From assembly GCF_000733775.1 (NCBI RefSeq), contig NZ_JPOE01000005.1:434001-498000 (forward strand): a stretch of 64,000 bases of DNA, written 5' to 3'. How positions within the stretch are numbered: the stretch's first letter is position 1; every line of letters begins with the position of its first letter. The translations under genes and the position numbers were made by a program. The notes below the pieces were generated by a model. It had not been told where the DNA came from. It worked only from the letters and a program-made list of their open reading frames with translations, and did not search any database. The DNA comes from Thiomonas sp. FB-Cd. Its GTDB lineage: Bacteria > Pseudomonadota > Gammaproteobacteria > Burkholderiales > Burkholderiaceae_C. Shown piece after piece: positions 1 through 64,000 of the stretch.

Positions 1-2
1 AC

Positions 3-944
3 GAGAATGTCTGGATCACGCAGAAAATGATGGCGCTGCTCTATGACGTTGACGTCCGAACCATCAACTACCACCTAAAGAAGGTTTTTTCCGATAGCGA
101 ACTGGAGGCTGATTCAGTTATCCGAAATTTTCGGATAACTGCCTCGGACGGCAAGAGCTACGACACCCAGCATTACAAGCTGCCGGCCATCATCGCGGTG
201 GGCTACAAGGTGAATTCCGAGCGAGCTGTGCAGTTCCGCAAGTGGGCGACGGGCATCATCGAGCAGTTCACCATCAAGGCCTACGTGATGGACGATGAGC
301 GCATCAAGGCTGGTGGTTCGGTCCTCACCGATCAGTATTTCGAAGAGCAACTGCAACGTGTCCGCGAGATCCGCATCTCGGAACGCAAGTTCTACCAGAA
401 GATCACGGACATCTACGCCACGGCCATTGACTACGATGTGACGGCCCAGGCCACAAAGCGTTTCTTCGCCACCGTGCAGAACAAGCTGCACTGGGCCATC
501 CACGGACAGACGGCAGCCGAGGTGGTCTACCACCGCGCCGATGCCGACCAGCCCAATATGGGCTTGACCACCTGGAAGGATGCGCCGGGCGGGAAGATTC
601 AGAAGTTCGATGTCGTGGTCGCCAAGAACTACCTGACCGAGCCCGAAATGGCGCAACTCTCACGCCTGGTCAACGCCTATCTGGATGTGGCCGAGGACAT
701 GGCACAGCGCAAAATCCCGATGACCATGCAGGACTGGGAAACCCGCCTGAACCGCTTCATCGAGGCCACCGATCGCGAGGTCCTCCAGGATGCCGGCAAG
801 GTGACGGCGGAAATCGCCAAGGCCCATGCCGAAAGCGAGTTTGAAAAATACCGCATCGTGCAGGATCGGCTGTTTGAGAGCGACTTTGACCGGCTGCTGA
901 AACAGATCGAATCCGGTGATGCGCCCAACACGGGCAAGGACTGA
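3..944 (+). CDS. RhuM family protein (5' end outside window)
   Basis: The frame is open from the first bases of the window: codons before the first ATG (27) read ENVWITQK, the usual N-terminal segment of RhuM proteins, so the true start lies upstream. The motif VDVRTINYHLKKVF, then TASDGKSYDTQHYKLPAII and RAVQFRKWAT, follow the family pattern. RhuM was named from a Salmonella pathogenicity island; its biochemical role is unknown and homologues sit in genomic islands, often near restriction-modification genes. The stop lies 5 bases before the next ATG, so it is probably co-transcribed with the two genes that follow. The C-terminal half looks helical and charged. Family call is from recognition by eye; function is not known. 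Confidence 0.85.
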   Translation, partial: ENVWITQKMMALLYDVDVRTINYHLKKVFSDSELEADSVIRNFRITASDGKSYDTQHYKLPAIIAVGYKVNSERAVQFRKWATGIIEQFTIKAYVMDDERIKAGGSVLTDQYFEEQLQRVREIRISERKFYQKITDIYATAIDYDVTAQATKRFFATVQNKLHWAIHGQTAAEVVYHRADADQPNMGLTTWKDAPGGKIQKFDVVVAKNYLTEPEMAQLSRLVNAYLDVAEDMAQRKIPMTMQDWETRLNRFIEATDREVLQDAGKVTAEIAKAHAESEFEKYRIVQDRLFESDFDRLLKQIESGDAPNTGKD

Positions 945-949
945 CCCGC

Positions 950-1504
950 ATGGCAACGAAGAAACCCACAAGGGCTACACCGAGCTGGGGCGATGTCAAA
1001 ACCAAGCTGGCCGACTTCGACCGCGCAGGTTTGCTGGGGCTGGTGCAAGACCTGTACGCTGCCAGCAAGGAGAACCAGGTATTTCTGCATGCACGCTTTG
1101 CGCTCGGCGACGACGTTCTGAAACCCTACAAGGTCACCATTGACCGTTGGCTGTGGCCGGATGTTTTCAAGAACCAGGACACCTCGGTCGCCAAGGCGAA
1201 GAAGGCGGTTTCGGATTACAAGAAAGCTGTTGGGCAACCCGACGGACTTGCGGAACTGATGGTGTTTTACTGTGAGCGTGCAGCCGGGTTCAGCAACGAC
1301 ATTGGCCTGCAGGATGAGGGTTACTTCGACGCACTAGTGCGAATGTTCGAACAAGCCTTGAAGGCGATTGCCGCATTGCCCGAGGCGGCGCGATCTACGT
1401 TCTGGGAACGTCTGGACGTGGTTCGCAACATCAGCCACAACTTTGGTTACGGTGTGGGCGACGATATGGATGAGTTGCTTTCTGAGTACGGGGTCGATGA
1501 CTGA
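950..1504 (+). CDS. DUF6155-like protein
   Basis: This 184-residue, mostly helical protein has no signal peptide or membrane segment. The stretch LHARFALGDDVLKPYKVTI, followed by a KAKKAVSDYKK helix and LAELMVFYCERAAGFSNDIG, resembles DUF6155, a family without a known function. It starts 5 bases after the RhuM stop and its last codons overlap the start of the primase-helicase gene by 8 bases, which implies translational coupling. By context it may be a partner or regulatory subunit of the downstream nucleic-acid enzyme; that is inference. The domain name is a memory-based match and the least certain of the three in this operon. Confidence 0.7.
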   Translation: MATKKPTRATPSWGDVKTKLADFDRAGLLGLVQDLYAASKENQVFLHARFALGDDVLKPYKVTIDRWLWPDVFKNQDTSVAKAKKAVSDYKKAVGQPDGLAELMVFYCERAAGFSNDIGLQDEGYFDALVRMFEQALKAIAALPEAARSTFWERLDVVRNISHNFGYGVGDDMDELLSEYGVDD

Positions 1505-3860
1505 ACGGACCGCTTATTCAACTCTGCAGGCCGAAAACGCCCGCCTGATCGCGATCCTTGAATCCCACGGCATTGAGTGGCGTATGCCGCAATCGGCCGT
1601 CGTCGTGGCGAGTGATCCGGAGCCTTCCCGGCTTTCCACCGCCGAGAAGGTAGCTCTGTTCCGACGCCTGTTTCGCGGGCGCACAGATGTATACCCGGTC
1701 CGCTGGGAAGGCAAGACCTCAGGCAAGTCAGGCTACGCGCCAGCCTGCGCCAACGAGTGGCGAGCCGGTGTTTGCGAAAAGCCCAGAGTCAAATGCGGCG
1801 ATTGCAGCAACCGCCTGCTGATCCCGCTGTCCGACGCGGTGATCTACGACCATCTGGCTGGCGAGCACACCATTGGTGTCTATCCGCTGCTGGAAGATCA
1901 CACCTGTTACTTCCTCGCTGCAGACTTTGACGAGGCCGACTGGCGTGACGACGCACGAGCCTTCATACAGTCCTGTGAGGAACTGGGTGTTCCAGCGGCG
2001 CTGGAAATCTCTCGGTCTGGGAATGGCGCCCACGCGTGGGTTTTCTTCGCCAGCCGTGTTTCTGCACGTGACGCCCGGCGCCTTGGCACCGCCATCATCA
2101 GCCACACCTGCTCGCGTACCCGGCAACTGAAGCTGGAATCCTACGACCGGCTGTTCCCGAACCAGGACACGATGCCCAAAGGCGGCTTCGGCAACCTGAT
2201 CGCTTTGCCGCTGCAAAAGTCGCCTCGCGAGAGTGGCTGCAGCGTGTTCGTCGACGCTGACCTGCAACCTTATCCAGATCAGTGGGGATTCCTGGCGTCT
2301 ATCCAGCCCATGCCGGTACACGACATCGAGCCGACCATCCTGCGTGCCACAGGTGGCGTCCATCCACTTGACGTCACCTTCATCGATGATGAAGACCTGG
2401 CCACACCCTGGAAGCGGCAGAGCACGGCGACCAATAAGCTGGCTGGGCAGATGCCCAAGTCGCTGACCGTGACGCTGGCCAATCTGGTTTATTTTGAGAA
2501 GGCCCAACTTCCGCAGGCACTGGCCAACCGCCTGATCCGTCTGGCAGCTTTCCAGAATCCCGAGTTCTACAAAGCCCAGGCCATGCGCATGTCGGTCTGG
2601 GACAAGCCCCGTGTCATCGGCAATGCGGAGAACTACCCGCAGCACATCGCCTTGCCTCGCGGTTGCCTCGATGCCGCGCTGGATCTGCTGCGGGTCACCG
2701 GCATCGCCTGTGACCTGCGCGATGAGTGCTTCGGCGGGGAACCCATCGACGTCTCCTTCGTCGGCTCTTTGCGTCTGGACCAGGAGGCTGCAGTTGCCGG
2801 AATGCTGCATCACGACACCGGCGTGCTGTGCGCTCCAACGGCCTTTGGCAAAACGGTCACTGCCGCCGCAATGATCGCTCGCCGTGGTGTAAACACACTG
2901 GTGCTGGTACATCGAACGGAACTGCTCAAGCAATGGCAGGAACGTCTGCAGGCTTTTCTGGGTGTTGGAAAGGGCGTGGTCGGCACCATCGGGGGTGGCA
3001 AAGCCAAACCTACTGGCAAGATCGACATTGCCGTGATGCAGTCCGTCTCCCGACAGGGCGAAGTGAACCCGTTGGTAGAAAACTATGGTCAGGTGATTGT
3101 GGACGAGTGCCACCACGTTGGCGCTGTGTCGTTTGATGCCATCTTGAAGCGGACCAGGGCCAAGTACGTGCTGGGCCTGACAGCGACACCCATCCGCCGT
3201 GATGGTCAGCAACCCATCATCTTCATGCAGTGCGGGCCGATCCGATACACGGCGGCCAGCCCCGCTGGCGCGCCACACGACCTGGAAGTGCTGCCTCGTT
3301 CACGCTTTACGCGTATCGACCTGCCCACCGATGCTGGCATCCAAGACGTGTTTCGACATCTCGCCAATGACCAGGCGAGGACGGAGTCCATCGCCGCCGA
3401 GGTGCGTGATGCAGTCGGTCAGGGACGCAAGGTGCTGGTCCTGACCGAGCGTACGGAACACCTCGATGCCATCAAGGCCGAGCTCGACGGCCTGCTACCG
3501 GTACCGTTCGTCTTGCATGGTCGAATGTCGAAGAAGCAGCGATCGGCGCTGGTTGCAGACCTTGATGCACTACCGCCCGATGCGCCGCGCGTTCTACTTT
3601 CGACTGGGAAGCTGGTTGGCGAGGGCTTCGATCACCCGCCGTTGGACACCCTGGTACTGGCTATGCCAGTTTCCTGGAAAGGCACCCTTCAGCAGTACGC
3701 CGGGCGCCTGCACCGTGAGCACGCCTGCAAGGCCGACGTGCGGATCATTGACTTCGTGGACACCGGCCACCCGGCGCTACTGCGGATGTGGGACAAGCGG
3801 CAGGCTGGTTACAAGGCGATGGGATACCGATTGGGTGGTGACGTGGCTGTGACTGAATGA
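1497..3860 (+). CDS. TOTE-type archaeo-eukaryotic primase fused to SF2 helicase
   Basis: This is a fusion of about 787 residues. A short coiled coil (residues 8-28) leads to a primase-like domain: VYPVRWEGK (65-73), a Cys cluster at 84, 93, 100 and 103 likely to bind zinc, the metal-binding DFD (143-145), SRSGNGAH (172-179), and later FGNLIALPLQ. The second half is a superfamily 2 helicase: Walker A-like PTAFGKT near 447, VDECHH near 535, LGLTATPIRRDG, and a C-terminal LQQYAGRLHR arginine-finger motif. This is the TOTE conflict-system layout known from comparative genomics; an activity against invading DNA is predicted rather than proven in that family. The ATG at 1497 is chosen because homologous sequence begins there and it overlaps the previous stop; the open frame extends back to 1368 only as antisense-like filler. 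All key residues look intact. Confidence 0.88.
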   Translation: MTERTAYSTLQAENARLIAILESHGIEWRMPQSAVVVASDPEPSRLSTAEKVALFRRLFRGRTDVYPVRWEGKTSGKSGYAPACANEWRAGVCEKPRVKCGDCSNRLLIPLSDAVIYDHLAGEHTIGVYPLLEDHTCYFLAADFDEADWRDDARAFIQSCEELGVPAALEISRSGNGAHAWVFFASRVSARDARRLGTAIISHTCSRTRQLKLESYDRLFPNQDTMPKGGFGNLIALPLQKSPRESGCSVFVDADLQPYPDQWGFLASIQPMPVHDIEPTILRATGGVHPLDVTFIDDEDLATPWKRQSTATNKLAGQMPKSLTVTLANLVYFEKAQLPQALANRLIRLAAFQNPEFYKAQAMRMSVWDKPRVIGNAENYPQHIALPRGCLDAALDLLRVTGIACDLRDECFGGEPIDVSFVGSLRLDQEAAVAGMLHHDTGVLCAPTAFGKTVTAAAMIARRGVNTLVLVHRTELLKQWQERLQAFLGVGKGVVGTIGGGKAKPTGKIDIAVMQSVSRQGEVNPLVENYGQVIVDECHHVGAVSFDAILKRTRAKYVLGLTATPIRRDGQQPIIFMQCGPIRYTAASPAGAPHDLEVLPRSRFTRIDLPTDAGIQDVFRHLANDQARTESIAAEVRDAVGQGRKVLVLTERTEHLDAIKAELDGLLPVPFVLHGRMSKKQRSALVADLDALPPDAPRVLLSTGKLVGEGFDHPPLDTLVLAMPVSWKGTLQQYAGRLHREHACKADVRIIDFVDTGHPALLRMWDKRQAGYKAMGYRLGGDVAVTE

Positions 3861-3874
3861 CATTCGCAAGTTCT

Positions 3875-3884
3875 CACTTAAGCC
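3875..3884. repeat. Left target-site duplication of the IS4-type element
   Basis: CACTTAAGCC is repeated directly at 5342-5351, immediately outside the two inverted repeats. Confidence 0.88.
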
Positions 3885-4071
3885 CAATACTGTTCAGATA
3901 CGGAGGATCGGTTGCGGCTGATGGCGTTGATGGAGGGTTTCGCCGCGACGGCGCAAGGGGTAGTTGCTCATCTTGCGCTTGACGCCGCGCGGATTGGTTT
4001 GCCCTCGGCTGCTCACGCAGCGGCCGCAGGCGATTTCCTCGAGCAGCGCGTCGCGCCACTGGGGCAGATGC

Positions 4072-5273
4072 TCAGGGGGGAATGGCCGCGGCTTGCGGCA
4101 TTTTTCGCTTGATCACACGCACCGCGTGGGTAAAGCTCAGGCGATCCGGATCGAGACTGCGCGGCCAGGCGGCTTGCGCCATGAGCTGGCGAATGGCGAA
4201 GTGTGCCAGAAGCAACCCCAGAGTTCCTGCCTCACCAACTCCGGCGTCTTGCTGCGCAGGACGGTACTGTTGGAGCGCAGATGCGTCTTGAATTCGGCGA
4301 AGACGCTCTCGATCTCCCAACGCTCGTGGTAGAGCGCCGCCAGTTCGAGCGCCGGCGCATCCACGGGGTCCAGGATGTTGGTGACCAACCGGTAGCTGTC
4401 CTGCGTCGGCGTGGCGGAGTTGCTCAACAGGTACTCGACGACCCGGATGGTGTGTCCGACGCGCTCGCGCTGGCGATCCTCGCTGTCGAACACCGTGCTG
4501 AGATAGGAGCCGTCGGGCAGTGTCTTTTCAATCGGCAGTTTGATCGTGGATCGCACTCTCCAGGCCAGCTTGGCGCCGGTGGCGCACGCCAGGCTCCAGA
4601 GCTTGAATCCGTAGAAGCCGCGGTCGGCCAGCACCAGCATGTCTGGCGTCAACTTCCCAGGCAGTAGTTGGCTGGCCATGGCACGTTCGCTCTGGTGATA
4701 GGGCGCAATGTCGGCGGCCACCACCGCGTGGGTTCCACACTCCACCAGGCCCAGCAGCCGCGCCTGTGGAAAGGCGCTCTGGCCGCGGGCAGCACCGGGA
4801 TAGCCGAAATAGTCGGCGTTGGCCGCCTCGTCGGCCACATCCATGCAGCTTCCGTCCAAGGCCATCACGCGCAGTCCGCGATACCAGGCGCCCGGCGCCC
4901 CGGGCTGAGCGAGCGGTCGCAACACCCGCTGGGCCAACCGATGCAGGACTTCGGCGCCCAGCCGCGTGCGCGCCTGCGAAATCGCCGATTTGCTGGCTTG
5001 GACCGCACCGGCTCGACCCCCACCCAGCCATTGCAGGCCCTCGCAGACCACCCGCAGCACTTCCTCCAAAGGCGCTTCGCGCCACAGCGCCAACGCCATC
5101 ACGTAGTACACCACCGCCGGTGCAGGTAATAGACGCTCACGCTGACTGGCTCGGCCTGTCTCGCTCAGCACTTCCTCAATCAGCGCCCGCGGACACACGC
5201 TGGCGAGCACGCCTGCGCTGATCAGGTGCGCCACATCCACCTGCGCTGCAAGCGTCTTGCGTGTTCTAGCCAT
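4072..5273 (-). pseudogene. IS4-family DDE transposase, frameshifted near C-terminus
   Basis: The first 350 or so residues read as an IS4 transposase with an N-terminal IS4 domain and DDE catalytic core: ALDGS (first Asp), LADRGFYG (second Asp) and YHERWEIESVFAEFK (the Y-R-E-K signature with the Glu). After RQELWG the frame shifts: the open frame runs to a stop at 4137 with unrelated residues, while the family-like ending LLLAHFAIRQLMAQAAWP continues in the other frame to 4072. One missing G in the run of four at 4216-4219 (C on the plus strand) explains it. Because the catalytic residues precede the break, residual activity is possible, but the native C-terminus is lost. Confidence 0.85.
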
Positions 5274-5325
5274 GCCCCGCCCTCATCCAAGTCTCAATGA
5301 GGACGAATTATCGCTGATTACACTC

Positions 5326-5341
5326 TATCTGAACAGTATTG
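5326..5341. repeat. Right inverted repeat of the IS4-type element
   Basis: TATCTGAACAGTATTG is the exact reverse complement of the left end at 3885-3900. Confidence 0.9.
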
Positions 5342-5425
5342 CACTTAAGCCCGCAGCAGCCCTCGCCAGTGCTCATAAGCTTGGGAGGCCAGTCAGCACA
5401 TGGTCAACTGTCCGCCACCATACAC

Positions 5426-5459
5426 AAGGGCTCGGAAAATCTCCGGGCCCTTTTCTTTT
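5426..5459 (+). terminator. Intrinsic terminator-like hairpin
   Basis: AAGGGC-T-CGGA pairs with TCCG-G-GCCCTT across an AAATC loop and is followed by a T-rich tract (TTTTCTTTTC). Without the IS4 element it would stand about 100 bp after the primase-helicase gene, so it was probably that operon's terminator. Confidence 0.7.
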
Positions 5460-5684
5460 CCCGAAATTCCCGCGCCGCCCGGGATTCCGGCCATCCGTGC
5501 TGCGGGTGGCCACCTGCCGAAACGCCCCGAATCGGCTACTTTCTCGGCCAGCGCCGTCTCTTTTCTCCGTTTGGCCCTGCGGGTAGGCGCAGATGCTGGT
5601 CTTGCAAAATAAACAGCTTACGTGCGCCGGTTCAATGTCACCCAAGGCCACCGGGTACCAGCGCAACTAAACAGTGTATGTCAC

Positions 5685-5713
5685 TTGTACTAACATTGCG
5701 GCAAATGATCTAA
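5685..5713 (+). promoter_or_regulatory. Possible sigma-70 promoter of the toxin-antitoxin operon
   Basis: TTGTAC (5685-5690) and ATCTAA (5708-5713) are separated by 17 bp and lie just upstream of the antitoxin start. The match is modest; antitoxins of this type usually repress their own promoter, but no clear operator could be defined by eye. Confidence 0.35.
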
Positions 5714-5729
5714 CACAAGAGGTGCTGCC

Positions 5730-6023
5730 ATGACTGCTGTTGCATCGTCGCCTTCCGCTCGCTCCGCCCGACTTGGGCTGCGCGCCACCCCCGAACAGGA
5801 GGTGGTGCTGCGCCGTGCAGCTGAAGTGGCCCACAAGTCGCTGACCGATTTCATCCTCGACAGCGCTTGCCTGGCCGCCGAGCAGACACTGCTCGATCAA
5901 CGATTGTTCATGGTCTCGGGCAGCCAGTACCAGGCCCTGATGGATCTGCTGGAGCGCCCCGAACAGGCCAATGAGGGTTTGCGTGATCTGTTTGCCCGCA
6001 AGGCTCCCTGGGACGCGAAGTGA
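5730..6023 (+). CDS. DUF1778 / TacA-like antitoxin
   Basis: A 97-residue protein. The N-terminal half, from RLGLRATPEQEVVLRRAAE to LTDFILDSA, is the ribbon-helix-helix DNA-binding domain of DUF1778 antitoxins; the C-terminal part (LFARKAPW end) matches the toxin-binding tail of TacA proteins. It should neutralise the acetyltransferase toxin encoded next and repress the shared promoter. An AGAGG stands just before the ATG. The stop overlaps the toxin start by 4 bases (GTGA), typical for such pairs. Confidence 0.92.
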   Translation: MTAVASSPSARSARLGLRATPEQEVVLRRAAEVAHKSLTDFILDSACLAAEQTLLDQRLFMVSGSQYQALMDLLERPEQANEGLRDLFARKAPWDAK

Positions 6024-6517
6024 CGTTGCGCGCACCGGAGCCCCTGGCCGCGCAACATCGGCTGGAAGGTTTTGATTGCGGCAAGCCCGCACTAAACGAC
6101 TGGCTCTTCCGCCACTCGCGCCAAGCCCAGGGCAGTGGCTCGGCCAAGACCTTCGTCGTTGCCGAGGACGATGGCCGCGTGGCGGGCTACTTCAGCCTGA
6201 CCGTGGGGCAGGTTGATTCGCTGGAAGCGCCGGAGCGTATCCGCAAGGGAATGGGGCAGTACCCCTTACCGGTGGTGATACTGGCGAGGCTCGCTGTCTC
6301 GGTGGTGGATCAGGGGCGAGGCATAGGCTTTGGCCTGCAGCAGGATGCGATTCGCCGCACGATGCTGATTGCCGAGCAGGCCGGCATCCGGGCCATGCTG
6401 ACCCATCCCATCGATCAAGAAGCGGCGCGGTTCTACACCCGGTTCGGGTTCAACGCATCACCCCTGCGGGAACAGCAACTTCTCCTGCTGCTCAAGGATG
6501 CAAAGAAGGTCGTCTGA
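6020..6517 (+). CDS. GNAT toxin, TacT-like
   Basis: This 165-residue GCN5-type N-acetyltransferase begins with a GTG that overlaps the antitoxin stop. LEGFDCGKPALNDWL at the N-terminus is characteristic of TacT-class toxins, which acetylate the amino group of charged aminoacyl-tRNAs and stop translation. The acetyl-CoA loop is represented by QGRGIGFGLQQDA, and the C-terminal ARFYTRFGF contains the Tyr-Phe pair of the fold. The gene looks intact. Specificity for a given tRNA cannot be read from the sequence. Confidence 0.92.
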   Translation: MTLRAPEPLAAQHRLEGFDCGKPALNDWLFRHSRQAQGSGSAKTFVVAEDDGRVAGYFSLTVGQVDSLEAPERIRKGMGQYPLPVVILARLAVSVVDQGRGIGFGLQQDAIRRTMLIAEQAGIRAMLTHPIDQEAARFYTRFGFNASPLREQQLLLLLKDAKKVV

Positions 6518-6678
6518 TGATGCAATCGACAGCGTTGCCCAGCGCCGGCGATGACGAGCAAGTGAGCCTCAAGCCCGACCAGCGCGAGATGGCGGCTCCT
6601 ACGCGTGAGGGCGTCGAGCGGGCGTTTGTCGACAGCCTTGCGCAGTTCGATGAGCTGTATCGTCAGCTGGCGCGTTGA
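6517..6678 (+). CDS. 53-residue ORF after the TacT-like toxin
   Basis: The ATG shares one base with the toxin stop codon (TGATG), so the ORF looks translationally coupled to it. The product starts MMQSTALPSAGDDEQ and ends VDSLAQFDELYRQLAR, an acidic to amphipathic helical peptide without signal or metal-binding residues. It could be the N-terminal stub of a deleted gene, since the following 680 bp are not coding, or a true third component. No family was recognised. Confidence 0.45.
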   Translation: MMQSTALPSAGDDEQVSLKPDQREMAAPTREGVERAFVDSLAQFDELYRQLAR

Positions 6679-7362
6679 CAGCCAAGGGGTACTTGGACAG
6701 GCCAGGGTGGCGTGAATCAAATTCAGAGCATCACGCATCAAACCCCGCCACCACCGCCCGCTGTGCCACCCCGTTGGTTGGCAACGGTTCCCGCTGCGAC
6801 CACCGCATGCCCATGCATCGGGGCTGCTGCCCGGTCAGGATGGACTGGATGATGATGGGATCCAGCAGCGTCAGTCGCAGGAATTCTTGATCCGCAGCAT
6901 CCCGCACGAGCCCGATCTATTGCCATGGATCGCAGTGAGACCGGGTTCGCGGGGGCAACAAAACACCACCAACACCCGGTTCGCCAGTATTCATACGAGG
7001 TTGCAAAGTGAAGAAAGATCAAGGCCTTGCAGCTCTTTTCATGCCTTAGACGGTGGCAAATGGGCGGGGGTACAAGCCGCATAGGAAGGATGTCTTCTTG
7101 CCCCTGTGTGAAACCCTCGGACACCGCCAGTGACTGCCTTCCGCCGCCAGGGGCTTGCCGTGGTCCGATTGTGTGCTGATTGCAGCCTGGATTCGGTTGG
7201 TTACCCATTCCAAGCCAAAACCATACCTTCAGTCATTGCAAACTTTCGATACTCCCGGGAATACCGGAAGCCCACATGCGGTCAATGCATCCTGAAGCAC
7301 AGCTACCGGAGCCGGCGTGACACAATCATTCCATTCTTACCTCACGGTTTCACGACTTCCCA
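6679..7362. other. Gene-poor stretch, no gene recognised
   Basis: About 680 bp with stops in all frames and no frame that reads like a protein. The only open frames are proline-, histidine- and cysteine-rich shadows. It has the look of a deletion scar between the toxin-antitoxin unit and the methyltransferase gene. Confidence 0.5.
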
Positions 7363-8379
7363 ATGACTGCAGACGATCTCAAAACCCAATTCCGCCAGCA
7401 ATCCCAGTCTGCGCTCAGCCTGAACATTGCCTATATTGGCGTGGTCAACGGCTTGTTCAGCACCCTGCACAACCTTGGCACTGCATCTTCGGCTGCCCTT
7501 GCCGAAGCAGGCCAGCTTGACCCCGAGTACGTCCTGCGCTGGTGTGACGCGGCTTATGCGTTCGGCTACCTGGATGTCGACGGTGATGTATTCCGTCTTA
7601 CGCCAATGGGCCAGGCCATGCGTCCTGAAGCGCCTGACACTCTCATGCCCATGGCCGTGCAATCTGTCCTGTCGGCACACATGGCCGAACGCGCCACCGG
7701 CCTCATGCGCACCGGTGAGCGCCCGGGCGAGCAGGTGCTGGCCGAATGCGAGACAGTTCTACCGTGGTTCGGCCCGATGCTCGAAGCCAGTTTCGCACCA
7801 CTATTTGAGCGCACCATCTGCCCCGCAGTCCCTGCTTTCGCTGACGTCGATGCCCGTGGAGGATTGGCTGTGGATCTGGGCTGCGGCAATGGCTGGTATC
7901 TGCGGGCACTGGCGCGGCGCTGCGGCAAGCTGCGTGGTCTGGGTATTGACGGATTCCAGGAGAACATCAGCCAAGCCCAAGCCTTGGCGGCGCGGGAAGA
8001 TCTGGGCGAGAGGCTGCGCTTCATCCACGGCGACATCCACGCGCTTACCCTGGACGAACCTGCCGACCTGATTGCAATGAACCGTGCACTGCATCATGTG
8101 TGGGAAAAGGATACTCCAGCGCTATTCGCCTGGCTGCGCGCCAACCTCAAACCGGGTGGCTACGTTGCCATCTGGGAGCCGGCTTGGCCGGTAGACCGCA
8201 CAGCCTTGCGCGAGCCCAGCCGCAAGGCTTTGGCGTTTCAGAACCTGAGTGAGCATGTGCAAGGCAACCATTTCCTGCGACCTGATGAAATCCAGGAAGC
8301 TTTCACCCAGGCAGGCATGCATTCGCAGGTCTACCTGTTTGCACAGGGCAACGAAGCGGTGGTGGTGGCCCGGCGCTGA
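7363..8379 (+). CDS. Class I SAM-dependent methyltransferase
   Basis: A 338-residue protein. The first 110 residues resemble a winged-helix dimerisation domain (TASSAALAEAGQLDPEYVL followed by a short wing), as in small-molecule O-methyltransferases. The Rossmann domain starts at AVDLGCGNGWYLRALA (SAM-binding motif I, near residue 168), followed by an acidic LGIDGF and HGDIHAL, then LHHVW and LKPGGYVAIWEP (motif III region). Substrate is unknown. It stands alone between a gene-poor stretch and an IS607-type element, so it may be cargo of an island. No convincing ribosome binding site precedes the ATG. Confidence 0.82.
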   Translation: MTADDLKTQFRQQSQSALSLNIAYIGVVNGLFSTLHNLGTASSAALAEAGQLDPEYVLRWCDAAYAFGYLDVDGDVFRLTPMGQAMRPEAPDTLMPMAVQSVLSAHMAERATGLMRTGERPGEQVLAECETVLPWFGPMLEASFAPLFERTICPAVPAFADVDARGGLAVDLGCGNGWYLRALARRCGKLRGLGIDGFQENISQAQALAAREDLGERLRFIHGDIHALTLDEPADLIAMNRALHHVWEKDTPALFAWLRANLKPGGYVAIWEPAWPVDRTALREPSRKALAFQNLSEHVQGNHFLRPDEIQEAFTQAGMHSQVYLFAQGNEAVVVARR

Positions 8380-8600
8380 AAGCATGACGCATCACGCCAC
8401 GTCGGGAACGGTGTTCTGCGCGCTCAACGTGTGAATGCTGCATGTGCACCAGCGTTGAGCGTCAACACAGCTCGCCTGCCTCTGCGCTGAGCGGGGCGAT
8501 GGCAGGCCGGCCGAGCTGGCTGCCGTCCTTGGCCAAGCAGTGATGAGCGGGCAGGCAGCAAGTCCGCCAGCGGTAGGGGCTTGCACCACTCAATAAATAG
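8380..8600. other. Intergenic stretch with an inverted repeat
   Basis: No gene is seen. CGCTCAACG (8421-8429) pairs with CGTTGAGCG (8453-8461) around a 23-base loop, which could act as a weak terminator for the methyltransferase gene, though no T-run follows. The segment 8462-8580 has a minus-strand frame ending HHCLAKDGSQLGRPAIAP that may be a gene remnant; no family was recognised. Confidence 0.35.
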
Positions 8601-8618
8601 TTGCGCGAACTTGCGCGA
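8601..8618 (+). repeat. Tandem TTGCGCGA motifs ahead of the IS607 recombinase
   Basis: TTGCGCGA occurs at 8601-8608 and 8611-8618, one helical turn apart, 18 bp before the recombinase ATG. The spacing suits binding by the MerR-like domain at the left end. A related TTGCGCATGA recurs at the right end (10458). Confidence 0.5.
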
Positions 8619-8635
8619 TCATATACAAGTTGAGC

Positions 8636-9268
8636 ATGTTTAAGAAGCTCGTCCCGATCCATGAAGCCGCCGAAGCGCTCGGCGTGTCGGCGCAGACCTT
8701 GCGCCGATGGGAGCGCGAAGGACGGCTCTTGCCTGACGAGCGCACGGCGGGCGGGCGTCGCCGCTATGACCTTGCGCGGCTCAAGCCGGAGATGTTTCGC
8801 GCGCAAGTCGATGCCGCACGCAAGACCGTGGCGTATGCGCGTGTGTCCAGCCACGACCAGAAGGACGATCTGGAGAGGCAGAAGCAGGTCTTGGAGATTT
8901 ACTGCGCCCGGCAGGGCTGGACGTTCGAAGTCATTGCCGACCTCGGCACGGGCATGAACTACCACAAGAAAGGGCTCAAGCGCCTGCTGGACGCCATCAT
9001 TGGCGGCGAAGTCGGGCGCTTGGTCATCACGCACAAAGACGGCCTGCTGCGCTTTGGCGCGGAACTCGTGTTCGCGATTTGCGAGGCCAAGGGCGTGGAA
9101 GTCGTCATTCTCAACCAAGGGGAGGACGCGACGTTCGAGGAAGATTTGGCGAAGGACGTTCTGGAGATCATCACCGTGTTTTCGGCGCGGCTGTATGGAA
9201 GCCGCTCGCGCAAGAACCAGAAGCTCATCGACGCCGTGCGCGGCGTTGTGGAAGGCACGGCACCATGA
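8636..9268 (+). CDS. tnpA: IS607-family serine recombinase
   Basis: About 210 residues. Residues 6-50 form a MerR-like helix-turn-helix (HEAAEALGVSAQTLRRWERE followed by a GGRRRYD wing). The resolvase-type catalytic domain starts at VAYARVSSHDQ; the nucleophile is Ser-71 or Ser-72, with the conserved arginines in LERQKQ and in the YGSRSRK segment. Such enzymes move the element through a circular intermediate using a serine-DNA linkage. An upstream TTG at 8630 could add two residues, but the ATG at 8636 is the more natural start. The stop overlaps the tnpB ATG. Confidence 0.92.
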   Translation: MFKKLVPIHEAAEALGVSAQTLRRWEREGRLLPDERTAGGRRRYDLARLKPEMFRAQVDAARKTVAYARVSSHDQKDDLERQKQVLEIYCARQGWTFEVIADLGTGMNYHKKGLKRLLDAIIGGEVGRLVITHKDGLLRFGAELVFAICEAKGVEVVILNQGEDATFEEDLAKDVLEIITVFSARLYGSRSRKNQKLIDAVRGVVEGTAP

Positions 9269-10467
9269 TCCTCGCCCACAAGATCGCGCTCGATCCGAAC
9301 AACGCGCAGGCGACCTACTTTGCCCGCGCATGTGGCGTTGCGCGCTTCGCCTACAACTGGGCGCTGGCGGAGTGGAAGAGGCAATATGAAGCGACCAAGG
9401 CCGATTCAGCCCTTCCGAAACCTTCGCAGATGTCGCTGCGCCGCCAGTTGAACGCCATCAAGCGCGAGCAGTTCCCGTGGATGCTCGAAGTCACGAAGAA
9501 CGCGCCGCAAATGGCGATCATCCAGTTGGGCGAAGCGTTCAACAATTTTTTCAAGAAGCACGCCCGCTACCCGACGTTCCGACGCAAGGGCGTTCACGAC
9601 CGCTTTACCCTGACCAACGACCAGTTCAGCGTCGAAGGCTCCCGTATTCGCATCCCGGCCCTTGGCTGGGTGCGCATGCGCGAACCCTTGCGCTTTGAAG
9701 GCAAGATCACCTCGGCGACCGTCTCCCGTGTCGCCGATCGCTGGTTCGCCTCCATCGCCGTCGAAACCCAAGATACTTCGCATCTGGCCCAAGCCGAAAA
9801 CCAAGGCATGGTCGGTGTGGATTTGGGTATCCAGGCGCTGGCGACACTCTCAACGGGAGAAGTTGTTCACGGCCCCAAGGCCCTTGCCATGTTGCTGGCC
9901 CGGCTTCGGCGCACGTCCAGGTCTCTGAGCCGCAAGGTTAAGGGATCGGCCAATCGGCGCAAGGCAAGGGCAAAGCTGGCAAAGCTGCACGCGCGCATTG
10001 CCAACGTGCGGCAAGATGGGCTGCAGAAGCTCAGCGCCGATCTCACGCGTCGGTTCTCGACCATCGTGCTCGAAGACCTGAACGTGCGCGGCATGGTGCG
10101 AAACCGCCATCTGGCGCGTGCAGTCTCCGACATGGGCTTTGCGGAGTTTCGCCGTCAGGTCGAGTACAAGGCTGCGATGCGCGGCGGTGAAGTCATCCTC
10201 GCCGATCGCTTCTACCCGAGCAGCAAGACATGCTCGGGCTGCGGTCATGTGCTGGACGTGCTGCCGCTATCGGTGCGCGAATGGACGTGTCCGGCCTGTG
10301 GCGCGGCGCACGACCGCGATCACAACGCCGCCGTGAACCTCAAGAACCTGGCCGCAAGTTCTGCGGTTTCAGCCTGTGGAGAGGAAGGCTCTGGCGCGCG
10401 CCGCAAGGCTCGCGTGAAACCGGCTTCGACGAAGCAGGAAGTCAGCTTCGATCATGTTTGCGCATGA
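9265..10467 (+). CDS. tnpB: TnpB RNA-guided nuclease of the IS607-type element
   Basis: This 400-residue protein begins with an ATG overlapping the recombinase stop. The RuvC-like nuclease residues are all present: Asp-186 in VGVDLGIQ, Glu-270 in VLEDLNVRGM and Asp-352 in AHDRDHNAAVN. The zinc finger has Cys-323, Cys-326, Cys-342 and Cys-345. Characterised TnpB proteins are nucleases guided by an RNA made from the right end of their own element, helping the element persist at a site. The intact active site suggests this copy can work. The open frame upstream of 9265 is an overlap with the recombinase in another frame and is not part of the gene. Confidence 0.95.
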   Translation: MILAHKIALDPNNAQATYFARACGVARFAYNWALAEWKRQYEATKADSALPKPSQMSLRRQLNAIKREQFPWMLEVTKNAPQMAIIQLGEAFNNFFKKHARYPTFRRKGVHDRFTLTNDQFSVEGSRIRIPALGWVRMREPLRFEGKITSATVSRVADRWFASIAVETQDTSHLAQAENQGMVGVDLGIQALATLSTGEVVHGPKALAMLLARLRRTSRSLSRKVKGSANRRKARAKLAKLHARIANVRQDGLQKLSADLTRRFSTIVLEDLNVRGMVRNRHLARAVSDMGFAEFRRQVEYKAAMRGGEVILADRFYPSSKTCSGCGHVLDVLPLSVREWTCPACGAAHDRDHNAAVNLKNLAASSAVSACGEEGSGARRKARVKPASTKQEVSFDHVCA

Positions 10468-10506
10468 TCGAGCAAGTCTGACGGAGCGGTAAGCGTTCAT
10501 GCGCAA
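10449..10506 (+). ncRNA. Probable omega-RNA 3' region / right end of IS607-type element
   Basis: Two perfect stems compete here. CGATCATG (10449-10456) pairs with CATGATCG (10463-10470) across the tnpB stop, or TTGCGCATGA (10458-10467) pairs with TCATGCGCAA (10497-10506). Guide RNAs of known TnpB systems come from this position. The exact 3' border, after which the guide would begin, cannot be defined without a second copy of the element. Confidence 0.4.
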
Positions 10507-10589
10507 ATTAGGCGGCGCCAACCGCCATCGTGCCTGGAATGCACTGCATTTGCGCCGGCACCCGATCATTGTCGAGAGGATTTACATCG

Positions 10590-11219
10590 ATGTACCTTCC
10601 GAGGCATTTTGAGCAGACCGACCCTGCGGCGGTGCGCACACTCATCAGCAGCCATCCCTTGGCGACTTTGGTCACGTTGGGCAGCGAGGGCCTCGACGCG
10701 AATCTTGTCCCCTTCCTGCTCGTCGAGGAGGCAAGCAAGATTTACCTTCGTGGGCATGTAGCACGGGCGAACCCGGCGTGGAGGTGCACGCGGGACGGCA
10801 GCGAGGCGCTCGCCGTGTTCCGTGGGCCCGACGCTTACGTCAGCCCCAGTTGGTATCCGAGCAAAACCGAGACGCGCAAGGTCGTGCCAACGTGGGCCTA
10901 CGTGGCGGTCCACGCACGAGGAGTGCTTTGCATCAAGGACGAAGGGCTCTGGGTGCGCCAGCTGGTCGAAGCCCTGACAATGCAGCATGAGGCCGGACGT
11001 ACCCCACCCTGGGCGGTGGCAGACGCGCCTGCGGATTACATGGACGCCATGGTCAAGGCCGTAGTCGGCATTGAAATCGAGGTGTCGCATCTCCAAGGCA
11101 AATGGAAGCTTTGCCAGGACGATGGCCCACGTGATTGTGCGGGGGTGGCGGCTGGGCTACGGAATGGCGGCGCCAAGATCCCTGTCACTATGGCCGATCT
11201 CATCGAGCGAGGCACTTAG
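10590..11219 (+). CDS. PaiB-like FMN-binding protein
   Basis: A 209-residue protein of the PaiB (FMN-binding split-barrel) family. It opens MYLPRHFEQTDPAAVRTLI and contains HPLATLVTLGSEGLDANLVPFLL, RGHVARANPAW, and AYVSPSWYPSK followed by VPTWAYVAVHARG, all typical of the family. Bacillus PaiB has been linked to repression of protease and sporulation genes, but most homologues are uncharacterised flavin or heme binders. The ATG at 10590 is preferred over an earlier one at 10530, because GAGAGGA lies just before it and homologous sequence starts there. It lies directly after the IS607-type element. Confidence 0.9.
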   Translation: MYLPRHFEQTDPAAVRTLISSHPLATLVTLGSEGLDANLVPFLLVEEASKIYLRGHVARANPAWRCTRDGSEALAVFRGPDAYVSPSWYPSKTETRKVVPTWAYVAVHARGVLCIKDEGLWVRQLVEALTMQHEAGRTPPWAVADAPADYMDAMVKAVVGIEIEVSHLQGKWKLCQDDGPRDCAGVAAGLRNGGAKIPVTMADLIERGT

Positions 11220-11631
11220 CCTCTTGACATCCTCACCGCCCTTGGCTGTCGCCACCGCTTGCGCGGAAAGGGCAGAGATTCCTACGGCGCTCACCCCTGC
11301 ATCGAGCCGGGAAGAGTCGCTTCGGTGGGTTCCTGTTGCTGGCGGCCTAACTGCACCACGCACTTGGCAGGCGATCCGGGCGCGTCCCGCCATCATTGCA
11401 GGATAAATAGACAGCACAAGAGAACACCCGGCAAGTCTGACAAGGATGCCTGTGGCATCCGCGCTATCCTTCCCGTCCTGAACAGCGGGGCTTGTCGCGC
11501 ATCGGGTCATCGCATACCGACTGCAGGCGCATCAGATCCGGCTGAGAGCCTCAGGCATGCGAACCTCGTGTTCAGGCACGCATCAGAGCTGGCGCGGGGC
11601 CCCGCGCTCATGCCGGAGCCCCACTCGCTCA
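11220..11631. other. Intergenic stretch without a recognised gene
   Basis: About 410 bp; the open frames across it do not read as proteins. A perfect GC palindrome, GCGCGGGGCCCCGCGC, lies at 11592-11607, just past the 3' end of the minus-strand PepSY gene, and might help terminate it, although no T-run follows. Confidence 0.45.
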
Positions 11632-11946
11632 TCAGTCCTTGTTCGGACCCTCGACGCTGTTCTCCAAGACTGCGCCCGTCTTGGCGTCCACGCCGATTTC
11701 GTGCTCGGCCTGGCCGACTTTCACGTCAAACGAGTAGCGCAGACCGCTGCCACCCTTTTCATGCTCCAGTTCCTGGTCCGTGATGGTGGCGCCAGGAATG
11801 GCCTTCAGGGCGATGGCTCTGGCTTGCTCCAGCGTGACTTTGGCGTCCTTGGTGTATTGCTGGCCATCAAAGGCATGGGCGGTGACTGCAGTGCCCAATC
11901 CGAGGGCAATCGCGCTGGCGGCAAGGAAGGATTTGCTCAATTTCAT
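11632..11946 (-). CDS. Exported PepSY-domain protein
   Basis: A 104-residue precursor. Residues 1-25 (MKLSKSFLAASAIALGLG through TAHA) are a classical Sec signal peptide with AxA-type cleavage before FDGQQY. The mature part is one PepSY domain, with VTLEQARAIALKAIPG, the helix preceding a beta hairpin, and YSFDVKVGQAEHEIGVDAKTG. PepSY domains are thought to bind peptides or inhibit proteases; small periplasmic ones often accompany two-component systems or cytochromes, but none is adjacent here. The gene stands alone with about 370 bp of non-coding DNA upstream. Confidence 0.9.
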   Translation of the reverse strand: MKLSKSFLAASAIALGLGTAVTAHAFDGQQYTKDAKVTLEQARAIALKAIPGATITDQELEHEKGGSGLRYSFDVKVGQAEHEIGVDAKTGAVLENSVEGPNKD

Positions 11947-12316
11947 GGTGATACTCCATCAATGGTGTTGAACGATGCCTCTGCGGAGAAACCGAGAGGC
12001 GGCGCATTTCAATTGCGTTGATGAGAGTGTCATGCCACAAACTTAGCTTATGCCGAGTGGAGTATTAGACATGGCTTAGCGCGCTGGAAATCCCGCGCCT
12101 TTCCCCGCGCATGCGCGGGGTCGCACTTGTGCTGGCTTGGTTTCAGCGGCAACCCCTAAACTGAGACCGCGTGCACCTCTTGCGGAGCGCGCCCAGTGAC
12201 GTACCGACCATTGCGCGCCCTTGAATGGCGCGACAGGCTCTCATCGACCAGGACACTCGAATGCGCGCAGTCCGGACGGTGAAAGCCATCGTTTAACGGA
12301 CCAAGACCGGGGGGAT
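11947..12316. other. Divergent intergenic region with GC-rich palindrome
   Basis: No gene is seen. CCCCGCGC-AT-GCGCGGGG forms an 18-bp perfect palindrome at 12103-12120. The region should hold the promoters of the leftward PepSY gene and of the rightward PH-domain gene; no strong promoter hexamers were picked out. Confidence 0.4.
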
Positions 12317-12763
12317 ATGAGCTACATCAACCGCAATCTGCTTAGCAACGAGGACGTCATGTTTCGCGGTCACCTCAGCCGCGTCATCTTCATCTCTCCT
12401 TCCCTGATCGTGCTCCTGGGCCTCGCCGTCCTCGCTCTTGATGGCGATATCGCGTCCATCGGCGTCATTCTCCTGGCTGCCGGATTGGCGGGATTCCTCA
12501 GCGCCTTTGTCCGTTACCAGACGTCCGAGTTTGCAGTGACCAACAAGAGGGTCATCATGAAAGTCGGCCTCATTCGCAGGACGTCCGTGGAAATCGTCCT
12601 CAACAAAATAGAGAGCATCAAAGTCGACCAAGGGATTGCGGGAAGGATTTTCGACTACGGCTCGATTGCGATAGTCGGCACTGGTGGCACGCACGACCCG
12701 TTTCACAGGATTGCGGCTCCGCTGCAGTTCCGGCGGGCCGTGCAAGAGCAGTTGGCGGGATAG
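12317..12763 (+). CDS. Bacterial PH-domain membrane protein (YdbS-like)
   Basis: A 148-residue protein. After MSYINRNLLSNEDVMFRG, two hydrophobic segments (about residues 20-58) are separated by a short acidic loop (DGDIAS). They are followed by a bPH2 domain: YQTSEFAVTNKRVIMKVG, IVLNKIESIKVDQGIAGRIF and YGSIAIVGTGGTHDPFHRI. Function of these small PH proteins is unknown; they sit at the inner membrane. The ATG at 12317 follows GGGGGGAT; an earlier in-frame start at 12221 has no family-like sequence after it. The frame stops at LAG, but a zinc-ribbon-like segment continues in another frame just downstream. Confidence 0.85.
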   Translation: MSYINRNLLSNEDVMFRGHLSRVIFISPSLIVLLGLAVLALDGDIASIGVILLAAGLAGFLSAFVRYQTSEFAVTNKRVIMKVGLIRRTSVEIVLNKIESIKVDQGIAGRIFDYGSIAIVGTGGTHDPFHRIAAPLQFRRAVQEQLAG

Positions 12764-12900
12764 ATCTCACCGCGACGCACAAGCCGCGAGGCAACAGCCA
12801 ACCGCTGCTGCCGAACTCCGAGCCGATCTCCTTTGCTGCCCAACTCAGCGCCGACAACGCCAACATCTTCTGCAATTCCTGCGGCACCAGGATGGTCTGG
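12764..12900 (+). other. Possible frameshifted zinc-ribbon tail of the PH-domain gene
   Basis: In a shifted frame directly after the PH-domain stop the DNA reads a polar linker (HKPRGNSQPLLPNSEP) and then NIFCNSCGTRMVW, half of a zinc ribbon. PH-domain proteins with such C-terminal ribbons are plausible relatives. The frame then runs on without family-like sequence, so this may be decay or chance. From about 12900 to 13334 nothing coding was seen. Confidence 0.3.
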
Positions 12901-13334
12901 CTCCCAAGGTCTGCTGCGACCTGGAAAGGCCGGACGAGTGCGACGGACTCTTTCACTTGGCCTCCTCTGTGTCGGAGGGGGGTCAGTTCTCAATGTCGCC
13001 TGACATGAGTTGCCTCCGAGAATCGTCTGCGAGCTCAATGGGATTCCGGCGCAGCGAGTATTGCAGCCGCATGGACCAGCGAGTCGCAACGCGACGCCTC
13101 TAACGCAGCCGCGCTTGGATCCTCGAGCGGGCGGCGACCATCGCATCAACATGGCGTGGATCGCGACTGCTGACAACGCCATCCCAACAACTGCCAGCAT
13201 TGGCGCAACGCGGCAACCATTCGATATAGCTCCTTCGGGCTGAATTCAAGGGCGCAAAGCATTTGAAAGCACCATTTGCTGCAAAGCAACAACGTTGGTG
13301 TGCGCTCTTGAATCCTGTCGAGAAGCTGTTAGAT

Positions 13335-13348
13335 TAGGGTTAACCCTA
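13335..13348. promoter_or_regulatory. Perfect 14-bp palindrome TAGGGTTAACCCTA
   Basis: The palindrome lies 38 bp before the start of the DUF3563 gene, in the position of a promoter core or an operator; TTGAAT lies about 20 bp upstream. Its symmetry suits a dimeric regulator. No regulator gene is adjacent. Confidence 0.5.
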
Positions 13349-13385
13349 GTTTCTATGACAACACTCCTCACGAGGGAGAAGCACC

Positions 13386-13592
13386 ATGGCCGCATTCAAG
13401 CAATTTCTTCAAAAAGTTTTTTCAGGCATTGAGTCGCAGGAGCAGCTTGACGAGGATTACCTCGCCCAATCTGTCGATACAGCAGACCTCGAGCGTCGTA
13501 TCCACGACCTCGAGTACCGCGGCACGGCTCACGATAGTTTTCCGCTGCATGCCGCGCTCACGGGTCATGAAGGGCGGAGGTTTCTGTGGTAG
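13386..13592 (+). CDS. DUF3563 family small protein
   Basis: A 68-residue protein. The core DEDYLAQSVDTADLERRIHDLEYR matches DUF3563, short proteins of beta- and gammaproteobacteria with no known function. A GAGGGAGAAG ribosome binding site precedes the ATG. No signal peptide or membrane segment is present. A perfect palindrome upstream suggests dedicated regulation. The stop overlaps a possible GTG start of the following weak ORF. Confidence 0.8.
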   Translation: MAAFKQFLQKVFSGIESQEQLDEDYLAQSVDTADLERRIHDLEYRGTAHDSFPLHAALTGHEGRRFLW

Positions 13593-13849
13593 CCGCCTAC
13601 CCATCTGCCTATAGTCCAGCCTGCCCTCCAGCGCCGTGCGACGGGTTGGTGGGCATTGGCGACGGCGTGCCCTTTGCCTCGGCAGCCAAGGCGCTCTTGC
13701 GCGTGCCCTTTGATGCAATGCGTGAGCAGTACGCGAGCGCGGTCCGAGCTGGGCTCATCGAGCGCTCCCTGCTTGACTCAGCACGCTTTGAGCGTAAGCT
13801 TGGCAGTCTTGAACGTGCCACGCTAGGCCCTTGGGCACGGCGTGTTTGA
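13586..13849 (+). CDS. Hypothetical ORF, weak
   Basis: An 87-residue frame starts at a GTG that overlaps the DUF3563 stop by 7 bases. Its second half (ALLRVPFDAMREQYASAVRA and SARFERKLGSLERATL) looks like amphipathic helices, whereas the start is Pro/Ala-rich. No family is recognised. The coupled start argues for it; the lack of a clear match argues against. Confidence 0.3.
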   Translation: MVAAYPSAYSPACPPAPCDGLVGIGDGVPFASAAKALLRVPFDAMREQYASAVRAGLIERSLLDSARFERKLGSLERATLGPWARRV

Positions 13850-13934
13850 GCGCTGCCGAACCGATAGCTTGACATGCCCGCTCTGAGGGGCGGCTGCTTG
13901 TGGCTGGTCCAAGTCAAGCCAAGACAGGCGCCAA

Positions 13935-14171
13935 ATGACCTTCAACTGTGAGCCGCCCATGGATGCAGCCATTCTCGAATCAGTGTTGACCTGCCCGCAC
14001 TGTGGCTTCGCCAAGCTGGAGACCATGCCCACGGACGCATGTCAGTTCTTCTACGAGTGTCAGCAGTGCAAGGCGGTTCTGCGACCACTGCCCGGCGACT
14101 GCTGCGTGTACTGCTCGTACGGGTCGGTTCCATGTCCGTCCGTGCAGCTGCAGCGGGCGAGTGCCGCCTGA
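13935..14171 (+). CDS. GDCCVxC-motif small Cys-rich protein
   Basis: A 78-residue protein with a zinc-ribbon-like first half (LTCPHCGFAKLETMPTDAC, then CQQCKAVL) and the signature GDCCVYCSYGSVPCP. In this family some members carry selenocysteine in place of the first Cys of the CC pair; here both are Cys. The role is unknown, but the motif suggests metal binding or thiol redox chemistry. ATG 13959 (MDAAILESVLTCPHC) is an alternative start closer to the usual family N-terminus. It stands alone. Confidence 0.82.
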   Translation: MTFNCEPPMDAAILESVLTCPHCGFAKLETMPTDACQFFYECQQCKAVLRPLPGDCCVYCSYGSVPCPSVQLQRASAA

Positions 14172-14495
14172 TGTTGCGCAGCATTTCGGTCTCGTCCAAA
14201 AACTCTGCGTCAATTGTCTTCGCGCCCGACCCGCGCGCCCCCTTGATCACCCACACTCATCACTTACCGTGTCGAGAATGGTCATCGTGATGCGCCGTCG
14301 GCGCTAGTGCGAAGACTGCTAAGCGCAAAGTCTGTCGGCCAAACGAACCGGCTCCATTCGGGGCAGCATAGCCACACCCCTGCAGGCGTCGCTGTTCGTG
14401 ACTACCATGCGGTGGCTGGTCCGGTGCATGCATCGCAGGCATTGACCCAGGGCCGCTCGGCCCGTTCCTCGACAACCCTGCACAAAGGAGACATC
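14172..14495. other. Intergenic stretch before tpx, no gene recognised
   Basis: About 320 bp. A minus-strand frame near 14256-14170 reads KTIDAEFLDETEMLRNIRR, which looks protein-like for a short distance before running into the antisense of the GDCCVxC gene; it could be a remnant, but no family was identified. Confidence 0.35.
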
Positions 14496-14996
14496 ATGGC
14501 TCAAGTCACACTCCACGGCTCCCATATTGAAGTCAACGGCCATTTACCGCAGCCAGGCAGTAAGGCGCCGGCGTTCAAGCTGACCAACAAGGAACTGGCT
14601 GACGTCGGGCTGGATGCATTCGCCGGCAAGCGCAAGGTCCTCAACATCGTGCCGTCGCTGGACACGCCAACCTGTGCACAGTCAACGCGACATTTCAATG
14701 CCGACGCGGGAAAGATGCACAACACGGTCGTGCTTGTGATTTCCGCTGACCTTCCGTTTGGCGCCAGCCGCTTTTGCAGCGTGGAGGGTCTGAATAACGT
14801 CATCACGCTTTCGACCTTCCGTCACCCTGAGTTCATGCAAGAGTATGGCGTCAAGATCGCCACCGGGCCACTCGTGGGCGTGACCGCGCGCGCAGTGGTG
14901 GTGCTCGATGAACACGACAAGGTTCTGCATTCGGAGCTCGTACCGGAAATCGGCAACGAGCCGAACTATGCTGCAGCGCTAGCAGCACTGCAGTAA
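14496..14996 (+). CDS. tpx: Thiol peroxidase Tpx
   Basis: A 166-residue atypical 2-Cys peroxiredoxin that reduces hydrogen and alkyl peroxides with thioredoxin. Family marks: [15 protein letters not shown] at the N-terminus, PGSKAPAF, the peroxidatic Cys in [15 protein letters not shown], the resolving Cys in [19 protein letters not shown], and [27 protein letters not shown] at the end in two parts. AAAGGAG lies 6 bases before the ATG, which fixes the start; the frame extends further upstream without meaning. Monocistronic, convergent with glpK. Confidence 0.96.
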
Positions 14997-15073
14997 TCCG
15001 TCCGGGCCATACGCGGCCCCAAACTCGTAGCCCGGCACGGGTGCCGTGTCCCGCCCCAGAACTGCCTGCCTTT

Positions 15074-16600
15074 CTAGGGAGTTAGCGCTTTGCGCACAGC
15101 GTGCTCCCACTCCTGCATGCGCTGGCGCGCGCGCTCCACGCCAAGCTGGGGTAGAAAGCGACGTGCAGGTTTCCATAAGGCCTCAATCGCGTCGGACCCT
15201 GCGTATACACCACAGCTCAGCCCCGCGAGCATGGCCACACCCAGGGCGGTGGTCTCCAGCACCTGTGGGCGCACGACTGGGATGCCAAGAAGGTCCGCCT
15301 GGAATTGCATCAACAGGTCGTTGCTACTGGCGCCCCCATCCACGCGTAACTCGAGTACTTGGCGACCCCCCGCTGCCTGGGTATCCGCGTTCATCGACTC
15401 AAGCAAAGCCGCACTCTGAAATGCAATGCTCTCCAGTGCCGCGCGCGCGACGTGCGCGACCGTCGTGCCGCGGGTGAGCCCGGTGATGGTGCCAGTGGCG
15501 TCGGGCCGCCAATACGGTGCCCCCAAGCCCGTGAATGCAGGCACGAAAACCACGCCACCGCTGTCAGGCACGCTCTGGGCCAATTGCTCCACTTCTGCAC
15601 TCGCGCTGATGGCGTGGAGCCCATCGCGCAGCCATTGCACCACCGCACCGCCCACGAACACGCTACCTTCAAGGGCATACTGCGGTCCCTGACCCGCAGC
15701 TTGGGCAGCTGCGGTCGTAAGCAGCCCATGCTGGCTTTCCTGCGCAACGTCTCCGGTATGGAGGAGTAAAAAACAGCCGGTGCCATATGTGTTTTTCGCC
15801 AATCCGGCCCGCACGCAAGCCTGGCCGAACAATGCGGCCTGCTGATCGCCTGCCATCGCGCCGATGGGCAGGCTGTCGGGTAACAGTCCTGGTGCTGTGT
15901 GTGCATAGCCATACCCGGACGTGTGCACCTGAGGCAATACTTCGCGCGGAATATCGAACGCGGCGAGCAAGACATCATCCCAATCTTGGGTGTGAATGTT
16001 CCACAACAGGGTACGGCTCGCATTGCTCACGTCAGTCGCGTGCACGGCCCGGGCCCGCGTGGCAGCGTCGGCGCCACCTGACAGCATCCAGAGTAGCCAG
16101 GAATCGATGGTCCCAAAGGCGAGCTCTCCCTTTAAAGCCTGCGCACGGGCGCCTGGGATGTTGTCAAAAAGCCACTTGAGCTTCGTGCCTGAGAAATAGG
16201 GATCGAGCAAAAGACCGGTGCGGGCATGCACCTCCGCCTCCAGCCCCTGCGTGCGCAATCCAGCACAAAGGTCCGCGGTACGCCGATCCTGCCAGACGAT
16301 GGCGGGATACAGGGGCTCGCCGGTTGCACGGTTCCACAGCAGCGTGGTTTCACGTTGATTGGTCAGGCCCAACGCCATGACGCGCCGTGCACCCGCCCCC
16401 GCAAGCGCCTCACGCGCGGTGGCGCGCTGGTCGGCCCAGATGCGACGCGCATCATGTTCGACCCAACCAGGACGGGGGTAGCTTTGAGGGAGCTCGCGCT
16501 GGCTGTGCGCCAGTATGGCCCCTTCCTGGTCGAACAAGATGGCGCGCGTGCTGGAGGTCCCCTGATCCAGGGCGAGAATGGCGCATTGGGTATCCGGCAT
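15074..16600 (-). CDS. glpK: Glycerol kinase
   Basis: This 508-residue FGGY kinase phosphorylates glycerol to glycerol 3-phosphate with ATP. Motifs: [16 protein letters not shown] (phosphate-binding loop near residue 10), [34 protein letters not shown], and [13 protein letters not shown], followed by [14 protein letters not shown] stands just before the ATG at 16600; the frame continues upstream without family sequence. No glpF, glpD or glpR is adjacent, so it seems to be a lone gene here. A 6-bp hairpin (CGGCAC/GTGCCG at 15033-15046) lies between it and tpx. Confidence 0.95.
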
Positions 16601-16764
16601 CAAACTCCTTCGACCGGCCGCAGGATCGCGCAGCACGTGGTCTTAGACATTGCAGCATAGCCAGTCGATTCGAACGCCACAAGCCACGTACGCATGCGCA
16701 CGCACCCTAGCCGCTACAGTGAAGGTTTGCCATTTTCATTCCTTGACTCCTCCGGGCCTTACAC

Positions 16765-17715
16765 ATGTCCAGCCTGATCTGCGGCTCCCTCGCCTTTGAC
16801 ACCATCACCGACTTTCCCGGCCGCTTCTCCGAGCACATCCTGCCAGACAAGGTCCACATGCTCAACGTGGCCTTCCTCGTGCCCACGCTACGGCGTGAGT
16901 TTGGCGGCTGCGCAGGAAACATTGCCTATGGCATGAAGCTGCTCGGCGGTGAGCCCCGAATCGTCGCAGCGCTTGGTGCGGACGGACTTGACTATGAGGT
17001 GCGGCTGGACCGTCTGAACATTTCGCGCGAGCATGTGCACGTCGTACCGACGGCCCACACGGCGCAAGCACACATCATCACCGACCGCGACAACAATCAG
17101 ATCACGGCGTTCCACCCTGGCGCGATGAGCCATGCGCACGAACAACCCGTGCCAACGAATATCGGTGCCCACATTGGCATCATCGCCCCGGACGGTCGCC
17201 AAGCCATGCTCGATCACGCGTCGCAGATGGCAGCATGCGGCATGCCCTTCGTTTTTGATCCCGGTCAGGGCCTGCCCATGTTCGACGGAACCGAGTTGCG
17301 CGATTTCATTGAGCAGGCGACCTGGGTCGCGGTGAATGACTACGAGGCTGCAATGCTCGTCGAGCGCACCGGCTGGAGCCTGCATGAGGTCGCCCAACGT
17401 GTACACAGCGTCGTGGTCACCAAGGGCGCTTTGGGCTGCGACGTGTATGAACAGGAAAAGCACATACACGTGCCGGGGCTGCAGGCCACCGCCGTCGTCG
17501 ATCCAACAGGCTGCGGCGACGCATTCCGTGGAGGGCTGCTATGGGCGCTCGAGCAGGGATGGACCATGGCCGATGCCTGCAAATTGGGCAACGTCCTGGG
17601 CGCCTGCAAGATTGCCAGCGCCGGACCGCAGAATTACAGCCTCAATCGCGACGAGGCCCTGCGGCGGTTCCAGTCCGAGTACGGCACACCGCCCGCACAA
17701 CGTCCGATGGATTAA
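16765..17715 (+). CDS. PfkB-family carbohydrate / nucleoside kinase
   Basis: A 316-residue ribokinase-fold enzyme. It begins MSSLICGSLAFDTITDFPG, has the first PfkB signature region around FGGCAGNIAYGMKLLGGE (residue 45 on) and the second, with the catalytic Asp, in VVDPTGCGDAFRGGLL near residue 250. It resembles adenosine-kinase-like members more than fructokinases, but the substrate cannot be fixed from sequence. It is divergent from glpK across about 160 bp, so a link to glycerol metabolism is not implied. Confidence 0.88.
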   Translation: MSSLICGSLAFDTITDFPGRFSEHILPDKVHMLNVAFLVPTLRREFGGCAGNIAYGMKLLGGEPRIVAALGADGLDYEVRLDRLNISREHVHVVPTAHTAQAHIITDRDNNQITAFHPGAMSHAHEQPVPTNIGAHIGIIAPDGRQAMLDHASQMAACGMPFVFDPGQGLPMFDGTELRDFIEQATWVAVNDYEAAMLVERTGWSLHEVAQRVHSVVVTKGALGCDVYEQEKHIHVPGLQATAVVDPTGCGDAFRGGLLWALEQGWTMADACKLGNVLGACKIASAGPQNYSLNRDEALRRFQSEYGTPPAQRPMD

Positions 17716-18101
17716 CTCGACCACCCGATCGGTTCGAACCCCCATATGGTTTGGTTTGCGGGCATGTCCGCGGCCTGGCCGAAGTGCCACGCCCCACCCG
17801 CCCTTTCTTCGCAGCGGCGCGTGCGAGTTGACACGCGGCACATCATGAAACACCGGCGTCGGGCCGCACTTGTGGCTGATGTACAGCGCACTGCCAGGGT
17901 TTGCGCGTCTGGGTCGTGTCCACGCAGGCGTGCGCAGCGACAGGCATGAGCGACCCTGCTCATGCCAAGCCGGCGCACGGCCTGGTCAACGTAGAAGCAC
18001 CACGCTTGTTTTCCCGGCTTGAGCAAGAAAACGAGGGTGGTCGTAAAGTTTTGCCTGGCGCTGCCTCCTTGCAGCGCGCACCGCGCCCCCCCAGCCCCAA
18101 C
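17716..18101. other. Intergenic stretch, nothing convincing
   Basis: About 385 bp between the kinase and the MFS gene. Frames here are short and Arg/Cys-rich. The palindrome GGTTCGAACC near 17731 looks like a tRNA T-arm, but no tRNA can be folded around it. Confidence 0.4.
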
Positions 18102-19346
18102 ATGTCCACTCCGACCTCCGCGCTGGCTAGTCCAGCGTCTGCACCGCACAACACGCGCTACCGCGTATTGGGTGCAATCAGCTTTTCGCACATGCTCAAC
18201 GACATGATGCAGTCGTTGATGATTGCCATCTACCCGTTGCTCAAGAATGGCCTGCATCTGAATTTTGCGCAGATTGGGCTTATTACCCTGACCTATCAGT
18301 GCACAGCCTCAATCCTGCAACCGATGGTGGGCCTGTACACGGACCGCAAACCGCAACCCTACTCACTCTCGGTTGGCATGGGCTTCACCTTCACGGGTCT
18401 GCTGCTTCTGTCGCGCGCCAACAGTTTCGCCCACGTCCTCCTGGCGGCCGCCTGCGTGGGTATGGGCTCATCGATCTTCCACCCCGAGTCCTCGCGGGTG
18501 GCGCGCATGGCATCGGGCGGCAAACACGGGCTTGCGCAATCCATCTTCCAGGTGGGCGGCAATGCGGGGAGCGCGCTGGGCCCCCTTCTTGCCGCAGCCA
18601 TCATCATTCCGCATGGGCAGGCCAGCATCGCCTGGTTTTCCGCAGCTGCACTGCTCGCAATGATCGTCCTCGGCTTCGTCGGGCGTTGGTCCAGGCACCA
18701 GTTGCGCCCCGGAAAGCGCAAACCAGTGATGGTCACCACCCAGTCTCATCCGCCAGGGGTCGTGCGCAGAACGATGACGGTGCTTCTGGCCCTTGTGTTC
18801 TCCAAGTTCTTTTACCTGGCGTCCATCAACACCTATCTCATCTTTTTTCTGCAACATCGCTTCGGCATCAGCGTGCGCGACGGGCAGCTGCACCTGTTCA
18901 TCTTCCTCGCCGCCGTCGCCACTGGGACCTTGCTTGGCGGGCCCATCGGCGACCGTATTGGCCGCAAACGCGTGATCTGGGCTTCCATTCTCGGTGTGGC
19001 GCCCTTCACGCTGGCGCTGCCTTATGCCAGTCTTGAGGTCTCAGCGTTCCTCACTGCCATTATTGGCTTCGTCCTGGCCTCTGCCTTTCCCGCCATGGTC
19101 GTGTACGCGCAAGAGCTCATGCCGGGGAAGGTGGGCGCGGTGTCCGGGCTCTTCTTCGGGTTGGCCTTCGGGCTTGGCGGGATCGGTGCTGCGGCGCTTG
19201 GGCAACTCGCCGACGTGGTGGGCATCGTCAATGTGTACAAGATCTGCTCCTTCCTTCCACTGATCGGACTGCTTGCAGCGTTCCTGCCCGATCTGCATGT
19301 GCCGAGACCGGCACATGCACCGACCGCCGCAACGCCTGAAGGCTGA
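18102..19346 (+). CDS. fsr: MFS transporter, fosmidomycin-resistance (Fsr) type
   Basis: About 414 residues with roughly 12 membrane segments. The Fsr-like opening YRVLGAISFSHMLNDMMQS is followed by LLKNGLHLNFAQIGLI, GLYTDRKPQP (loop 2-3 motif), SSIFHPESSRVARMA and, later, GGPIGDRIGRKRVIW (the repeated MFS loop in the second half). Proteins of this class export fosmidomycin and some other drugs; the natural substrate is unknown. The ATG at 18102 is chosen because the upstream in-frame stretch is not protein-like. The next gene starts 5 bases after its stop, so they are co-transcribed. Confidence 0.9.
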   Translation: MSTPTSALASPASAPHNTRYRVLGAISFSHMLNDMMQSLMIAIYPLLKNGLHLNFAQIGLITLTYQCTASILQPMVGLYTDRKPQPYSLSVGMGFTFTGLLLLSRANSFAHVLLAAACVGMGSSIFHPESSRVARMASGGKHGLAQSIFQVGGNAGSALGPLLAAAIIIPHGQASIAWFSAAALLAMIVLGFVGRWSRHQLRPGKRKPVMVTTQSHPPGVVRRTMTVLLALVFSKFFYLASINTYLIFFLQHRFGISVRDGQLHLFIFLAAVATGTLLGGPIGDRIGRKRVIWASILGVAPFTLALPYASLEVSAFLTAIIGFVLASAFPAMVVYAQELMPGKVGAVSGLFFGLAFGLGGIGAAALGQLADVVGIVNVYKICSFLPLIGLLAAFLPDLHVPRPAHAPTAATPEG

Positions 19347-19351
19347 GCGGC

Positions 19352-20536
19352 GTGGGTGATCAGCGTCGGGTGGTCATTGCGGGAGGCGGCATTGCCGGGG
19401 CATCCCTTGCCTACGTGTTGGCGCAGCGGCAGGGCGTGAGCATCACCCTGCTGGAGCGCGAGGCGCAATGTGGGGCGCATGCGACCGGCCGCTCCGCCGC
19501 GCTCTACATGCCCTCCTACGGGCCGCCGGGAATCCGCGCACTGACGATCGGTAGCGGCGCGTTTTACACCACACCTCCGGCAGGCTTCAGCGAACACGCG
19601 CTGCTGTCGCCGCGTGGCGCCCTGCATGTGGCTTGGTCGCGGGACGATCCGCTGGTGACCACTGCCGGCGCCAACGAAAAGCTTGATGCAGTGGAGCGTG
19701 ACGCGCTGGCAAGCGGGGTTCACGTGCAGCGCCTTTCCGCCGCCCAGTGCTTGCGCATGTGCCCAGTGTTGCGAAGCACGGGACCAAGTCACGCTCTGGT
19801 AGGCGGCGTCTACGAACCTCACGCCCAGGACATGGACGTCGACGCAATCCTCCAGGGTTTCTTGCGCGGTGCGCGCAAAGCTGGAGCGACCATCGTGACA
19901 GGCGCCGAGGTCCTGGCGCTGGAGCGAGCTGCTGATGCATGGCAAGTGCGCACCAGCGCAGGCATCTGGCCCGCCGATGTGCTGGTCAACGCTGCCGGCG
20001 CCTGGGCCGACGCGCTGGGACAATGCGCAGGGGCACAGCCCATCGGCCTGCAGCCCAGACGCCGCAGCGCCTTCACCTTCGACGCTCCAGCAGGCATGGA
20101 CTGCCATGCCTGGCCCTTGGTGATCGGAGTCGACGAGAGCTTTTACTTCAAGCCCTCAGGCGGCGCCCTGCTTGGTTCACCCGCCAATGCAGACGCCGTA
20201 GCCCCGCAGGATGTGCAGCCAGAGGAACTGGACATTGCCGCAGGCATCTGGGCCATTGAACAAGCGACCACGCTCACCATACGGCGCCCACGCAGCACCT
20301 GGGCTGGCTTGCGGAGCTTTGTCGTCGACGGCGAACCGGTATGCGGCTACGACCCCGGTGTTCCAGCGTTGTTCTGGCTCGCGGGCCAAGGTGGCTACGG
20401 CATCCAAAGCGCGCCCGGCCTGGCGCGTGCGGCGGCCGCTCTGCTGTTGGAGGACACGCTGCCCACTGATCTTCAGTCGCACGGCCTGCGACGTGCCATG
20501 CTCGACCCGCTGCGGCTGCGCAACACAGAAGCTTAG
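19352..20536 (+). CDS. FAD-dependent oxidoreductase, DAO family
   Basis: A 394-residue flavoprotein beginning with a GTG 5 bases after the MFS gene. The dinucleotide-binding motif VVIAGGGIAGASLAYVLA is at the N-terminus, followed by LLEREAQCGAHATGRSAA, typical of glycine oxidase or D-amino-acid dehydrogenase-like enzymes. The C-terminal FAD motif is in LAGQGGYGIQSAPGLARA. It oxidises an amino or hydroxy acid; the substrate is not determined. Coupling to an exporter gene hints at a joint function, but none is established. Confidence 0.9.
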   Translation: MGDQRRVVIAGGGIAGASLAYVLAQRQGVSITLLEREAQCGAHATGRSAALYMPSYGPPGIRALTIGSGAFYTTPPAGFSEHALLSPRGALHVAWSRDDPLVTTAGANEKLDAVERDALASGVHVQRLSAAQCLRMCPVLRSTGPSHALVGGVYEPHAQDMDVDAILQGFLRGARKAGATIVTGAEVLALERAADAWQVRTSAGIWPADVLVNAAGAWADALGQCAGAQPIGLQPRRRSAFTFDAPAGMDCHAWPLVIGVDESFYFKPSGGALLGSPANADAVAPQDVQPEELDIAAGIWAIEQATTLTIRRPRSTWAGLRSFVVDGEPVCGYDPGVPALFWLAGQGGYGIQSAPGLARAAAALLLEDTLPTDLQSHGLRRAMLDPLRLRNTEA

Positions 20537-20578
20537 GCTTGGTGGTGCGCCTGAGGGCCAGGCATTGCGCACGGCAAG

Positions 20579-21376
20579 TTACACATGCGTTTGCCCGGTT
20601 GCCTGATCCGAAACGATATTGCCGTCGACCAGGTTCAGGATCCGGTCACAGCGCTGAGCAAGGCGAGGATCGTGGGTGACGACAAGTACGGCGCACCCGA
20701 ACTCGCGGTTGAATCGGCGCAACAAGGCAAAGACGTCGTCGGCGCTGTGCGTATCGAGATTGCCCGTGGGCTCATCCGCCAGCACAAGGGGCGGGCGGGT
20801 CAGGAGGGCGCGTGCAATCGCGACGCGCTGCTGCTGCCCACCCGAGAGCTCGTTTGGCCGTTTGTGGGCGTGCGCAGCCAAGCCGACGGCATCGAGCAGG
20901 GCCAACCCCTGCCGTTCAAGTTCCTCGGTGCGGCGTGCGCCTTGCACCAGCGCAGGCATCAATACATTGTCCAGCACAGGAAAAGCCTGGATCAGATGGT
21001 GGAACTGAAACACGAAGCCGATGGATCGCCCACGCAATGCAGTGCGCTCGGCGTCCTCGAGCATGCGCGTGGGAGTTCCCTGCAGATACAGTTCCCCATC
21101 GGAGGGCGCGTCGAGCAGGCCGATGACGTTGAGCAGCGTGGTTTTCCCCGAACCCGATGGCCCCACCAGCGCCGCGAATTCGCCGCGCGCAAGCGCGAAA
21201 CTGATCCCATGCAAAACCTCAGTCTGCAGCGGCGTCCCCACCTGGTAGGACTTGCGCAAAGCGTCCAGACGCAGCACTGGCTGGGCAGGTAATCCTTGCT
21301 GTGACGCGTCGACCCGCAAATGTTCCCCAGCGGAGCCAGGACGTCCTTGAGCAGCATCGAATTGACTATCAGACAT
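20579..21376 (-). CDS. ABC transporter ATP-binding protein, LolD/MacB-like
   Basis: About 265 residues. Walker [14 protein letters not shown]-loop in FVFQFHHLI, signature [15 protein letters not shown], Walker [13 protein letters not shown] and the switch His in VVTHDPRL are all present. The sequence around [14 protein letters not shown] and [17 protein letters not shown] is typical of the LolD/MacB class, which drives lipoprotein release or periplasmic efflux rather than import. The ATG at 21376 overlaps the permease stop by 8 bases. It is last in the adaptor-permease-ATPase operon, convergent with the FAD oxidoreductase gene. Confidence 0.93.
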
Positions 21377-22571
21377 AGCGAATCGCCACCACCGGATCAA
21401 GCCGGGCTGCGCGCATGGCCGGAAGCGCTGCCGCGACCACACCGGCAAACGTGGCCAGAACCACCGATTCGACAACAAGCGCGAAGGGCACAGGAACGTA
21501 GAACAGTGTGGGCCCGTAATTGTTGAAGACCCACACCATGCCAACCCCAGCTGCTGAACCGAGTACCGAGCCGGCGAAACCTACCGCGGCGCCTTCGAGC
21601 AGGAATACGGCGAGGATGCGCCGTCGCGTTGCCCCCATGGCTCGCAGGATGCCAATCTCGCGCGTACGCTGCACCACACTCACGGCCAGAACGCTGGCGA
21701 TCCCGAATGCCACCGACAACGCGACGAAAAAGCGAATGAGGCCGCTGGAGAGGGATTGCGAACGAAGCGCGTTGAGCAACTGGCCATTGGTGGTCATCCA
21801 GCTTTCGGACTTCAGACCGGTAAGCCTGCTGATGCGCGCGGCGATGGACTCCGCATCGAAGATGTCATGCACGGTCAGATCGATTTCCGTCACGCCCCCG
21901 GGCAGGCCCAGAAGCGCCTGCGCTGGCTTGAGGCCCATGTAGAGGTAGCGCTGGTCGAGGTCGCGCACGCCGAGCGAAAAAATGCCCGCAATATCGAACA
22001 CCTGAGAGCCGCCGGAGGCTCCTTGCACGCGTAGCTTATCGCCCACGCGCAGGCCGAGATCTTGCGCCAGGCGGTTACCGATGAGAATCTGGCTGGCGCC
22101 CACCTCAAATCGGCCCTGCACGATGTCCTTGTCGACCGGGATGACCCGCACATATTGCTGCGGCACGATGCCAATCACGGCGACAGCGCGCACGGCAGCG
22201 CCACGCTGCGCGAAAGCGGGACCTGTGATGATGGGCGAGGCCGCGGTCACACCGGCAAGGTGCCGCAGCACGTCCAACACGCCTGGCCAGTTGTTGACCG
22301 AGCGCAGGCGTTGCGGGCGGGCGTCGGCTGCGCGCAGGTCCACTGTGCCCGAAGGCACGGGCGAGACGAGAGGCTGCAGATCGGGACTGCTCACCACGAT
22401 GTGTGCTTGCGTGCCCAGGGTGCGCTGCACAATGTTGCCTTGCAGCCCGTCGACCAGCGCGGTGATGAACACGATGACCGCCGCGCCGACTGCGACGCCA
22501 ACGATGATCAGGATGGTCTGCGCGCGTCCGTCGCGCAGAAAGTTGTAGGCGATACGCCAGGTCAGTCCCAT
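21369..22571 (-). CDS. ABC transporter permease, MacB/FtsX type
   Basis: About 400 residues with the four-helix MacB/LolC topology: TM1 around residues 15-40 (AQTILIIVGVAVGAAVIVFI), a large periplasmic domain, then three TM segments near the C-terminus (FFVALSVAFGIASVLAVSVV; AAVGFAGSVLGSAAGVGMVW; SVVLATFAGVVAAALPA). The conserved cytoplasmic segment REIGILRAMGATRRRIL precedes the third helix. It works with the adaptor upstream and the ATPase downstream, as a tripartite-type exporter; a dedicated outer-membrane channel is not encoded nearby. Confidence 0.92.
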   Translation of the reverse strand: MGLTWRIAYNFLRDGRAQTILIIVGVAVGAAVIVFITALVDGLQGNIVQRTLGTQAHIVVSSPDLQPLVSPVPSGTVDLRAADARPQRLRSVNNWPGVLDVLRHLAGVTAASPIITGPAFAQRGAAVRAVAVIGIVPQQYVRVIPVDKDIVQGRFEVGASQILIGNRLAQDLGLRVGDKLRVQGASGGSQVFDIAGIFSLGVRDLDQRYLYMGLKPAQALLGLPGGVTEIDLTVHDIFDAESIAARISRLTGLKSESWMTTNGQLLNALRSQSLSSGLIRFFVALSVAFGIASVLAVSVVQRTREIGILRAMGATRRRILAVFLLEGAAVGFAGSVLGSAAGVGMVWVFNNYGPTLFYVPVPFALVVESVVLATFAGVVAAALPAMRAARLDPVVAIRYV

Positions 22572-22593
22572 TGGCTGCTTTGCTCGGGGGACG

Positions 22594-23823
22594 CTAGCGG
22601 GAAGCGCCGGCGACTTCGTTGCGCGGGCTGCTGGCCGTATCGATTCCAGAACCTGCGGTGGAGGGCAGCCCCTGCAACGTGGCACGCACGCGCTGGTGTG
22701 GCTGCACGCTGCGCTCGGCGATGACCACGTCACCGGCATGCAGACCTTTGGTCACCTCGCTGGCCACCAAGCCCTGAAGGCCAAGAGTGATGTCCTGCGG
22801 CTGCGCGCGGCCTGCGCGCAACACTAAAACCTGGGCGTTGTTGCCGCGATGAGCCCTCAGCACGTCATTCGGCACGACCAGCGCTGCTGCGCGCTGGCCG
22901 GTGGTGATGTCGCATGAGGTGGTCATGTCCTGCCTCAGCCAGGAGGGTGGCTTTGCGACCGTCAGTCGCAGCTCGATGGTGCCGCTCGTGGTATCCACCG
23001 CCGGGGCGATGAATGTGAGCTCAGCACCAAAAGGCCGATTGGGAAAAGCGTCAGTCAGGCATTGCGCGCCCTGGCCAAGCGCCAGGTGCTCGAGGTTCTG
23101 TTCATCCACGGGCAGCGACACCTGTGTGGAGCCAGCGCGCGCCAGGGTGAACAGGACTTGTCCAGGCGTGATCGTATCGCCGACCTCCACGTTGCGCGTG
23201 AGCACCTGACCGGCCACCTCGGCGCGTATGAAGCTGCGCTGCTGCACTGCATTGGCCGCAGCGAGTGCGGCGCGCAGTTGCATTTCGGCCGCTCCACCCG
23301 GTTTGTCGGCATCCCAAGCGGCACGCGCACTGCGCACCTGGGCCTGCGCTGCGGCCAGCGCCTGCTGCGCCTGCTCCAGTGCCTGCTGCGAAACCGCGCC
23401 CTGCGCGACCTGCGCACGGGCGCGCGCCTCTTCGCTGCGCGCGAGTTTCTCCACCGATTCGGCGCTCACGAGCGTCTCGTGCGCCTGTGGTCGCGTTTGC
23501 CCAATCAACTGCTGCAGCGCGGCCTGGGCCTGATCGCGCTGTGCACGCGCCTGGTCACTGCGCAGTTCCAACAAGACCTTGCCGGGGCGTACCTCGTCAC
23601 CCCGATCGACCAGGCGCTTGATCACGACCCCCGTGATCTCACTTGCCACGCTGATGCGCGAAGGCGTGATGATGCGGCCTGTGGCGACCACGTCCTGCAC
23701 CAGCGGACGGCTCGCCACCCGGTAGGCCACGACCTGCGGCCCGCGCCACCAGTCAACCAGCCAAACTGCGGCCAGCACCAGCACAACAACGGCAGCGATC
23801 ATCCAAAGGAAACGACGAGGCAT
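22594..23823 (-). CDS. Periplasmic adaptor (MacA/HlyD-like) of an ABC exporter
   Basis: A 409-residue membrane fusion protein. Residues 5-25 are a membrane anchor (LWMIAAVVVLVLAAVWLVDWW). Then come the lipoyl half-motifs (VVATGRIITPSRISVASE and VDRGDEVRPGKVLLEL), an alpha-helical hairpin rich in Ala/Gln from about residue 105 to 215, a second lipoyl half (VARNVEVGDTITPGQ-like region) and a beta barrel. It bridges the inner-membrane permease to an outer-membrane channel. It is the first gene of the operon; the permease starts 22 bases after it. Confidence 0.92.
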   Translation of the reverse strand: MPRRFLWMIAAVVVLVLAAVWLVDWWRGPQVVAYRVASRPLVQDVVATGRIITPSRISVASEITGVVIKRLVDRGDEVRPGKVLLELRSDQARAQRDQAQAALQQLIGQTRPQAHETLVSAESVEKLARSEEARARAQVAQGAVSQQALEQAQQALAAAQAQVRSARAAWDADKPGGAAEMQLRAALAAANAVQQRSFIRAEVAGQVLTRNVEVGDTITPGQVLFTLARAGSTQVSLPVDEQNLEHLALGQGAQCLTDAFPNRPFGAELTFIAPAVDTTSGTIELRLTVAKPPSWLRQDMTTSCDITTGQRAAALVVPNDVLRAHRGNNAQVLVLRAGRAQPQDITLGLQGLVASEVTKGLHAGDVVIAERSVQPHQRVRATLQGLPSTAGSGIDTASSPRNEVAGASR

Positions 23824-23899
23824 AGGGGTAGAGCGGAAGGGAAATGCGCGACGGACGCATCATTGTCCGACAAGCGCACAGCAGCGCGCTCCTAAAAGG

Positions 23900-24721
23900 T
23901 CAAGCAAGCCCGCCGGAACGCCTTGCAACCAATCTGCCTTCGCGCAGGGCGACAATTTCGCCTTCGGCAAGGGCCTCCCAGTTGCCATCGCCCAGGGGCA
24001 CACTGGCCAGCATGATCAAGGGATGATCGCCGGCGTGGCTGCTGCGCACCTGCATGCCCGCCGCTTCCTGAACATGTGATCGCGCCGCCTTGCGACGCAG
24101 CAGATGCAATCCGGGCGTGCGAACCACCCCATCGGCCTGGCGACGGCGGTGCGCATGGGCGAACAGCACGTCACCGTCCGTATAGAGAAAATTGGCGGGG
24201 CCGATGGGGCGCAAACCCTCGGCGAAGGTCGCCACGACATCGAGCCTCGCCTCGACGCTCGGAATCTCCCTCTGCCACAGAGGCGCAAGCATGCGCAGAA
24301 GCTGACAAAACACGTGCTCCGAATCGGTCTGCCCGATGGGCTTCCAACATCCGGGACCGAGCGGCCAGCGCGTCTGGATGTCAGGGAGGTCGCCGTTATG
24401 GGCAAACACGTGTCGACGCCCTGCCAACTCGCGCGAGAACGGTTGGGTGTTGGCAAGGGCAACCGGCCCGCGCGATGCGCGACGCACATGCGAGAGCACA
24501 AGCGTGCTGTGAAAGTCGTGATCTTCCAGCACGCGCACGAAGGCACTTTGCACCGCGGGCACGGGCTCGCGCAAGACATGGGCCTCGGCACCATCGAAAT
24601 AGGCGGCGCCCCATCCGTCGGGATTGCCACCGTGGACATGCGCTCCGTGCAGCGCAAACTCGGCAAAGCGAAGTCGAACCCGCGCTGGGCGGGCACTATT
24701 GACAGCGAACAGTTCACACAT
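23900..24721 (-). CDS. Class II glutamine amidotransferase, YafJ-like
   Basis: A 273-residue protein. The catalytic Cys is residue 2 (MCELFAVNSARP), exposed after Met removal. HGGNPDGWGAAYFDG, SHVRRASRGPVALANTQPFSREL and FAHNGDLPD are the amidotransferase glutaminase motifs. YafJ-type proteins lack a synthetase domain and their acceptor is unknown; they may act as free glutaminases or with a separate partner. It is followed by the adaptor operon in the same direction, about 75 bp away. Confidence 0.92.
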   Translation of the reverse strand: MCELFAVNSARPARVRLRFAEFALHGAHVHGGNPDGWGAAYFDGAEAHVLREPVPAVQSAFVRVLEDHDFHSTLVLSHVRRASRGPVALANTQPFSRELAGRRHVFAHNGDLPDIQTRWPLGPGCWKPIGQTDSEHVFCQLLRMLAPLWQREIPSVEARLDVVATFAEGLRPIGPANFLYTDGDVLFAHAHRRRQADGVVRTPGLHLLRRKAARSHVQEAAGMQVRSSHAGDHPLIMLASVPLGDGNWEALAEGEIVALREGRLVARRSGGLA

Positions 24722-24741
24722 GGCAATGGTCGGATCGGCAC

Positions 24742-25512
24742 TCAGCGCTGCAGTTGCACAGAGCCCTGCACACTCACGGTCAGCGTGTACACACCAGCCT
24801 CAATGGGGACAGGCACCTCGGCAGGGCTGGCAGAGACCAGGGCGCGAAACATGGGTCGTGGCGCGGGAGTTAGCCCTTGCAGGTTCCCAATGCTGACGTC
24901 GCGCAGGGCGTAGTCCCGGTAACCAAACTCGTGCGCCGTGGCTTGGGCTCGGGCACGAAACTGTGCAATTGCCATTTTCGTGAGCTGCGTTTGTTCACGC
25001 GCCTGGAGATCGCCCGAGATCTCCGTACCAGTGCCATCAACTTGCAGGGTCTGCGCGAGCTGTGCGAGCAGGTGACCCAGCGCGACAAAGTCGGCCGATT
25101 TGAGGATCAACTGGGCACGTACCGTCCAGCCGTCCTGTTCGCTTTGACCGGAGACCGTCCGGTAGCGCGGCGTGGTCTGAAAACCTCCGGTCTGGACCGC
25201 CACCCCCGCTGTGGCATGCGCTGCCTCAACAGCCGCATCCAGCAACCTTGCGACCTCGACGTTGAGGGCTGCAGCGTCGGGACCCTGGCGCACGGCGGCC
25301 AGCGTCGCCACGGCGCGGTCGGGCTTGACTTCGCTGCGCGCCACAGCTTCGAGGTGCACGATGCCTGATGGCGCCGCGGGGCAGCACGGTGCAGCCCGCA
25401 TGGGCGGCGTGGGCAATGATGACTGGGCCTGGCAGGCCAAAGACAGGAACGCAAACGGCACAGCGGCAAGCAGCCGCTGCATCAACGCTTTGGAAATAAA
25501 ACGCGGCCTCAT
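24742..25512 (-). CDS. Exported SIMPL (DUF541) domain protein
   Basis: About 256 residues. A signal peptide (residues 1-29, with a basic start then RLLAAVPFAFLSLACQAQ) precedes a Cys/Pro-rich linker. The SIMPL domain follows: VHLEAVARSEVKPDRAVATL, YRTVSGQSEQDGWTVRAQLI and ALRDVSIGNLQ. The role of these periplasmic proteins is unclear. The signal peptide includes the sequence SLAC, which could act as a lipobox, so lipidation at that Cys is possible. The ATG at 25512 gives a proper signal peptide; the longer frame does not. Confidence 0.88.
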   Translation of the reverse strand: MRPRFISKALMQRLLAAVPFAFLSLACQAQSSLPTPPMRAAPCCPAAPSGIVHLEAVARSEVKPDRAVATLAAVRQGPDAAALNVEVARLLDAAVEAAHATAGVAVQTGGFQTTPRYRTVSGQSEQDGWTVRAQLILKSADFVALGHLLAQLAQTLQVDGTGTEISGDLQAREQTQLTKMAIAQFRARAQATAHEFGYRDYALRDVSIGNLQGLTPAPRPMFRALVSASPAEVPVPIEAGVYTLTVSVQGSVQLQR

Positions 25513-25731
25513 GTGCCAACTCCAGTGCGAGCAGTGCGTGCCACCATAACGCAGCGAGCTGTCCGGCAGCAAGCTGCAACAGAGAAAGCCGCGGGCGACC
25601 GGTGCAGGTCGCCACCGCTCCCAACCCTGAGAATCTGCGCTGCCTGTGAACTTAAGGCAGTCCTAAGCGGAGGAAAGGATCATTCAACACAAGCAAATTC
25701 GATCCCATCCGATCCATCCCGGAGGCACACG

Positions 25732-27210
25732 ATGAAATCCAGAAAACTTTGGGCAGCCCTGGTTGCGGCCGGCATCATCGGCTCCAGCGGCTTTATGGCC
25801 TACCAGTTCAGCTATGCCGGCATGCCAGCGCATGTGGAGATGAACCACAAGGCGGTGCCCCTGTTCAACAATCCTCCAGCTGCGGCGATGCAGACTGCCG
25901 CCGTGGGCGGGCCGAATTTTTCCACGATCGTGAAGGAATTCGGCTCGACGGTGGTGCACATCAATGTGCGCGGCGAAACCAAGGCCACATCGGGGGCCGA
26001 CATTTCGCAAATACCGCCGCAATTGCGCAATTCCCCGTTTTTCCAGTTCTTTCAGCAGTTTCAGAACCAGCAGCCCCATCAAGTTCCCACCGAGGGTCTG
26101 GGCTCGGGCTTCATCATCAGCTCCGACGGGCTCATCCTCACCAACGCCCACGTTGTCAAGGATGCCAAGTCGGTGACGGTGACACTCACCGACCATCGGA
26201 CCTACAAAGCCAAGGTCCTGGGCTATGACACCAAGACCGATATCGCCGTCGTGAAAATCCCCGCGACCAACCTGCCTACGGTGCGCGTGGGCAATCCGGC
26301 CACCCTGCAGGCCGGCGACTGGGTTCTCGCCATCGGTTCGCCCTACGGCTTTTACAACACGGTGACCGCAGGCATCGTGAGCGCGAAGAGCCGATCATTG
26401 CCCGACGATGACATGGTGCCGTTTATCCAGACCGACGTGGCGGTCAACCCTGGGAACTCCGGTGGCCCGCTTTTTGACACAAAGGGCGAGGTCGTGGGCA
26501 TCAATTCGCAAATTTTCACGCAGACCGGAGCGTTCGAAGGCCTGTCGTTCGCCATTCCGATCAATGTGGCCGAAGCCGTGGCCAAGCAGATCATCCAGAA
26601 CGGCCACGTCGAACATGCCAAGCTGGGCATCGCCGTGCAAACCGTGTCGCAGCAACTCGCCAATTCCTTTGGGCTCCAGACCCCGCGCGGGGCCTTGGTG
26701 GCCGATGTATCCAAGGGCAGCCCCGCTGCAAAGGCCGGCATCAAGGCCGGGGACATCATTCTCAGTGTGAATGGCGAACCGGTGAATGACTCGGCGGACC
26801 TGCCGATGATGATCGGACTGATGCAGCCCGGCCAACCCGTCAAGCTCGGCGTGTGGAGCGACCACCACGAGAGCACAGTCACAGCCAGGCTGGGCAGCTT
26901 CAGCAACAACATGGTGTTGGCCGACGCGAGCACCTCCGAAGGTGGCCATGGCCTGGGTCTACAGGTGCGTCCGCTCAAGCCGACCGAGGAACAGCAAGCT
27001 GATGTGCGTCATGGCCTGCTGGTCGAAAACGTATCGGGTCCAGCCGCACAGGCCGGTGTGCAATCCGGTGACATTCTGCTGGCAGTTGACGGCAAGCCTG
27101 TGGACAACGTGGAGCAGGTTCGCTCCATCCTCAAGAGTTCGGGCAAAACCGTCGCCTTGCTCATCCAGCGCGGCAACAACCGGATTTTTGTGCCCGTGGA
27201 AATGGGCTGA
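25732..27210 (+). CDS. degQ: DegP/DegQ-type periplasmic serine protease
   Basis: About 492 residues. An N-terminal hydrophobic segment (LWAALVAAGIIGSSGFMAY) serves as a signal or anchor. The trypsin-like domain carries the triad His (LTNAHVV), Asp (KTDIAVVKI) and Ser (NPGNSGGPLF). Two PDZ domains follow (from LGIAVQTVSQQLANSFGL and from HGLLVENVSGPAAQAGV). It degrades misfolded envelope proteins. GGAGG stands before the ATG at 25732. The paired CTTAAGG/CCTAAG half-sites near 25650 may be an operator; this is speculative. The symbol is by family; degP, degQ or mucD cannot be separated. Confidence 0.94.
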   Translation: MKSRKLWAALVAAGIIGSSGFMAYQFSYAGMPAHVEMNHKAVPLFNNPPAAAMQTAAVGGPNFSTIVKEFGSTVVHINVRGETKATSGADISQIPPQLRNSPFFQFFQQFQNQQPHQVPTEGLGSGFIISSDGLILTNAHVVKDAKSVTVTLTDHRTYKAKVLGYDTKTDIAVVKIPATNLPTVRVGNPATLQAGDWVLAIGSPYGFYNTVTAGIVSAKSRSLPDDDMVPFIQTDVAVNPGNSGGPLFDTKGEVVGINSQIFTQTGAFEGLSFAIPINVAEAVAKQIIQNGHVEHAKLGIAVQTVSQQLANSFGLQTPRGALVADVSKGSPAAKAGIKAGDIILSVNGEPVNDSADLPMMIGLMQPGQPVKLGVWSDHHESTVTARLGSFSNNMVLADASTSEGGHGLGLQVRPLKPTEEQQADVRHGLLVENVSGPAAQAGVQSGDILLAVDGKPVDNVEQVRSILKSSGKTVALLIQRGNNRIFVPVEMG

Positions 27211-27341
27211 TCCCGGTCGGCGCGACACTCAACGGGGCCATTGCACACGCAACAAGAGGGGCCGAAATCCCGTGCGGGAGGGCACTCCCTCCGCGACGGA
27301 CCTCGGTCAAAGCAGTCTTCAAGCGAGCGGCAGGAAGTTGA

Positions 27342-27378
27342 GGCGGGCGGGAACGATTCTCGCCCGCCACTTTTTTTC
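27342..27378 (+). terminator. Intrinsic terminator after the DegQ-type gene
   Basis: GGCGGGCG (27342-27349) pairs with CGCCCGCC (27361-27368) and is followed by ACTTTTTTT, a textbook rho-independent terminator. Confidence 0.85.
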
Positions 27379-27485
27379 GAGCACGCCAGCGCAGGCTTCG
27401 ACAAGCCGATGCCCGGATAAGCGCATCCGAAGACGTCCGCCGCCGACACTGGGATGCGAATGTCCGATGATCAGTTATGGAGCAC

Positions 27486-29195
27486 TCACTGCTCGATGCT
27501 GATTTCCTGCGCCAGATTCCCGCCGCCCGGCCCATTCGGTTGGGTGAAACTTACTTCGACGCTTTGGCCATCGGCCAATGCGGTTCCCTGCGGCTTGATC
27601 GTTGCGCTGCCAATCTGGATCGGCACGTTGTTGTTGACCATGAAACCCGTCGCATTCAGGCCGAAGAGCGTTCCCTTGATTTCCAACGTCGGCGAAGAAG
27701 ATCCGCCGTCTCCGCCATTTGCGGTGGATGCGGCGAGCCCCGAAAACGACACGCTGTAGGCCGTCAGCCCGCCAGCGGTGTTGGTCGCTTCGATCTCCAC
27801 GCTTGCGCCATTGATCAGCTGCGACGCTGAGCCATTGCTGTACACCACGTTGGGCGCCAGAATGACGCTCGACGTATGCATTGCGCCCTCGCTTTGCCAC
27901 GTCAGCGTAAATGTCCCCGCTGCCGCCGCATTGAGGTTGCTCACCGTACCCTGGTAATCCACGGTTTCGCCGTCGCCGGGGTTGGATTGCAGCGCTACGG
28001 TGCTGGCTGTCACCACGTTGCCACCGCCGCTAGCGACATTGCCGACGATATCGACAAAGACACCGTTGCTCAAGGATGCGGAGCTCCCGCCGGTAAAGAC
28101 AACCCCCTGCCCGGAAGCATCGACAGGTACGCCCCGAACCAGGAAGCTGCTCGCGCTGACAAACCCCGTGATCGTGCCGCGCAACTCCACCTGCGAGGGA
28201 TTGGCTGCGTAGCTTCGAATGCTGCGGGCCTTGACCACGCCGCTTGCGCCGTCGGCCTGCCCCTGCACGACGATATATTCACCCAGCGTCAGCCCTTGCA
28301 CAGCTGACGCCAAGGATGCAGCGCTGGCATCCACCGGAATGCCGTCCACCTGAAAGCTGGCTCCAGATCGCGCGGAAACGAGCCCGCCCACCTGCACCGC
28401 TCCTGTCGTGCCTTGCAGGGTGCGGATACGAATGAGGTCTGCTGCAATCACGCTCCCCGATGGTTGCGCGCGGCTCCACACATTCACCAGCTGGCCGTTG
28501 GCAAGTGATGCCTGCGATGGCTCCACCGCGGTCGACGCTCCAACCTGCACGATGGTGCTACCGATCTGGAAGGTTCCTGTTGCTGGATTGAGCTTGGCCA
28601 CCACCCCGGTGACGCGCACCACTGGATTCGTTGCTGGCAGCTGCTCAATGCGCGTGGCCTGGATATAGCCCTGTCCGCCAGCATCCACTCCATACGATCC
28701 GTGCACGCCAACTTGCATGCCGTTGCTCAATCCGGAATATCCGGATAACCCCGTGTAGTACGTCACCGGGCCCGCCGCAGGATTCGCATTGACCCGTACG
28801 GCAACGCCATTGACCGTGAAACCTGAGCCGGATGGATCAAAGTTTGCAACCGCCCCCATGAGTTGGGGCTCGATTATCACCGTTGAGGGGTTTCCCTGGC
28901 TGTCGAGTTGGACCCGCAGTTGGTCGCCCAGGTCCACGGCTGTCGACGGCGCCTGTGCCGCCTCGCTTTGGTCTGTACCGGCAAAGTAGTTCGGCGTGGC
29001 GCTGTTGTAGGACGTTCCATCGACAACCACGCTCCCGAATCCGGTCACCGTACCCATGGAAATCCCGGTTCCGCCCGTGCCCACACCACCGCTGGACGCA
29101 AATGTCCCACCCCCGCCGCAGGAGGTCAGCAAAATGCTCAGCAGCAGGGTGCACAGCGCGAGTGCAGCCCCAATCAGAGATCTATAGGTCTTCAC
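27486..29195 (-). CDS. Large DUF5666 lipoprotein
   Basis: About 569 residues starting at a GTG (29195) with GGAGGACACC directly upstream. A lipobox (SILLTSC, Cys-26) is followed by GGGG, so it should be anchored in the outer membrane. The rest is a string of similar beta-rich units, each with a variation of VTGFGSVVVDG or a VRGVPVDASG-type segment, as in tandem DUF5666 domains. No catalytic residues stand out. The start overlaps the 3' end of the DUF6502 gene by 14 bases, so the two are translationally coupled. Function is unknown; a surface-exposed structural or binding role is inferred. Confidence 0.85.
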   Translation of the reverse strand: MKTYRSLIGAALALCTLLLSILLTSCGGGGTFASSGGVGTGGTGISMGTVTGFGSVVVDGTSYNSATPNYFAGTDQSEAAQAPSTAVDLGDQLRVQLDSQGNPSTVIIEPQLMGAVANFDPSGSGFTVNGVAVRVNANPAAGPVTYYTGLSGYSGLSNGMQVGVHGSYGVDAGGQGYIQATRIEQLPATNPVVRVTGVVAKLNPATGTFQIGSTIVQVGASTAVEPSQASLANGQLVNVWSRAQPSGSVIAADLIRIRTLQGTTGAVQVGGLVSARSGASFQVDGIPVDASAASLASAVQGLTLGEYIVVQGQADGASGVVKARSIRSYAANPSQVELRGTITGFVSASSFLVRGVPVDASGQGVVFTGGSSASLSNGVFVDIVGNVASGGGNVVTASTVALQSNPGDGETVDYQGTVSNLNAAAAGTFTLTWQSEGAMHTSSVILAPNVVYSNGSASQLINGASVEIEATNTAGGLTAYSVSFSGLAASTANGGDGGSSSPTLEIKGTLFGLNATGFMVNNNVPIQIGSATIKPQGTALADGQSVEVSFTQPNGPGGGNLAQEISIEQ

Positions 29196-30087
29196 GGTGT
29201 CCTCCCTGGGCCGCCGTATCGGTGGATGTTGAGTCTTCCGCGGAGTTCTGGGACCAGAAATACGTGCCAAAGCGGATGCGGCAGGTGGCGTCGTTGCGGT
29301 GGAGATCGGCATCGTAGCGACGGGTGGCCTCGGCGATCATCGCGCTGCGCGCGTCCGCCCAAAGTTTGCGCGCCAGCGCACCCAGCGCCTCGGCCGACTC
29401 CGCCGTGATGCCCTCGGCGAACACGCTTTGCTCCAGGCGCGGCCCCTGCCCCCGCAGGTTGCCCACCGCCGCCCAGGCGTGGTCCGCCAGATTGGCGCTG
29501 AACAGCTCCAGAATCTCGCGCGACCCCGGCGGTGGCACGAAACCGTCGCGATGCGGCACGACCATTTCCTGGCCCTTGACCACCTGCACCTGCACGAGCC
29601 CCAGCCGCAGCAGATCGCTCAGCACGCTGTACGGGTGCACGTCGCGCGTGACGCTGCGCGCCAGCGTGTCGAACGACGGCTGCGGCCCCAGCCGCGGCAG
29701 CGGGCGCGGCCGCTTGCGCCGGTCGCGGTACAGCGGATCCTGCACCCAGCGCGCGAACACCTGCGAGCTGATCGACAGCTCCTGCGCGATGCGGCCCCGC
29801 AGGCCGTTCTCGCGCCACTCCCGCACATCCTTGCGGTGCACGCCGCTGAGCGTGCTGAGGGCCGAATCGGTGTCCCTTTGTCCCGTGCGCAGCAACTCCA
29901 CACGCGCCTGCTCGATGAACACCGGCTTGAGCTCGGCAGCCAGCCGCGTGTAGTCGATGCCCGCAGCCAGCAGCAACTGCACCAGCGGCGCCATCACCGG
30001 CGCCAGCGCGCGCAGCGCGTCGTCCGCCGCCGGCATCGGGTGCGCGGGCGTGTCGACAACGGGCAAAGGACTTGGGGGGCGCCCCAT
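29182..30087 (-). CDS. DUF6502 family protein
   Basis: About 301 residues. The N-terminal half contains ALAPVMAPLVQLLLAAGIDY and HRKDVREWRE, helix-turn-helix-like features, followed by VLSDLLRLGLV and a C-terminal ARKLWADARSAM helix. DUF6502 proteins are uncharacterised, possibly DNA binding. They recur beside DUF5666 genes, as here. Two starts are possible: ATG at 30087 or 30129. A TATACT -10 element at 30118-30123 (minus strand) favours the shorter form, since transcription would begin after the longer one's ATG. The gene overlaps the DUF5666 start. Confidence 0.82.
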   Translation of the reverse strand: MGRPPSPLPVVDTPAHPMPAADDALRALAPVMAPLVQLLLAAGIDYTRLAAELKPVFIEQARVELLRTGQRDTDSALSTLSGVHRKDVREWRENGLRGRIAQELSISSQVFARWVQDPLYRDRRKRPRPLPRLGPQPSFDTLARSVTRDVHPYSVLSDLLRLGLVQVQVVKGQEMVVPHRDGFVPPPGSREILELFSANLADHAWAAVGNLRGQGPRLEQSVFAEGITAESAEALGALARKLWADARSAMIAEATRRYDADLHRNDATCRIRFGTYFWSQNSAEDSTSTDTAAQGGHREDL

Positions 30088-30229
30088 GGATCGGTGGATT
30101 GGCGAAGAGATGGCAGGAGTATATCGCAAAAAATCTCTTGAATGTTATTTTTTCCCAGCTATTATTGCCCCCAATCCCGCGTCTGCGGGGTGTGCGCTTC
30201 CCTCTCGATCCATCCTCTTGGAGTTCGCC

Positions 30230-31930
30230 ATGAAACATCCGACCATCGCCCTGATCCGTCCGTGGACCCTGTTGCCTCTGGCTGCAGCCCTAGCCTTGAG
30301 TCTTTCCGCGTGTGGGGGCGGTGGTGGCGGAAGTGTGGGTTCGCTCACAGGCACGCCAACAGCAGGCAAAGCCACTCTCAGCGGTACGGCAATCGACGCG
30401 CCGATCGCCGGCGCTTCGATCACGATCACCGCTGGTGCTCCGCTGAACGATACGGGCGCGACAACCGCAGGCACGATCACGGCGGACGGCAACGGGCAGT
30501 TCACGATCACCGTCGCCCTGCCTGCCGGCAACGTGCCGATCTTCGCAAATGCTGTGGATCCGGCAAACCCCGGCGTCATCCTTACCAGCTATCTGGGCTC
30601 ATCAAGCGCGCTCATTGCAGCCGGCACGCTCACGACATCCAATCTCCCCGATCTGGACATCAGCCCTGTGAGCACGGCAGCACTGGCGGTGTATGCGCAG
30701 ACAAATGGCGGCAGCTATGCGGGCCTGACGCCGACGACTTATGCGTCCACCCTGCAGACGTATCGCAGCGATATCCTGGCCATTGCGGCGGCCATCAAAG
30801 CCGTGGGGGACAACCTCTGCACCCCAAGCCCTGTGCCAACCTCGACGACGAATCTCGCGGCAGAGATTGCAGCCGGCTCCAATCTGACCTCAGGCAACTC
30901 CTCAACCTACTCCACAACCCTCACCACGGCCGCAACCACTCTGGGCGGCAACTGCCCGACGGTCCTTGCCAGCCTTCCGCAGGAGATGGCAGCCGACCCG
31001 GATTTCGCGCCGGAGCTGGACTTGGGTGACGTGATTGATGCAGGGGTTCAAAGCGTGACTCCGGGCACCTATCAACTCCAGGGAGTCATTGCCGAGACGG
31101 GGATGACTAACGCAAGCGGCCCCTCAACCTCGCCCAACCCGGCCAGCGTATTCACGGACAACGCCATCACCGTCGACAGCAGTGGCAACGTCACTTCCGC
31201 AGACGGTAACGTCACGGGCACGCTCGTGGGCAATCTGATTAACTTGAGTGTCACCGACACTAGCACCAACGGCACACAGAGCTACAACCTGCGGGGCAAG
31301 ATTGGTTCCATCCCGACCGCGCTGGTCAACGGAGGCCCGTCCTATTCCATTCAAAGTGGCGGAAGGAATACCTCGAACCAGACATTGACAAACTTCGAGG
31401 CGGTGCTGGTGCCCGCTGGAGCCGCACCCGTCTGGAATGGCATTGCAGCGCCTGCCAAGCCCCAAATGGATGGCGTATTTTGCTCGGCGGGCGCCTTCCC
31501 TGTGCGGCTGGATGCCTTTGGTGCTGTCATCGGCGGCGGCAGCGTGGGCGAGTGCATTACACCCACTGCAACGGGCTGGAACATGATGCCAGCGGGTCCA
31601 GGCGCTTCGTTCAACTTCGATGACGTCAAACCCAATCTGAATCCGCCGAGCCTGTCGAATTTGTTGGATCCGACAGCTCCCGCCGTCTGGACTGAGGTCT
31701 CAACCCCCGCATCGCCCTTCATCCTGACGGACTCCAATGTAAGTTTCTCGCGTAACGGGGTCACAACACCCGGCACGACGTATTACGTCATGGGCACGCA
31801 GGCTGTGGTGTTCGCCAGCGCGAACCGCAACAATTTGCTCAGTTTGCACGACACGCCCCTGACCCGACTCTCCGAGATGGCCACGAATGATGGAGGCGAT
31901 TCGAGCAGCCAGCAACAGCAGGATCATTGA
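30230..31930 (+). CDS. Large Gly-tract lipoprotein of unknown function
   Basis: About 566 residues. A lipobox (ALSLSAC, Cys-28) is followed by six glycines, the spacer used by many outer-membrane lipoproteins of this group. After it come a TLSGTAIDAPIAGASITITA segment typical of a carboxypeptidase-regulatory-like beta sandwich, helical regions, and Ser/Thr-rich beta stretches to the end. No enzyme motif was found. It is divergent from the DUF6502-DUF5666 pair across about 140 bp, and shares the same lipobox-polyGly style, so they may be co-regulated surface proteins. Confidence 0.8.
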   Translation: MKHPTIALIRPWTLLPLAAALALSLSACGGGGGGSVGSLTGTPTAGKATLSGTAIDAPIAGASITITAGAPLNDTGATTAGTITADGNGQFTITVALPAGNVPIFANAVDPANPGVILTSYLGSSSALIAAGTLTTSNLPDLDISPVSTAALAVYAQTNGGSYAGLTPTTYASTLQTYRSDILAIAAAIKAVGDNLCTPSPVPTSTTNLAAEIAAGSNLTSGNSSTYSTTLTTAATTLGGNCPTVLASLPQEMAADPDFAPELDLGDVIDAGVQSVTPGTYQLQGVIAETGMTNASGPSTSPNPASVFTDNAITVDSSGNVTSADGNVTGTLVGNLINLSVTDTSTNGTQSYNLRGKIGSIPTALVNGGPSYSIQSGGRNTSNQTLTNFEAVLVPAGAAPVWNGIAAPAKPQMDGVFCSAGAFPVRLDAFGAVIGGGSVGECITPTATGWNMMPAGPGASFNFDDVKPNLNPPSLSNLLDPTAPAVWTEVSTPASPFILTDSNVSFSRNGVTTPGTTYYVMGTQAVVFASANRNNLLSLHDTPLTRLSEMATNDGGDSSSQQQQDH

Positions 31931-32342
31931 AACCGGTGTGTGTCCGACTTGATCGTCCCGCGTCCATTGCGGCGAACGTCGGCCTTCTCCAGGCACGATC
32001 CTGGCAGAAGATCGAGGGACGGACAGGCGGGCGCCCCAACTGCGTTTGACTCGCGCAGGGGTTCACGGAGCGCCCGGTGAAGGCGCTCCTGACCTTGGCG
32101 CGCCGGTGCCTGCATGACCGGGGCCATCGACGCAGGAAATGAAGCTGCCGTGTCAGTCAGCACCACCTGAAGACCCGTTCCTTGATCGGGTCGATGAGCG
32201 TGCCGGTCAAGCTTAGTGCCTGCCGCACAGCTAAGGGTGGGATAAGTGGCGCGGAGAATGATTCGTACCAGGCTCAACGCGGCATGGAAATGCGCGAGCA
32301 CAGCATGGACTGAGGCTGACCACTAAACGGAGTTGAGAAATC
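31931..32342. other. Intergenic stretch with an 8-bp stem-loop
   Basis: About 410 bp without a recognised gene. GGAGCGCC (32067-32074) pairs with GGCGCTCC (32082-32089) around a 7-base loop; no T-run follows on either strand, so its meaning is unclear. Confidence 0.4.
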
Positions 32343-32657
32343 ATGATGCGTGAAACCATAATCAAAGGTCTATCTGGCGCAGCGTTTGCGCTTGCCCTGC
32401 TTCCTGCCGCGCACGCGGATGGCGACCCTTTCTGGTCGCTCGCGGTGGGCGTGCCCGGACTCGTGGCGAATCTTGGCAACGTCTACCCAGTCGCCGCGCA
32501 ACCGGTATACGTCGCCCCACCGCCTGTGCAGTATGCCCCTGCCCCCGGTTATTACGTGGCCCAGCCATATGCACCGGCGCCGCCTTATTACTATGAGAGA
32601 CGGCGTCATTGGCACGGCGACCACCACGAAGACCATGGCGACGAGGGCGACCGCTGA
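32343..32657 (+). CDS. Small exported protein with Pro/Tyr region and His/Asp tail
   Basis: A 104-residue precursor. Residues 1-25 form a signal peptide ending in AHA (MMRETIIKGLSGAAFALALL then PAAHA). The mature part begins DGDPFWSLAVGVPGLVANLG, continues with a Pro/Tyr/Ala-rich tract (PAPGYYVAQPYAPAPPYYYE) and ends in a His/Asp/Glu-rich tail (HWHGDHHEDHGDEGD) that could bind metal ions. Small Pro/Tyr-rich periplasmic proteins of this style are common in Burkholderiales and uncharacterised. A GGAG precedes the ATG. Confidence 0.75.
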   Translation: MMRETIIKGLSGAAFALALLPAAHADGDPFWSLAVGVPGLVANLGNVYPVAAQPVYVAPPPVQYAPAPGYYVAQPYAPAPPYYYERRRHWHGDHHEDHGDEGDR

Positions 32658-33217
32658 GGCCAGCGTTGCGCCTGCTTGAATCGCGCGCCGCAGACATCGC
32701 ACTGGCACGCGAGGCGCAGTCCAGGTGGCTGACAAGCAGCGCTGGGCGCGCCATGGCTGCCTGCGCGGAACGACGTATCAGGCAGGGTCCTGCATTGCGC
32801 CCGGCCAATCCGGCCTGCCTCAGAGCTTGAAAGCACGACTCGATTGCCACGCTCTCGGTGCGTGAGACCCTTTGCAAGCGTCATGCGAGCGACGCAGGCA
32901 CCCCCATGCGATTTTGTTCCGCCCCGGGTCGGCAGCCAGCCCTCCTCGACCGTTGTGCCATCTCAGCATGCGCACGACCCAATCTTTTCGGGACCGCCTG
33001 CTCTTGCCAAGCGTCCCCCGCTTCGTGCAAACGCGCCCAACGCCAGTCAGTGCCCCTGGACATAGCGGGGATTTCATCTCCCACGCATCCAATCCAAGAT
33101 CACTGGCTTTGCCACGGATGGATCCAGTCCGTTAAGCTGCCACCGTATGGTTGCCCATTGCGCGCTGCGCGTGGTCACCACTCCAACGAAACCCCTTGAA
33201 GCAATTTCCTGAGTCAC
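32658..33217. other. Intergenic stretch, no gene recognised
   Basis: About 560 bp with only Arg/Cys/Pro-rich frames on both strands, none with family-like sequence. It should include the promoter of ettA toward its right end; no strong hexamers were picked out. Confidence 0.45.
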
Positions 33218-34882
33218 ATGGCGCAATACGTCTTCACAATGAACCGCGTCGGCAAGATCGTTCCGCCGAAGCGACAAATTCTCAAAGATATATCCCTATC
33301 TTTTTTCCCTGGTGCCAAGATCGGCGTCCTGGGCCTTAACGGGTCGGGCAAGTCCACCCTGCTGCGCATCATGGCTGGGGTGGACAAGGACTTCGAAGGC
33401 GAAGCCGTGCCGCTGGCCGGCACGCGCATTGGCTACCTCCCTCAAGAACCGCAGATCGACGCGGGGCTGACTGTGCGCCAGGCCGTCGAGGAAGGGCTTG
33501 GCGGTGTGCTCGCCGCCAAGAAGCGGCTGGACGAGGTGTACGCGGCCTATGCTGAACCCGAGGCGGACTTCGACAAGCTGGCCGAGGAGCAAGCGCAACT
33601 GGAGGCCATCATTGCCACTGGTGAGGGCGACAATACCGACCTGCAGCTGGAGATCGCCGCCGATGCACTGCGCCTTCCACCCTGGGATTCCCTGATTGGG
33701 CCCCTGTCAGGTGGCGAGAAGCGCCGCGTCGCGCTGTGCCGCCTGCTGCTGTCGAAGCCCGACATGCTCTTGCTCGACGAACCGACAAACCACCTCGACG
33801 CCGAGAGCGTGGATTGGCTTGAGCAGTATCTGCACCGCTTTCCGGGAACGGTCGTGGCGGTCACGCACGACCGTTACTTCCTCGACAACGCAGCGGAGTG
33901 GATTCTGGAACTCGACCGGGGCCATGGCATCCCATTCAAGGGTAATTACACCAATTGGCTTGAGCAGAAAGAGGCCCGCCTGGAACAGGAAGCGCGCAGC
34001 GAAGCGGCCCATCTCAAGACCATGAAGCAGGAACTGGAGTGGGTGCGGCAAAACCCCAAGGGCCGCCAAGCCAAGAGCAAGGCGCGCATGACACGCTTTG
34101 AAGAGCTGGCTAGCATCGAATACCAGAAGCGCAATGAAACCAATGAGATCTTCATTCCCGTCGCTGACCGTCTGGGCAATGAGGTGATCGAGCTTCGTAA
34201 CTTGCGCAAGACCCACGGCGACCGCCTGCTCGTCGACGATCTCAGCTTCAAGGTTCCGGCCGGTGCGATCGTCGGCGTGATCGGGCCGAATGGGGCAGGA
34301 AAATCCACGCTCTTTCGCATGATTGCCGGCCAGGACAAACCGGATGGCGGGGAAATCGTCGTGGGCCCCACGGTGAAGCTCGTCTATGAGGATCAAAGCC
34401 GCGAGGCGCTACCCGGCGATAAGACAGTTTGGGAAGCCTTGTCGGACGGGCACGACATCCTCACGGTGGGCAAATTCCAGATCGCGTCGCGCGCATACGC
34501 AGGACGATTCAATTTCAAGGGTGGTGACCAGCAAAAGTTGGTTGGCCAACTCTCGGGGGGTGAGCGCGGGCGCCTGCATTTGGCCAAAACCCTGGTGTCT
34601 GGAGGGAACGTTCTTCTCCTAGATGAGCCCTCCAACGACCTCGATGTGGAAACCTTGCGCGCCCTCGAAGACGCACTTCTGGAGTTCGCCGGAAGCGTCA
34701 TGGTGAGTAGCCACGACCGTTGGTTCTTGGATCGCATCGCCACCCACATCCTGGCTGCCGAGGGCGATTCGCAGTGGACATTCTTTGCCGGCAACTACCA
34801 GGAATATGAAGCCGATAAGAAGAAGCGTCTGGGCGAGGAAGGCGCACGACCCCACCGCCTGCGCTTCAAACCCCTGCGCTGA
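33218..34882 (+). CDS. ettA: Energy-dependent translational throttle protein EttA
   Basis: A 554-residue ABC-F protein with two ATPase domains and no membrane part. Domain 1: LGLNGSGKSTLLRIMAG (Walker A), LSGGEKRRVALCRLLL, LLLDEPTNHLDAESVDWLE. Domain 2: GPNGAGKSTLFRMIAGQ, QLSGGERGRLHLAKTL, LLLDEPSNDLDVETLRALE. Between them lies the arm and linker with its basic helix (GRQAKSKARMTRFEEL). EttA binds the ribosomal E site and gates the first peptide-bond steps by the ATP/ADP ratio. Length and motifs are typical. Confidence 0.96.
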   Translation: MAQYVFTMNRVGKIVPPKRQILKDISLSFFPGAKIGVLGLNGSGKSTLLRIMAGVDKDFEGEAVPLAGTRIGYLPQEPQIDAGLTVRQAVEEGLGGVLAAKKRLDEVYAAYAEPEADFDKLAEEQAQLEAIIATGEGDNTDLQLEIAADALRLPPWDSLIGPLSGGEKRRVALCRLLLSKPDMLLLDEPTNHLDAESVDWLEQYLHRFPGTVVAVTHDRYFLDNAAEWILELDRGHGIPFKGNYTNWLEQKEARLEQEARSEAAHLKTMKQELEWVRQNPKGRQAKSKARMTRFEELASIEYQKRNETNEIFIPVADRLGNEVIELRNLRKTHGDRLLVDDLSFKVPAGAIVGVIGPNGAGKSTLFRMIAGQDKPDGGEIVVGPTVKLVYEDQSREALPGDKTVWEALSDGHDILTVGKFQIASRAYAGRFNFKGGDQQKLVGQLSGGERGRLHLAKTLVSGGNVLLLDEPSNDLDVETLRALEDALLEFAGSVMVSSHDRWFLDRIATHILAAEGDSQWTFFAGNYQEYEADKKKRLGEEGARPHRLRFKPLR

Positions 34883-34914
34883 CGCTTGGAGCGTGTGCAG
34901 CGAGCCCCGTCGGG

Positions 34915-35307
34915 ATGCGCGTGATGCAGCCCGCAAGTGAACCGTGCGCGGACCGCTTGATCGTTGCCTGCCTGTGCGCACAGTGGTGCAGCGTATGCAG
35001 GCAATGGAAGGCCGGCTTCGACAATCTCGCCATGCAATTTCCCCAGGCGAGCTGGATCTGGGTGGATGTGGAAGACAAGGTGGAAGTGCTTGGTGATTTC
35101 GAACCCGACAACTTCCCCGTGCTGGCCGTGCAGCGGGGGGCTCATCTGGTGTTTTGCGCCACGCTGCCGCAGCAAACAGGAATTTGGCAGCGTCTGATCG
35201 AGGAACTTGGGGCGCTCGATCAGACGCAGGCGCTCAAACAGGCTGAGCGCCTGCGCCGCACGAGCGCCGTGCCACTGGATCTTCGGCAGCTCACATCCGG
35301 TCTGTGA
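34915..35307 (+). CDS. Thioredoxin-like protein
   Basis: A 130-residue thioredoxin-fold protein. VACLCAQWCSVCRQWKAGF carries the active-site pair in the form WCSVC, instead of the usual WCGPC, and FEPDNFPVLAVQRG contains the cis-proline loop. No signal peptide, so it acts in the cytoplasm. It starts 32 bases after ettA and may be transcribed with it. Its substrate is unknown. Confidence 0.85.
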   Translation: MRVMQPASEPCADRLIVACLCAQWCSVCRQWKAGFDNLAMQFPQASWIWVDVEDKVEVLGDFEPDNFPVLAVQRGAHLVFCATLPQQTGIWQRLIEELGALDQTQALKQAERLRRTSAVPLDLRQLTSGL

Positions 35308-35332
35308 TCGGGCTGTCTCTCAGCCGATCACA
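35303..35332. terminator. Possible bidirectional terminator hairpin
   Basis: TGTGATCG-GGCT pairs with AGC-CGATCACA across a short loop, between and overlapping the stops of two convergent genes. No T-run follows, so termination strength is uncertain. Confidence 0.35.
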
Positions 35333-35601
35333 AAGCCACGCGGATCGTTCTCGACTTCGACGTCGACCACCGTGACAGCCGTCACTCGGCTGGCCGGCGA
35401 CCCCTCCCACAGCCATCGGTGGATGTGCTCCACGGCTTGCGGGTCACCACAAGCAAGGACTTCGACGCGCCCATCGGGCAAGTTACGGGCGTAACCGGCA
35501 ATGCCAAGACCCACCGCCTTGGAACGGGTGTGCGCGCGGAACGAAACCCCTTGCACCCAACCACTGACCACGAAACGCTTGCACACCCCGCCATCGTCCA
35601 T
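35320..35601 (-). CDS. acyP: Acylphosphatase
   Basis: A 93-residue enzyme that hydrolyses acyl phosphates. The signature VSGWVQGVSFRAHTRSKA has the catalytic Arg, and GYARNLPDGRVEVLACGD has the catalytic Asn. Length is normal for the family. It is convergent with the thioredoxin-like gene. Confidence 0.95.
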   Translation of the reverse strand: MDDGGVCKRFVVSGWVQGVSFRAHTRSKAVGLGIAGYARNLPDGRVEVLACGDPQAVEHIHRWLWEGSPASRVTAVTVVDVEVENDPRGFVIG

Positions 35602-35946
35602 GCCTACTCCCCCATGCGTTCGGGACTGACACGCCGTCGCTGCTCAAGCTGCGGCCGTGGCACGCTTGCCCAACGGCCGCTCGCCCATGGCATACACGAG
35701 ACTGAGGGCGCCCCCGCAAGCGCAGCGCCCGCAACAATGATGCTGCCCTTGCCGCGGGACGCCGTGACGATGCATGCATGAACAACGCTTCGGATCACGG
35801 CCGACGTCGCTGACCATCGCACCTCGTCCCACCAGGCTCAGCGGCGGATGTGCAAATGGCACCAATTGCGGCCGCATTGAAGGGTAAACCTGGTACCCAG
35901 CCCATCAGGTCGTGGGCGCGAGCCTCGCGCAGCGCATGCTGCACCT
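35602..35946. other. Intergenic stretch between acyP and yggS
   Basis: About 345 bp. A minus-strand frame (35644-35877) contains a Cys/His cluster (KRCSCMHRHGVPRQGQHHC, then CGRCACG) that could suggest a small metal-binding protein, but no family or good start was recognised, so no gene is called. Confidence 0.35.
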
Positions 35947-36681
35947 TCACGTCTTCTCCCTCCCAACGGCCGTGCTGCGTGCGCCGAAAAGGGCTGTGCC
36001 TACGCGCACGATCGTCGCGCCCTCGAGCACGGCGGCTTCCAGATCGGCGCTCATGCCCATGGACAGGGTGTCGAGGGCGAAGCCCTGCCGGTTGAGTGCC
36101 TCCATCAGTGAATGCAGCTGCGCGAAGGGCGCGCGTTGCGCCTGTATGTCCTCGTTCGGAGCCGGGATGCACATGAGCCCACGCAACCGAAGGTTCGGCA
36201 GCGCGCCCACGGCCCTGGCCAAGTCCTCCAAGGCCTGCGGCGGCACACCGCTCTTGCTCGCCTCGCCGCTGACGTTAACCTGCAGGCAGATCTGGAGCGG
36301 CGCAAGCACATGACCGTCGCGCTCCACGGGACGCTGGGCCGAAAGCCGCTGAGCCACGTGCAGACGGTCCACACTGTGCACCCAGTCGAACTGTGCCGCC
36401 ACCTCTCGCGTCTTGTTGCTCTGCAGCGGGCCGATGAAATGCCAGCGAAGCCGCGGATGCCTGGTGCGAAGGGCTGCAATCTTGCCCACGCCCTCCTGGA
36501 CGTAGTTCTCGCCGAAGTCAAGCTGCCCGCAGGCGGCGAGCGCGGCCACGGCATCGGCCGAACATGTTTTCGAAACCGCCAGGAGGCATATCGAGGCCGA
36601 ATCCCGCCCGGCAATGGCGGCTGCGCGGGCGATGCGGCTGCGCACATCACGCAAACGATTGGCTGGGGTGGATTGGGTCAT
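35947..36681 (-). CDS. yggS: YggS-family PLP homeostasis protein
   Basis: A 244-residue protein with the alanine-racemase-like TIM-barrel fold. The PLP lysine is in ICLLAVSKTCSADAV; further family marks are QLDFGENYVQEGVGKI, WHFIGPLQSNKTREVA, LQVNVSGEASKSGVPP and LDTLSMGMSADLEAAVLEGA. YggS/PROSC proteins balance vitamin B6 levels and affect amino-acid pools. The ATG at 36681 follows family sequence; the longer frame upstream is antisense to pilT. Divergent from pilT across 136 bp. Confidence 0.94.
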   Translation of the reverse strand: MTQSTPANRLRDVRSRIARAAAIAGRDSASICLLAVSKTCSADAVAALAACGQLDFGENYVQEGVGKIAALRTRHPRLRWHFIGPLQSNKTREVAAQFDWVHSVDRLHVAQRLSAQRPVERDGHVLAPLQICLQVNVSGEASKSGVPPQALEDLARAVGALPNLRLRGLMCIPAPNEDIQAQRAPFAQLHSLMEALNRQGFALDTLSMGMSADLEAAVLEGATIVRVGTALFGARSTAVGREKT

Positions 36682-36817
36682 GGGCAGGCCGGGCAAGGGA
36701 GCAAAGCTTTGATCGTTCCGTGGAAACAACACGCGGCACCACGCGATGGGACAAACCTGCGGTGAGGAGGCAGGCTGGCCCGTAATATAAGGAAATTGCC
36801 AATCTTGGGGGATTGCA

Positions 36818-37864
36818 GTGGACATCACGCAACTGCTGGCTTTCAGCGTGAAAAACAACGCATCGGATTTGCACCTGTCGGCCGGACTGCCGCCGATGAT
36901 CCGGGTGCATGGAGACGTGCGTCGCATCAACGTTGAACCGCTCGAGCACAAAACCGTGCATGCGATGGTGTACGACATCATGAGCGACGTGCAGCGCAAA
37001 CATTTCGAGGAATATTTCGAGGTTGATTTTTCGTTCGAAATCCCGGGCCTGGCGCGCTTTCGCGTCAATGCCTTCAACCAAAATCGCGGGGCTGGTGCGG
37101 TATTCCGGACCATTCCGAGCAAGATCCTTTCCCTGGAAGACCTCAACGCCCCGAAGATCTTCGGTGACCTGGCCTTGAAGCCTCGCGGTCTCGTTCTTGT
37201 GACGGGCCCTACAGGCTCGGGCAAGTCGACCACCCTCGCAGCCATGGTCAATCACCTCAATGAGAATGAGTACGCACACATTCTGACGATCGAGGACCCC
37301 ATCGAGTTCGTGCATGAATCCAAGAAATGCCTCATCAACCAGCGCGAGGTTGGTCCCCACACCCTGAGTTTTTCCAACGCGTTGCGCTCGGCCTTGCGCG
37401 AAGACCCCGACTCCATTTTGGTGGGGGAGATGCGCGACCTGGAAACCATACGTCTGGCTCTCACCGCGTCTGAAACCGGGCACCTCGTGTTCGCCACGCT
37501 GCACACATCCTCCGCGCCCAAGACCATCGATCGCATCATCGATGTGTTCCCCGCAGCAGAGAAGGACATGGTGCGCGCCATGCTGTCGGAAGCGCTGGTG
37601 GCCGTCATCTCGCAGACGCTTTGCAAGGTCAAGGACGGTTCCGGTCGCGTCGCGGCACACGAGATCATGATTGGCACACCGGCCATCCGCAACCTCATTC
37701 GCGAAAACAAGGTTGCCCAGATGTACTCCATGATCCAGACGAGCCAAGCTCACGGGATGCAAACGCTGGATCAAAACCTCGCCGACCTGGTGCGCCGTAA
37801 CGCCATTTCGGCAACGGAGGCACGCACGAAGGCCAAGCAGCCTGAGAATTTCCCCGGCACGTGA
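36818..37864 (+). CDS. pilT: Type IV pilus retraction ATPase PilT
   Basis: A 348-residue hexameric ATPase that powers pilus retraction. It starts at a GTG with GGGGGA upstream. MDITQLLAFSVKNNASDLHL, GPTGSGKSTT (Walker A), IEDPIEFVHESKKCLINQRE (Asp box), GEMRDLETIRLALTAAETGH-like segment (here ASETGHLVFATLHTSSA with the His box) and the AIRNLIRENK retraction-linked motif near residue 290 are all present. First gene of the pilT-cNMP-pilU cluster. Confidence 0.97.
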   Translation: MDITQLLAFSVKNNASDLHLSAGLPPMIRVHGDVRRINVEPLEHKTVHAMVYDIMSDVQRKHFEEYFEVDFSFEIPGLARFRVNAFNQNRGAGAVFRTIPSKILSLEDLNAPKIFGDLALKPRGLVLVTGPTGSGKSTTLAAMVNHLNENEYAHILTIEDPIEFVHESKKCLINQREVGPHTLSFSNALRSALREDPDSILVGEMRDLETIRLALTASETGHLVFATLHTSSAPKTIDRIIDVFPAAEKDMVRAMLSEALVAVISQTLCKVKDGSGRVAAHEIMIGTPAIRNLIRENKVAQMYSMIQTSQAHGMQTLDQNLADLVRRNAISATEARTKAKQPENFPGT

Positions 37865-37949
37865 TTTCTGCCCCACTAGAAAGCTCGCTTCATTTCCCAA
37901 CCCACCAGCGCCCACGTTGATTCGGGCCCGTCGTTCGCAACCGACCACC

Positions 37950-38579
37950 ATGAAAAAAGTCTTCGAGATGCTGCGCAGGAGTAAGACCGTCGAGCAAAAC
38001 GGGGACGAAGGCGCGGAATCCCAGTTTTTCACCACGGGTTTCCAGGACGTGGACGATGCCACAGTACCTGTCGTGCACTGGGCCGAGCGCGCCAAGGCTA
38101 CTGGCGCGCGCAAGTTGGCGCGTCCGGCGCCGGTCAAGCGTCTGAAGGATCTTTGGAGTCGTGACCGCTTCATGGCTGGACTGACCCCTGACGACTTGGA
38201 GAAGTGCGCCCGGTATTTCGAGTTCTACGCCGTCGATGCCAACAAGGACCTGATCGAGCAGAACGAGTACGGCGGCTTCATGCTGGTGATGTTGCACGGC
38301 GTCGTGGCCGTGGACCGCCAGCAGCCCTGGGGCGAGCGCCTCCGGTTGACGGAGGTCAGGGCTGGCAACGTGCTGGGTGAAATGTCGCTTCTGGATGCCG
38401 GCCCACGCTGGTCCTATTGCACGACGCTGAACCCCACAGAGGTTGCGGTACTCGAAGCAGGGGCGCTCGACACCATGATGGAACAGGATCCGGGCTCCGC
38501 GGCGCGCCTGATCGGCTCACTCGCGCGCCGTCTGTCTCTGCGCCTGCGCAAGCTCGGTGCAACCTCGCAACCCGCATGA
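37950..38579 (+). CDS. Cyclic-nucleotide-binding-domain protein between pilT and pilU
   Basis: About 209 residues. A basic N-terminal third (RAKATGARKLARPAPVKRLK) leads to a single cNMP-binding-like domain: LTPDDLEKCARYFEFYAVDAN, a beta-rich core, and a phosphate-binding-cassette-like GEMSLLDAGPRWSYC, which keeps the Glu and Arg but has Trp in place of the small residue normally following the Arg. No DNA-binding helix-turn-helix follows, so it is not a CRP-type regulator. Position between the two retraction ATPases, with 85 and 55 bp gaps, suggests a role in regulating pilus motors. The ATG at 37950 is preferred to a TTG at 37917. Confidence 0.88.
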   Translation: MKKVFEMLRRSKTVEQNGDEGAESQFFTTGFQDVDDATVPVVHWAERAKATGARKLARPAPVKRLKDLWSRDRFMAGLTPDDLEKCARYFEFYAVDANKDLIEQNEYGGFMLVMLHGVVAVDRQQPWGERLRLTEVRAGNVLGEMSLLDAGPRWSYCTTLNPTEVAVLEAGALDTMMEQDPGSAARLIGSLARRLSLRLRKLGATSQPA

Positions 38580-38634
38580 TGCACATCTTTCCACGCCGTC
38601 CCGATAAGGCCGCATTTGACCAGGGAGCCATCTG

Positions 38635-39768
38635 ATGGAACGCGACCAAGCATCCAAGTTTGTGCAAGATCTGCTGCGTTTGATGGTCAGCCGCGGCGGC
38701 TCCGATTTATTCCTTACGGCCGACTTTCCCCCGGCCATCAAGGTCGACGGTCAAGTCAGCAAGATGTCGGCGCAGCCACTGACGCCGCAGCACACCCAGG
38801 CACTGGCGCGAGCCATCATGAACGATCGCCAGTCCTCCGACTTCGAACGCACGAAGGAATGCAACTTCGCGATCGCTCCGGCAGGCATTGGCCGGTTTCG
38901 CTGCAACGCGTTCATCCAGCAGGGCAACATCGGCTTGGTGCTTCGCCTGATCCCACAGACTCTGCCGACGATCGAAAGTACCGGCCTGCCCCGCGTGCTT
39001 GAGGAACTCGCGATGAGCAAGCGCGGCCTCATCATTTTCGTGGGCGCCACGGGCAGCGGCAAAAGCACCTCAATGGCGGCAATGCTGGATTGGCGCAATG
39101 AGCACTCCTATGGCCATATCGTCACGGTCGAGGACCCCATTGAATTCGTCCATGCGCACAAGAACTGCATCGTCACCCAGCGGGAGGTTGGCATCGATAC
39201 GGACACGTGGGAGGCCGCGCTGAAGAACACCTTGCGCCAGGCACCGGACGTCATCCTGATGGGCGAAATCCGTGACCGCGAAACCATGGATCACGCCGTG
39301 GCGTTTGCCGAAACAGGGCACCTCGTCCTGGCCACGCTGCATGCAAACAATGCGAACCAGGCACTGGACCGCATCGTCAACTTCTTCCCCGAAGAGCGCC
39401 GCAATCAGTTGCTGATGGATTTGTCACTGAATCTCAGGGCCCTCATTTCCCAACGCCTTCTGCCTCGTCAGGACGGACGCGGTCGCATGGCGGCAGTGGA
39501 AATCATGATCAATTCCCCACTGATCGCCGATCACATCTTCAAGGGCGAGGTGGGTGAGATCAAGGATGTGATGAAGCGTTCGCGCGAACTCGGCATGCAG
39601 ACTTTCGATCAAGCCCTCTTCGACCTTTACGAAGGCGGGCATATCAGCTACGAGGATGCTTTGCGCAATGCCGATTCGGTCAACGATCTGCGTCTGCGCA
39701 TCAAGCTCGATAGCAAGCGCGACCAGCAGGATCCATCCAGCGGAACCGAACATCTGGCCATCGTCTGA
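38635..39768 (+). CDS. pilU: Type IV pilus accessory ATPase PilU
   Basis: A 377-residue PilT paralogue that assists pilus retraction. Walker A is in FVGATGSGKSTSMAAMLDW; VEDPIEFVHAHKNCIVTQRE, GEIRDRETMDHAVAFAETGH and LATLHANNANQALDRI are PilU-like. The start follows the cNMP-binding gene by 55 bp. The C-terminus is polar and ends in EHLAIV. It is distinguished from PilT by the substitution pattern around the His box and by the order of the cluster. Confidence 0.96.
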   Translation: MERDQASKFVQDLLRLMVSRGGSDLFLTADFPPAIKVDGQVSKMSAQPLTPQHTQALARAIMNDRQSSDFERTKECNFAIAPAGIGRFRCNAFIQQGNIGLVLRLIPQTLPTIESTGLPRVLEELAMSKRGLIIFVGATGSGKSTSMAAMLDWRNEHSYGHIVTVEDPIEFVHAHKNCIVTQREVGIDTDTWEAALKNTLRQAPDVILMGEIRDRETMDHAVAFAETGHLVLATLHANNANQALDRIVNFFPEERRNQLLMDLSLNLRALISQRLLPRQDGRGRMAAVEIMINSPLIADHIFKGEVGEIKDVMKRSRELGMQTFDQALFDLYEGGHISYEDALRNADSVNDLRLRIKLDSKRDQQDPSSGTEHLAIV

Positions 39769-39836
39769 AGTCGCATGGGATCGGCTACAAGCCGACCCGG
39801 GCAGACCCTTTTTGTCTTTTCTGATCTGAGGCGTAC

Positions 39837-40970
39837 ATGAAATTATTTTGGCCCCTGTTGCTCTGCTTGGGTCTTTGCACCACCGCACAGGCCGGCGATC
39901 CCGGCCTGACCGAGTCACAAATCCTGATTGGCCAGTCAGCACCGTTCACGGGGCCCGCTGCGCAGCTCGGCATCCGCCTTCGCATGGGCATCGAGGCCTA
40001 CTTCAAGGCGGTCAATGCCGAAGGCGGGGTCGATGGCAGGCAGCTCAAGCTCGTGAGCCTGGATGACGGCTACGAGCCGACACGCGCCGTGGCCAACACC
40101 AAACAATTCATCGGGGGCGACAACCAGGTGTTTGCCCTGCTTGGCTACGTCGGCACACCCACGACCCTGGCGGCAAAGCCCATCATCGACGCGGCAAAGA
40201 TCCCGCTTGTGGGTCCATTTACCGGAGCCATGGCGCTGCGCGCGCCTGTGGACCGCTACGTTTTCAACATCCGCGCCAGTTACAACGACGAGACCCGACG
40301 GATCGTCGACAACTTTCTGTTCCTCGGCCTGAAAAAGGTCGCCGTCTTCTATCAGGACGATGCGTTCGGCAAGGCGGGCCTGTCCGGTGTTGAAGCTGCG
40401 CTCGCAGCGCACGGCCTCAAGCCCGTGGCCACCGGCACGGTGCAGCGCAACACGGTGGATATCGCTGCCGCGCTGAAGTCGATTCTGCCCGCCAAGCCCG
40501 ATCTCATCGTTGAAGTGGGTACCTATACGGAAGCGGCTGCCTTCATCAAGGCGTCGCGCGCGCAAGGCTACGGTGGACAGTTCGCGAACGTCAGCTTTGT
40601 TGGCTCCGAAGCCCTTGCCAAGGCGCTCGGCCCTGAGGGCGATGGGGTGATGATCACCCAGGTTGTGCCCTTCCCTTATTCCGGGGCCACCGCGATCGTG
40701 CGTGAGTACCAGGCTCGCATGATGACAGCGGGGCATAAAGACGACTACGACTTCACAAGCCTGGAAGGGTATATTGATGCCAAGGTGCTGGTCCAGGCCC
40801 TGCGTAAGGCCGGACATACGCCAACCCGCACCTCCTTCATCGATGCGCTCAACGCCATGAGCGCCGACGATCTGGGCGGCTTCATGGTGCACTTTTCCCC
40901 CACTGACCATGCCGGCTCAGCGTATGTGGATGTGACGAGCATCACCAAGAGCGGCACATTCAGGCATTGA
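39837..40970 (+). CDS. Periplasmic branched-chain amino acid-type binding protein
   Basis: A 377-residue ABC substrate-binding protein of the Leu/Ile/Val class. A signal peptide (residues 1-20, LLLCLGLCTTAQA) is followed by LTESQILIGQSAPFTGPAAQLG, GVDGRQLKLVSLDDGYEP and PLVGPFTGAMALRAP. The ligand could be an amino acid, urea or an aromatic acid. No LivHMGF genes are adjacent, so partner transport proteins must be elsewhere, or it acts as a sensor. The insertions start about 120 bp after it. Confidence 0.9.
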   Translation: MKLFWPLLLCLGLCTTAQAGDPGLTESQILIGQSAPFTGPAAQLGIRLRMGIEAYFKAVNAEGGVDGRQLKLVSLDDGYEPTRAVANTKQFIGGDNQVFALLGYVGTPTTLAAKPIIDAAKIPLVGPFTGAMALRAPVDRYVFNIRASYNDETRRIVDNFLFLGLKKVAVFYQDDAFGKAGLSGVEAALAAHGLKPVATGTVQRNTVDIAAALKSILPAKPDLIVEVGTYTEAAAFIKASRAQGYGGQFANVSFVGSEALAKALGPEGDGVMITQVVPFPYSGATAIVREYQARMMTAGHKDDYDFTSLEGYIDAKVLVQALRKAGHTPTRTSFIDALNAMSADDLGGFMVHFSPTDHAGSAYVDVTSITKSGTFRH

Positions 40971-41051
40971 ACAAATGCCCGCGCATTCCCCTTCCTCGCC
41001 CGGCCCGACGCACAGCGTCGCTCAGGCGAAGCCGTCCGGGCAGGAGGAAAT

Positions 41052-41072
41052 CAAGCGGGCGGGTTTCGCTTG
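41052..41072 (+). other. Small stem-loop before the insertion elements
   Basis: CAAGCG (41052-41057) pairs with CGCTTG (41067-41072), followed by TTGTTCC. It could be the terminator of the binding-protein gene or a subterminal hairpin of the left end of the tnpB element. Confidence 0.3.
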
Positions 41073-41099
41073 TTGTTCCTCGCCAGGCTGGATAAAATA

Positions 41100-42168
41100 A
41101 TGGGCTATCCATTTAGCTCCACAAGGCGGACAATGGTCAGATGTTTGATGTCAGCCCCGTAGCTGGTCGCGATTACCCGAAGACTTGGGTGCAATTTGAA
41201 GAGTGGTTCGCGACCGAAGACGCGTGTGTTGCCTACCTCGAGAAATTGAGGTGGCCGGGGGGATTTTGCTGCCCTGCATGCGGCGTGATGGACTCACCCG
41301 TTCGCGCGAGCCGGCGCCGATTGGTCTGCAGATCCTGTGCGCACCAGAGCAGTGTGACGGCGGGCACCATCTTTGACAAGACCCGCACGCCCCTGCGGGT
41401 TTGGTTCGCCGCCGCTTGGCACATCACGAGTCAGAAGCATGGCGTGAGCGCTCTCGGACTGCAGCGGGTGCTTGGCTTGAGCAGCTACCAGACGGCCTGG
41501 GCGATGTTGCACCGATTCCGGCGCGCGATGGTCCGCCCGCAACGCGACAAGCTCGCCGGAACGGTTGAAGTTGACGAGGCCTATCTGGCCCTGAGCCGAA
41601 ACCCCCGCGTGAAGTCTGGCAAGGCGCGCTCCAAGGCGCACAAAACGTCCCATCTGGTCGCCATTGCGGTGGCCGTTGAAGTGCACGATCCCAAGGGCTT
41701 TGGCCGCATCCGGATTCACCGCGTGCAGGGTCCAACCATCGGCGCCTTGATCCCGTTCGTGCGCGAAAACGTCATGCCAGGCGCAACGATCCGCACTGAC
41801 GGATCGGCGATCTACGGGCCACTTCAGGAAGGCGGATTCGCTCATGAACCGCTCGTCCAACTCGGCTCGAAGATCCCTGCGCACGTGTCCTTGCCGGGGG
41901 TCCATCGCGTCATTTCGTTGCTCAAACGCTGGTTGCTTGGCACCCATCAGGGAGCCGTCGATCCGCGACACGTGGACTATTACCTCGACGAATTTGCGTT
42001 CCGCTTCAACCGACGCTCATCACGATCACGAGGCATGATGTTCTACCGGCTATTGCAGCAATCGGCCGCCACAACGCCGGCGACCTACGTCAACATACGG
42101 GACAACGTGCACTCGGAACCGGCCGCCAACCGGTTTGCTCGACCTGTGGAGCTAAATGGATAGCCCAT
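41100..42168. mobile_element. IS1595-family insertion sequence
   Basis: A 1069-bp element with perfect 24-bp inverted repeats (ATGGGCTATCCATTTAGCTC plus CACA at 41100-41123; complement at 42145-42168). The flanks hold an exact 8-bp direct repeat, ATAAAATA, at 41092-41099 and 42169-42176, the duplication length of IS1595 elements. It encodes one transposase. The insertion lies 5' of a tnpB gene, probably within the left end of that element. Confidence 0.95.
41141..42163 (+). CDS. IS1595-family transposase
   Basis: This 340-residue transposase has an N-terminal zinc ribbon (FCCPACGVMD, then CRSCAHQSSVTAGTIF) and an ISXO2-like DDE domain: GTVEVDEAYL (first Asp), IRTDGSAIYGPL (second Asp) and a C-terminal LLKRWLLGTHQGAV and YYLDEFAFRFNRR segment. 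The frame is intact and the stop lies inside the right inverted repeat. The element's clean ends suggest it may still be active. Confidence 0.93.
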   Translation: MFDVSPVAGRDYPKTWVQFEEWFATEDACVAYLEKLRWPGGFCCPACGVMDSPVRASRRRLVCRSCAHQSSVTAGTIFDKTRTPLRVWFAAAWHITSQKHGVSALGLQRVLGLSSYQTAWAMLHRFRRAMVRPQRDKLAGTVEVDEAYLALSRNPRVKSGKARSKAHKTSHLVAIAVAVEVHDPKGFGRIRIHRVQGPTIGALIPFVRENVMPGATIRTDGSAIYGPLQEGGFAHEPLVQLGSKIPAHVSLPGVHRVISLLKRWLLGTHQGAVDPRHVDYYLDEFAFRFNRRSSRSRGMMFYRLLQQSAATTPATYVNIRDNVHSEPAANRFARPVELNG

Positions 42169-42176
42169 ATAAAATA

Positions 42177-43485
42177 CCAGTCTGAAACGGCGCAAAGTCA
42201 CGCTCAAGCTGTATCCCAATGCCGCGCAGATGGCGCGGCTGGAGGCGCGGGCACGGCTGCACTGCGAGTTGTACAACGCGCCGCTCGAAGAGCGCATCGA
42301 CGCCTGGCACAAGGCCAGGAAGTCCATCTCTTACGACGAGCAGCAGAACGTCCTGCCGCAGATCAAGGCGGATCGGCCTGAGCTCAACGAACTCGGCAGC
42401 CACGCCTTGCAGCAGACGCTGCGGCGGCTGGATCTCGCCTTCCAGTCGTTCTTTCGCCGGGTCAAAGCTGGTCAAACGCCTGGATTCCCGCGGTTCAAGG
42501 CCGCGAAGCGGTTCGCGGGCTTTGCCTATCCCGACCCGGCTGGCTGGAAGCTCATGCAGCACGGCGGTCGTGGTGCCACGCTGCGCATTGGCAGTGGCGA
42601 GGCTGCGATGTCCATTCGGGCGCGCGGCCGGCACCGCTTCGGCGATCAGGCAAAACCCAACGACATCACCCTCACGCGCAAAGGTGGTGGGTGGTTCGTG
42701 TCGGTGACGCTGCGCGTGCCCGAGTCGGCCTGTGCGCGGCAGCGCACCGCCGATCTACGCCGTGGCGTGGACTTCGGGATCAACGACTGGGCGACGTTCG
42801 ATGATGGACGGACCATCGATAACCCGCGCTGGGTGCGCGAGGAACTGCCGCGCCTTGCCGCGCTGCAGCGGCAGCGCGCCAGGAAGAAGAACGGATCGTT
42901 GCGCTTCAAACGGCTCGGGCGTCGCATCGCACAACTGCACGACCGGATTTCCAATCTGCGCCGGGACTTCGTGCACAAGGAAACAACCAGGATGGTGCGG
43001 CAATGCGCCGTCCTGGCCACCGAACAACTCGCACCGAAGAACATGAGCCGCAGCACACGCGGCACGGTGGAGACACCGGGCCGTCGCGTGCGGCAGAAGG
43101 CCGGACTCAACCGGGAGATTCTCTCGGCGGGGTTCGGCATGGCGCATCCGATGCTCGCGTACAAAGCGGAAGAAGCTGGTACGCGACTGCATCTGAGCAA
43201 TACGCGCCAGCTCAAACCGTCGCAGCGGTGCTCCGCCTGTTGGGAGATCGTGCCCAAGACGCTGAGCCAACGCATGCATGTGTGCCCGTGCGGGCACACG
43301 GCGCCGCGCGACCAGAACAGCGCAATGGTGGTTCTCATCGACGCGCACAACACGCGGGACACGCCTGGCACGGGCGTGGCGGCGAGACCCAAACCTCTGC
43401 CACGGCAACGGGGCAAGTCCAGGTCTGTGACCCGCGAAACCCCCGCTACAACGCCATGCGTTGAGCGGCGGGAGGGTTCATCACA
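42177..43485 (+). mobile_element. IS200/IS605-type tnpB element, right part (left end split by IS1595)
   Basis: Contains a tnpB gene and a right end made of a hairpin (43443-43468) followed by GGCGGGAGGGTT and a TCAC stop point near 43485. No tnpA is present. The true left end lies left of the IS1595 element, between about 40971 and 41091, and could not be set. The same right-end 12-mer occurs by the decayed tnpB at 58135. Confidence 0.65.
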
Positions 43486-43510
43486 AGCCCCCTCCGGAGC
43501 GGTTCGTTGA
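42230..43510 (+). CDS. tnpB: TnpB nuclease, IS605/IS1341 type
   Basis: At least 426 residues. RuvC residues Asp-181 (GVDFGINDW), Glu-265 (ATEQLAPKNM) and Asp-361 (APRDQNSAMV) and the zinc ribbon (CSAC at 334-337; CPCG at 352-355) are intact, so the enzyme core looks functional. Homology extends upstream of this ATG: the frame from 42182 reads LKRRKVTLKLYPNAAQ, the normal TnpB N-terminus, but begins with CTG, and the stop TAA at 42170 closes it. So either CTG is used or the protein is shortened by 16 residues. The C-terminal tail runs past the right-end hairpin into flanking DNA. Confidence 0.82.
   Translation: MARLEARARLHCELYNAPLEERIDAWHKARKSISYDEQQNVLPQIKADRPELNELGSHALQQTLRRLDLAFQSFFRRVKAGQTPGFPRFKAAKRFAGFAYPDPAGWKLMQHGGRGATLRIGSGEAAMSIRARGRHRFGDQAKPNDITLTRKGGGWFVSVTLRVPESACARQRTADLRRGVDFGINDWATFDDGRTIDNPRWVREELPRLAALQRQRARKKNGSLRFKRLGRRIAQLHDRISNLRRDFVHKETTRMVRQCAVLATEQLAPKNMSRSTRGTVETPGRRVRQKAGLNREILSAGFGMAHPMLAYKAEEAGTRLHLSNTRQLKPSQRCSACWEIVPKTLSQRMHVCPCGHTAPRDQNSAMVVLIDAHNTRDTPGTGVAARPKPLPRQRGKSRSVTRETPATTPCVERREGSSQAPSGAVR
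43443..43485 (+). ncRNA. Right-end hairpin, probable 3' part of omega-RNA
   Basis: CCGCT-A-CAACG (43443-43453) pairs with CGTTG-AGCGG (43459-43468) around a CCATG loop. It is followed by the GGCGGGAGGGTT motif and CATCAC. Position and form match the right-end hairpin of IS605-type elements and the guide-proximal stem of TnpB guide RNAs. Confidence 0.5.
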
Positions 43511-43526
43511 TGCGATCAGCGGGCCA

Positions 43527-43940
43527 ATGCGGTATGCCAAGACTCCAAAGGGCCACGTTGAGATCCGCGGACGCAGCCGATTATTGAGCCGCCCACTGCG
43601 CAACGTCCTGCTCTGCGTGAATGGGGATCGGAACTCCATGTCCTTGCATACACTTGCGCATGCCTGCGGCGCATCGGCAGACGCGCTGCGGCAGCTTCAA
43701 GAGCTAGGGCTGATCACCGCCGAGGACCAGTCGGCCGCTGCCACCAAGCCCGTTTGGAATTCGACAAAGGGGCAAAGCGAGCCTGCATCCGATGCGCAGG
43801 GCCCCGACACCCTGCGGCCGATCGAACTGGGCGCCGACACCCTGAGCGCCTCCAGCGATGACTACCTGCGCTTACATGCGCATATGGAGACGCCAGGCAG
43901 CAATCGTGCCCGTGAGCTGCTGCATGACCTCTCGGCTTGA
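43527..43940 (+). CDS. Conserved hypothetical, winged-helix-like
   Basis: About 137 residues. The N-terminal half (KTPKGHVEIRGRSRLLSRPL, then LRNVLLCVNGDRNSMSLHTLA and ALRQLQELGLITAED) has the layout of a short winged-helix or MarR-like helix set seen in Burkholderiales proteins of unknown function. The C-terminal half is polar and Ser/Thr-rich with a final helix. The tnpB element ended about 42 bp before this ATG, so its native promoter was probably displaced. Confidence 0.65.
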   Translation: MRYAKTPKGHVEIRGRSRLLSRPLRNVLLCVNGDRNSMSLHTLAHACGASADALRQLQELGLITAEDQSAAATKPVWNSTKGQSEPASDAQGPDTLRPIELGADTLSASSDDYLRLHAHMETPGSNRARELLHDLSA

Positions 43941-43965
43941 CGAAGCCGGGCAACAGCAGTGGCTC

Positions 43966-45201
43966 TCAACGGGTGCCGAAAAACCAAGTGCACACCGCGA
44001 TCGACGCCACGATCCCGGCCAGGTCCGCCAGCAGCGCGCAGCCCACGGTGTGCCGCACCCGGCGGATGCCCACGGCGCCGTAATACACAGCCAGCACGTA
44101 GAACGTCGTCTCGGTGCTGCCCTGCATGGTGGCGGCGGTAAGAGCGGGGAAACTGTCGACTCCATAATGCTGCATCGTCTCGATGAGCATCGCGCGCGCG
44201 GCGCTTCCGGAAAGTGGCTTGACCAGCGCTGTGGGCAGTGCCGCGACGAAATCTGTATTGAGCCCCACGCCCTTCACTACCCAGCGGATGCCGTCAATCG
44301 CATAGCCCAGAGCCCCCGAGGCACGCAACACGCCAACGGCACACAGCATCGCCACGAGGTAGGGCAGCAAGTCACGCGCCACGTCGAATCCCTGCTTGGC
44401 ACCCTCGATAAAGGCCTCATAAACCGGTACGCGCTTAATGGCCCCGGCGAGCAAGAAGACAATGATGACGCCAAACAGCGCCAAGTTGCCAACCAACGAT
44501 GACGCGTTGGCAAGCGTCGCCGCCGATAGCGTGCCCAGAAACGCGAGCAGTCCTCCCAGCAGCAGCGCAACGGCAGCCATATAGGCCAGCGCCACCGGAT
44601 CCCAAAGCTTGAGGCGCTGCATAAAGGCCACGCTTAGAAGCCCCACCAGAGTGGAGGCGCTGGTGGCCAGCAGAATGGGCAGGAACACCAACGTCGGGTC
44701 GGCCGCCCCCTGCTGCGCACGGTACATGAAGATGCTTACTGGCAGCAGCGTCAGGGACGAGGCGTTGAGCACCAGGAAAAGGATCTGTGCATTGCTCGCC
44801 GTGTCGCTACTGGGATTGAGCGTTTGGAGCTCGCGCATTGCACGCAGCCCGACCGGTGTGGCGGCGTTGTCAAGACCGAGCACGTTGGCGGCAAAGTTCA
44901 GCGTGATGAGGCCGATAGCCGGATGGCCATCGGGAACCTCAGGCATCAGACGCCTGAACAGCGGCCCAAGCGCACGCGCAAGTGCGGTGACGAGTCCGGC
45001 CCGCTCGGCAATGCGCAGAAGCCCCATCCAAAGCGTGAGCGTGCCGAACAACAGCAGCATCACATCAACCGAAAGTTTCGCCATCGAGAAAAGGCTCCCA
45101 ACGATGGCCGCGAACACCGCCGGGTCGCCACCCAGCAACCAGCGGGCCAGAGCTGCCACCGCTGCCGCAAGAAAAAAGCCGAGCCAGAGACGGTTGAGCA
45201 T
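43966..45201 (-). CDS. Nucleoside-recognition (SpmA/SpmB-fused) membrane protein
   Basis: About 411 residues with around ten membrane segments. Two Gate/nucleoside-recognition domains are fused: the first has FGTLTLWMGLLRIAERAGLV and FAANVLGLDNAATPVGLRAM; the second has EGAKQGFDVARDLLPYLVAM and MQGSTETTFYVLAVYYGAVG. This is the SpmA-SpmB fusion seen in non-sporulating proteobacteria; the transported substance is unknown. The ATG at 45201 is preferred to a TTG at 45222. It is convergent with the hypothetical gene on the left. Confidence 0.9.
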   Translation of the reverse strand: MLNRLWLGFFLAAAVAALARWLLGGDPAVFAAIVGSLFSMAKLSVDVMLLLFGTLTLWMGLLRIAERAGLVTALARALGPLFRRLMPEVPDGHPAIGLITLNFAANVLGLDNAATPVGLRAMRELQTLNPSSDTASNAQILFLVLNASSLTLLPVSIFMYRAQQGAADPTLVFLPILLATSASTLVGLLSVAFMQRLKLWDPVALAYMAAVALLLGGLLAFLGTLSAATLANASSLVGNLALFGVIIVFLLAGAIKRVPVYEAFIEGAKQGFDVARDLLPYLVAMLCAVGVLRASGALGYAIDGIRWVVKGVGLNTDFVAALPTALVKPLSGSAARAMLIETMQHYGVDSFPALTAATMQGSTETTFYVLAVYYGAVGIRRVRHTVGCALLADLAGIVASIAVCTWFFGTR

Positions 45202-45552
45202 AAAGGGGCGCGTGCCGATCAAAACGGGTCACGCCATGGTAGAGCTTCGCACTGCGCGAGGGTACCGCGAGCACTGGCCAAGCATGAAGACGATCGCTCC
45301 CCCGAGATCCCTCGCGGCGACGCACCGAGCCGACGGCCGCTCTCGCCTCGCCTGCATCAGCTTGGGATCATCGCAACCACACGCGTGGCCCCGCGTGTAC
45401 CGCTTGCGCTCACCCGCTGGGGAGACCGAGGGGAAGCCTCAGCCCCGGGCCGATAACAGCCCGCCGCACCGATCCGCGACACCCCTGAAACGAAGGCTGC
45501 GTCCCACGCTGGCGAATGTTCCTTCTGGGTGTCGTCAATTGCCCTTTGCGGG
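45202..45552. other. Intergenic stretch, nothing recognised
   Basis: About 350 bp between two minus-strand genes; no frame reads as a protein and no strong promoter was picked out. Confidence 0.45.
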
Positions 45553-47586
45553 TTAGCGACGTATCGGCTTGCGCTTGGGCGCAGCAGGCTTGGTGCTCCC
45601 CGCACGAGTGCTCGCACGCAGGGTCGGCCGCCCCGATCCCGCCACGGGTTTTGCGCGTGTGGCGCCCTCGACCGGAAGGGCCTTTGAACCCTCCCCGACT
45701 GCGCTGAGCTTCAGCTGGTGGCCCAGCACCCAGGTTTTCTGGAGGGTCCGCATGACATCCCGAGGCATGCCCGCGGGCAGATCCACAAGGCTGTATTGGT
45801 CGCGAATGGCGATATTGCCAATATGCTTGTTATCCAGCCCGGCCTCGTTGGCGATGGCGCCCACCAAATTGCGTACTTCCACGCCATGCGCTCGACCCAC
45901 TTCCACGCGGTAGGTTTCGAAGGCCATCGCGCCAGGTATTGGCTTAGCTCGGCGTGGCGCAGGACGTGCGGCCCGGACATCGTCCGGCTCGTGCACCGCA
46001 TGCGCCTTCTCAAGACGTGCCTCGAGCACTCGCTGTTCCAGTTCGCCGAGTGCTGCGTCGGCAATGTCGGTGAGACCCCGAGGCTTGGCGCGCGCTGGTT
46101 TGGGCTCGCGCGTTGGAAACCTCACACGATCGTCTCCATGCACCTCGCGCTCGAAGCTCTTCGTGTGTTGCGCACGCGCCGCTGGGCCTGCAGAGCGCTC
46201 CCGGGCGCGGGCGCCCATGCCTTCGCTGCTCAGGGCAGATGTGGATTCCGAGCCGGGCGCAAGCAGAAGCGGCTTGCCACCTTGCACCATGCGGGCAAGC
46301 GCCGCAGCGATCTCGATCGCCGGAACGTCATGCTCCTGTTCATAGCGCTCGATCAAGCTCTGAAACTGTTCAAGCCCTTCTTGTTCGCGCGCCTCGGTAA
46401 TGCGATCCAGGAAACGGGCAATGCGCTTATTGTTGACATCCTGTGTGCTCGGCAACTGCATCGGAGTGATGGGCTGACGCGTTGCCCGCTCGATCGCGCT
46501 CAATAAATGCCGCTCGCGCGGCGTCACGAACAAGATGGCCTGCCCGCTGCGCCCGGCCCTTCCGGTGCGGCCAATGCGATGCACGTAGCTCTCCGTGTCT
46601 GTGGGAATGTCGTAATTCACCACATGGCTGATGCGATCCACATCCAATCCGCGCGCGGCCACGTCGGTGGCCACAAGAATGTCGATCTGCCCGTCCTTCA
46701 GGCGCTGCACGGTGCGCTCGCGCTGGGCCTGGAGAATATCGCCGTTGAGGGCCGCCGTCGAAAAACCGCGAGCCCCAAGCTTTTCGGCCAGTTCCTCGGT
46801 GGCCAGCTTGGTCCGGGCGAAAACGATCATGCCATCGAAGGTTTCGACCTCCAGAATGCGCGTGAGCGCGTCAAGCTTGTGCAGGCCGCTGACCATCCAA
46901 TAACGCTGCTGGACCTGTGTGGCGGTACTCGTTTTGGCCTTGATCGTGATTTCCGCAGGCGTGCGCAAATGGGTGCTGGCAATGCGCCGGATCGCCTGCG
47001 GCATGGTCGCCGAGAACAGGGCCACTTGGCGCGTTGGCGGGGTCCGCTTCAGGATGGATTCAACGTCGTCGATGAAACCCATGCGCAGCATTTCGTCCGC
47101 TTCATCCAACACCATATGCGCCAAACCATCGAGCTTGAGCGTGCCGCGCTCCAAGTGGTCGATGATGCGCCCGGGCGTGCCCACCACCACGTGTGCACCC
47201 CGCTTGAGCGCGGCCAGTTGCGGCACATAGCTCTGGCCGCCATAGATTGGCAGAACATGAAAGCCTGGAAGGTGCGTGGCGTAGCTGGAAAACGCCTCGG
47301 CCACCTGGATGGCAAGTTCACGCGTCGGTGCCAGCACCAGCGCCTGCGGGTACTTGCGGGCGACATCAATGCGAGCAAGGATTGGAAGAGCGAACGCCGC
47401 TGTCTTTCCGGTTCCGGTCTGGGCCTGGCCGACCAGATCGCGGCCTTCCAGGAGGATCGGTATCGTGGCTGCCTGGATGGGCGATGGCGTCTCGTAACCC
47501 ACGTCGCGGAGCGCCGCAAGGAGATACTCGGGGAGGCCCAAGTCGGCGAAGGATGCGGGCTGGCTTTCGGGTGCTGGGCTTGACAT
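45553..47586 (-). CDS. deaD: DEAD-box RNA helicase with DbpA RNA-binding domain (DeaD/CsdA type)
   Basis: About 677 residues. Helicase core: FADLGLPEYLLAALRDVGYE (Q motif region), AQTGTGKTAAFALPIL (motif I), VLDEADEMLRMGF (DEAD), LFSATMP, IVFARTKLATEELAEKL and HRIGRTGRAGRSGQAI. A basic Arg/Glu-rich linker follows, then a DbpA-type RNA-binding domain (YRVEVGRAHGVEVRNLVGAI and IGNIAIRDQYSLVDLP) and a Lys/Arg-rich tail. It unwinds structured RNA, important in cold and ribosome assembly. The ATG at 47586 is chosen; the extra N-terminal frame is not conserved. Divergent from the dehydrogenase gene. Confidence 0.95.
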   Translation of the reverse strand: MSSPAPESQPASFADLGLPEYLLAALRDVGYETPSPIQAATIPILLEGRDLVGQAQTGTGKTAAFALPILARIDVARKYPQALVLAPTRELAIQVAEAFSSYATHLPGFHVLPIYGGQSYVPQLAALKRGAHVVVGTPGRIIDHLERGTLKLDGLAHMVLDEADEMLRMGFIDDVESILKRTPPTRQVALFSATMPQAIRRIASTHLRTPAEITIKAKTSTATQVQQRYWMVSGLHKLDALTRILEVETFDGMIVFARTKLATEELAEKLGARGFSTAALNGDILQAQRERTVQRLKDGQIDILVATDVAARGLDVDRISHVVNYDIPTDTESYVHRIGRTGRAGRSGQAILFVTPRERHLLSAIERATRQPITPMQLPSTQDVNNKRIARFLDRITEAREQEGLEQFQSLIERYEQEHDVPAIEIAAALARMVQGGKPLLLAPGSESTSALSSEGMGARARERSAGPAARAQHTKSFEREVHGDDRVRFPTREPKPARAKPRGLTDIADAALGELEQRVLEARLEKAHAVHEPDDVRAARPAPRRAKPIPGAMAFETYRVEVGRAHGVEVRNLVGAIANEAGLDNKHIGNIAIRDQYSLVDLPAGMPRDVMRTLQKTWVLGHQLKLSAVGEGSKALPVEGATRAKPVAGSGRPTLRASTRAGSTKPAAPKRKPIRR

Positions 47587-47834
47587 GGCTATGATGAATT
47601 TGGAGTCGGTTTCACGTTCGGAAACCCGCTGTGATGGGAATTGGGCTATGCCCCTGCCGCAATTGTGCGCCAGACCCGGTTGCCGTTGAACCTGCCTGAC
47701 TGCGCTGGACCCTGCGTGGCCCCCAACCGCCCACTTTTTCCGCACAATAGCAGCTTATCGGCGCTTTGCATTGCCCTGAACGCACAAGCGCACCGTCCAC
47801 GTTTCGTATTTCCGCACGAATGCAAAGGCACACC

Positions 47835-49166
47835 ATGGACTCGCCATCTGTCTCCTCTTCGCTGCCTCGCGTCGTCATCGTTGGTGGCGGCGCGGGCGGG
47901 CTCGAACTCGCCACACGTTTGGGTAACACCCTGGGCCGGCACGGCCGTGCCGAAATTACGCTCATCGAGCGAGGACGCAGCCATCTTTGGAAGCCTCTGC
48001 TGCACCAGGCAGCCGCCGGAACACTGGACATTGACGACAACGAACTGAACTACCTTGCGCAGTCCACCTGGCATCATTTCAAGTACCGTCTGGGCGCAAT
48101 GGAAGGCCTGGACCGGGCGGGCCGGCGCGTGTTGGTTGCACCGACCCTGGACGATGACGGACGCGAGATTGTGCCCCGGCGCAGCTTCGACTACGACATT
48201 CTGGTCATCGCTGTGGGAAGCCAGAACAATGACTTTGGCACCCCTGGCGCCGCGGAATACGCCATCGCACTCGACACACCGGAAGACGCACGACGGTTTC
48301 ACAAGCGCCTCGTCAATGCCTGCATTGCGGCGAACACGCAGGATGGTCCGCTACGCCCGGAGCAGCTCAAAGTGGTCGCCATCGGCGCGGGCGCCACTGG
48401 CGTAGAACTGGTAGCCGAGCTCCACAATTCCACCCGGGTACTGGCCGCCTACGGGTTGGACCGCATCGATCCAGAGCGCGATGTCCGGCTGAGCCTGGTG
48501 GAGGCTGCCCCGCGTATCCTTCCGGCCTTGTCCGAGCGCCTGTCTGCGGCGGCGGCAGCTGAGCTTGCCAAGCTCGGGGTACAAATGCACACGGGCAAGC
48601 GCGTCACCGCAGTCACGGCAACCGGCGTGCACACGGCCGATGGAGACTTTCTGCCCGCCGAGCTGGTGGTATGGGCCGCGGGCGTCAAAGCCCCTGACTT
48701 CTTGCGCGATATCGATGGCCTGGAAACCAACCGCACCAACCAACTCATCGTATTGCCCACTTTGCAGACGACGCATGATGCCCGGATCTTTGCCATGGGC
48801 GACTGTGCAGCCTGCCCTTGGGAAGGGCATGCTGGCAACGTGCCCCCAAGAGCGCAGGCGGCGCACCAGCAGGCAAGTCTTCTCGTGCACCAGGTGCCTC
48901 GCCTATTAGCCGGCAAACCATTGCACGCTTTTCGTTACCGGGACTTTGGTTCGCTGGTTTCACTGGGCGAGCACAGCACTGTTGGAAGCCTCATGGGTGG
49001 ATTGTCCAAGGGCAGCATGTTCATTGAAGGCCACTTTGCCCGGTTCATCTACTGGTTGCTCTACCGCATGCATTTGCATGCGCTCCATGGTTTCTGGAAG
49101 ACGGTGTTTCTCACACTTGCGCGCATCATTTCGCGCACGACTGAGCCCAGGATCAAGTTGCACTAA
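47835..49166 (+). CDS. NDH-2-like NAD(P)H/quinone oxidoreductase
   Basis: About 443 residues. FAD motif VVIVGGGAGGLELATRLG at residue 12, NAD motif VVAIGAGATGVELVAELH near 180, and FAMGDCAACPWEG with the C-terminal FAD contact. A C-terminal region with hydrophobic amphipathic helices (FARFIYWLLYRMHLHALHG) suggests membrane attachment, as in type II NADH dehydrogenases. It oxidises NADH without proton pumping and passes electrons to quinone. ATG 47835 follows an AAAGGCAC site. Confidence 0.93.
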   Translation: MDSPSVSSSLPRVVIVGGGAGGLELATRLGNTLGRHGRAEITLIERGRSHLWKPLLHQAAAGTLDIDDNELNYLAQSTWHHFKYRLGAMEGLDRAGRRVLVAPTLDDDGREIVPRRSFDYDILVIAVGSQNNDFGTPGAAEYAIALDTPEDARRFHKRLVNACIAANTQDGPLRPEQLKVVAIGAGATGVELVAELHNSTRVLAAYGLDRIDPERDVRLSLVEAAPRILPALSERLSAAAAAELAKLGVQMHTGKRVTAVTATGVHTADGDFLPAELVVWAAGVKAPDFLRDIDGLETNRTNQLIVLPTLQTTHDARIFAMGDCAACPWEGHAGNVPPRAQAAHQQASLLVHQVPRLLAGKPLHAFRYRDFGSLVSLGEHSTVGSLMGGLSKGSMFIEGHFARFIYWLLYRMHLHALHGFWKTVFLTLARIISRTTEPRIKLH

Positions 49167-49169
49167 GCC

Positions 49170-49346
49170 GTGGCAACGGACGATTTTGCGCTTGAGCTCC
49201 TGGCGTCGACCCCCTTTGACGATGCCGAGCCGGACCCGATCTCGAATGGGCACGATGCACGCGACGGGCAAAAAAATGCCAAGCAGAAGCTTGGCCAAGG
49301 GGGGAGGAGACAACAACCGGCACGTGACCGGCGAGATCATTCTTAA
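49170..49346 (+). CDS. Possible 58-residue ORF, weak
   Basis: A GTG-started frame 3 bases after the dehydrogenase stop encodes an acidic then basic peptide (ATDDFALELLASTPFDDAE, then KNAKQKLGQGGRRQQ). It could be translated by coupling. No family was recognised, and it ends at the 3' end of the opposite gene. Confidence 0.3.
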   Translation: MATDDFALELLASTPFDDAEPDPISNGHDARDGQKNAKQKLGQGGRRQQPARDRRDHS

Positions 49347-49567
49347 TCTTTTTTCTCGCCTTCTTGTTTCGTCTTTTCCTGCGCTTTTTCGGGTGCGGAG
49401 GCACTGCTCTTGGCCCCCTGCTGAGCGACAGTTATGGCTTGTGCGGCAGTCTCGGCCGGCATCCCGGCGGCATGAGCCTGGCCCCACATCATGGAGGCAG
49501 CCAATAGCAGGGCGGCGCTCAGTCCAAATGCGAAAGTCCAGAGTTTCTTTGAGAAAGAAGGTTGCAT
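49343..49567 (-). CDS. Small exported Ala/Lys/Glu-rich protein
   Basis: A 74-residue precursor with a signal peptide (LWTFAFGLSAALLLAASMMW, cleavage after AHA) and a short mature part of Ala, Lys, Glu and Ser (AQQGAKSSASAPEKAQEKTK). No domain recognised. It lies 3' of the dehydrogenase gene and downstream of the GlrR-type regulator, in the same direction as the latter, 270 bp away. Confidence 0.65.
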   Translation of the reverse strand: MQPSFSKKLWTFAFGLSAALLLAASMMWGQAHAAGMPAETAAQAITVAQQGAKSSASAPEKAQEKTKQEGEKKD

Positions 49568-49839
49568 GGGTTCGTCCTTTATCTTGGGCTATCTGATCCA
49601 GGATTGGAGGGATGGATCTTCCTGCGGCACCCTATACAAGCACATTGCGTGCCAGCCTTCTTTTTTTTGCAAAATCAATAACTTATTGACCTCTATGCGA
49701 GCCAACTGGCGTTAGTGCATTGCGAGATGCCATTTGAGCTCTCTGAACGTCGCCTCAACCCGACGCTTTGCGCCGACATTTCGCAAGCGACTGTTTTTGC
49801 AGGTCTATTTTGTCGCTTTTGAACGACATCGATGGCTTG

Positions 49840-51189
49840 CTATTCGCTGGTCTTGAACAGCGCCGGTGAAAGTGCGTGCTTTTGCAACAGCCGGTAGAAC
49901 TCGGTACGGTTGCGCTGGGCAAGCCGCGCCGCCTCCGTGACCTGGCCGCCGGTCAGTTTCATCAGATTGACCAGATATTCACGCTCGAAACGGTCCTTGG
50001 CCTCTGCATAGCTCAGGATTTCCGTCGGCTTATTGCGCAGTGCGCGCGCCACGAGCGCCGCGGGAATGCGTACCGTGGTGCACAGCGCACAGCACTGCTC
50101 GACGACGTTCATCAACTGCCTGATGTTGCCTGGCCAGTCGGCGCGCATCAGCAGGTCCAGCGCCTCGGGCGCAAAGCCGACGATGCGACGTCCATGCTTG
50201 GGAGCCAGTTTTTCCACGAAGTGCTGCGCAAGCGGACCAATATCCTCGCGGCGTTCGCGCAAGGGGGGAATATGCAGGTTGACGACGTTGAGCCGGTAGT
50301 ACAAGTCTTCGCGGAATTGCTGCTGCCGGATGGCCTCTTCCAGATCGCGGTGCGTGGCCGAGACAATGCGCACGTCCACGGCGACGGATTGGCCGGAGCC
50401 CACTGGTCGAACCTCACGCTCCTGCAGCACACGCAGCAGCTTGGCCTGCAGCGCCAGCGGCATGTCTCCGATTTCGTCCAAAAAGACCGTACCGCCCTGC
50501 GCCGTCTGGAACAAGCCCTTGCGCGCCGAATCAGCCCCGGTGAAGGCTCCCTTGGCATGACCAAAGAGCTCGGATTCGAGCAGCGCCTCAGGAATGGCGG
50601 CGCAATTGATGGCTACGAACGGTCCGCGCCTCCGTGGACTCGCCTGGTGCACAGCGCTCGCCAGCATCTCCTTGCCCGTTCCCGACTCGCCCTGAATCAA
50701 CACACTGGCTTCGCTTGCCGCCACGAGCGCCACCTCGTCAAGCAGCGCGTTCATCAGCGGACTTGCGGTGACGATTTCTGGGAACCGCTGCTTCGCCGGC
50801 TTGCCCACCACGGGGCTACCGGTGCCGACCGCGCGCGCCAGCAAAGCAAGCAACTCGGAGGCTTCGAAGGGCTTGGTGAGGTAGCCAAAGACACCACTCT
50901 GGGCGGCTGCCACCGCGTCCGGAATGGTGCCGTGAGCGGTGAGAATGATGACGGGCAGTGACGGGTCTGTGGCGTGGATGCGCTCGAACAGCGCCATGCC
51001 GTCCATCCCCTGCATGCGCAGATCCGTGATGACAGCTCGTGGACGCGCCACAGCCAACCGAGCCAGCGCCTCCTCAGCACTGGCCACGGGCACAGGCTTG
51101 TAACCGGCCGACTGAAGCCGCATGCCCAGAAGGCGCAAAAGATCGGCGTCATCATCGACCACAAGAACGCTTGGGGCAGCCGTGCTCAT
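49840..51189 (-). CDS. glrR: Sigma-54-dependent response regulator, GlrR-like
   Basis: A 449-residue regulator. Receiver domain with the phospho-acceptor Asp-56 (VITDLRMQGMDG) and VLVVDDDADLL; AAA+ domain with GESGTGKEMLASAVHQ, the sigma-54 contact motif GAFTGA and FLDEIGDMPLALQAKLLRVL; Fis-type helix-turn-helix at the C-terminus (GGQVTEAARLAQRNRTEFYR). It should activate sigma-54 promoters when phosphorylated by the kinase two genes upstream. Operon order kinase, lipoprotein, regulator matches GlrK-QseG-GlrR. Confidence 0.95.
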   Translation of the reverse strand: MSTAAPSVLVVDDDADLLRLLGMRLQSAGYKPVPVASAEEALARLAVARPRAVITDLRMQGMDGMALFERIHATDPSLPVIILTAHGTIPDAVAAAQSGVFGYLTKPFEASELLALLARAVGTGSPVVGKPAKQRFPEIVTASPLMNALLDEVALVAASEASVLIQGESGTGKEMLASAVHQASPRRRGPFVAINCAAIPEALLESELFGHAKGAFTGADSARKGLFQTAQGGTVFLDEIGDMPLALQAKLLRVLQEREVRPVGSGQSVAVDVRIVSATHRDLEEAIRQQQFREDLYYRLNVVNLHIPPLRERREDIGPLAQHFVEKLAPKHGRRIVGFAPEALDLLMRADWPGNIRQLMNVVEQCCALCTTVRIPAALVARALRNKPTEILSYAEAKDRFEREYLVNLMKLTGGQVTEAARLAQRNRTEFYRLLQKHALSPALFKTSE

Positions 51190-51268
51190 GAGGCTTCGCG
51201 CTCAAGCCTGGGCGAAATCGCCCGGCCCGGATCCTGTTCGGAGGGCACTTTCTGGGCCCGAAAATCGC

Positions 51269-51892
51269 TCATTTCGTCTTTCCTGGCCTGCTTTGCGTTC
51301 GATCCTGCAATTCCACCTCCAAATTCTTGATCTGACCAATCTTGTCTTGAAGATCCGCCACCTGCTTGTTGGCGCGCGCGAGCTCCGTGCGCAACTGAGC
51401 CAACTCCAGGGTCTGCCGGCTCAGTCGCTGGATCACCCGAATAAACTGAATCGAGGCCGGGTCCTCGGTCTGCGCATCCAGCTTACGGAGCAAATCCTGT
51501 GCCTGAGTGGCCTCCTCAGTGGTGGGGGCAGCACGGGCTATCAGCAAATACGCCAATTTGAGCTTGTCGGCGGGAGTGCGCTGAGCACCGAGCGCCTGCA
51601 ATCGCTGCATTTCCGCATTGGCTGCAGGCTGCGATTCGACGGCAATTTTCCGCAAAGTGTCGCCAATCCACGCCATGCTTAACGGTTCGGGCTTGAAGAC
51701 GGACTGTAATGCCGTGATGGGCGAGGAAGTGGGCTGCGCTTTGGACGGCGCAGCGGGTACCGCGGCGCTTGCGTGCGGCGGATACGCGGCGTCAGGCCGG
51801 GCGGGCTGCTGCAATGGAGCGCAACCTGCCAGCGCGCCCAACGTGCTGACGAGCACAAGCCGCCTGAGCAGGAATTCGGTTGGATGTCTCAT
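51269..51892 (-). CDS. QseG-like outer-membrane lipoprotein
   Basis: A 207-residue lipoprotein with the lipobox LGALAGC (Cys-24). The mature part is Ala/Pro-rich and then helical (ADKLKLAYLLIARAAPTTEE, RTELARANKQVADLQDKIG, a coiled coil near the C-terminus). Its position between the kinase and the sigma-54 regulator matches QseG, which feeds a signal to the kinase at the envelope. Sequence similarity is modest; the assignment rests on gene order and lipobox. Confidence 0.82.
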   Translation of the reverse strand: MRHPTEFLLRRLVLVSTLGALAGCAPLQQPARPDAAYPPHASAAVPAAPSKAQPTSSPITALQSVFKPEPLSMAWIGDTLRKIAVESQPAANAEMQRLQALGAQRTPADKLKLAYLLIARAAPTTEEATQAQDLLRKLDAQTEDPASIQFIRVIQRLSRQTLELAQLRTELARANKQVADLQDKIGQIKNLEVELQDRTQSRPGKTK

Positions 51893-51925
51893 GACGCCTC
51901 GGTCAATAACATGTGCATCGGCCCC

Positions 51926-53503
51926 TCAGCTCTTGTCATCGGAGGGCTGTGTCGAAACCCAGTCGGAAGACGACTCGGGATCGCCCTCGAGTGCGCCGGC
52001 TGCTTCATTCTGGTCGGCATTCGCGGCACCCGCCACCGCATGCGCCTTGCTTTGCGCGGCACTCAGATCGGGGCGAAGCGGCAGGTGCACGCAAAAGCAA
52101 GCGCCACCATCCTCCTGGGTCCGACAAAGCTCAATGTCACCGCCATGCAATTGGGCATATTCCCGCGCAATGGCCAGGCCCAGACCACTACCGGGCGCGG
52201 CCGCGGGTGGCTGCCGGCTGCCCTGGAAAAAGGGCTTGAAGAGGTGAGCCCGATCCTCTTGGGCCACGCCCGGGCCTTGGTCGCACACAATCACCTCCAC
52301 CGCCTGCTTTGCGCCCCGCACTGTGATGGCAATGACGCCGTTCACAGGACTGAAACGCATGGCGTTGATCAGCAGGTTTTCAAACAGGGTATCGAGCTTT
52401 CCACGGTCGGCTTGTAAAAGGGGGGCGCTGCCCTCACGCTGCACGCGAAGCCGCTTGGCTCGCCGCGCCAAGTCATTGCGCAGCACGAGCGCGTCAAGAA
52501 GCGCAGCCAGATCCACTCCCCCCGAGACCAGCGGATCAAGCTGTCGCTGTGCACGGCTGTAGCCGATGAGGTTCTCGATTCGCTGCTGAAGGTCCCGTGC
52601 GTTACCGCGCATGATTTGTGTAATTTCGCGCTGCTGCGCGGTCAGCTTTCCGCCCACGCCGTCGGCCAGCAGCTCCACGCCCTCGCGCAGAGATGCCAGC
52701 GGCGTCTTGAGCTCGTGCGAAACGTGGCGCAGGAAGCGCAGCTTCTGCTCATCCAGCTCGCGCAGGCGCAGGCGCAGCCAGTCAAGCTGCTGACCGAGAA
52801 ATACAAGATCGACTGGGCCCTGCACGCGTGGCTGAGGCTGCAGGTCGCCAGCACCCAGCCGGCGAATGGCCTGGTCAATCTGCCGCACCGGACGTGACAA
52901 CAACCAGGAAAAGAGTGCCGCAATCAAAACGGACAAGAGGACGGCGGCTGCCGCCTGACTGAGTAATACCGTGCGCAAGGTCTGGGCCCGGCGCGTGAGC
53001 GCGGCAACTTGGCTGTCCACCATGGCGTTGCCTGCTACCGTCACCTGATCGGCCAGGCGACTCAAGGCCGCAAATTCCGTCGCGAAGGAATCGAAACGCC
53101 GCAGACCGACATTGGTGGGGTCGTTCAATTGCGAATACAAGACCTTTTCCCTCTGGTCTATCGTATTGATCCGACTGCTGTTGGAAGGACCAAACGGCAA
53201 TGCGCGTAGCGTCTGCAGCGCATGATCGACGGCCTCGTGCGCATCACGCATACCTGCACGCAATTGCGGATCCTGCAACACATAAAACTGGCCTGCTGCG
53301 CGCTGCAGTGTGGAGATGTCTTCGGCGAGTTGCCGTGTGGTGCGCGTCACCTGCACGGTAATCGCGATAGCTGAGCGCGTCTGTGCCGCCAAGCGCTCCT
53401 GAACGTAGGCGGTATAGCCCATGCCCAGCAAAAGCGGCAGCGTGACGAGCGCAAAACCCACCAGAAGCAGGCTGGAAAAGGAGCGCGGATAGGGCAGACG
53501 CAT
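51926..53503 (-). CDS. glrK: Sensor histidine kinase, GlrK-like
   Basis: A 525-residue kinase. TM1 is about residues 11-33 and TM2 about 181-203 (LLSQAAAAVLLSVLIAALFS), with a periplasmic sensor between, then a HAMP-like segment. The phospho-acceptor His-263 is in FLRHVSHELKTPLASLREG; the ATPase domain has the N box (FENLLINAMRFSP), CDQGPGV (G1) and GSGLGLAIAREYAQLHGG (G2). It is the first gene of the three-gene operon. A polar Ala/Glu-rich C-terminal tail of about 40 residues is an extension of the usual kinase. Confidence 0.94.
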   Translation of the reverse strand: MRLPYPRSFSSLLLVGFALVTLPLLLGMGYTAYVQERLAAQTRSAIAITVQVTRTTRQLAEDISTLQRAAGQFYVLQDPQLRAGMRDAHEAVDHALQTLRALPFGPSNSSRINTIDQREKVLYSQLNDPTNVGLRRFDSFATEFAALSRLADQVTVAGNAMVDSQVAALTRRAQTLRTVLLSQAAAAVLLSVLIAALFSWLLSRPVRQIDQAIRRLGAGDLQPQPRVQGPVDLVFLGQQLDWLRLRLRELDEQKLRFLRHVSHELKTPLASLREGVELLADGVGGKLTAQQREITQIMRGNARDLQQRIENLIGYSRAQRQLDPLVSGGVDLAALLDALVLRNDLARRAKRLRVQREGSAPLLQADRGKLDTLFENLLINAMRFSPVNGVIAITVRGAKQAVEVIVCDQGPGVAQEDRAHLFKPFFQGSRQPPAAAPGSGLGLAIAREYAQLHGGDIELCRTQEDGGACFCVHLPLRPDLSAAQSKAHAVAGAANADQNEAAGALEGDPESSSDWVSTQPSDDKS

Positions 53504-53649
53504 GGCAGCTGAATGGCGCGAGAAAGACGCAAATCGAAACTCGCCGCATTATGCTGCCACGTGGCGACGCAAGTTTGCATGCGTCAGATTGGCGTGCAGC
53601 ACTGCATCCAGCCGTTGCTCGTTCCCACCTTCCGCCTCAGGACGCGACC

Positions 53650-53678
53650 CTCCTGCCCGCCTGGTGTGCGGGCAGGAG
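53650..53678. terminator. Strong stem-loop between rlmJ and the kinase operon
   Basis: CTCCTGCCCGC (53650-53660) pairs perfectly with GCGGGCAGGAG (53668-53678) around a 7-base loop. It lies 3' of rlmJ on the minus strand. No clear T-run follows, so it may terminate weakly or protect the 3' end. Confidence 0.5.
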
Positions 53679-53696
53679 TTGGCCCACACGCAACGA

Positions 53697-54539
53697 CTAG
53701 GGCGTAAATCCTTCCAGGACCGACTTCCCCGCTCCATCCTGCCCGAGCGCACGCGCCAGCCAAGGAAGCACGCTTTCCAGGCTCTTTTGCAAGCCGAAGG
53801 GTGGATTGATGACGAACATGCCACTGCCCATCAGGCCGTATCCATCTGCGCGTGGAGCGCTGGTGGTGAGTTGGGCATGCAGCCAACTGGCTGGCGCCAT
53901 GGCCTTAAGACGCTTGGGCAAGCGGATGGCTTCAAGACTTTGCAGTTGCGGGTACCAAACGCAGTACACACCGGTAGCGAAGCGCATGACGGCGTCGCGC
54001 AAGGCGGCCACGAGTTGCCCGTAGTCGCTGTCGAGTTCATACGATGGATCAAACAGTACGACACCGCGCCGCGTAGGCGGGGGTAATAAAGCCTTGAGCC
54101 CAGAAAATCCGTCGCTGTTGCGAACTTCGACGTGGGGCTGCTGGCCCCACGTCGCGTTGAGCATACGAAAATCTGTTGTGTGCAACTCGAACAGCCGCAT
54201 GCGATCTTGCGGGCGCAGCACCATGCTCGCCAATGCGGGCGACCCGGGATAAATGCGCAGGTCGCCGTCGGCATTGAACTCGCGGATGCGCTGCACATAG
54301 GCTGCAACGGGCCGTGGCAGATCCCTGCGGCCCCAAAGCAAACCAATGCCCGTCTGGTATTCGGCCAGTCGCTGCGCCATGCGCTCGGCAAGTTTGTAGC
54401 TTCCCGCCCCGGCATGGGTGTCGATGTACCAGTAGCCCTTTTCTTTTGCGCCCATGCGCTCAAGAACGCCAAGCAGGACAATGTGTTTGAGAACGTCGGC
54501 TGCGTTGCCGGCGTGGAAGGCGTGTCGATAGGCGAGCAT
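53697..54539 (-). CDS. rlmJ: 23S rRNA adenine-2030 N6-methyltransferase RlmJ
   Basis: About 280 residues. The start MLAYRHAFHAGNAADVLKHI with YIDTHAGAGSYKL is typical of RlmJ; the N6-methyltransferase motif is DPSYELDSDYGQLV here, in place of the more common DPPYE form. GSGMFVINPPFGLQKSLE matches the C-terminal region. It methylates A2030 of 23S rRNA. ATG 54539 follows the family N-terminus; the longer frame from 54680 is not conserved. Confidence 0.94.
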   Translation of the reverse strand: MLAYRHAFHAGNAADVLKHIVLLGVLERMGAKEKGYWYIDTHAGAGSYKLAERMAQRLAEYQTGIGLLWGRRDLPRPVAAYVQRIREFNADGDLRIYPGSPALASMVLRPQDRMRLFELHTTDFRMLNATWGQQPHVEVRNSDGFSGLKALLPPPTRRGVVLFDPSYELDSDYGQLVAALRDAVMRFATGVYCVWYPQLQSLEAIRLPKRLKAMAPASWLHAQLTTSAPRADGYGLMGSGMFVINPPFGLQKSLESVLPWLARALGQDGAGKSVLEGFTP

Positions 54540-55001
54540 CGCGAAGTTCGAGTGTGGGATCCCGAACTGTAGCGCGTGGGAATGTGCAACTGTCCGGCAA
54601 GGTCCAGCCAATCCCCACCTGCGCGGCGCGCCGTTAATTGCGTTGCGTCCCCTGGGGCTGGACGTCGAACGCCGCCACACGAAGCGTGTGGCGCGGGGAT
54701 CCTACGCGCGCTGAGCCGAGGCCCGCAAAGGGCCGCGTGCCGACGACAGGCAGATCACGTTTCCAGCAATCGAAAAGTCGGAAAGGGGGCGGCGATGGGC
54801 TTTCTTGCCCTTGGCGAGCCGTACTCGGGCGCCTTGCGCACGCTGGCACATCGGCCTTTCGTCCCGTTCATCCGCACGTGGGACGAAAGCCCCCTCGTGG
54901 TTCGGTCGCTGCTGTGCGCTGCCTTCGCGTGCGGGGCCGCGCATCACGATCGTGGAAAGTCAAAGTCGCGCATGATCTCAGGCGCCGCGCCAACAATACC
55001 C
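54540..55001. other. Intergenic stretch, no gene recognised
   Basis: About 460 bp; open frames on both strands are Arg/Pro/Ala-rich and do not resemble known proteins. Confidence 0.4.
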
Positions 55002-55184
55002 TCATTTCCCAGGCGCCAGCGAACAGTGCCCGGCGTCGGGTGCCGGGCCGTTTCCGAGAGCCAGAGGGGGCGGTTCGGCAAATCGTTGGTGCGGGGCGCT
55101 CGTGCGCCAGTCCAGCACGATCAGCGCCAATAACACGGCCCATAGGGCACAGGCAGCCCATGATTTTTTGCACGGAAGTTTCAT
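55002..55184 (-). CDS. Possible 60-residue membrane-anchored peptide after the YeeE gene
   Basis: The ATG lies 14 bases after the YeeE-family stop on the same strand. The product has a basic start, one hydrophobic segment (WAACALWAVLLALIVLDW, residues 9-26) and a Pro/Gly-rich tail. It could be a small inner-membrane partner of the YeeE protein. No family was recognised and no clear ribosome binding site is seen. Confidence 0.45.
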   Translation of the reverse strand: MKLPCKKSWAACALWAVLLALIVLDWRTSAPHQRFAEPPPLALGNGPAPDAGHCSLAPGK

Positions 55185-55198
55185 CGCGCGAACTGCCG

Positions 55199-56395
55199 TC
55201 AACCTTGGATGCTCAGACGCCTGCGCAGGCGCACACCCAGCACACTGCCGAGGAACGCGCAGCCAAACCAAACCCAGCCATGCAAGCTGCCGGTTGCGAT
55301 CCCGGAGAAATAGGCCCCCACGTTGCAGCCAAAGGCGAGCCGCGAACTGTATCCAAGTGCCAACCCGGCCAACACGGAGGCGGCCCATGCTCGCGCTGTC
55401 AATCTCGCACGGGCGTAAGCCTTGCTCCTCCAGCGAGCGGCGATGAGCGCCCCCAGAAGCAGCCCAAGATCCGTGATGCTGGTGTTGTCGGCCAACACGC
55501 TGGCGTGGAGCTGTGCCTGTTGGGCTGGCAGACCCCAGAAGGCGTTGTGACGCAGATCCACACCGAGTGCCTGCACGATCTTGCCACCCCATAGCCCCAA
55601 CCCGTAGACGATACCCCAGGGTTGACCTGCCACCACCAGATTGGCTGCACCCAAAAGACCTAATGCCACGGCCGCGACCCAAACCGCCCCACCCTGCCAA
55701 CGCGATGGCTGACCTGAGCGCAACCGCCAGAGCAACGCCGCCAACGCGGCGAGCGCACTGAGTTGCACGGTCAAAGTTTGCCACACGCCCATCACCTTCA
55801 CGAGATCCACCGGCGGTAGAGCGCCCAGAGCCAGCCAAGCTGGCAGCTGCGCTGCACCAAAGAAACTGCCAAACACGAAAGCCGGGAACACCGCGAGGCT
55901 TACTGGATGGCCCGCCCCCGCCTTGTACAGTGTGCCCGAGCCACAGCCATCGGCGACTTGCATGGCCGCGCCAAACACGAAGGCGCCGACCAAAAGACTG
56001 ATGGAAAGCGGCCCATCGGCGCCTTGCAGCTCCGGGTGGGTGCCCAGCAGCGGCACGCTGAATACCATCGCAACGGCAATGCCCACGAACTGCGCCCACA
56101 GGCCCTTGGGGTCTCGATCGGTGATCCACACCCTCCAACCGGTGGTGAAACCAAACGCCGCGGCAGACAGCGCGAGTCCATACCCGACACCGATACACCA
56201 CAGGAGTCCCTGACGCCAGCCAACCAGCCAGGTGGTGATGCCAAACCCTGCAAACGCTGCGCCCAGTAGCAGGACTCGCCGACCCCATGCGGACGCACTG
56301 GGCGCTTCATGCGCCCGACGGGGGAAATCGGCCGGGGAGCCCGTTTCGAAAGCCGTATTCAATGTGCTTGCCAAATCTGTCTGAGCTGTGCCCAT
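55199..56395 (-). CDS. YeeE/YedE-family (thiosulfate-type) transporter
   Basis: About 398 residues with roughly nine or ten membrane segments. Two half-units carry the conserved Cys motifs: ADGCGSGTLYKAGAGHP and SSRLAFGCNVGAYFSGIATG, which in characterised members relay thiosulfate through the membrane. The gene overlaps the rhodanese gene upstream by 37 bp, so uptake of sulfur compounds and sulfur transfer are probably linked. The exact substrate is inferred from the family. Confidence 0.92.
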   Translation of the reverse strand: MGTAQTDLASTLNTAFETGSPADFPRRAHEAPSASAWGRRVLLLGAAFAGFGITTWLVGWRQGLLWCIGVGYGLALSAAAFGFTTGWRVWITDRDPKGLWAQFVGIAVAMVFSVPLLGTHPELQGADGPLSISLLVGAFVFGAAMQVADGCGSGTLYKAGAGHPVSLAVFPAFVFGSFFGAAQLPAWLALGALPPVDLVKVMGVWQTLTVQLSALAALAALLWRLRSGQPSRWQGGAVWVAAVALGLLGAANLVVAGQPWGIVYGLGLWGGKIVQALGVDLRHNAFWGLPAQQAQLHASVLADNTSITDLGLLLGALIAARWRSKAYARARLTARAWAASVLAGLALGYSSRLAFGCNVGAYFSGIATGSLHGWVWFGCAFLGSVLGVRLRRRLSIQG

Positions 56396-57465
56396 AGCTG
56401 TTCGCTACGCGTGGGGACATGGACCATGGGCTCATCGGCGCGCGACCAGTCCACCATGGAGCCAGGGTAAAGCCTAACGTTCGGCACATGCAACAGCTGC
56501 GACAGGACGAACCAGTTTGTGGCAGCCCAGTGTCCTGTGTTGCAAAACGAGACGATCGGCTCGACACCCTCCGGCTGCGGCAAGCCGGCAGCAATGCGCT
56601 TCAGCACTGCCATGGGTGGAAGTTCGCCGGAGCCGCGTGGAAACCAGCGCGCATTGTCGAAATTCAATGCGCCAGGCAGGGTGCCAGGCTCAAGCGCTGC
56701 CGGCGCCTTGGCTTTACCGAGGTAAAACGCAGCCGGGCGCGCATCCAGCAACAGCACGCCGCGCGGATCATGCACCGCCTGCGCCACTTGTTTACGGCTG
56801 GCCAGAATCGATGAATCCAGGCGCGGGACAAACGCCGAGGGCGTCACTTGCGCAGCCTGGCGTGTGACGCCAAGACCGGCCCGCGTCCACGCAAGCATTC
56901 CGCCATTGAGGATCGCCAGATGCGACACTCCGAGCCATTTGAGCGTCCAGTACACGCGGGCCGGAGCGCCGAAGTCGCTCGGGCTGCCGCCGTCAGCCAC
57001 CAGCACCACGCGAGTTCGCGAGTCGATGCCGAGCCGCCGCAGCAGCGCGGTGTAATCTGCGACCGCCAGCAACTGGCCCGGGTCATCCGCGGGACCGCGC
57101 CAAGAAGAATACGGCGCCCACAGCGCGCCCGAAATGTGGCCGGCAGCATAGGTCGATGAGCCGCCATCATCTTCGCGTATGTCCACCACACGCACCTGAG
57201 GCAGGACCGCATGCAGTTGAGCGGGCGTGAGTAGTGGGCCAAACGTGGCGCGGGCCGCCGGGATCGTGTCCAGACCAACGCCTGGTGAAGTCATGGCGCT
57301 CGCGCTTTGACTTAAGGCCCAAGCGGCCAGCAGCCAGAAGAGCACGATGCCAATCTTGAGACGTTCCCACAGTCTGCCAAACGCTTGGGCTGGACGGACG
57401 GAGGAGCGCAATGGGGCGCGGTGCTTCTTGCGAACTTCGGATGTTAGGGGGTTCATGGCCGCCAT
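56359..57465 (-). CDS. Exported tandem rhodanese (sulfurtransferase)
   Basis: About 368 residues. A long basic N-terminus leads to a signal or anchor segment (IGIVLFWLLAAWALSQSASA, about residues 38-57). Two rhodanese domains follow; the second holds the active Cys in SFCNTGHWAATNW, with the usual DARPAAFYLGKA. The first (DIREDDGGSSTYAAGHISGA) lacks a Cys at the matching place and is likely inactive. Overlap with the YeeE-type gene implies co-translation. Starts at 57465 or 57456 are equally possible. Confidence 0.9.
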   Translation of the reverse strand: MAAMNPLTSEVRKKHRAPLRSSVRPAQAFGRLWERLKIGIVLFWLLAAWALSQSASAMTSPGVGLDTIPAARATFGPLLTPAQLHAVLPQVRVVDIREDDGGSSTYAAGHISGALWAPYSSWRGPADDPGQLLAVADYTALLRRLGIDSRTRVVLVADGGSPSDFGAPARVYWTLKWLGVSHLAILNGGMLAWTRAGLGVTRQAAQVTPSAFVPRLDSSILASRKQVAQAVHDPRGVLLLDARPAAFYLGKAKAPAALEPGTLPGALNFDNARWFPRGSGELPPMAVLKRIAAGLPQPEGVEPIVSFCNTGHWAATNWFVLSQLLHVPNVRLYPGSMVDWSRADEPMVHVPTRSEQLWAQLRQIWQAH

Positions 57466-57794
57466 TGTGAGCAATGCCGGATCCCATCGGAAATACAGTT
57501 TCGCCATACGCATAGAACTGTCGGATATAAAGGGTCCGCCAACACCCACACCGCGCCTTACAAGCCACAACCAGCCCAGCGTGAAGCCTGAGCAGGCTGC
57601 GGCAAGGCGCAGCGCAAGCTCCCGCGCCACACCAGGGGCGGCAGCAACCAACGCAAGCCCACGCGACGCATCGAGGCGCCAGCACGAGAAAAGCGAACAC
57701 TGGGACTTCGCGTACCCGCCCAGGCATGCCCTCGTTGCCAAACCGTGCCCGCTGCTCGACGTGAGCCGTCAGGGGCGCTGCGTGCTGCAAAGCT
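57466..57794. other. Upstream region of the rhodanese gene, no gene recognised
   Basis: About 330 bp carrying the promoter region of the rhodanese-YeeE operon on the minus strand. Frames on the plus strand lead into the tnpB remnant. Confidence 0.4.
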
Positions 57795-58133
57795 GTGGTC
57801 GCCGTCCCAGCGGATCGCACCGTGCAGGAATGTGCCGCATACGGGCAGTTTCACCCCGACAACCGCCGATCGGAGGATCGGTTTGTCTGCCAACGCTGCC
57901 GGCACATGCATCACCCCGACGCGAACGCCGCGCGCATCATGGCCAAGCGCGGCGTGGATCGGGTCCTGTCCGGCAGAAACAACGGCAAGCCGAGCAAGCG
58001 CACCATGCGCCTGCGATCCAAACGCGCCAAAGTGACACATGGGGCGTCGCGCGCAAGGCGCAGGGCTGGAAACAACACTGCGCTGCTGACGCGGAACCAT
58101 GAAACCCCGACGGCAACCGCAACAGTGGTTTAG
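57795..58133 (+). pseudogene. Decayed TnpB C-terminal fragment
   Basis: Only the last part of a TnpB survives: VAVPADRTVQECAAYGQF followed by DRFVCQRCRHMHHPDANAAR and IMAKRGV. The second zinc pair (CQRC) and the final Asp (HPDANAA) are kept, whereas the first zinc pair is broken (CAAYG instead of CxxCG). No recombinase or RuvC first half is present. The element's right end follows at 58135. Confidence 0.8.
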
Positions 58134-58134
58134 T

Positions 58135-58153
58135 GGCGGGAGGGTTGCTTCAC
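58135..58153 (+). repeat. Right end of the decayed tnpB element
   Basis: GGCGGGAGGGTT (58135-58146) is identical to the motif at 43467-43478 at the end of the intact tnpB element, and is followed by GCTTCAC (CATCAC there). Confidence 0.6.
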
Positions 58154-58247
58154 CGCCGTGGCCGCCTGTGTTGAGCCCCAAAGGAACGCCTGTCGCACCT
58201 GTGCGGGTCTTGACGTCCGCAGGGGCGAGATTTGTCGCCCCTGCGGC

Positions 58248-59768
58248 TTAGTACCGCCTCGTTCCACCCGCCAATGCGATAAACAGTCGGGCCGCCAGCG
58301 CGACGAGCGGGCGTGTCCACCACGCAATGCGACGATGCAGGTGCAGGTCATCGATGGGCACGGCATGGGCCAATTCACCCTGCACATGCGCCGCCAGCGA
58401 ACGCGCGAAACGCGCATCGCGAACCATGACGTTGGCCTCGCGGTTGACCAGAAGTGACAGCGGATCAATGTTGGAGCTGCCCACGGTTGCCCAAGCTTCA
58501 TCCACTACTGCCACCTTGCCGTGCAGGTAGGCACGCTGGTATTCGCAGATGCGCACGCCCGCTTGGAGCAGTTCGCGGTAGAGCGCATGCGCAGCCCAGC
58601 CCGCGGCGCGGTAGTCAATGCGCCCCTGCAGCAGCAGCGTCACGCGCACGCCTCGCCCCGCAGCTCGCTTGAGACTTTCGCGGAACGCCTGACCAGGATA
58701 GAAGTATGGTGACATAAGAAGCACTTGCGCACGCGCATGGTCGATCGCGTGGATGTACGCTCGCTCGATCGCGCGGCGCTGCAGGAGGTTGTCCCTCACC
58801 ACAAGAGCTGCACGCATGCCAGATCGACCATCGGAACAGACACGGTGCTGCCGGCCCTCACCCGAAAGCAATCGCTTTTGCGGCGCCTGGACCTCCTCGC
58901 GCGGTGGCGCCTCGCCACCCCAAGCAAGGAGTTCGTCCAGATAGCGCTTACGCGCGCTGCGTGAACCCAGCACATCAGGTCCGGGAGCCCTTCTCAGCTG
59001 GCGCTGCACACTGCCCGTTGCCACTGTACGCAGCCAGAGTCGACGCATGCTCCAGAGCGCCTGTTGAGCCACCAAGCCCCGCACCCGCACCGCGTAGTCC
59101 AGACGCGGCTGAGCGGTCCACCCATGATGGATATCCAGCCGATCGTCAATCAGGTTGATACCGCCAATGAAGGCTGTCTCGCCGTCAACGACGCACACCT
59201 TGCGGTGCAACCTGCGCCAGTGCCCACGTTGAATCAGATCCAGCCAGCGGCGCCACGGTCGGTAGACCATGAACTCCACACCGCTGCCATCAAAGAGCGC
59301 ATCCAGCCTGGGCACACTTCGGGCCGAACCCAGACCATCCACCATCACCCGCACCTGCACGCCCCGCTGCGCTGCATCCACCAATGCCGCAGCAAGGTCG
59401 AGTGCCAAAGCATCGTCGTGAAAGATATAGGTTTCCAGCCAAATGCTGGTGTGCGCCTTCGCCCATGCGGCTTTGAGCGCAGGAAAGAGTGCCTTCCCAT
59501 AAGGCAACAAGTCGACGCAATTGCCGGTGGACCACGCCGGCCCTAGCGCAGCATCCTCATCGCCATCCGGGTCCAGCCGAGCCCCAGCTCCCGGCTGCAG
59601 GCGCAGCCAGCGTGCCGCCTGCCAGGTCGCGCGCAGCCACGCTCGCACCCTGACGAATCGAGCGGCTCGCCGAGGAGTGCGTCGAAAAGCACTACGGGCA
59701 CGTGCGGATGTGGCGAGCGGGGCAGGCATGCGCTGGGATGGGTCCAGTCCGTGACTCTGACATGACAT
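58248..59768 (-). CDS. clsB: Cardiolipin synthase B-type phospholipase D protein
   Basis: A 506-residue protein with two HKD motifs: HRKVCVVDGETAFIGG near residue 189 and HGKVAVVDEAWATVGSSNID near 424, both in good order. A basic, Arg-rich start and a C-terminal hydrophobic stretch (PLVALAARLFIALAGG) favour membrane contact. ClsB uses phosphatidylethanolamine or phosphatidylglycerol to make cardiolipin. It follows the EEP gene with a gap of about 70 bp. The next in-frame Met, at 59729, is a possible alternative start. Confidence 0.92.
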   Translation of the reverse strand: MSCQSHGLDPSQRMPAPLATSARARSAFRRTPRRAARFVRVRAWLRATWQAARWLRLQPGAGARLDPDGDEDAALGPAWSTGNCVDLLPYGKALFPALKAAWAKAHTSIWLETYIFHDDALALDLAAALVDAAQRGVQVRVMVDGLGSARSVPRLDALFDGSGVEFMVYRPWRRWLDLIQRGHWRRLHRKVCVVDGETAFIGGINLIDDRLDIHHGWTAQPRLDYAVRVRGLVAQQALWSMRRLWLRTVATGSVQRQLRRAPGPDVLGSRSARKRYLDELLAWGGEAPPREEVQAPQKRLLSGEGRQHRVCSDGRSGMRAALVVRDNLLQRRAIERAYIHAIDHARAQVLLMSPYFYPGQAFRESLKRAAGRGVRVTLLLQGRIDYRAAGWAAHALYRELLQAGVRICEYQRAYLHGKVAVVDEAWATVGSSNIDPLSLLVNREANVMVRDARFARSLAAHVQGELAHAVPIDDLHLHRRIAWWTRPLVALAARLFIALAGGTRRY

Positions 59769-59837
59769 TGCCCAATTGTGCCCGCCCTTGTGGCGGCTGA
59801 GCGAGAAACCAGTCGAACTTGAAAATCCAGGGGTCGA

Positions 59838-60728
59838 TCAATAGGGCGGCTGCGCGGGCGTGCCGTGCGATGCTTGGTGCGCACCGGACGACAAAAGGCC
59901 ATCGTGCTCGCGTTCGAGCTCAACCAGCAACGGTGCGTGGTCCGACAGCCGCGCCCAGCCCGCCCCCCATCCCAGGCTAACCAGTCGAGCGGCGTACCCG
60001 CGCGCATAGATGCGGTCCAACGGCATCAGTGGAAGCCGCGCAGGGTAGGTACGCACACGCTGACGCCAGCGGGGCTTGCGCGCATCGCGCCGCTGTGTGA
60101 CCCTTGTGGACACATCGGTCAACTGAACGGCGCCGAGTTCAGCACCGAGCTGTCCGCGCCAGTCGTTGAAGTCTCCAGCCACAATCACGGGTTCGTCGGG
60201 CGGCACTTGGCTCGTGATGTAGTGAACCAGTCTCGCAATCTGGCGCTTGCGGCCACCGCCGAAGAGGCCAAAGTGCACGACGATCGCGTGCAGTGTCTGC
60301 TGTGCCGGCGTGGCCTCGGGCAACGGCACACACAGACGCACATGGAGCAGCCCGCGCTGCTCGAACCGGTGGTCCGATACGTCGTGATGCTTCACGCTCA
60401 GGATCGGGTAGCGCGACAGCAACGCGTTGCCGTGCTCGCCATGTCGGGTCACGGCATTGGTGTGATAGGCCGTGTGCATGCCCAGGCCTTCCCCGAGCAA
60501 CTCATGCTGCGGCTGTTCAGGCCAATGCGCAAACCGCCGGGCGTGGCGCTGGTGGGCGAACTGCACCTCTTGGAGAAACACGAGGTCCGCATCAAGCTCG
60601 CGCAGCGCTCCCTGAAGGTCGTGAATGCTCAGTCGCTTGACCGGACCCAACCCCACAACTCCCTTGTGGATGTTGTACGACGCCACACGCAGGGCGCTGG
60701 ACGCGGGAGGTGACGCTTGCGATGTCAC
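59838..60728 (-). CDS. Endonuclease/exonuclease/phosphatase family protein
   Basis: About 296 residues starting at a GTG that overlaps the nudB stop by 4 bases (GTGA). The fold's catalytic motifs are RVASYNIHKG, LVFLQEVQF, HGEHGNALLSRYPI, VAGDFNDWRG and LSDHAPLLVEL. It is a metal-dependent phosphoesterase of unknown substrate, and is commonly found before ClsB in Burkholderiales. The open frame upstream overlaps nudB and is not used. Confidence 0.93.
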   Translation of the reverse strand: MTSQASPPASSALRVASYNIHKGVVGLGPVKRLSIHDLQGALRELDADLVFLQEVQFAHQRHARRFAHWPEQPQHELLGEGLGMHTAYHTNAVTRHGEHGNALLSRYPILSVKHHDVSDHRFEQRGLLHVRLCVPLPEATPAQQTLHAIVVHFGLFGGGRKRQIARLVHYITSQVPPDEPVIVAGDFNDWRGQLGAELGAVQLTDVSTRVTQRRDARKPRWRQRVRTYPARLPLMPLDRIYARGYAARLVSLGWGAGWARLSDHAPLLVELEREHDGLLSSGAHQASHGTPAQPPY

Positions 60729-61240
60729 TTTGAATTCCCCGGCATCAGGCGCCGCGGCAATTGCCGTATCGCCTCGGCGTTCGATGCTGAAAAACACTGC
60801 ATTGCAGCCTCTTCCCAGGGAAGCCACACCTGCGCGCGATGCTCCCGCGGCGCCAGGGTCACCGATACTCGAGCCGGCACTTCCAGGCTAAAGACGTGCT
60901 CGGTGTTCTTCCATACGCCGGGCGCGTAGCGGTGGCGCCACAAGGGGTAAATGTCATAGACGTTCGACAGATGCCAATCGCGCAGCGCCGACCACGGCAC
61001 TCCATCGCAGCCAATGCGAATGCCGGTCTCTTCCGCGACCTCGCGCGCGGCCGTGCCGCTGAGGACCTCACCCGGCGTATCCACACTACCCGTGACACTC
61101 TGCCAGAAGCCAGGTTGGCGGGCGCGCTCGATCAGAAGCACATCAAGCTGCCGCGTGTGTATCACGACCAGAACGGACACCGGGATCTTATAGATCTCGG
61201 CGTGCGTTGGAGAGATTGACGGGGAGTGAGAGGCTGACAT
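60725..61240 (-). CDS. nudB: Dihydroneopterin triphosphate diphosphatase
   Basis: A 171-residue Nudix hydrolase acting in folate synthesis. The Nudix box is GSVDTPGEVLSGTAAREVAEETGI, seen in two overlapping parts (SVTGSVDTPGEVLSGTAA and AAREVAEETGIRIG), with the usual E-x-x-E-E. VSVLVVIHTRQLDVLLIER precedes it. YPLWRHRYAPGVWKNTEHVFS is typical of NudB. It is the first gene of the nudB-EEP-clsB chain. Confidence 0.93.
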   Translation of the reverse strand: MSASHSPSISPTHAEIYKIPVSVLVVIHTRQLDVLLIERARQPGFWQSVTGSVDTPGEVLSGTAAREVAEETGIRIGCDGVPWSALRDWHLSNVYDIYPLWRHRYAPGVWKNTEHVFSLEVPARVSVTLAPREHRAQVWLPWEEAAMQCFSASNAEAIRQLPRRLMPGNSK

Positions 61241-61362
61241 GGTTGAGCAATAGGGGGAGTGCCTGCACGGCGCTGTAAGGCACCATGCTCATGTTAGATC
61301 CCCGTGGCACGTGCTGCCATGATTGCCCAACCCATGGCCTGAGTCTTGATGTGGGCGTTCGC

Positions 61363-62481
61363 TTACGTGGCGGCACGTCTGCTGCGCACTGCAGTCGCCA
61401 GTTCACGCAGCAGCGGCAACGTGTCGCCCCAGCCCAAGCAAGCGTCCGTGATAGAGATGCCGCTTTCAAGGGGCACTCCCGGGCGCAGCTCTTGGCGGCC
61501 TTCACGCAGATGGCTTTCAATCATCACCCCAATGATGCGCCGCTCACCCGCTGCGATGCGCGCCGCAATGTCGCGAGCCACTTCGACCTGCCGACGGGGC
61601 TGCTTGCCGGAGTTGGCGTGCGAACAGTCGATCATCACCTGCTCACGCCGGCCGGCACGACGCAGGGTCGCGCAAGCGTCGTCGACAGCCTGCGCATCGT
61701 AGTTCGGGACCTTACCTCCACGCAGGATCACGTGACAGTCAGCATTGCCGCGGGTCTCGAATATTGCGGCCACACCCATCTTGGTCATGCCCATGAAGGC
61801 ATGGGCATTGTCTGCCGCGACGATGGCGTCGGCAGCCACCTGAACCCCGCCGTCCGTGCCGTTCTTGAATCCGACAGGGCAGCTGAGGCCCGACGCCAGC
61901 TGGCGGTGGCTCTGGCTTTCGGTGGTGCGGGCGCCAATGGCGCCCCAGGCAATGAGGTCACTGAAATACTGCGGCGAAAGCAGGTCCAGAAACTCGGTTC
62001 CGGCGGGCAGTCCGAGCGCGCCAATCTCCAGGAGCAACAACCGCGCTCGCCTCAAGCCCTCGTTGATGCGAAAGCTGCCATCAAGCCGTGGGTCGTTGAT
62101 ATACCCCTTCCAGCCGACTGTCGTGCGCGGCTTCTCGAAATACACACGCATCACCGGAACCAACGCGTCACCCAATTCCTCACTGACCGACGCGAGCAGA
62201 CGGGCGTATGCCATGGCCTGCTCGTGGTCGTGAATCGAGCATGGTCCGACCACAACGACCAGTCGGTCATCCGCTCCTTGCAAAACCGCAGCGATATCGG
62301 CACGGCTACGCTCGACGACAGCCTCGACATGCGAAGTCACGGGCAGCTCTTCAAGCAGTAGCGCTGGCGACACCAGTGCGCGCACGGCCTTGATACGGGT
62401 GTCATCGATGCGGGTCGTGTCGAGGGTGGCGTCGGCACGGCCGGCCTCGTGATCATGAGAGGGGTCATCGATGCGTGGCAT
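61363..62481 (-). CDS. aroG: 3-deoxy-7-phosphoheptulonate synthase (class I DAHP synthase)
   Basis: A 372-residue enzyme of the shikimate pathway that joins phosphoenolpyruvate and erythrose 4-phosphate. VVVGPCSIHDHEQAMAYA, MRVYFEKPRTTVGWKGYIND, PVGFKNGTDGGVQVAADAI and VMIDCSHANSGKQPRRQ carry the metal- and substrate-binding residues. It looks complete. Which amino acid inhibits it cannot be read with certainty. It is placed between aspS and nudB, in the same direction. Confidence 0.95.
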   Translation of the reverse strand: MPRIDDPSHDHEAGRADATLDTTRIDDTRIKAVRALVSPALLLEELPVTSHVEAVVERSRADIAAVLQGADDRLVVVVGPCSIHDHEQAMAYARLLASVSEELGDALVPVMRVYFEKPRTTVGWKGYINDPRLDGSFRINEGLRRARLLLLEIGALGLPAGTEFLDLLSPQYFSDLIAWGAIGARTTESQSHRQLASGLSCPVGFKNGTDGGVQVAADAIVAADNAHAFMGMTKMGVAAIFETRGNADCHVILRGGKVPNYDAQAVDDACATLRRAGRREQVMIDCSHANSGKQPRRQVEVARDIAARIAAGERRIIGVMIESHLREGRQELRPGVPLESGISITDACLGWGDTLPLLRELATAVRSRRAAT

Positions 62482-62942
62482 GTATCAATCCTTGGCGAAC
62501 AAATCAGAGTCGATCCTGTTGATGCCCATCGTGGCCCGCCCAGCCAAGCGCAGGGTAAGCGTGAGCACCGCTTGGCCGTATGCGTGCCGCCGCTCGGCGG
62601 CACCTGTTCCCACGACAGCCGACGAGGGTGGCAAACACATTGCCCAGCATGAGCCGTTCTGCGAATGCCGACCGGCGGTTGGATCGCAAGCCCGAAGACG
62701 TCCCAACCTGGCTGGTGTTTGGCAATTTTGCCAGCGCTGCCTCACGTGCGCTGGCCTTTGCGCCGGCCTTCCCTCCTGCCGTGCGCAGCAAGAACGCCTT
62801 GCAAGCCCGAATTGGGCCTGGATGGCGCGAACTGCTATGGCGCCTCTGGTACGCCGGACATTGGTCGAGACCCAAAGCGGCTCGCGCATCGCCTGCCGAA
62901 TGAAATGGGTGAGGGCAAAATCACTGCCCCTGGCCATTTCTC
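62482..62942. other. Region between aspS and aroG, no gene recognised
   Basis: About 460 bp. Several overlapping Arg/Cys-rich minus frames span it; none has family-like sequence. It may hold a lost gene or the promoter of aroG. Confidence 0.4.
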
Positions 62943-64000
62943 TCACTCCACTGCCTGCGCCTGCCGAAGGCGGATGTGCAGCTCCTTGAGTTGCTTTTCA
63001 TCGACCGGGCTTGGCGCATTGGTCAGCAGACATTGCGCGCGCTGTGTCTTCGGAAAGGCAATCACGTCGCGAATGCTGGCTGCGCCCGTCATCATGGTCA
63101 CGATACGGTCCAGGCCGAATGCGATGCCACCATGCGGCGGAGCCCCGTATTGAAGCGCGTCGAGCAGGAAGCCAAACTTGGCGCTTGCCTCCTCGGATCC
63201 GATGCCAAGTGCTGCAAACACCTTGCTTTGCATCTCAGCGCGGTGAATGCGCACCGACCCGCCACCGATTTCCCAGCCATTGAGCACCATGTCATATGCC
63301 TTGGCCAGACAACGCCCGGGGTCCGTGGCGAGGTAATCGACATGCTCGTCCTTGGGAGCCGTGAAGGGATGATGGCAGGCCACCCAGCGCTGTTCATCGT
63401 CGTCGAACTCAAACATGGGAAAATCGACCACCCACAGGGGCTTCCACGCGTCGTCAAACAATCCATGCGATTTGCCAAAGTCGCTGTGGCCGATCTTGAC
63501 GCGAAGCGCGCCGAGCGCCGCGTTGACGACTTTGGCGCGGTCAGCGCCAAAGAAAATGAGATCCCCGTCCTGAGCGCCGCTGCGCTGCATGATCGCAGCG
63601 ATGGCGGTGTCGTTCAAATTCTTGACAATGGGTGACTGCAAGCCTTCGCGGCCCTTGGCGACGTCGTTGACCTTGATCCATGCCAGACCTTTGGCGCCGT
63701 AGATTTTGACGAAATCGGTATAACCGTCAATCTCACTGCGGGTCATATCGCCGCCGCCCGGCACGCGCAGCGCCGCCACACGCCCGTCGGAAAGTTCAGC
63801 GGCCGCAGCAAACACCTTGAAATCCACGTCGCGCATGACGTCGGTGAGCTCGGTGAATGAGAGCTTCACGCGAAGATCTGGCTTGTCGGAACCGAAACGT
63901 GCCATGGCTTCGGCATAAGTCATCGAGGGGAAAGGGTCGGCCAACTGCACACCGAGCACGTCCTTGAACACCGTGCGGATCATTGCCTCGAACAGCGGGC
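62943..64000 (-). CDS. aspS: Aspartyl-tRNA synthetase, C-terminal part (cut by window edge)
   Basis: The frame runs from the right edge, reading [19 protein letters not shown], so the N-terminal anticodon-binding domain and class II motifs 1 and 2 lie outside. The visible part has the bacterial GAD insertion ([17 protein letters not shown] to near [18 protein letters not shown]), [20 protein letters not shown], and motif 3 in [13 protein letters not shown]. The protein ends RQAQAVE. It charges tRNA-Asp, or tRNA-Asp and -Asn in non-discriminating species. Confidence 0.96.

What the first reader, a model, noticed from the sequence alone, without database searches (positions are those of the whole stretch)
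3..3860. RhuM / DUF6155-like / TOTE primase-helicase operon as a candidate defence system
Three tightly packed genes (5 bp gap, then 8 bp overlap) join two poorly understood families to an intact AEP primase-SF2 helicase fusion. TOTE-type enzymes are predicted conflict effectors; the pairing with RhuM and a DUF6155-like protein is not one I know as a named system. Seen directly: the overlaps, DFD, SRSGNGAH, PTAFGKT and VDECHH motifs. Inference: the three act together against phage or plasmids.
Basis: partly seen in the sequence, partly recalled or inferred. Interest (0 to 1): 0.75.

Follow-up and report, generated by a model that had tools for sequence, protein, structure and literature searches.

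The report
Restriction operon ending in a primase-helicase
The three genes are the tail of a four-gene run that starts with a DNA-restriction enzyme, and the last gene, a primase fused to a helicase, is a portable add-on found behind many different defence and toxin genes; each piece is of a known kind, but the add-on pattern is worth testing.

Summary
The sequence observation is right: RhuM (3-944, cut by the window edge), a DUF6155-like protein (950-1504) and an intact AEP-TOTE primase/SF2 helicase (1497-3860), with a 5-bp gap and an 8-bp overlap. The stand-alone trio reading is only partly supported. Just upstream of the window lies a fourth gene of the run, a fused GmrSD-type (type IV) restriction enzyme. 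The full trio occurs in 7 of the 80 nearest TOTE loci and 0 of 20 class-sample places. In 7 of 8 trio loci (window included) a restriction system precedes it on the same strand: type I in five, McrBC in one, GmrSD here. Restriction genes lie upstream in 11 and downstream in 0 of 41 nearest loci; an Aeromonas plasmid outside that set has them downstream. Other TOTE genes follow AbiEii, Schlafen-like, HipA or PDDEXK genes, or sit in Tn3 modules. Best reading: a stacked anti-invader operon in which TOTE is an exchangeable CAPP-like primase-polymerase/helicase and the DUF6155-like protein its frequent coupled partner. Defence and TOTE's substrate are inferred, not shown.

The parts
3..944 (+). RhuM-family protein (PADLOC candidate PDC-S05), cut at its N-terminus by the window edge; full gene starts at -129 (ATG) or -132 (GTG). 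The first gene of the operon, a fused GmrSD-type restriction enzyme of 575 aa, lies wholly upstream of the window at -1886 to -159 (L001:14114-15841, + strand)
   Evidence: RhuM: PF13310 1.9e-107; PDC-S05 1.4e-145; full frame. GmrSD: PF03235 1.3e-34 and PF07510 1.5e-21; PADLOC Orf5 1e-80, HEC-06 1.7e-58; IPDYQRAYVW, DGQQRLTTL and EHILPQ...LGNLMLL motifs read in the translation
950..1504 (+). DUF6155-like all-helical protein, 184 aa
   Evidence: PF19652 6.2e-4, below cut-off; 26-33% identity to three annotated DUF6155 proteins on Bacteroides plasmids; model pLDDT 84, ten helices
1497..3860 (+). AEP-TOTE primase-polymerase fused to an XPB/RadD-like SF2 helicase, 787 aa
   Evidence: PF22548 1.1e-101, ResIII 8.1e-23; closest solved relatives 7nqd/7nqf for the primase part and XPB/RadD chains for the helicase
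1746..1805 (+). four-cysteine motif C84, C93, C100, C103 of TOTE, predicted zinc site
   Evidence: each cysteine kept in at least 99% of 92 rows; zinc binding inferred
1497..1504 (+). 8-bp overlap of the DUF6155-like stop and the TOTE start
   Evidence: same overlap in 20 of 24 other junctions
3875..5349 (-). IS4-like insertion sequence 14 bp after the TOTE stop, with its own 8-bp target duplication (CACTTAAG); bounds the operon, not part of it
   Evidence: 79% identical to a plasmid copy annotated ISBvi1 family

Best explanation
The locus is a stacked anti-invader operon, GmrSD - RhuM - DUF6155-like - TOTE. GmrSD is the first layer, a nuclease expected to cut modified foreign DNA. RhuM is a second, probably toxin-like layer often attached to restriction systems. 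The last two genes are a pair with overlapping reading frames: a small helical protein, proposed as a regulator or adaptor, and an exchangeable primase-polymerase/helicase that works without any one fixed partner. I propose that TOTE loads on broken, gapped or replicating foreign DNA, unwinds it with its XPB/RadD-like motor and primes or copies strands with its CAPP-like polymerase, so that the invader cannot be repaired or replicated. Shown: the genes, intact motifs, conserved junctions, tail position behind restriction systems in the nearest relatives, and partner exchange. Inferred: co-transcription and translational coupling, defence, the RhuM toxin role, the adaptor role, and TOTE's substrate and outcome.
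For: GmrSD identity and its HEC-06 match; PMC12988326 (passages) says that HECs including HEC-06 showed antiviral activity in assays of a cited preprint. In 7 of 8 trio loci a restriction system precedes the trio on the same strand. Upstream against downstream in the nearest loci: 11 of 41 against 0 of 41; HsdM 13 of 45 against 0 of 49. Of 47 other immediate upstream genes: AbiEii 6, YgjP-like 4, SLFN_AlbA_2 3, type I R domain 2, ParE 2, single SIR2, HipA, PIN and PDDEXK_9 (first 25 of 34 families shown). 8-bp overlap in 20 of 24 junctions; DUF6155-TOTE distances correlate, r 0.71, 0 of 2000 permutations as high, n 22. Motifs kept in 92 rows. CAPP relatives prime, polymerise and displace strands (PMC8211822, abstract and passages). 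RhuM proposed as an R-M-linked toxin (PMC3710099, passages).
Against: No phage or plasmid assay of this locus was available to me. The class sample shows the restriction link weakly: 1 of 9 places upstream, on the opposite strand. On an Aeromonas plasmid the type I genes lie downstream of TOTE, same strand, about 1.5 kb away. One immediate upstream gene is an AcrB-type transporter. In 26 of 100 loci TOTE has no same-strand gene within 250 bp upstream. A single-sequence search found GmrSD before TOTE in no other locus of the three sets. TOTE also sits in Tn3 transposition modules and AlpA/YfjI elements, which fits mobility as well as defence. The set of 80 holds some near copies and two loci of one genome (L024, L101).
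Confidence: 0.5

Rival explanations
1. TOTE is a DNA-end processing partner of the upstream nuclease: it acts on the breaks made by GmrSD, McrBC or type I enzymes, either to finish the invader's DNA or to repair host DNA cut in error.
For: Tail position behind type I, McrBC, GmrSD and PDDEXK/YhcG nuclease genes; RadD/XPB-like helicase and primase-polymerase relatives.
Against: TOTE is as readily found after toxin genes that are not DNA nucleases (AbiEii 6 of 47, ParE 2, HipA 1) and with no near upstream gene (26 of 100); its partners change between close relatives.
Confidence: 0.2
2. TOTE is a helper of mobile elements (replication, establishment or transposition) and only travels in defence-rich islands.
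For: It lies between resolvase and Tn3 transposase in two plasmids, in AlpA/YfjI elements of two E. coli plasmids, and on many plasmids (327 records with a match, 91 covering at least 80%). [quoted passage not shown]
Against: Searches with five reference proteins (Tn3 transposase, resolvase, one tyrosine integrase, IS630, IS66) show none at a fixed place beside TOTE in the 100 loci; restriction genes lie upstream in 11 and downstream in 0 of 41 nearest loci (Aeromonas plasmid is an exception); no phage record of 50,697 covers 80% of TOTE, although 1125 match part of it, in the listed rows the helicase part.
Confidence: 0.2
3. One reading: RhuM, the DUF6155-like protein and TOTE are one dedicated three-gene defence system.
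For: Trio recurs in 7 further loci with the same 5-bp gap (7 of 7) and the 8-bp overlap in 6 of 7; between the window and L053 all three proteins are about 80% identical.
Against: Absent from 73 of 80 nearest loci and 20 of 20 class-sample places; the trio label needs at least 4 changes on a quick TOTE tree, 3 of them forced by strongly supported branches; RhuM split or short in 3 of 8 trio loci; RhuM-TOTE distance correlation weaker, r 0.41, 43 of 2000 permutations as high, n 12.
Confidence: 0.1

Closest known systems
AEP-TOTE (Pfam PF22548) and non-CRISPR CAPP_A-helicase primase-polymerases
   Same: AEP domain with DxD and H motifs and a C-terminal helicase; closest solved primase chains 7nqd/7nqf (that these are CAPP chains is recalled); NCBIfam 'CRISPR-associated primase-polymerase type A1' 3.1e-21, below its cut-off; PADLOC PrimPol profile 1.3e-117
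   Different: Operon partners here are a restriction enzyme, RhuM and a DUF6155-like gene; no Cas family among the first 25 of 34 Pfam families of 47 upstream neighbours
RhuM family / PADLOC PDC-S05
   Same: Profile matches; type I R-M genes within about 1.5 kb in 11 of the 30 best RhuM loci of the class sample, window included, as reported for R-M loci in PMC3710099 (passages)
   Different: Here it follows a GmrSD enzyme; no DOC match in the Pfam scan of the part inside the window
GmrSD-type restriction enzymes / PADLOC HEC-06
   Same: Both GmrSD domains in one chain, motifs present; HEC-06 1.7e-58
   Different: Best PADLOC model is 'Orf5' (1e-80), whose system I could not identify; modification dependence untested
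DUF6155 (PF19652)
   Same: Weak match across most of the domain; 26-33% identity to annotated members
   Different: Below the family cut-off; a distinct branch, often but not always beside TOTE

Membership tests
AEP-TOTE / CAPP-like primase-polymerase | AEP-TOTE domain over the curated cut-off | tested here: met
   339.7 bits against 27
AEP-TOTE / CAPP-like primase-polymerase | motifs I (hhhDhD/E) and II (sxH) | tested here: met
   ADFD and GNGAH, key residues kept in at least 95% of 92 rows; motif definitions from PMC5862659 (passage)
AEP-TOTE / CAPP-like primase-polymerase | motif III (hD/E) | tested here: inconclusive
   FVD at 251-253 aligns with FVD of 7nqf, but D253 is below 95% in 92 rows
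CRISPR-associated CAPP | operon with cas1/cas2 | tested here: inconclusive
   no Cas1/Cas2 call for RhuM, TOTE or GmrSD, and only weak Cas1 matches (E 0.005) for the DUF6155-like protein; other flanking genes were not scanned for Cas. TOTE does match PADLOC's CRISPR-associated PrimPol profile (1.3e-117)
AEP-TOTE / CAPP-like primase-polymerase | priming and polymerase activity | not testable with these tools
   shown for CAPPs in PMC8211822 (abstract), not for this protein
RhuM / PDC-S05 | RhuM domain over cut-off | tested here: met
   358.7 bits against 33.7
RhuM / PDC-S05 | antiviral or toxin activity | not testable with these tools
GmrSD type IV restriction enzyme | N- and C-terminal GmrSD domains in one chain | tested here: met
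   PF03235 120.5 bits against 33.2; PF07510 77.2 against 23
GmrSD type IV restriction enzyme | cleavage dependent on DNA modification | not testable with these tools
   needs biochemistry
DUF6155 | profile score over cut-off | tested here: not met
   20.1 bits against 27; hence called DUF6155-like
composite transposon | one target duplication at the outer ends of the two IS copies | tested here: not met
   each copy has its own 8-bp duplication, CTTTAGTG and CACTTAAG
stand-alone RhuM-DUF6155-TOTE system | the three genes occur together in most hosts | tested here: not met
   7 of 80 nearest and 0 of 20 class-sample TOTE loci

The most novel reading that the evidence does not exclude
TOTE, often with the DUF6155-like protein, is a universal plug-in: one primase-polymerase/helicase that attaches by tight junctions to the tail of unrelated restriction, toxin and transposition modules and adds the same DNA-level activity to each, so that a single enzyme family boosts many defence systems.
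Probability: 0.3. Interest if true: 0.75.

Novelty: new variant of a known kind. Interest (0 to 1): 0.5.

Why it matters
The role of non-CRISPR CAPP/TOTE primase-helicases looks open: five library searches found no paper on TOTE in this sense, and the passages I saw of PMC8211822 assign these homologues no role. The tail-gene pattern gives a direct test: does the same enzyme strengthen restriction systems as different as type I, McrBC and GmrSD? If so, DNA synthesis would join cutting and modification as a general layer of bacterial immunity.

Tried and rejected
Composite transposon: rejected, because each IS copy has its own target duplication. DUF6155-like protein as a Cas1 relative: rejected as noise (E 0.005, a 37-residue stretch). 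Fold of the DUF6155-like protein: good model (pLDDT 84), but 0 PDB matches at E 0.001 or below; the top ones include designed helical repeats and 14-3-3 proteins, so no function follows. RhuM model: pLDDT 58, not searched. Solved relatives by sequence: none convincing for RhuM or the DUF6155-like protein. Literature: no paper; two searches gave papers without TOTE in this sense; DUF6155: 0 papers. Sequence between the left IS and GmrSD: no plasmid match by megablast. A first distance comparison took a wrong long helicase for L099 and was replaced. The binomial p-value rests on a guessed 795 Mb and a rounded 300 HsdM matches (the list typed sums to 314), so it is not used as evidence. One search was a search for PADLOC candidate names; most of its listed papers were unrelated.
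Full report
What is there. The window begins inside a tight gene run. RhuM ends at 944, the DUF6155-like gene runs 950-1504 and the TOTE gene 1497-3860, so the 5-bp gap and 8-bp overlap are right. Pfam gives RhuM 1.9e-107, AEP-TOTE 1.1e-101 with an SF2 helicase, and DUF6155 only 6.2e-4, below its cut-off.

What the window edge hides. The window is G000:C5:434001-498000. Upstream sequence shows RhuM starting about 130 bp before the window and, 29 bp before its ATG, the end of a 575-aa gene on the same strand. That gene is a fused GmrSD-type restriction enzyme (PF03235 1.3e-34, PF07510 1.5e-21), closest in PADLOC to 'Orf5' and HEC-06 models. PMC12988326 (passages only) reports that HECs including HEC-06 have shown antiviral activity, citing a preprint. 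The unit is therefore GmrSD - RhuM - DUF6155-like - TOTE. Two IS4-like copies, 99.6% identical and inverted, flank it at about -6113 to -4638 and 3875 to 5349, but each has its own 8-bp duplication, so they inserted separately.

Does the trio recur? Within 1.5 kb upstream on the same strand, 7 of 80 have both RhuM and DUF6155-like, 7 RhuM only, 11 DUF6155-like only, 55 neither (one of the RhuM-only loci, L061, also holds a short DUF6155 fragment; in some loci the contig ends close upstream, so 'neither' is an upper figure). A class sample of 274 genomes gave 32 TOTE places in 26 genomes; I fetched 20, leaving out the window's own and 11 short or weak pieces. Of these 20, 2 have DUF6155-like, 18 neither, 0 RhuM; several of the 20 are fragments. 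Over the 274 genomes TOTE is in 26, RhuM in 84 and the DUF6155-like protein in 10; 7 of those 10 DUF6155-like places show no TOTE in the fetched stretch, two of which are short contigs. Among 31 genomes (own, 18 of the genus, 12 of the order) 4 have TOTE, all in the genus. In one of these, G287, the nearest TOTE (92% identical) follows a DUF6155-like gene (66%) at a few hundred bases, with no RhuM match. So the trio is real but a minority arrangement, and all three genes are accessory.

How the junctions behave. The DUF6155-TOTE overlap is 8 bp in 20 of 24 junctions, one of them extrapolated, and the RhuM-DUF6155 gap 5 bp in 7 of 8. DUF6155-like and TOTE distances correlate (r 0.71, 0 of 2000 permutations as high, n 22); RhuM and TOTE less (r 0.41, 43 of 2000, n 12). 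On a quick 92-row TOTE tree the trio label needs at least 4 changes, 3 of them forced by strongly supported branches. The nearest relative of the window's TOTE (L023, 94% identical, Acidovorax defluvii) has neither partner; it ends a type I R-M gene run through a YgjP-like gene. RhuM is split or short in 3 of the 8 trio loci, L050, L052 and L081, which argues that RhuM is dispensable; sequencing errors in draft assemblies cannot be excluded.

What lies upstream of TOTE. In 7 of 8 trio loci a restriction system precedes the trio on the same strand: type I in L027, L050, L052, L053, L054 (for L053 HsdM and HsdS were found, HsdR not), McrBC in L049, GmrSD in the window; L081 has none. Over the 41 nearest loci with at least 6 kb on both sides, restriction genes lie within 6 kb upstream in 11, all same-strand, and downstream in 0. 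HsdM alone is upstream in 13 of 45 and downstream in 0 of 49 loci with at least 9 kb on that side. Against this, in the class sample 1 of 9 places has a restriction gene upstream, on the other strand, and on an Aeromonas plasmid outside these sets a type I system lies downstream of TOTE on the same strand. Of 74 immediate same-strand upstream genes (100 loci), 25 are RhuM or DUF6155-like; I dropped two more (a contig-edge fragment and a near copy of an AbiEii locus) and scanned 47: AbiEii 6, YgjP-like 4, WLM 4 (overlapping), HTH_3 4, SLFN_AlbA_2 3, type I R domain 2, ParE 2, single SIR2, HipA, PIN, PDDEXK_9, RNA ligase and an AcrB-type transporter; 25 of 34 families were shown. In 26 of 100 loci no same-strand gene of 70 aa or more lies within 250 bp. 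On plasmids the pair follows a PDDEXK nuclease twice in Cupriavidus oxalaticus, TOTE follows HipA in Undibacterium and an NYN gene in Aeromonas, and lies between resolvase and Tn3 transposase in E. albertii and, with a shortened transposase, Pantoea.

What TOTE is. Its AEP domain matches chains 7nqd/7nqf (9.5e-11), which I recall to be CAPP structures; NCBIfam's CRISPR-associated primase-polymerase model matches below cut-off (3.1e-21) and PADLOC's PrimPol profile at 1.3e-117. Its helicase matches XPB and RadD structures. PMC8211822 (abstract and passages) shows that CAPPs prime, polymerise and displace strands, and says that homologues outside CRISPR operons are typically in mobile elements, some in phages, and most often carry a helicase domain. 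TOTE fits that description. I found no paper on TOTE itself.

RhuM and the DUF6155-like protein. PMC3710099 (passages) reports RhuM-like genes in R-M loci, often fused to DOC, and proposes a toxin role. In 11 of the 30 best RhuM loci of the class sample, type I genes lie within about 1.5 kb; TOTE is in 1, the window itself. The DUF6155-like protein is predicted all-helical (pLDDT 84) with no confident structural relative; its adaptor role is a guess from the overlap and co-divergence.

How it most likely works. I favour stacked layers: a restriction enzyme first, a toxin-like RhuM behind it, and the DUF6155-TOTE pair as an exchangeable enzyme acting on broken, gapped or replicating foreign DNA. 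The anatomy and partner exchange are shown; transcription as one unit, defence and the DNA-level outcome are inferred. The main rivals are a repair or end-processing role tied to the nuclease, and a mobile-element helper role supported by the Tn3 and AlpA/YfjI contexts.

Verdict. Known families in an informative arrangement: a new variant of a known kind. The surprising part is not the trio but the portable tail gene.

Noticed in passing
L193:6367-12304; L194:6367-10274: TOTE lies between a resolvase and a Tn3-family transposase, same strand and close gaps, in E. albertii pESA134_1 and (transposase shortened) Pantoea stewartii pDSJ06, the place that toxin-antitoxin genes take in some Tn3 elements (recalled).
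   Followed up: partly
L195:3060-9331; L196:3161-9337: In two E. coli plasmids TOTE follows an inovirus-type Gp2 gene in stretches with AlpA and YfjI genes, which I take to be P4-like elements.
   Followed up: no
5730-6517: A TacA1-type antitoxin gene (PF08681 1.5e-23) overlaps a GNAT acetyltransferase gene, a TacAT-like toxin-antitoxin pair beyond the right IS. Same-genus genome G287 (L182) has the same pair (95% and 86% identical) about 2.5 kb downstream of its DUF6155-TOTE genes.
   Followed up: partly
L001 and window 3875-5349: Two inverted, 99.6% identical IS4-like copies (the left one at -6113 to -4638, upstream of the window), each with its own 8-bp target duplication.
   Followed up: yes
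L001, upstream of the window at -3189 to -2939: A short sequence left of GmrSD recurs near TOTE loci L024 (three places), L028, L030 and L101; a similar peptide is read right of the window IS near 5400-5612 (by eye). Nature unknown.
   Followed up: no
L003 with L199; L005 with L200: Azotobacter salinestris and Cupriavidus oxalaticus plasmids each carry the DUF6155-TOTE pair twice.
   Followed up: no
L037, L039, L055, L064, L066, L069, L074: TOTE frame is split in several of the 80 loci (decay or assembly error).
   Followed up: no
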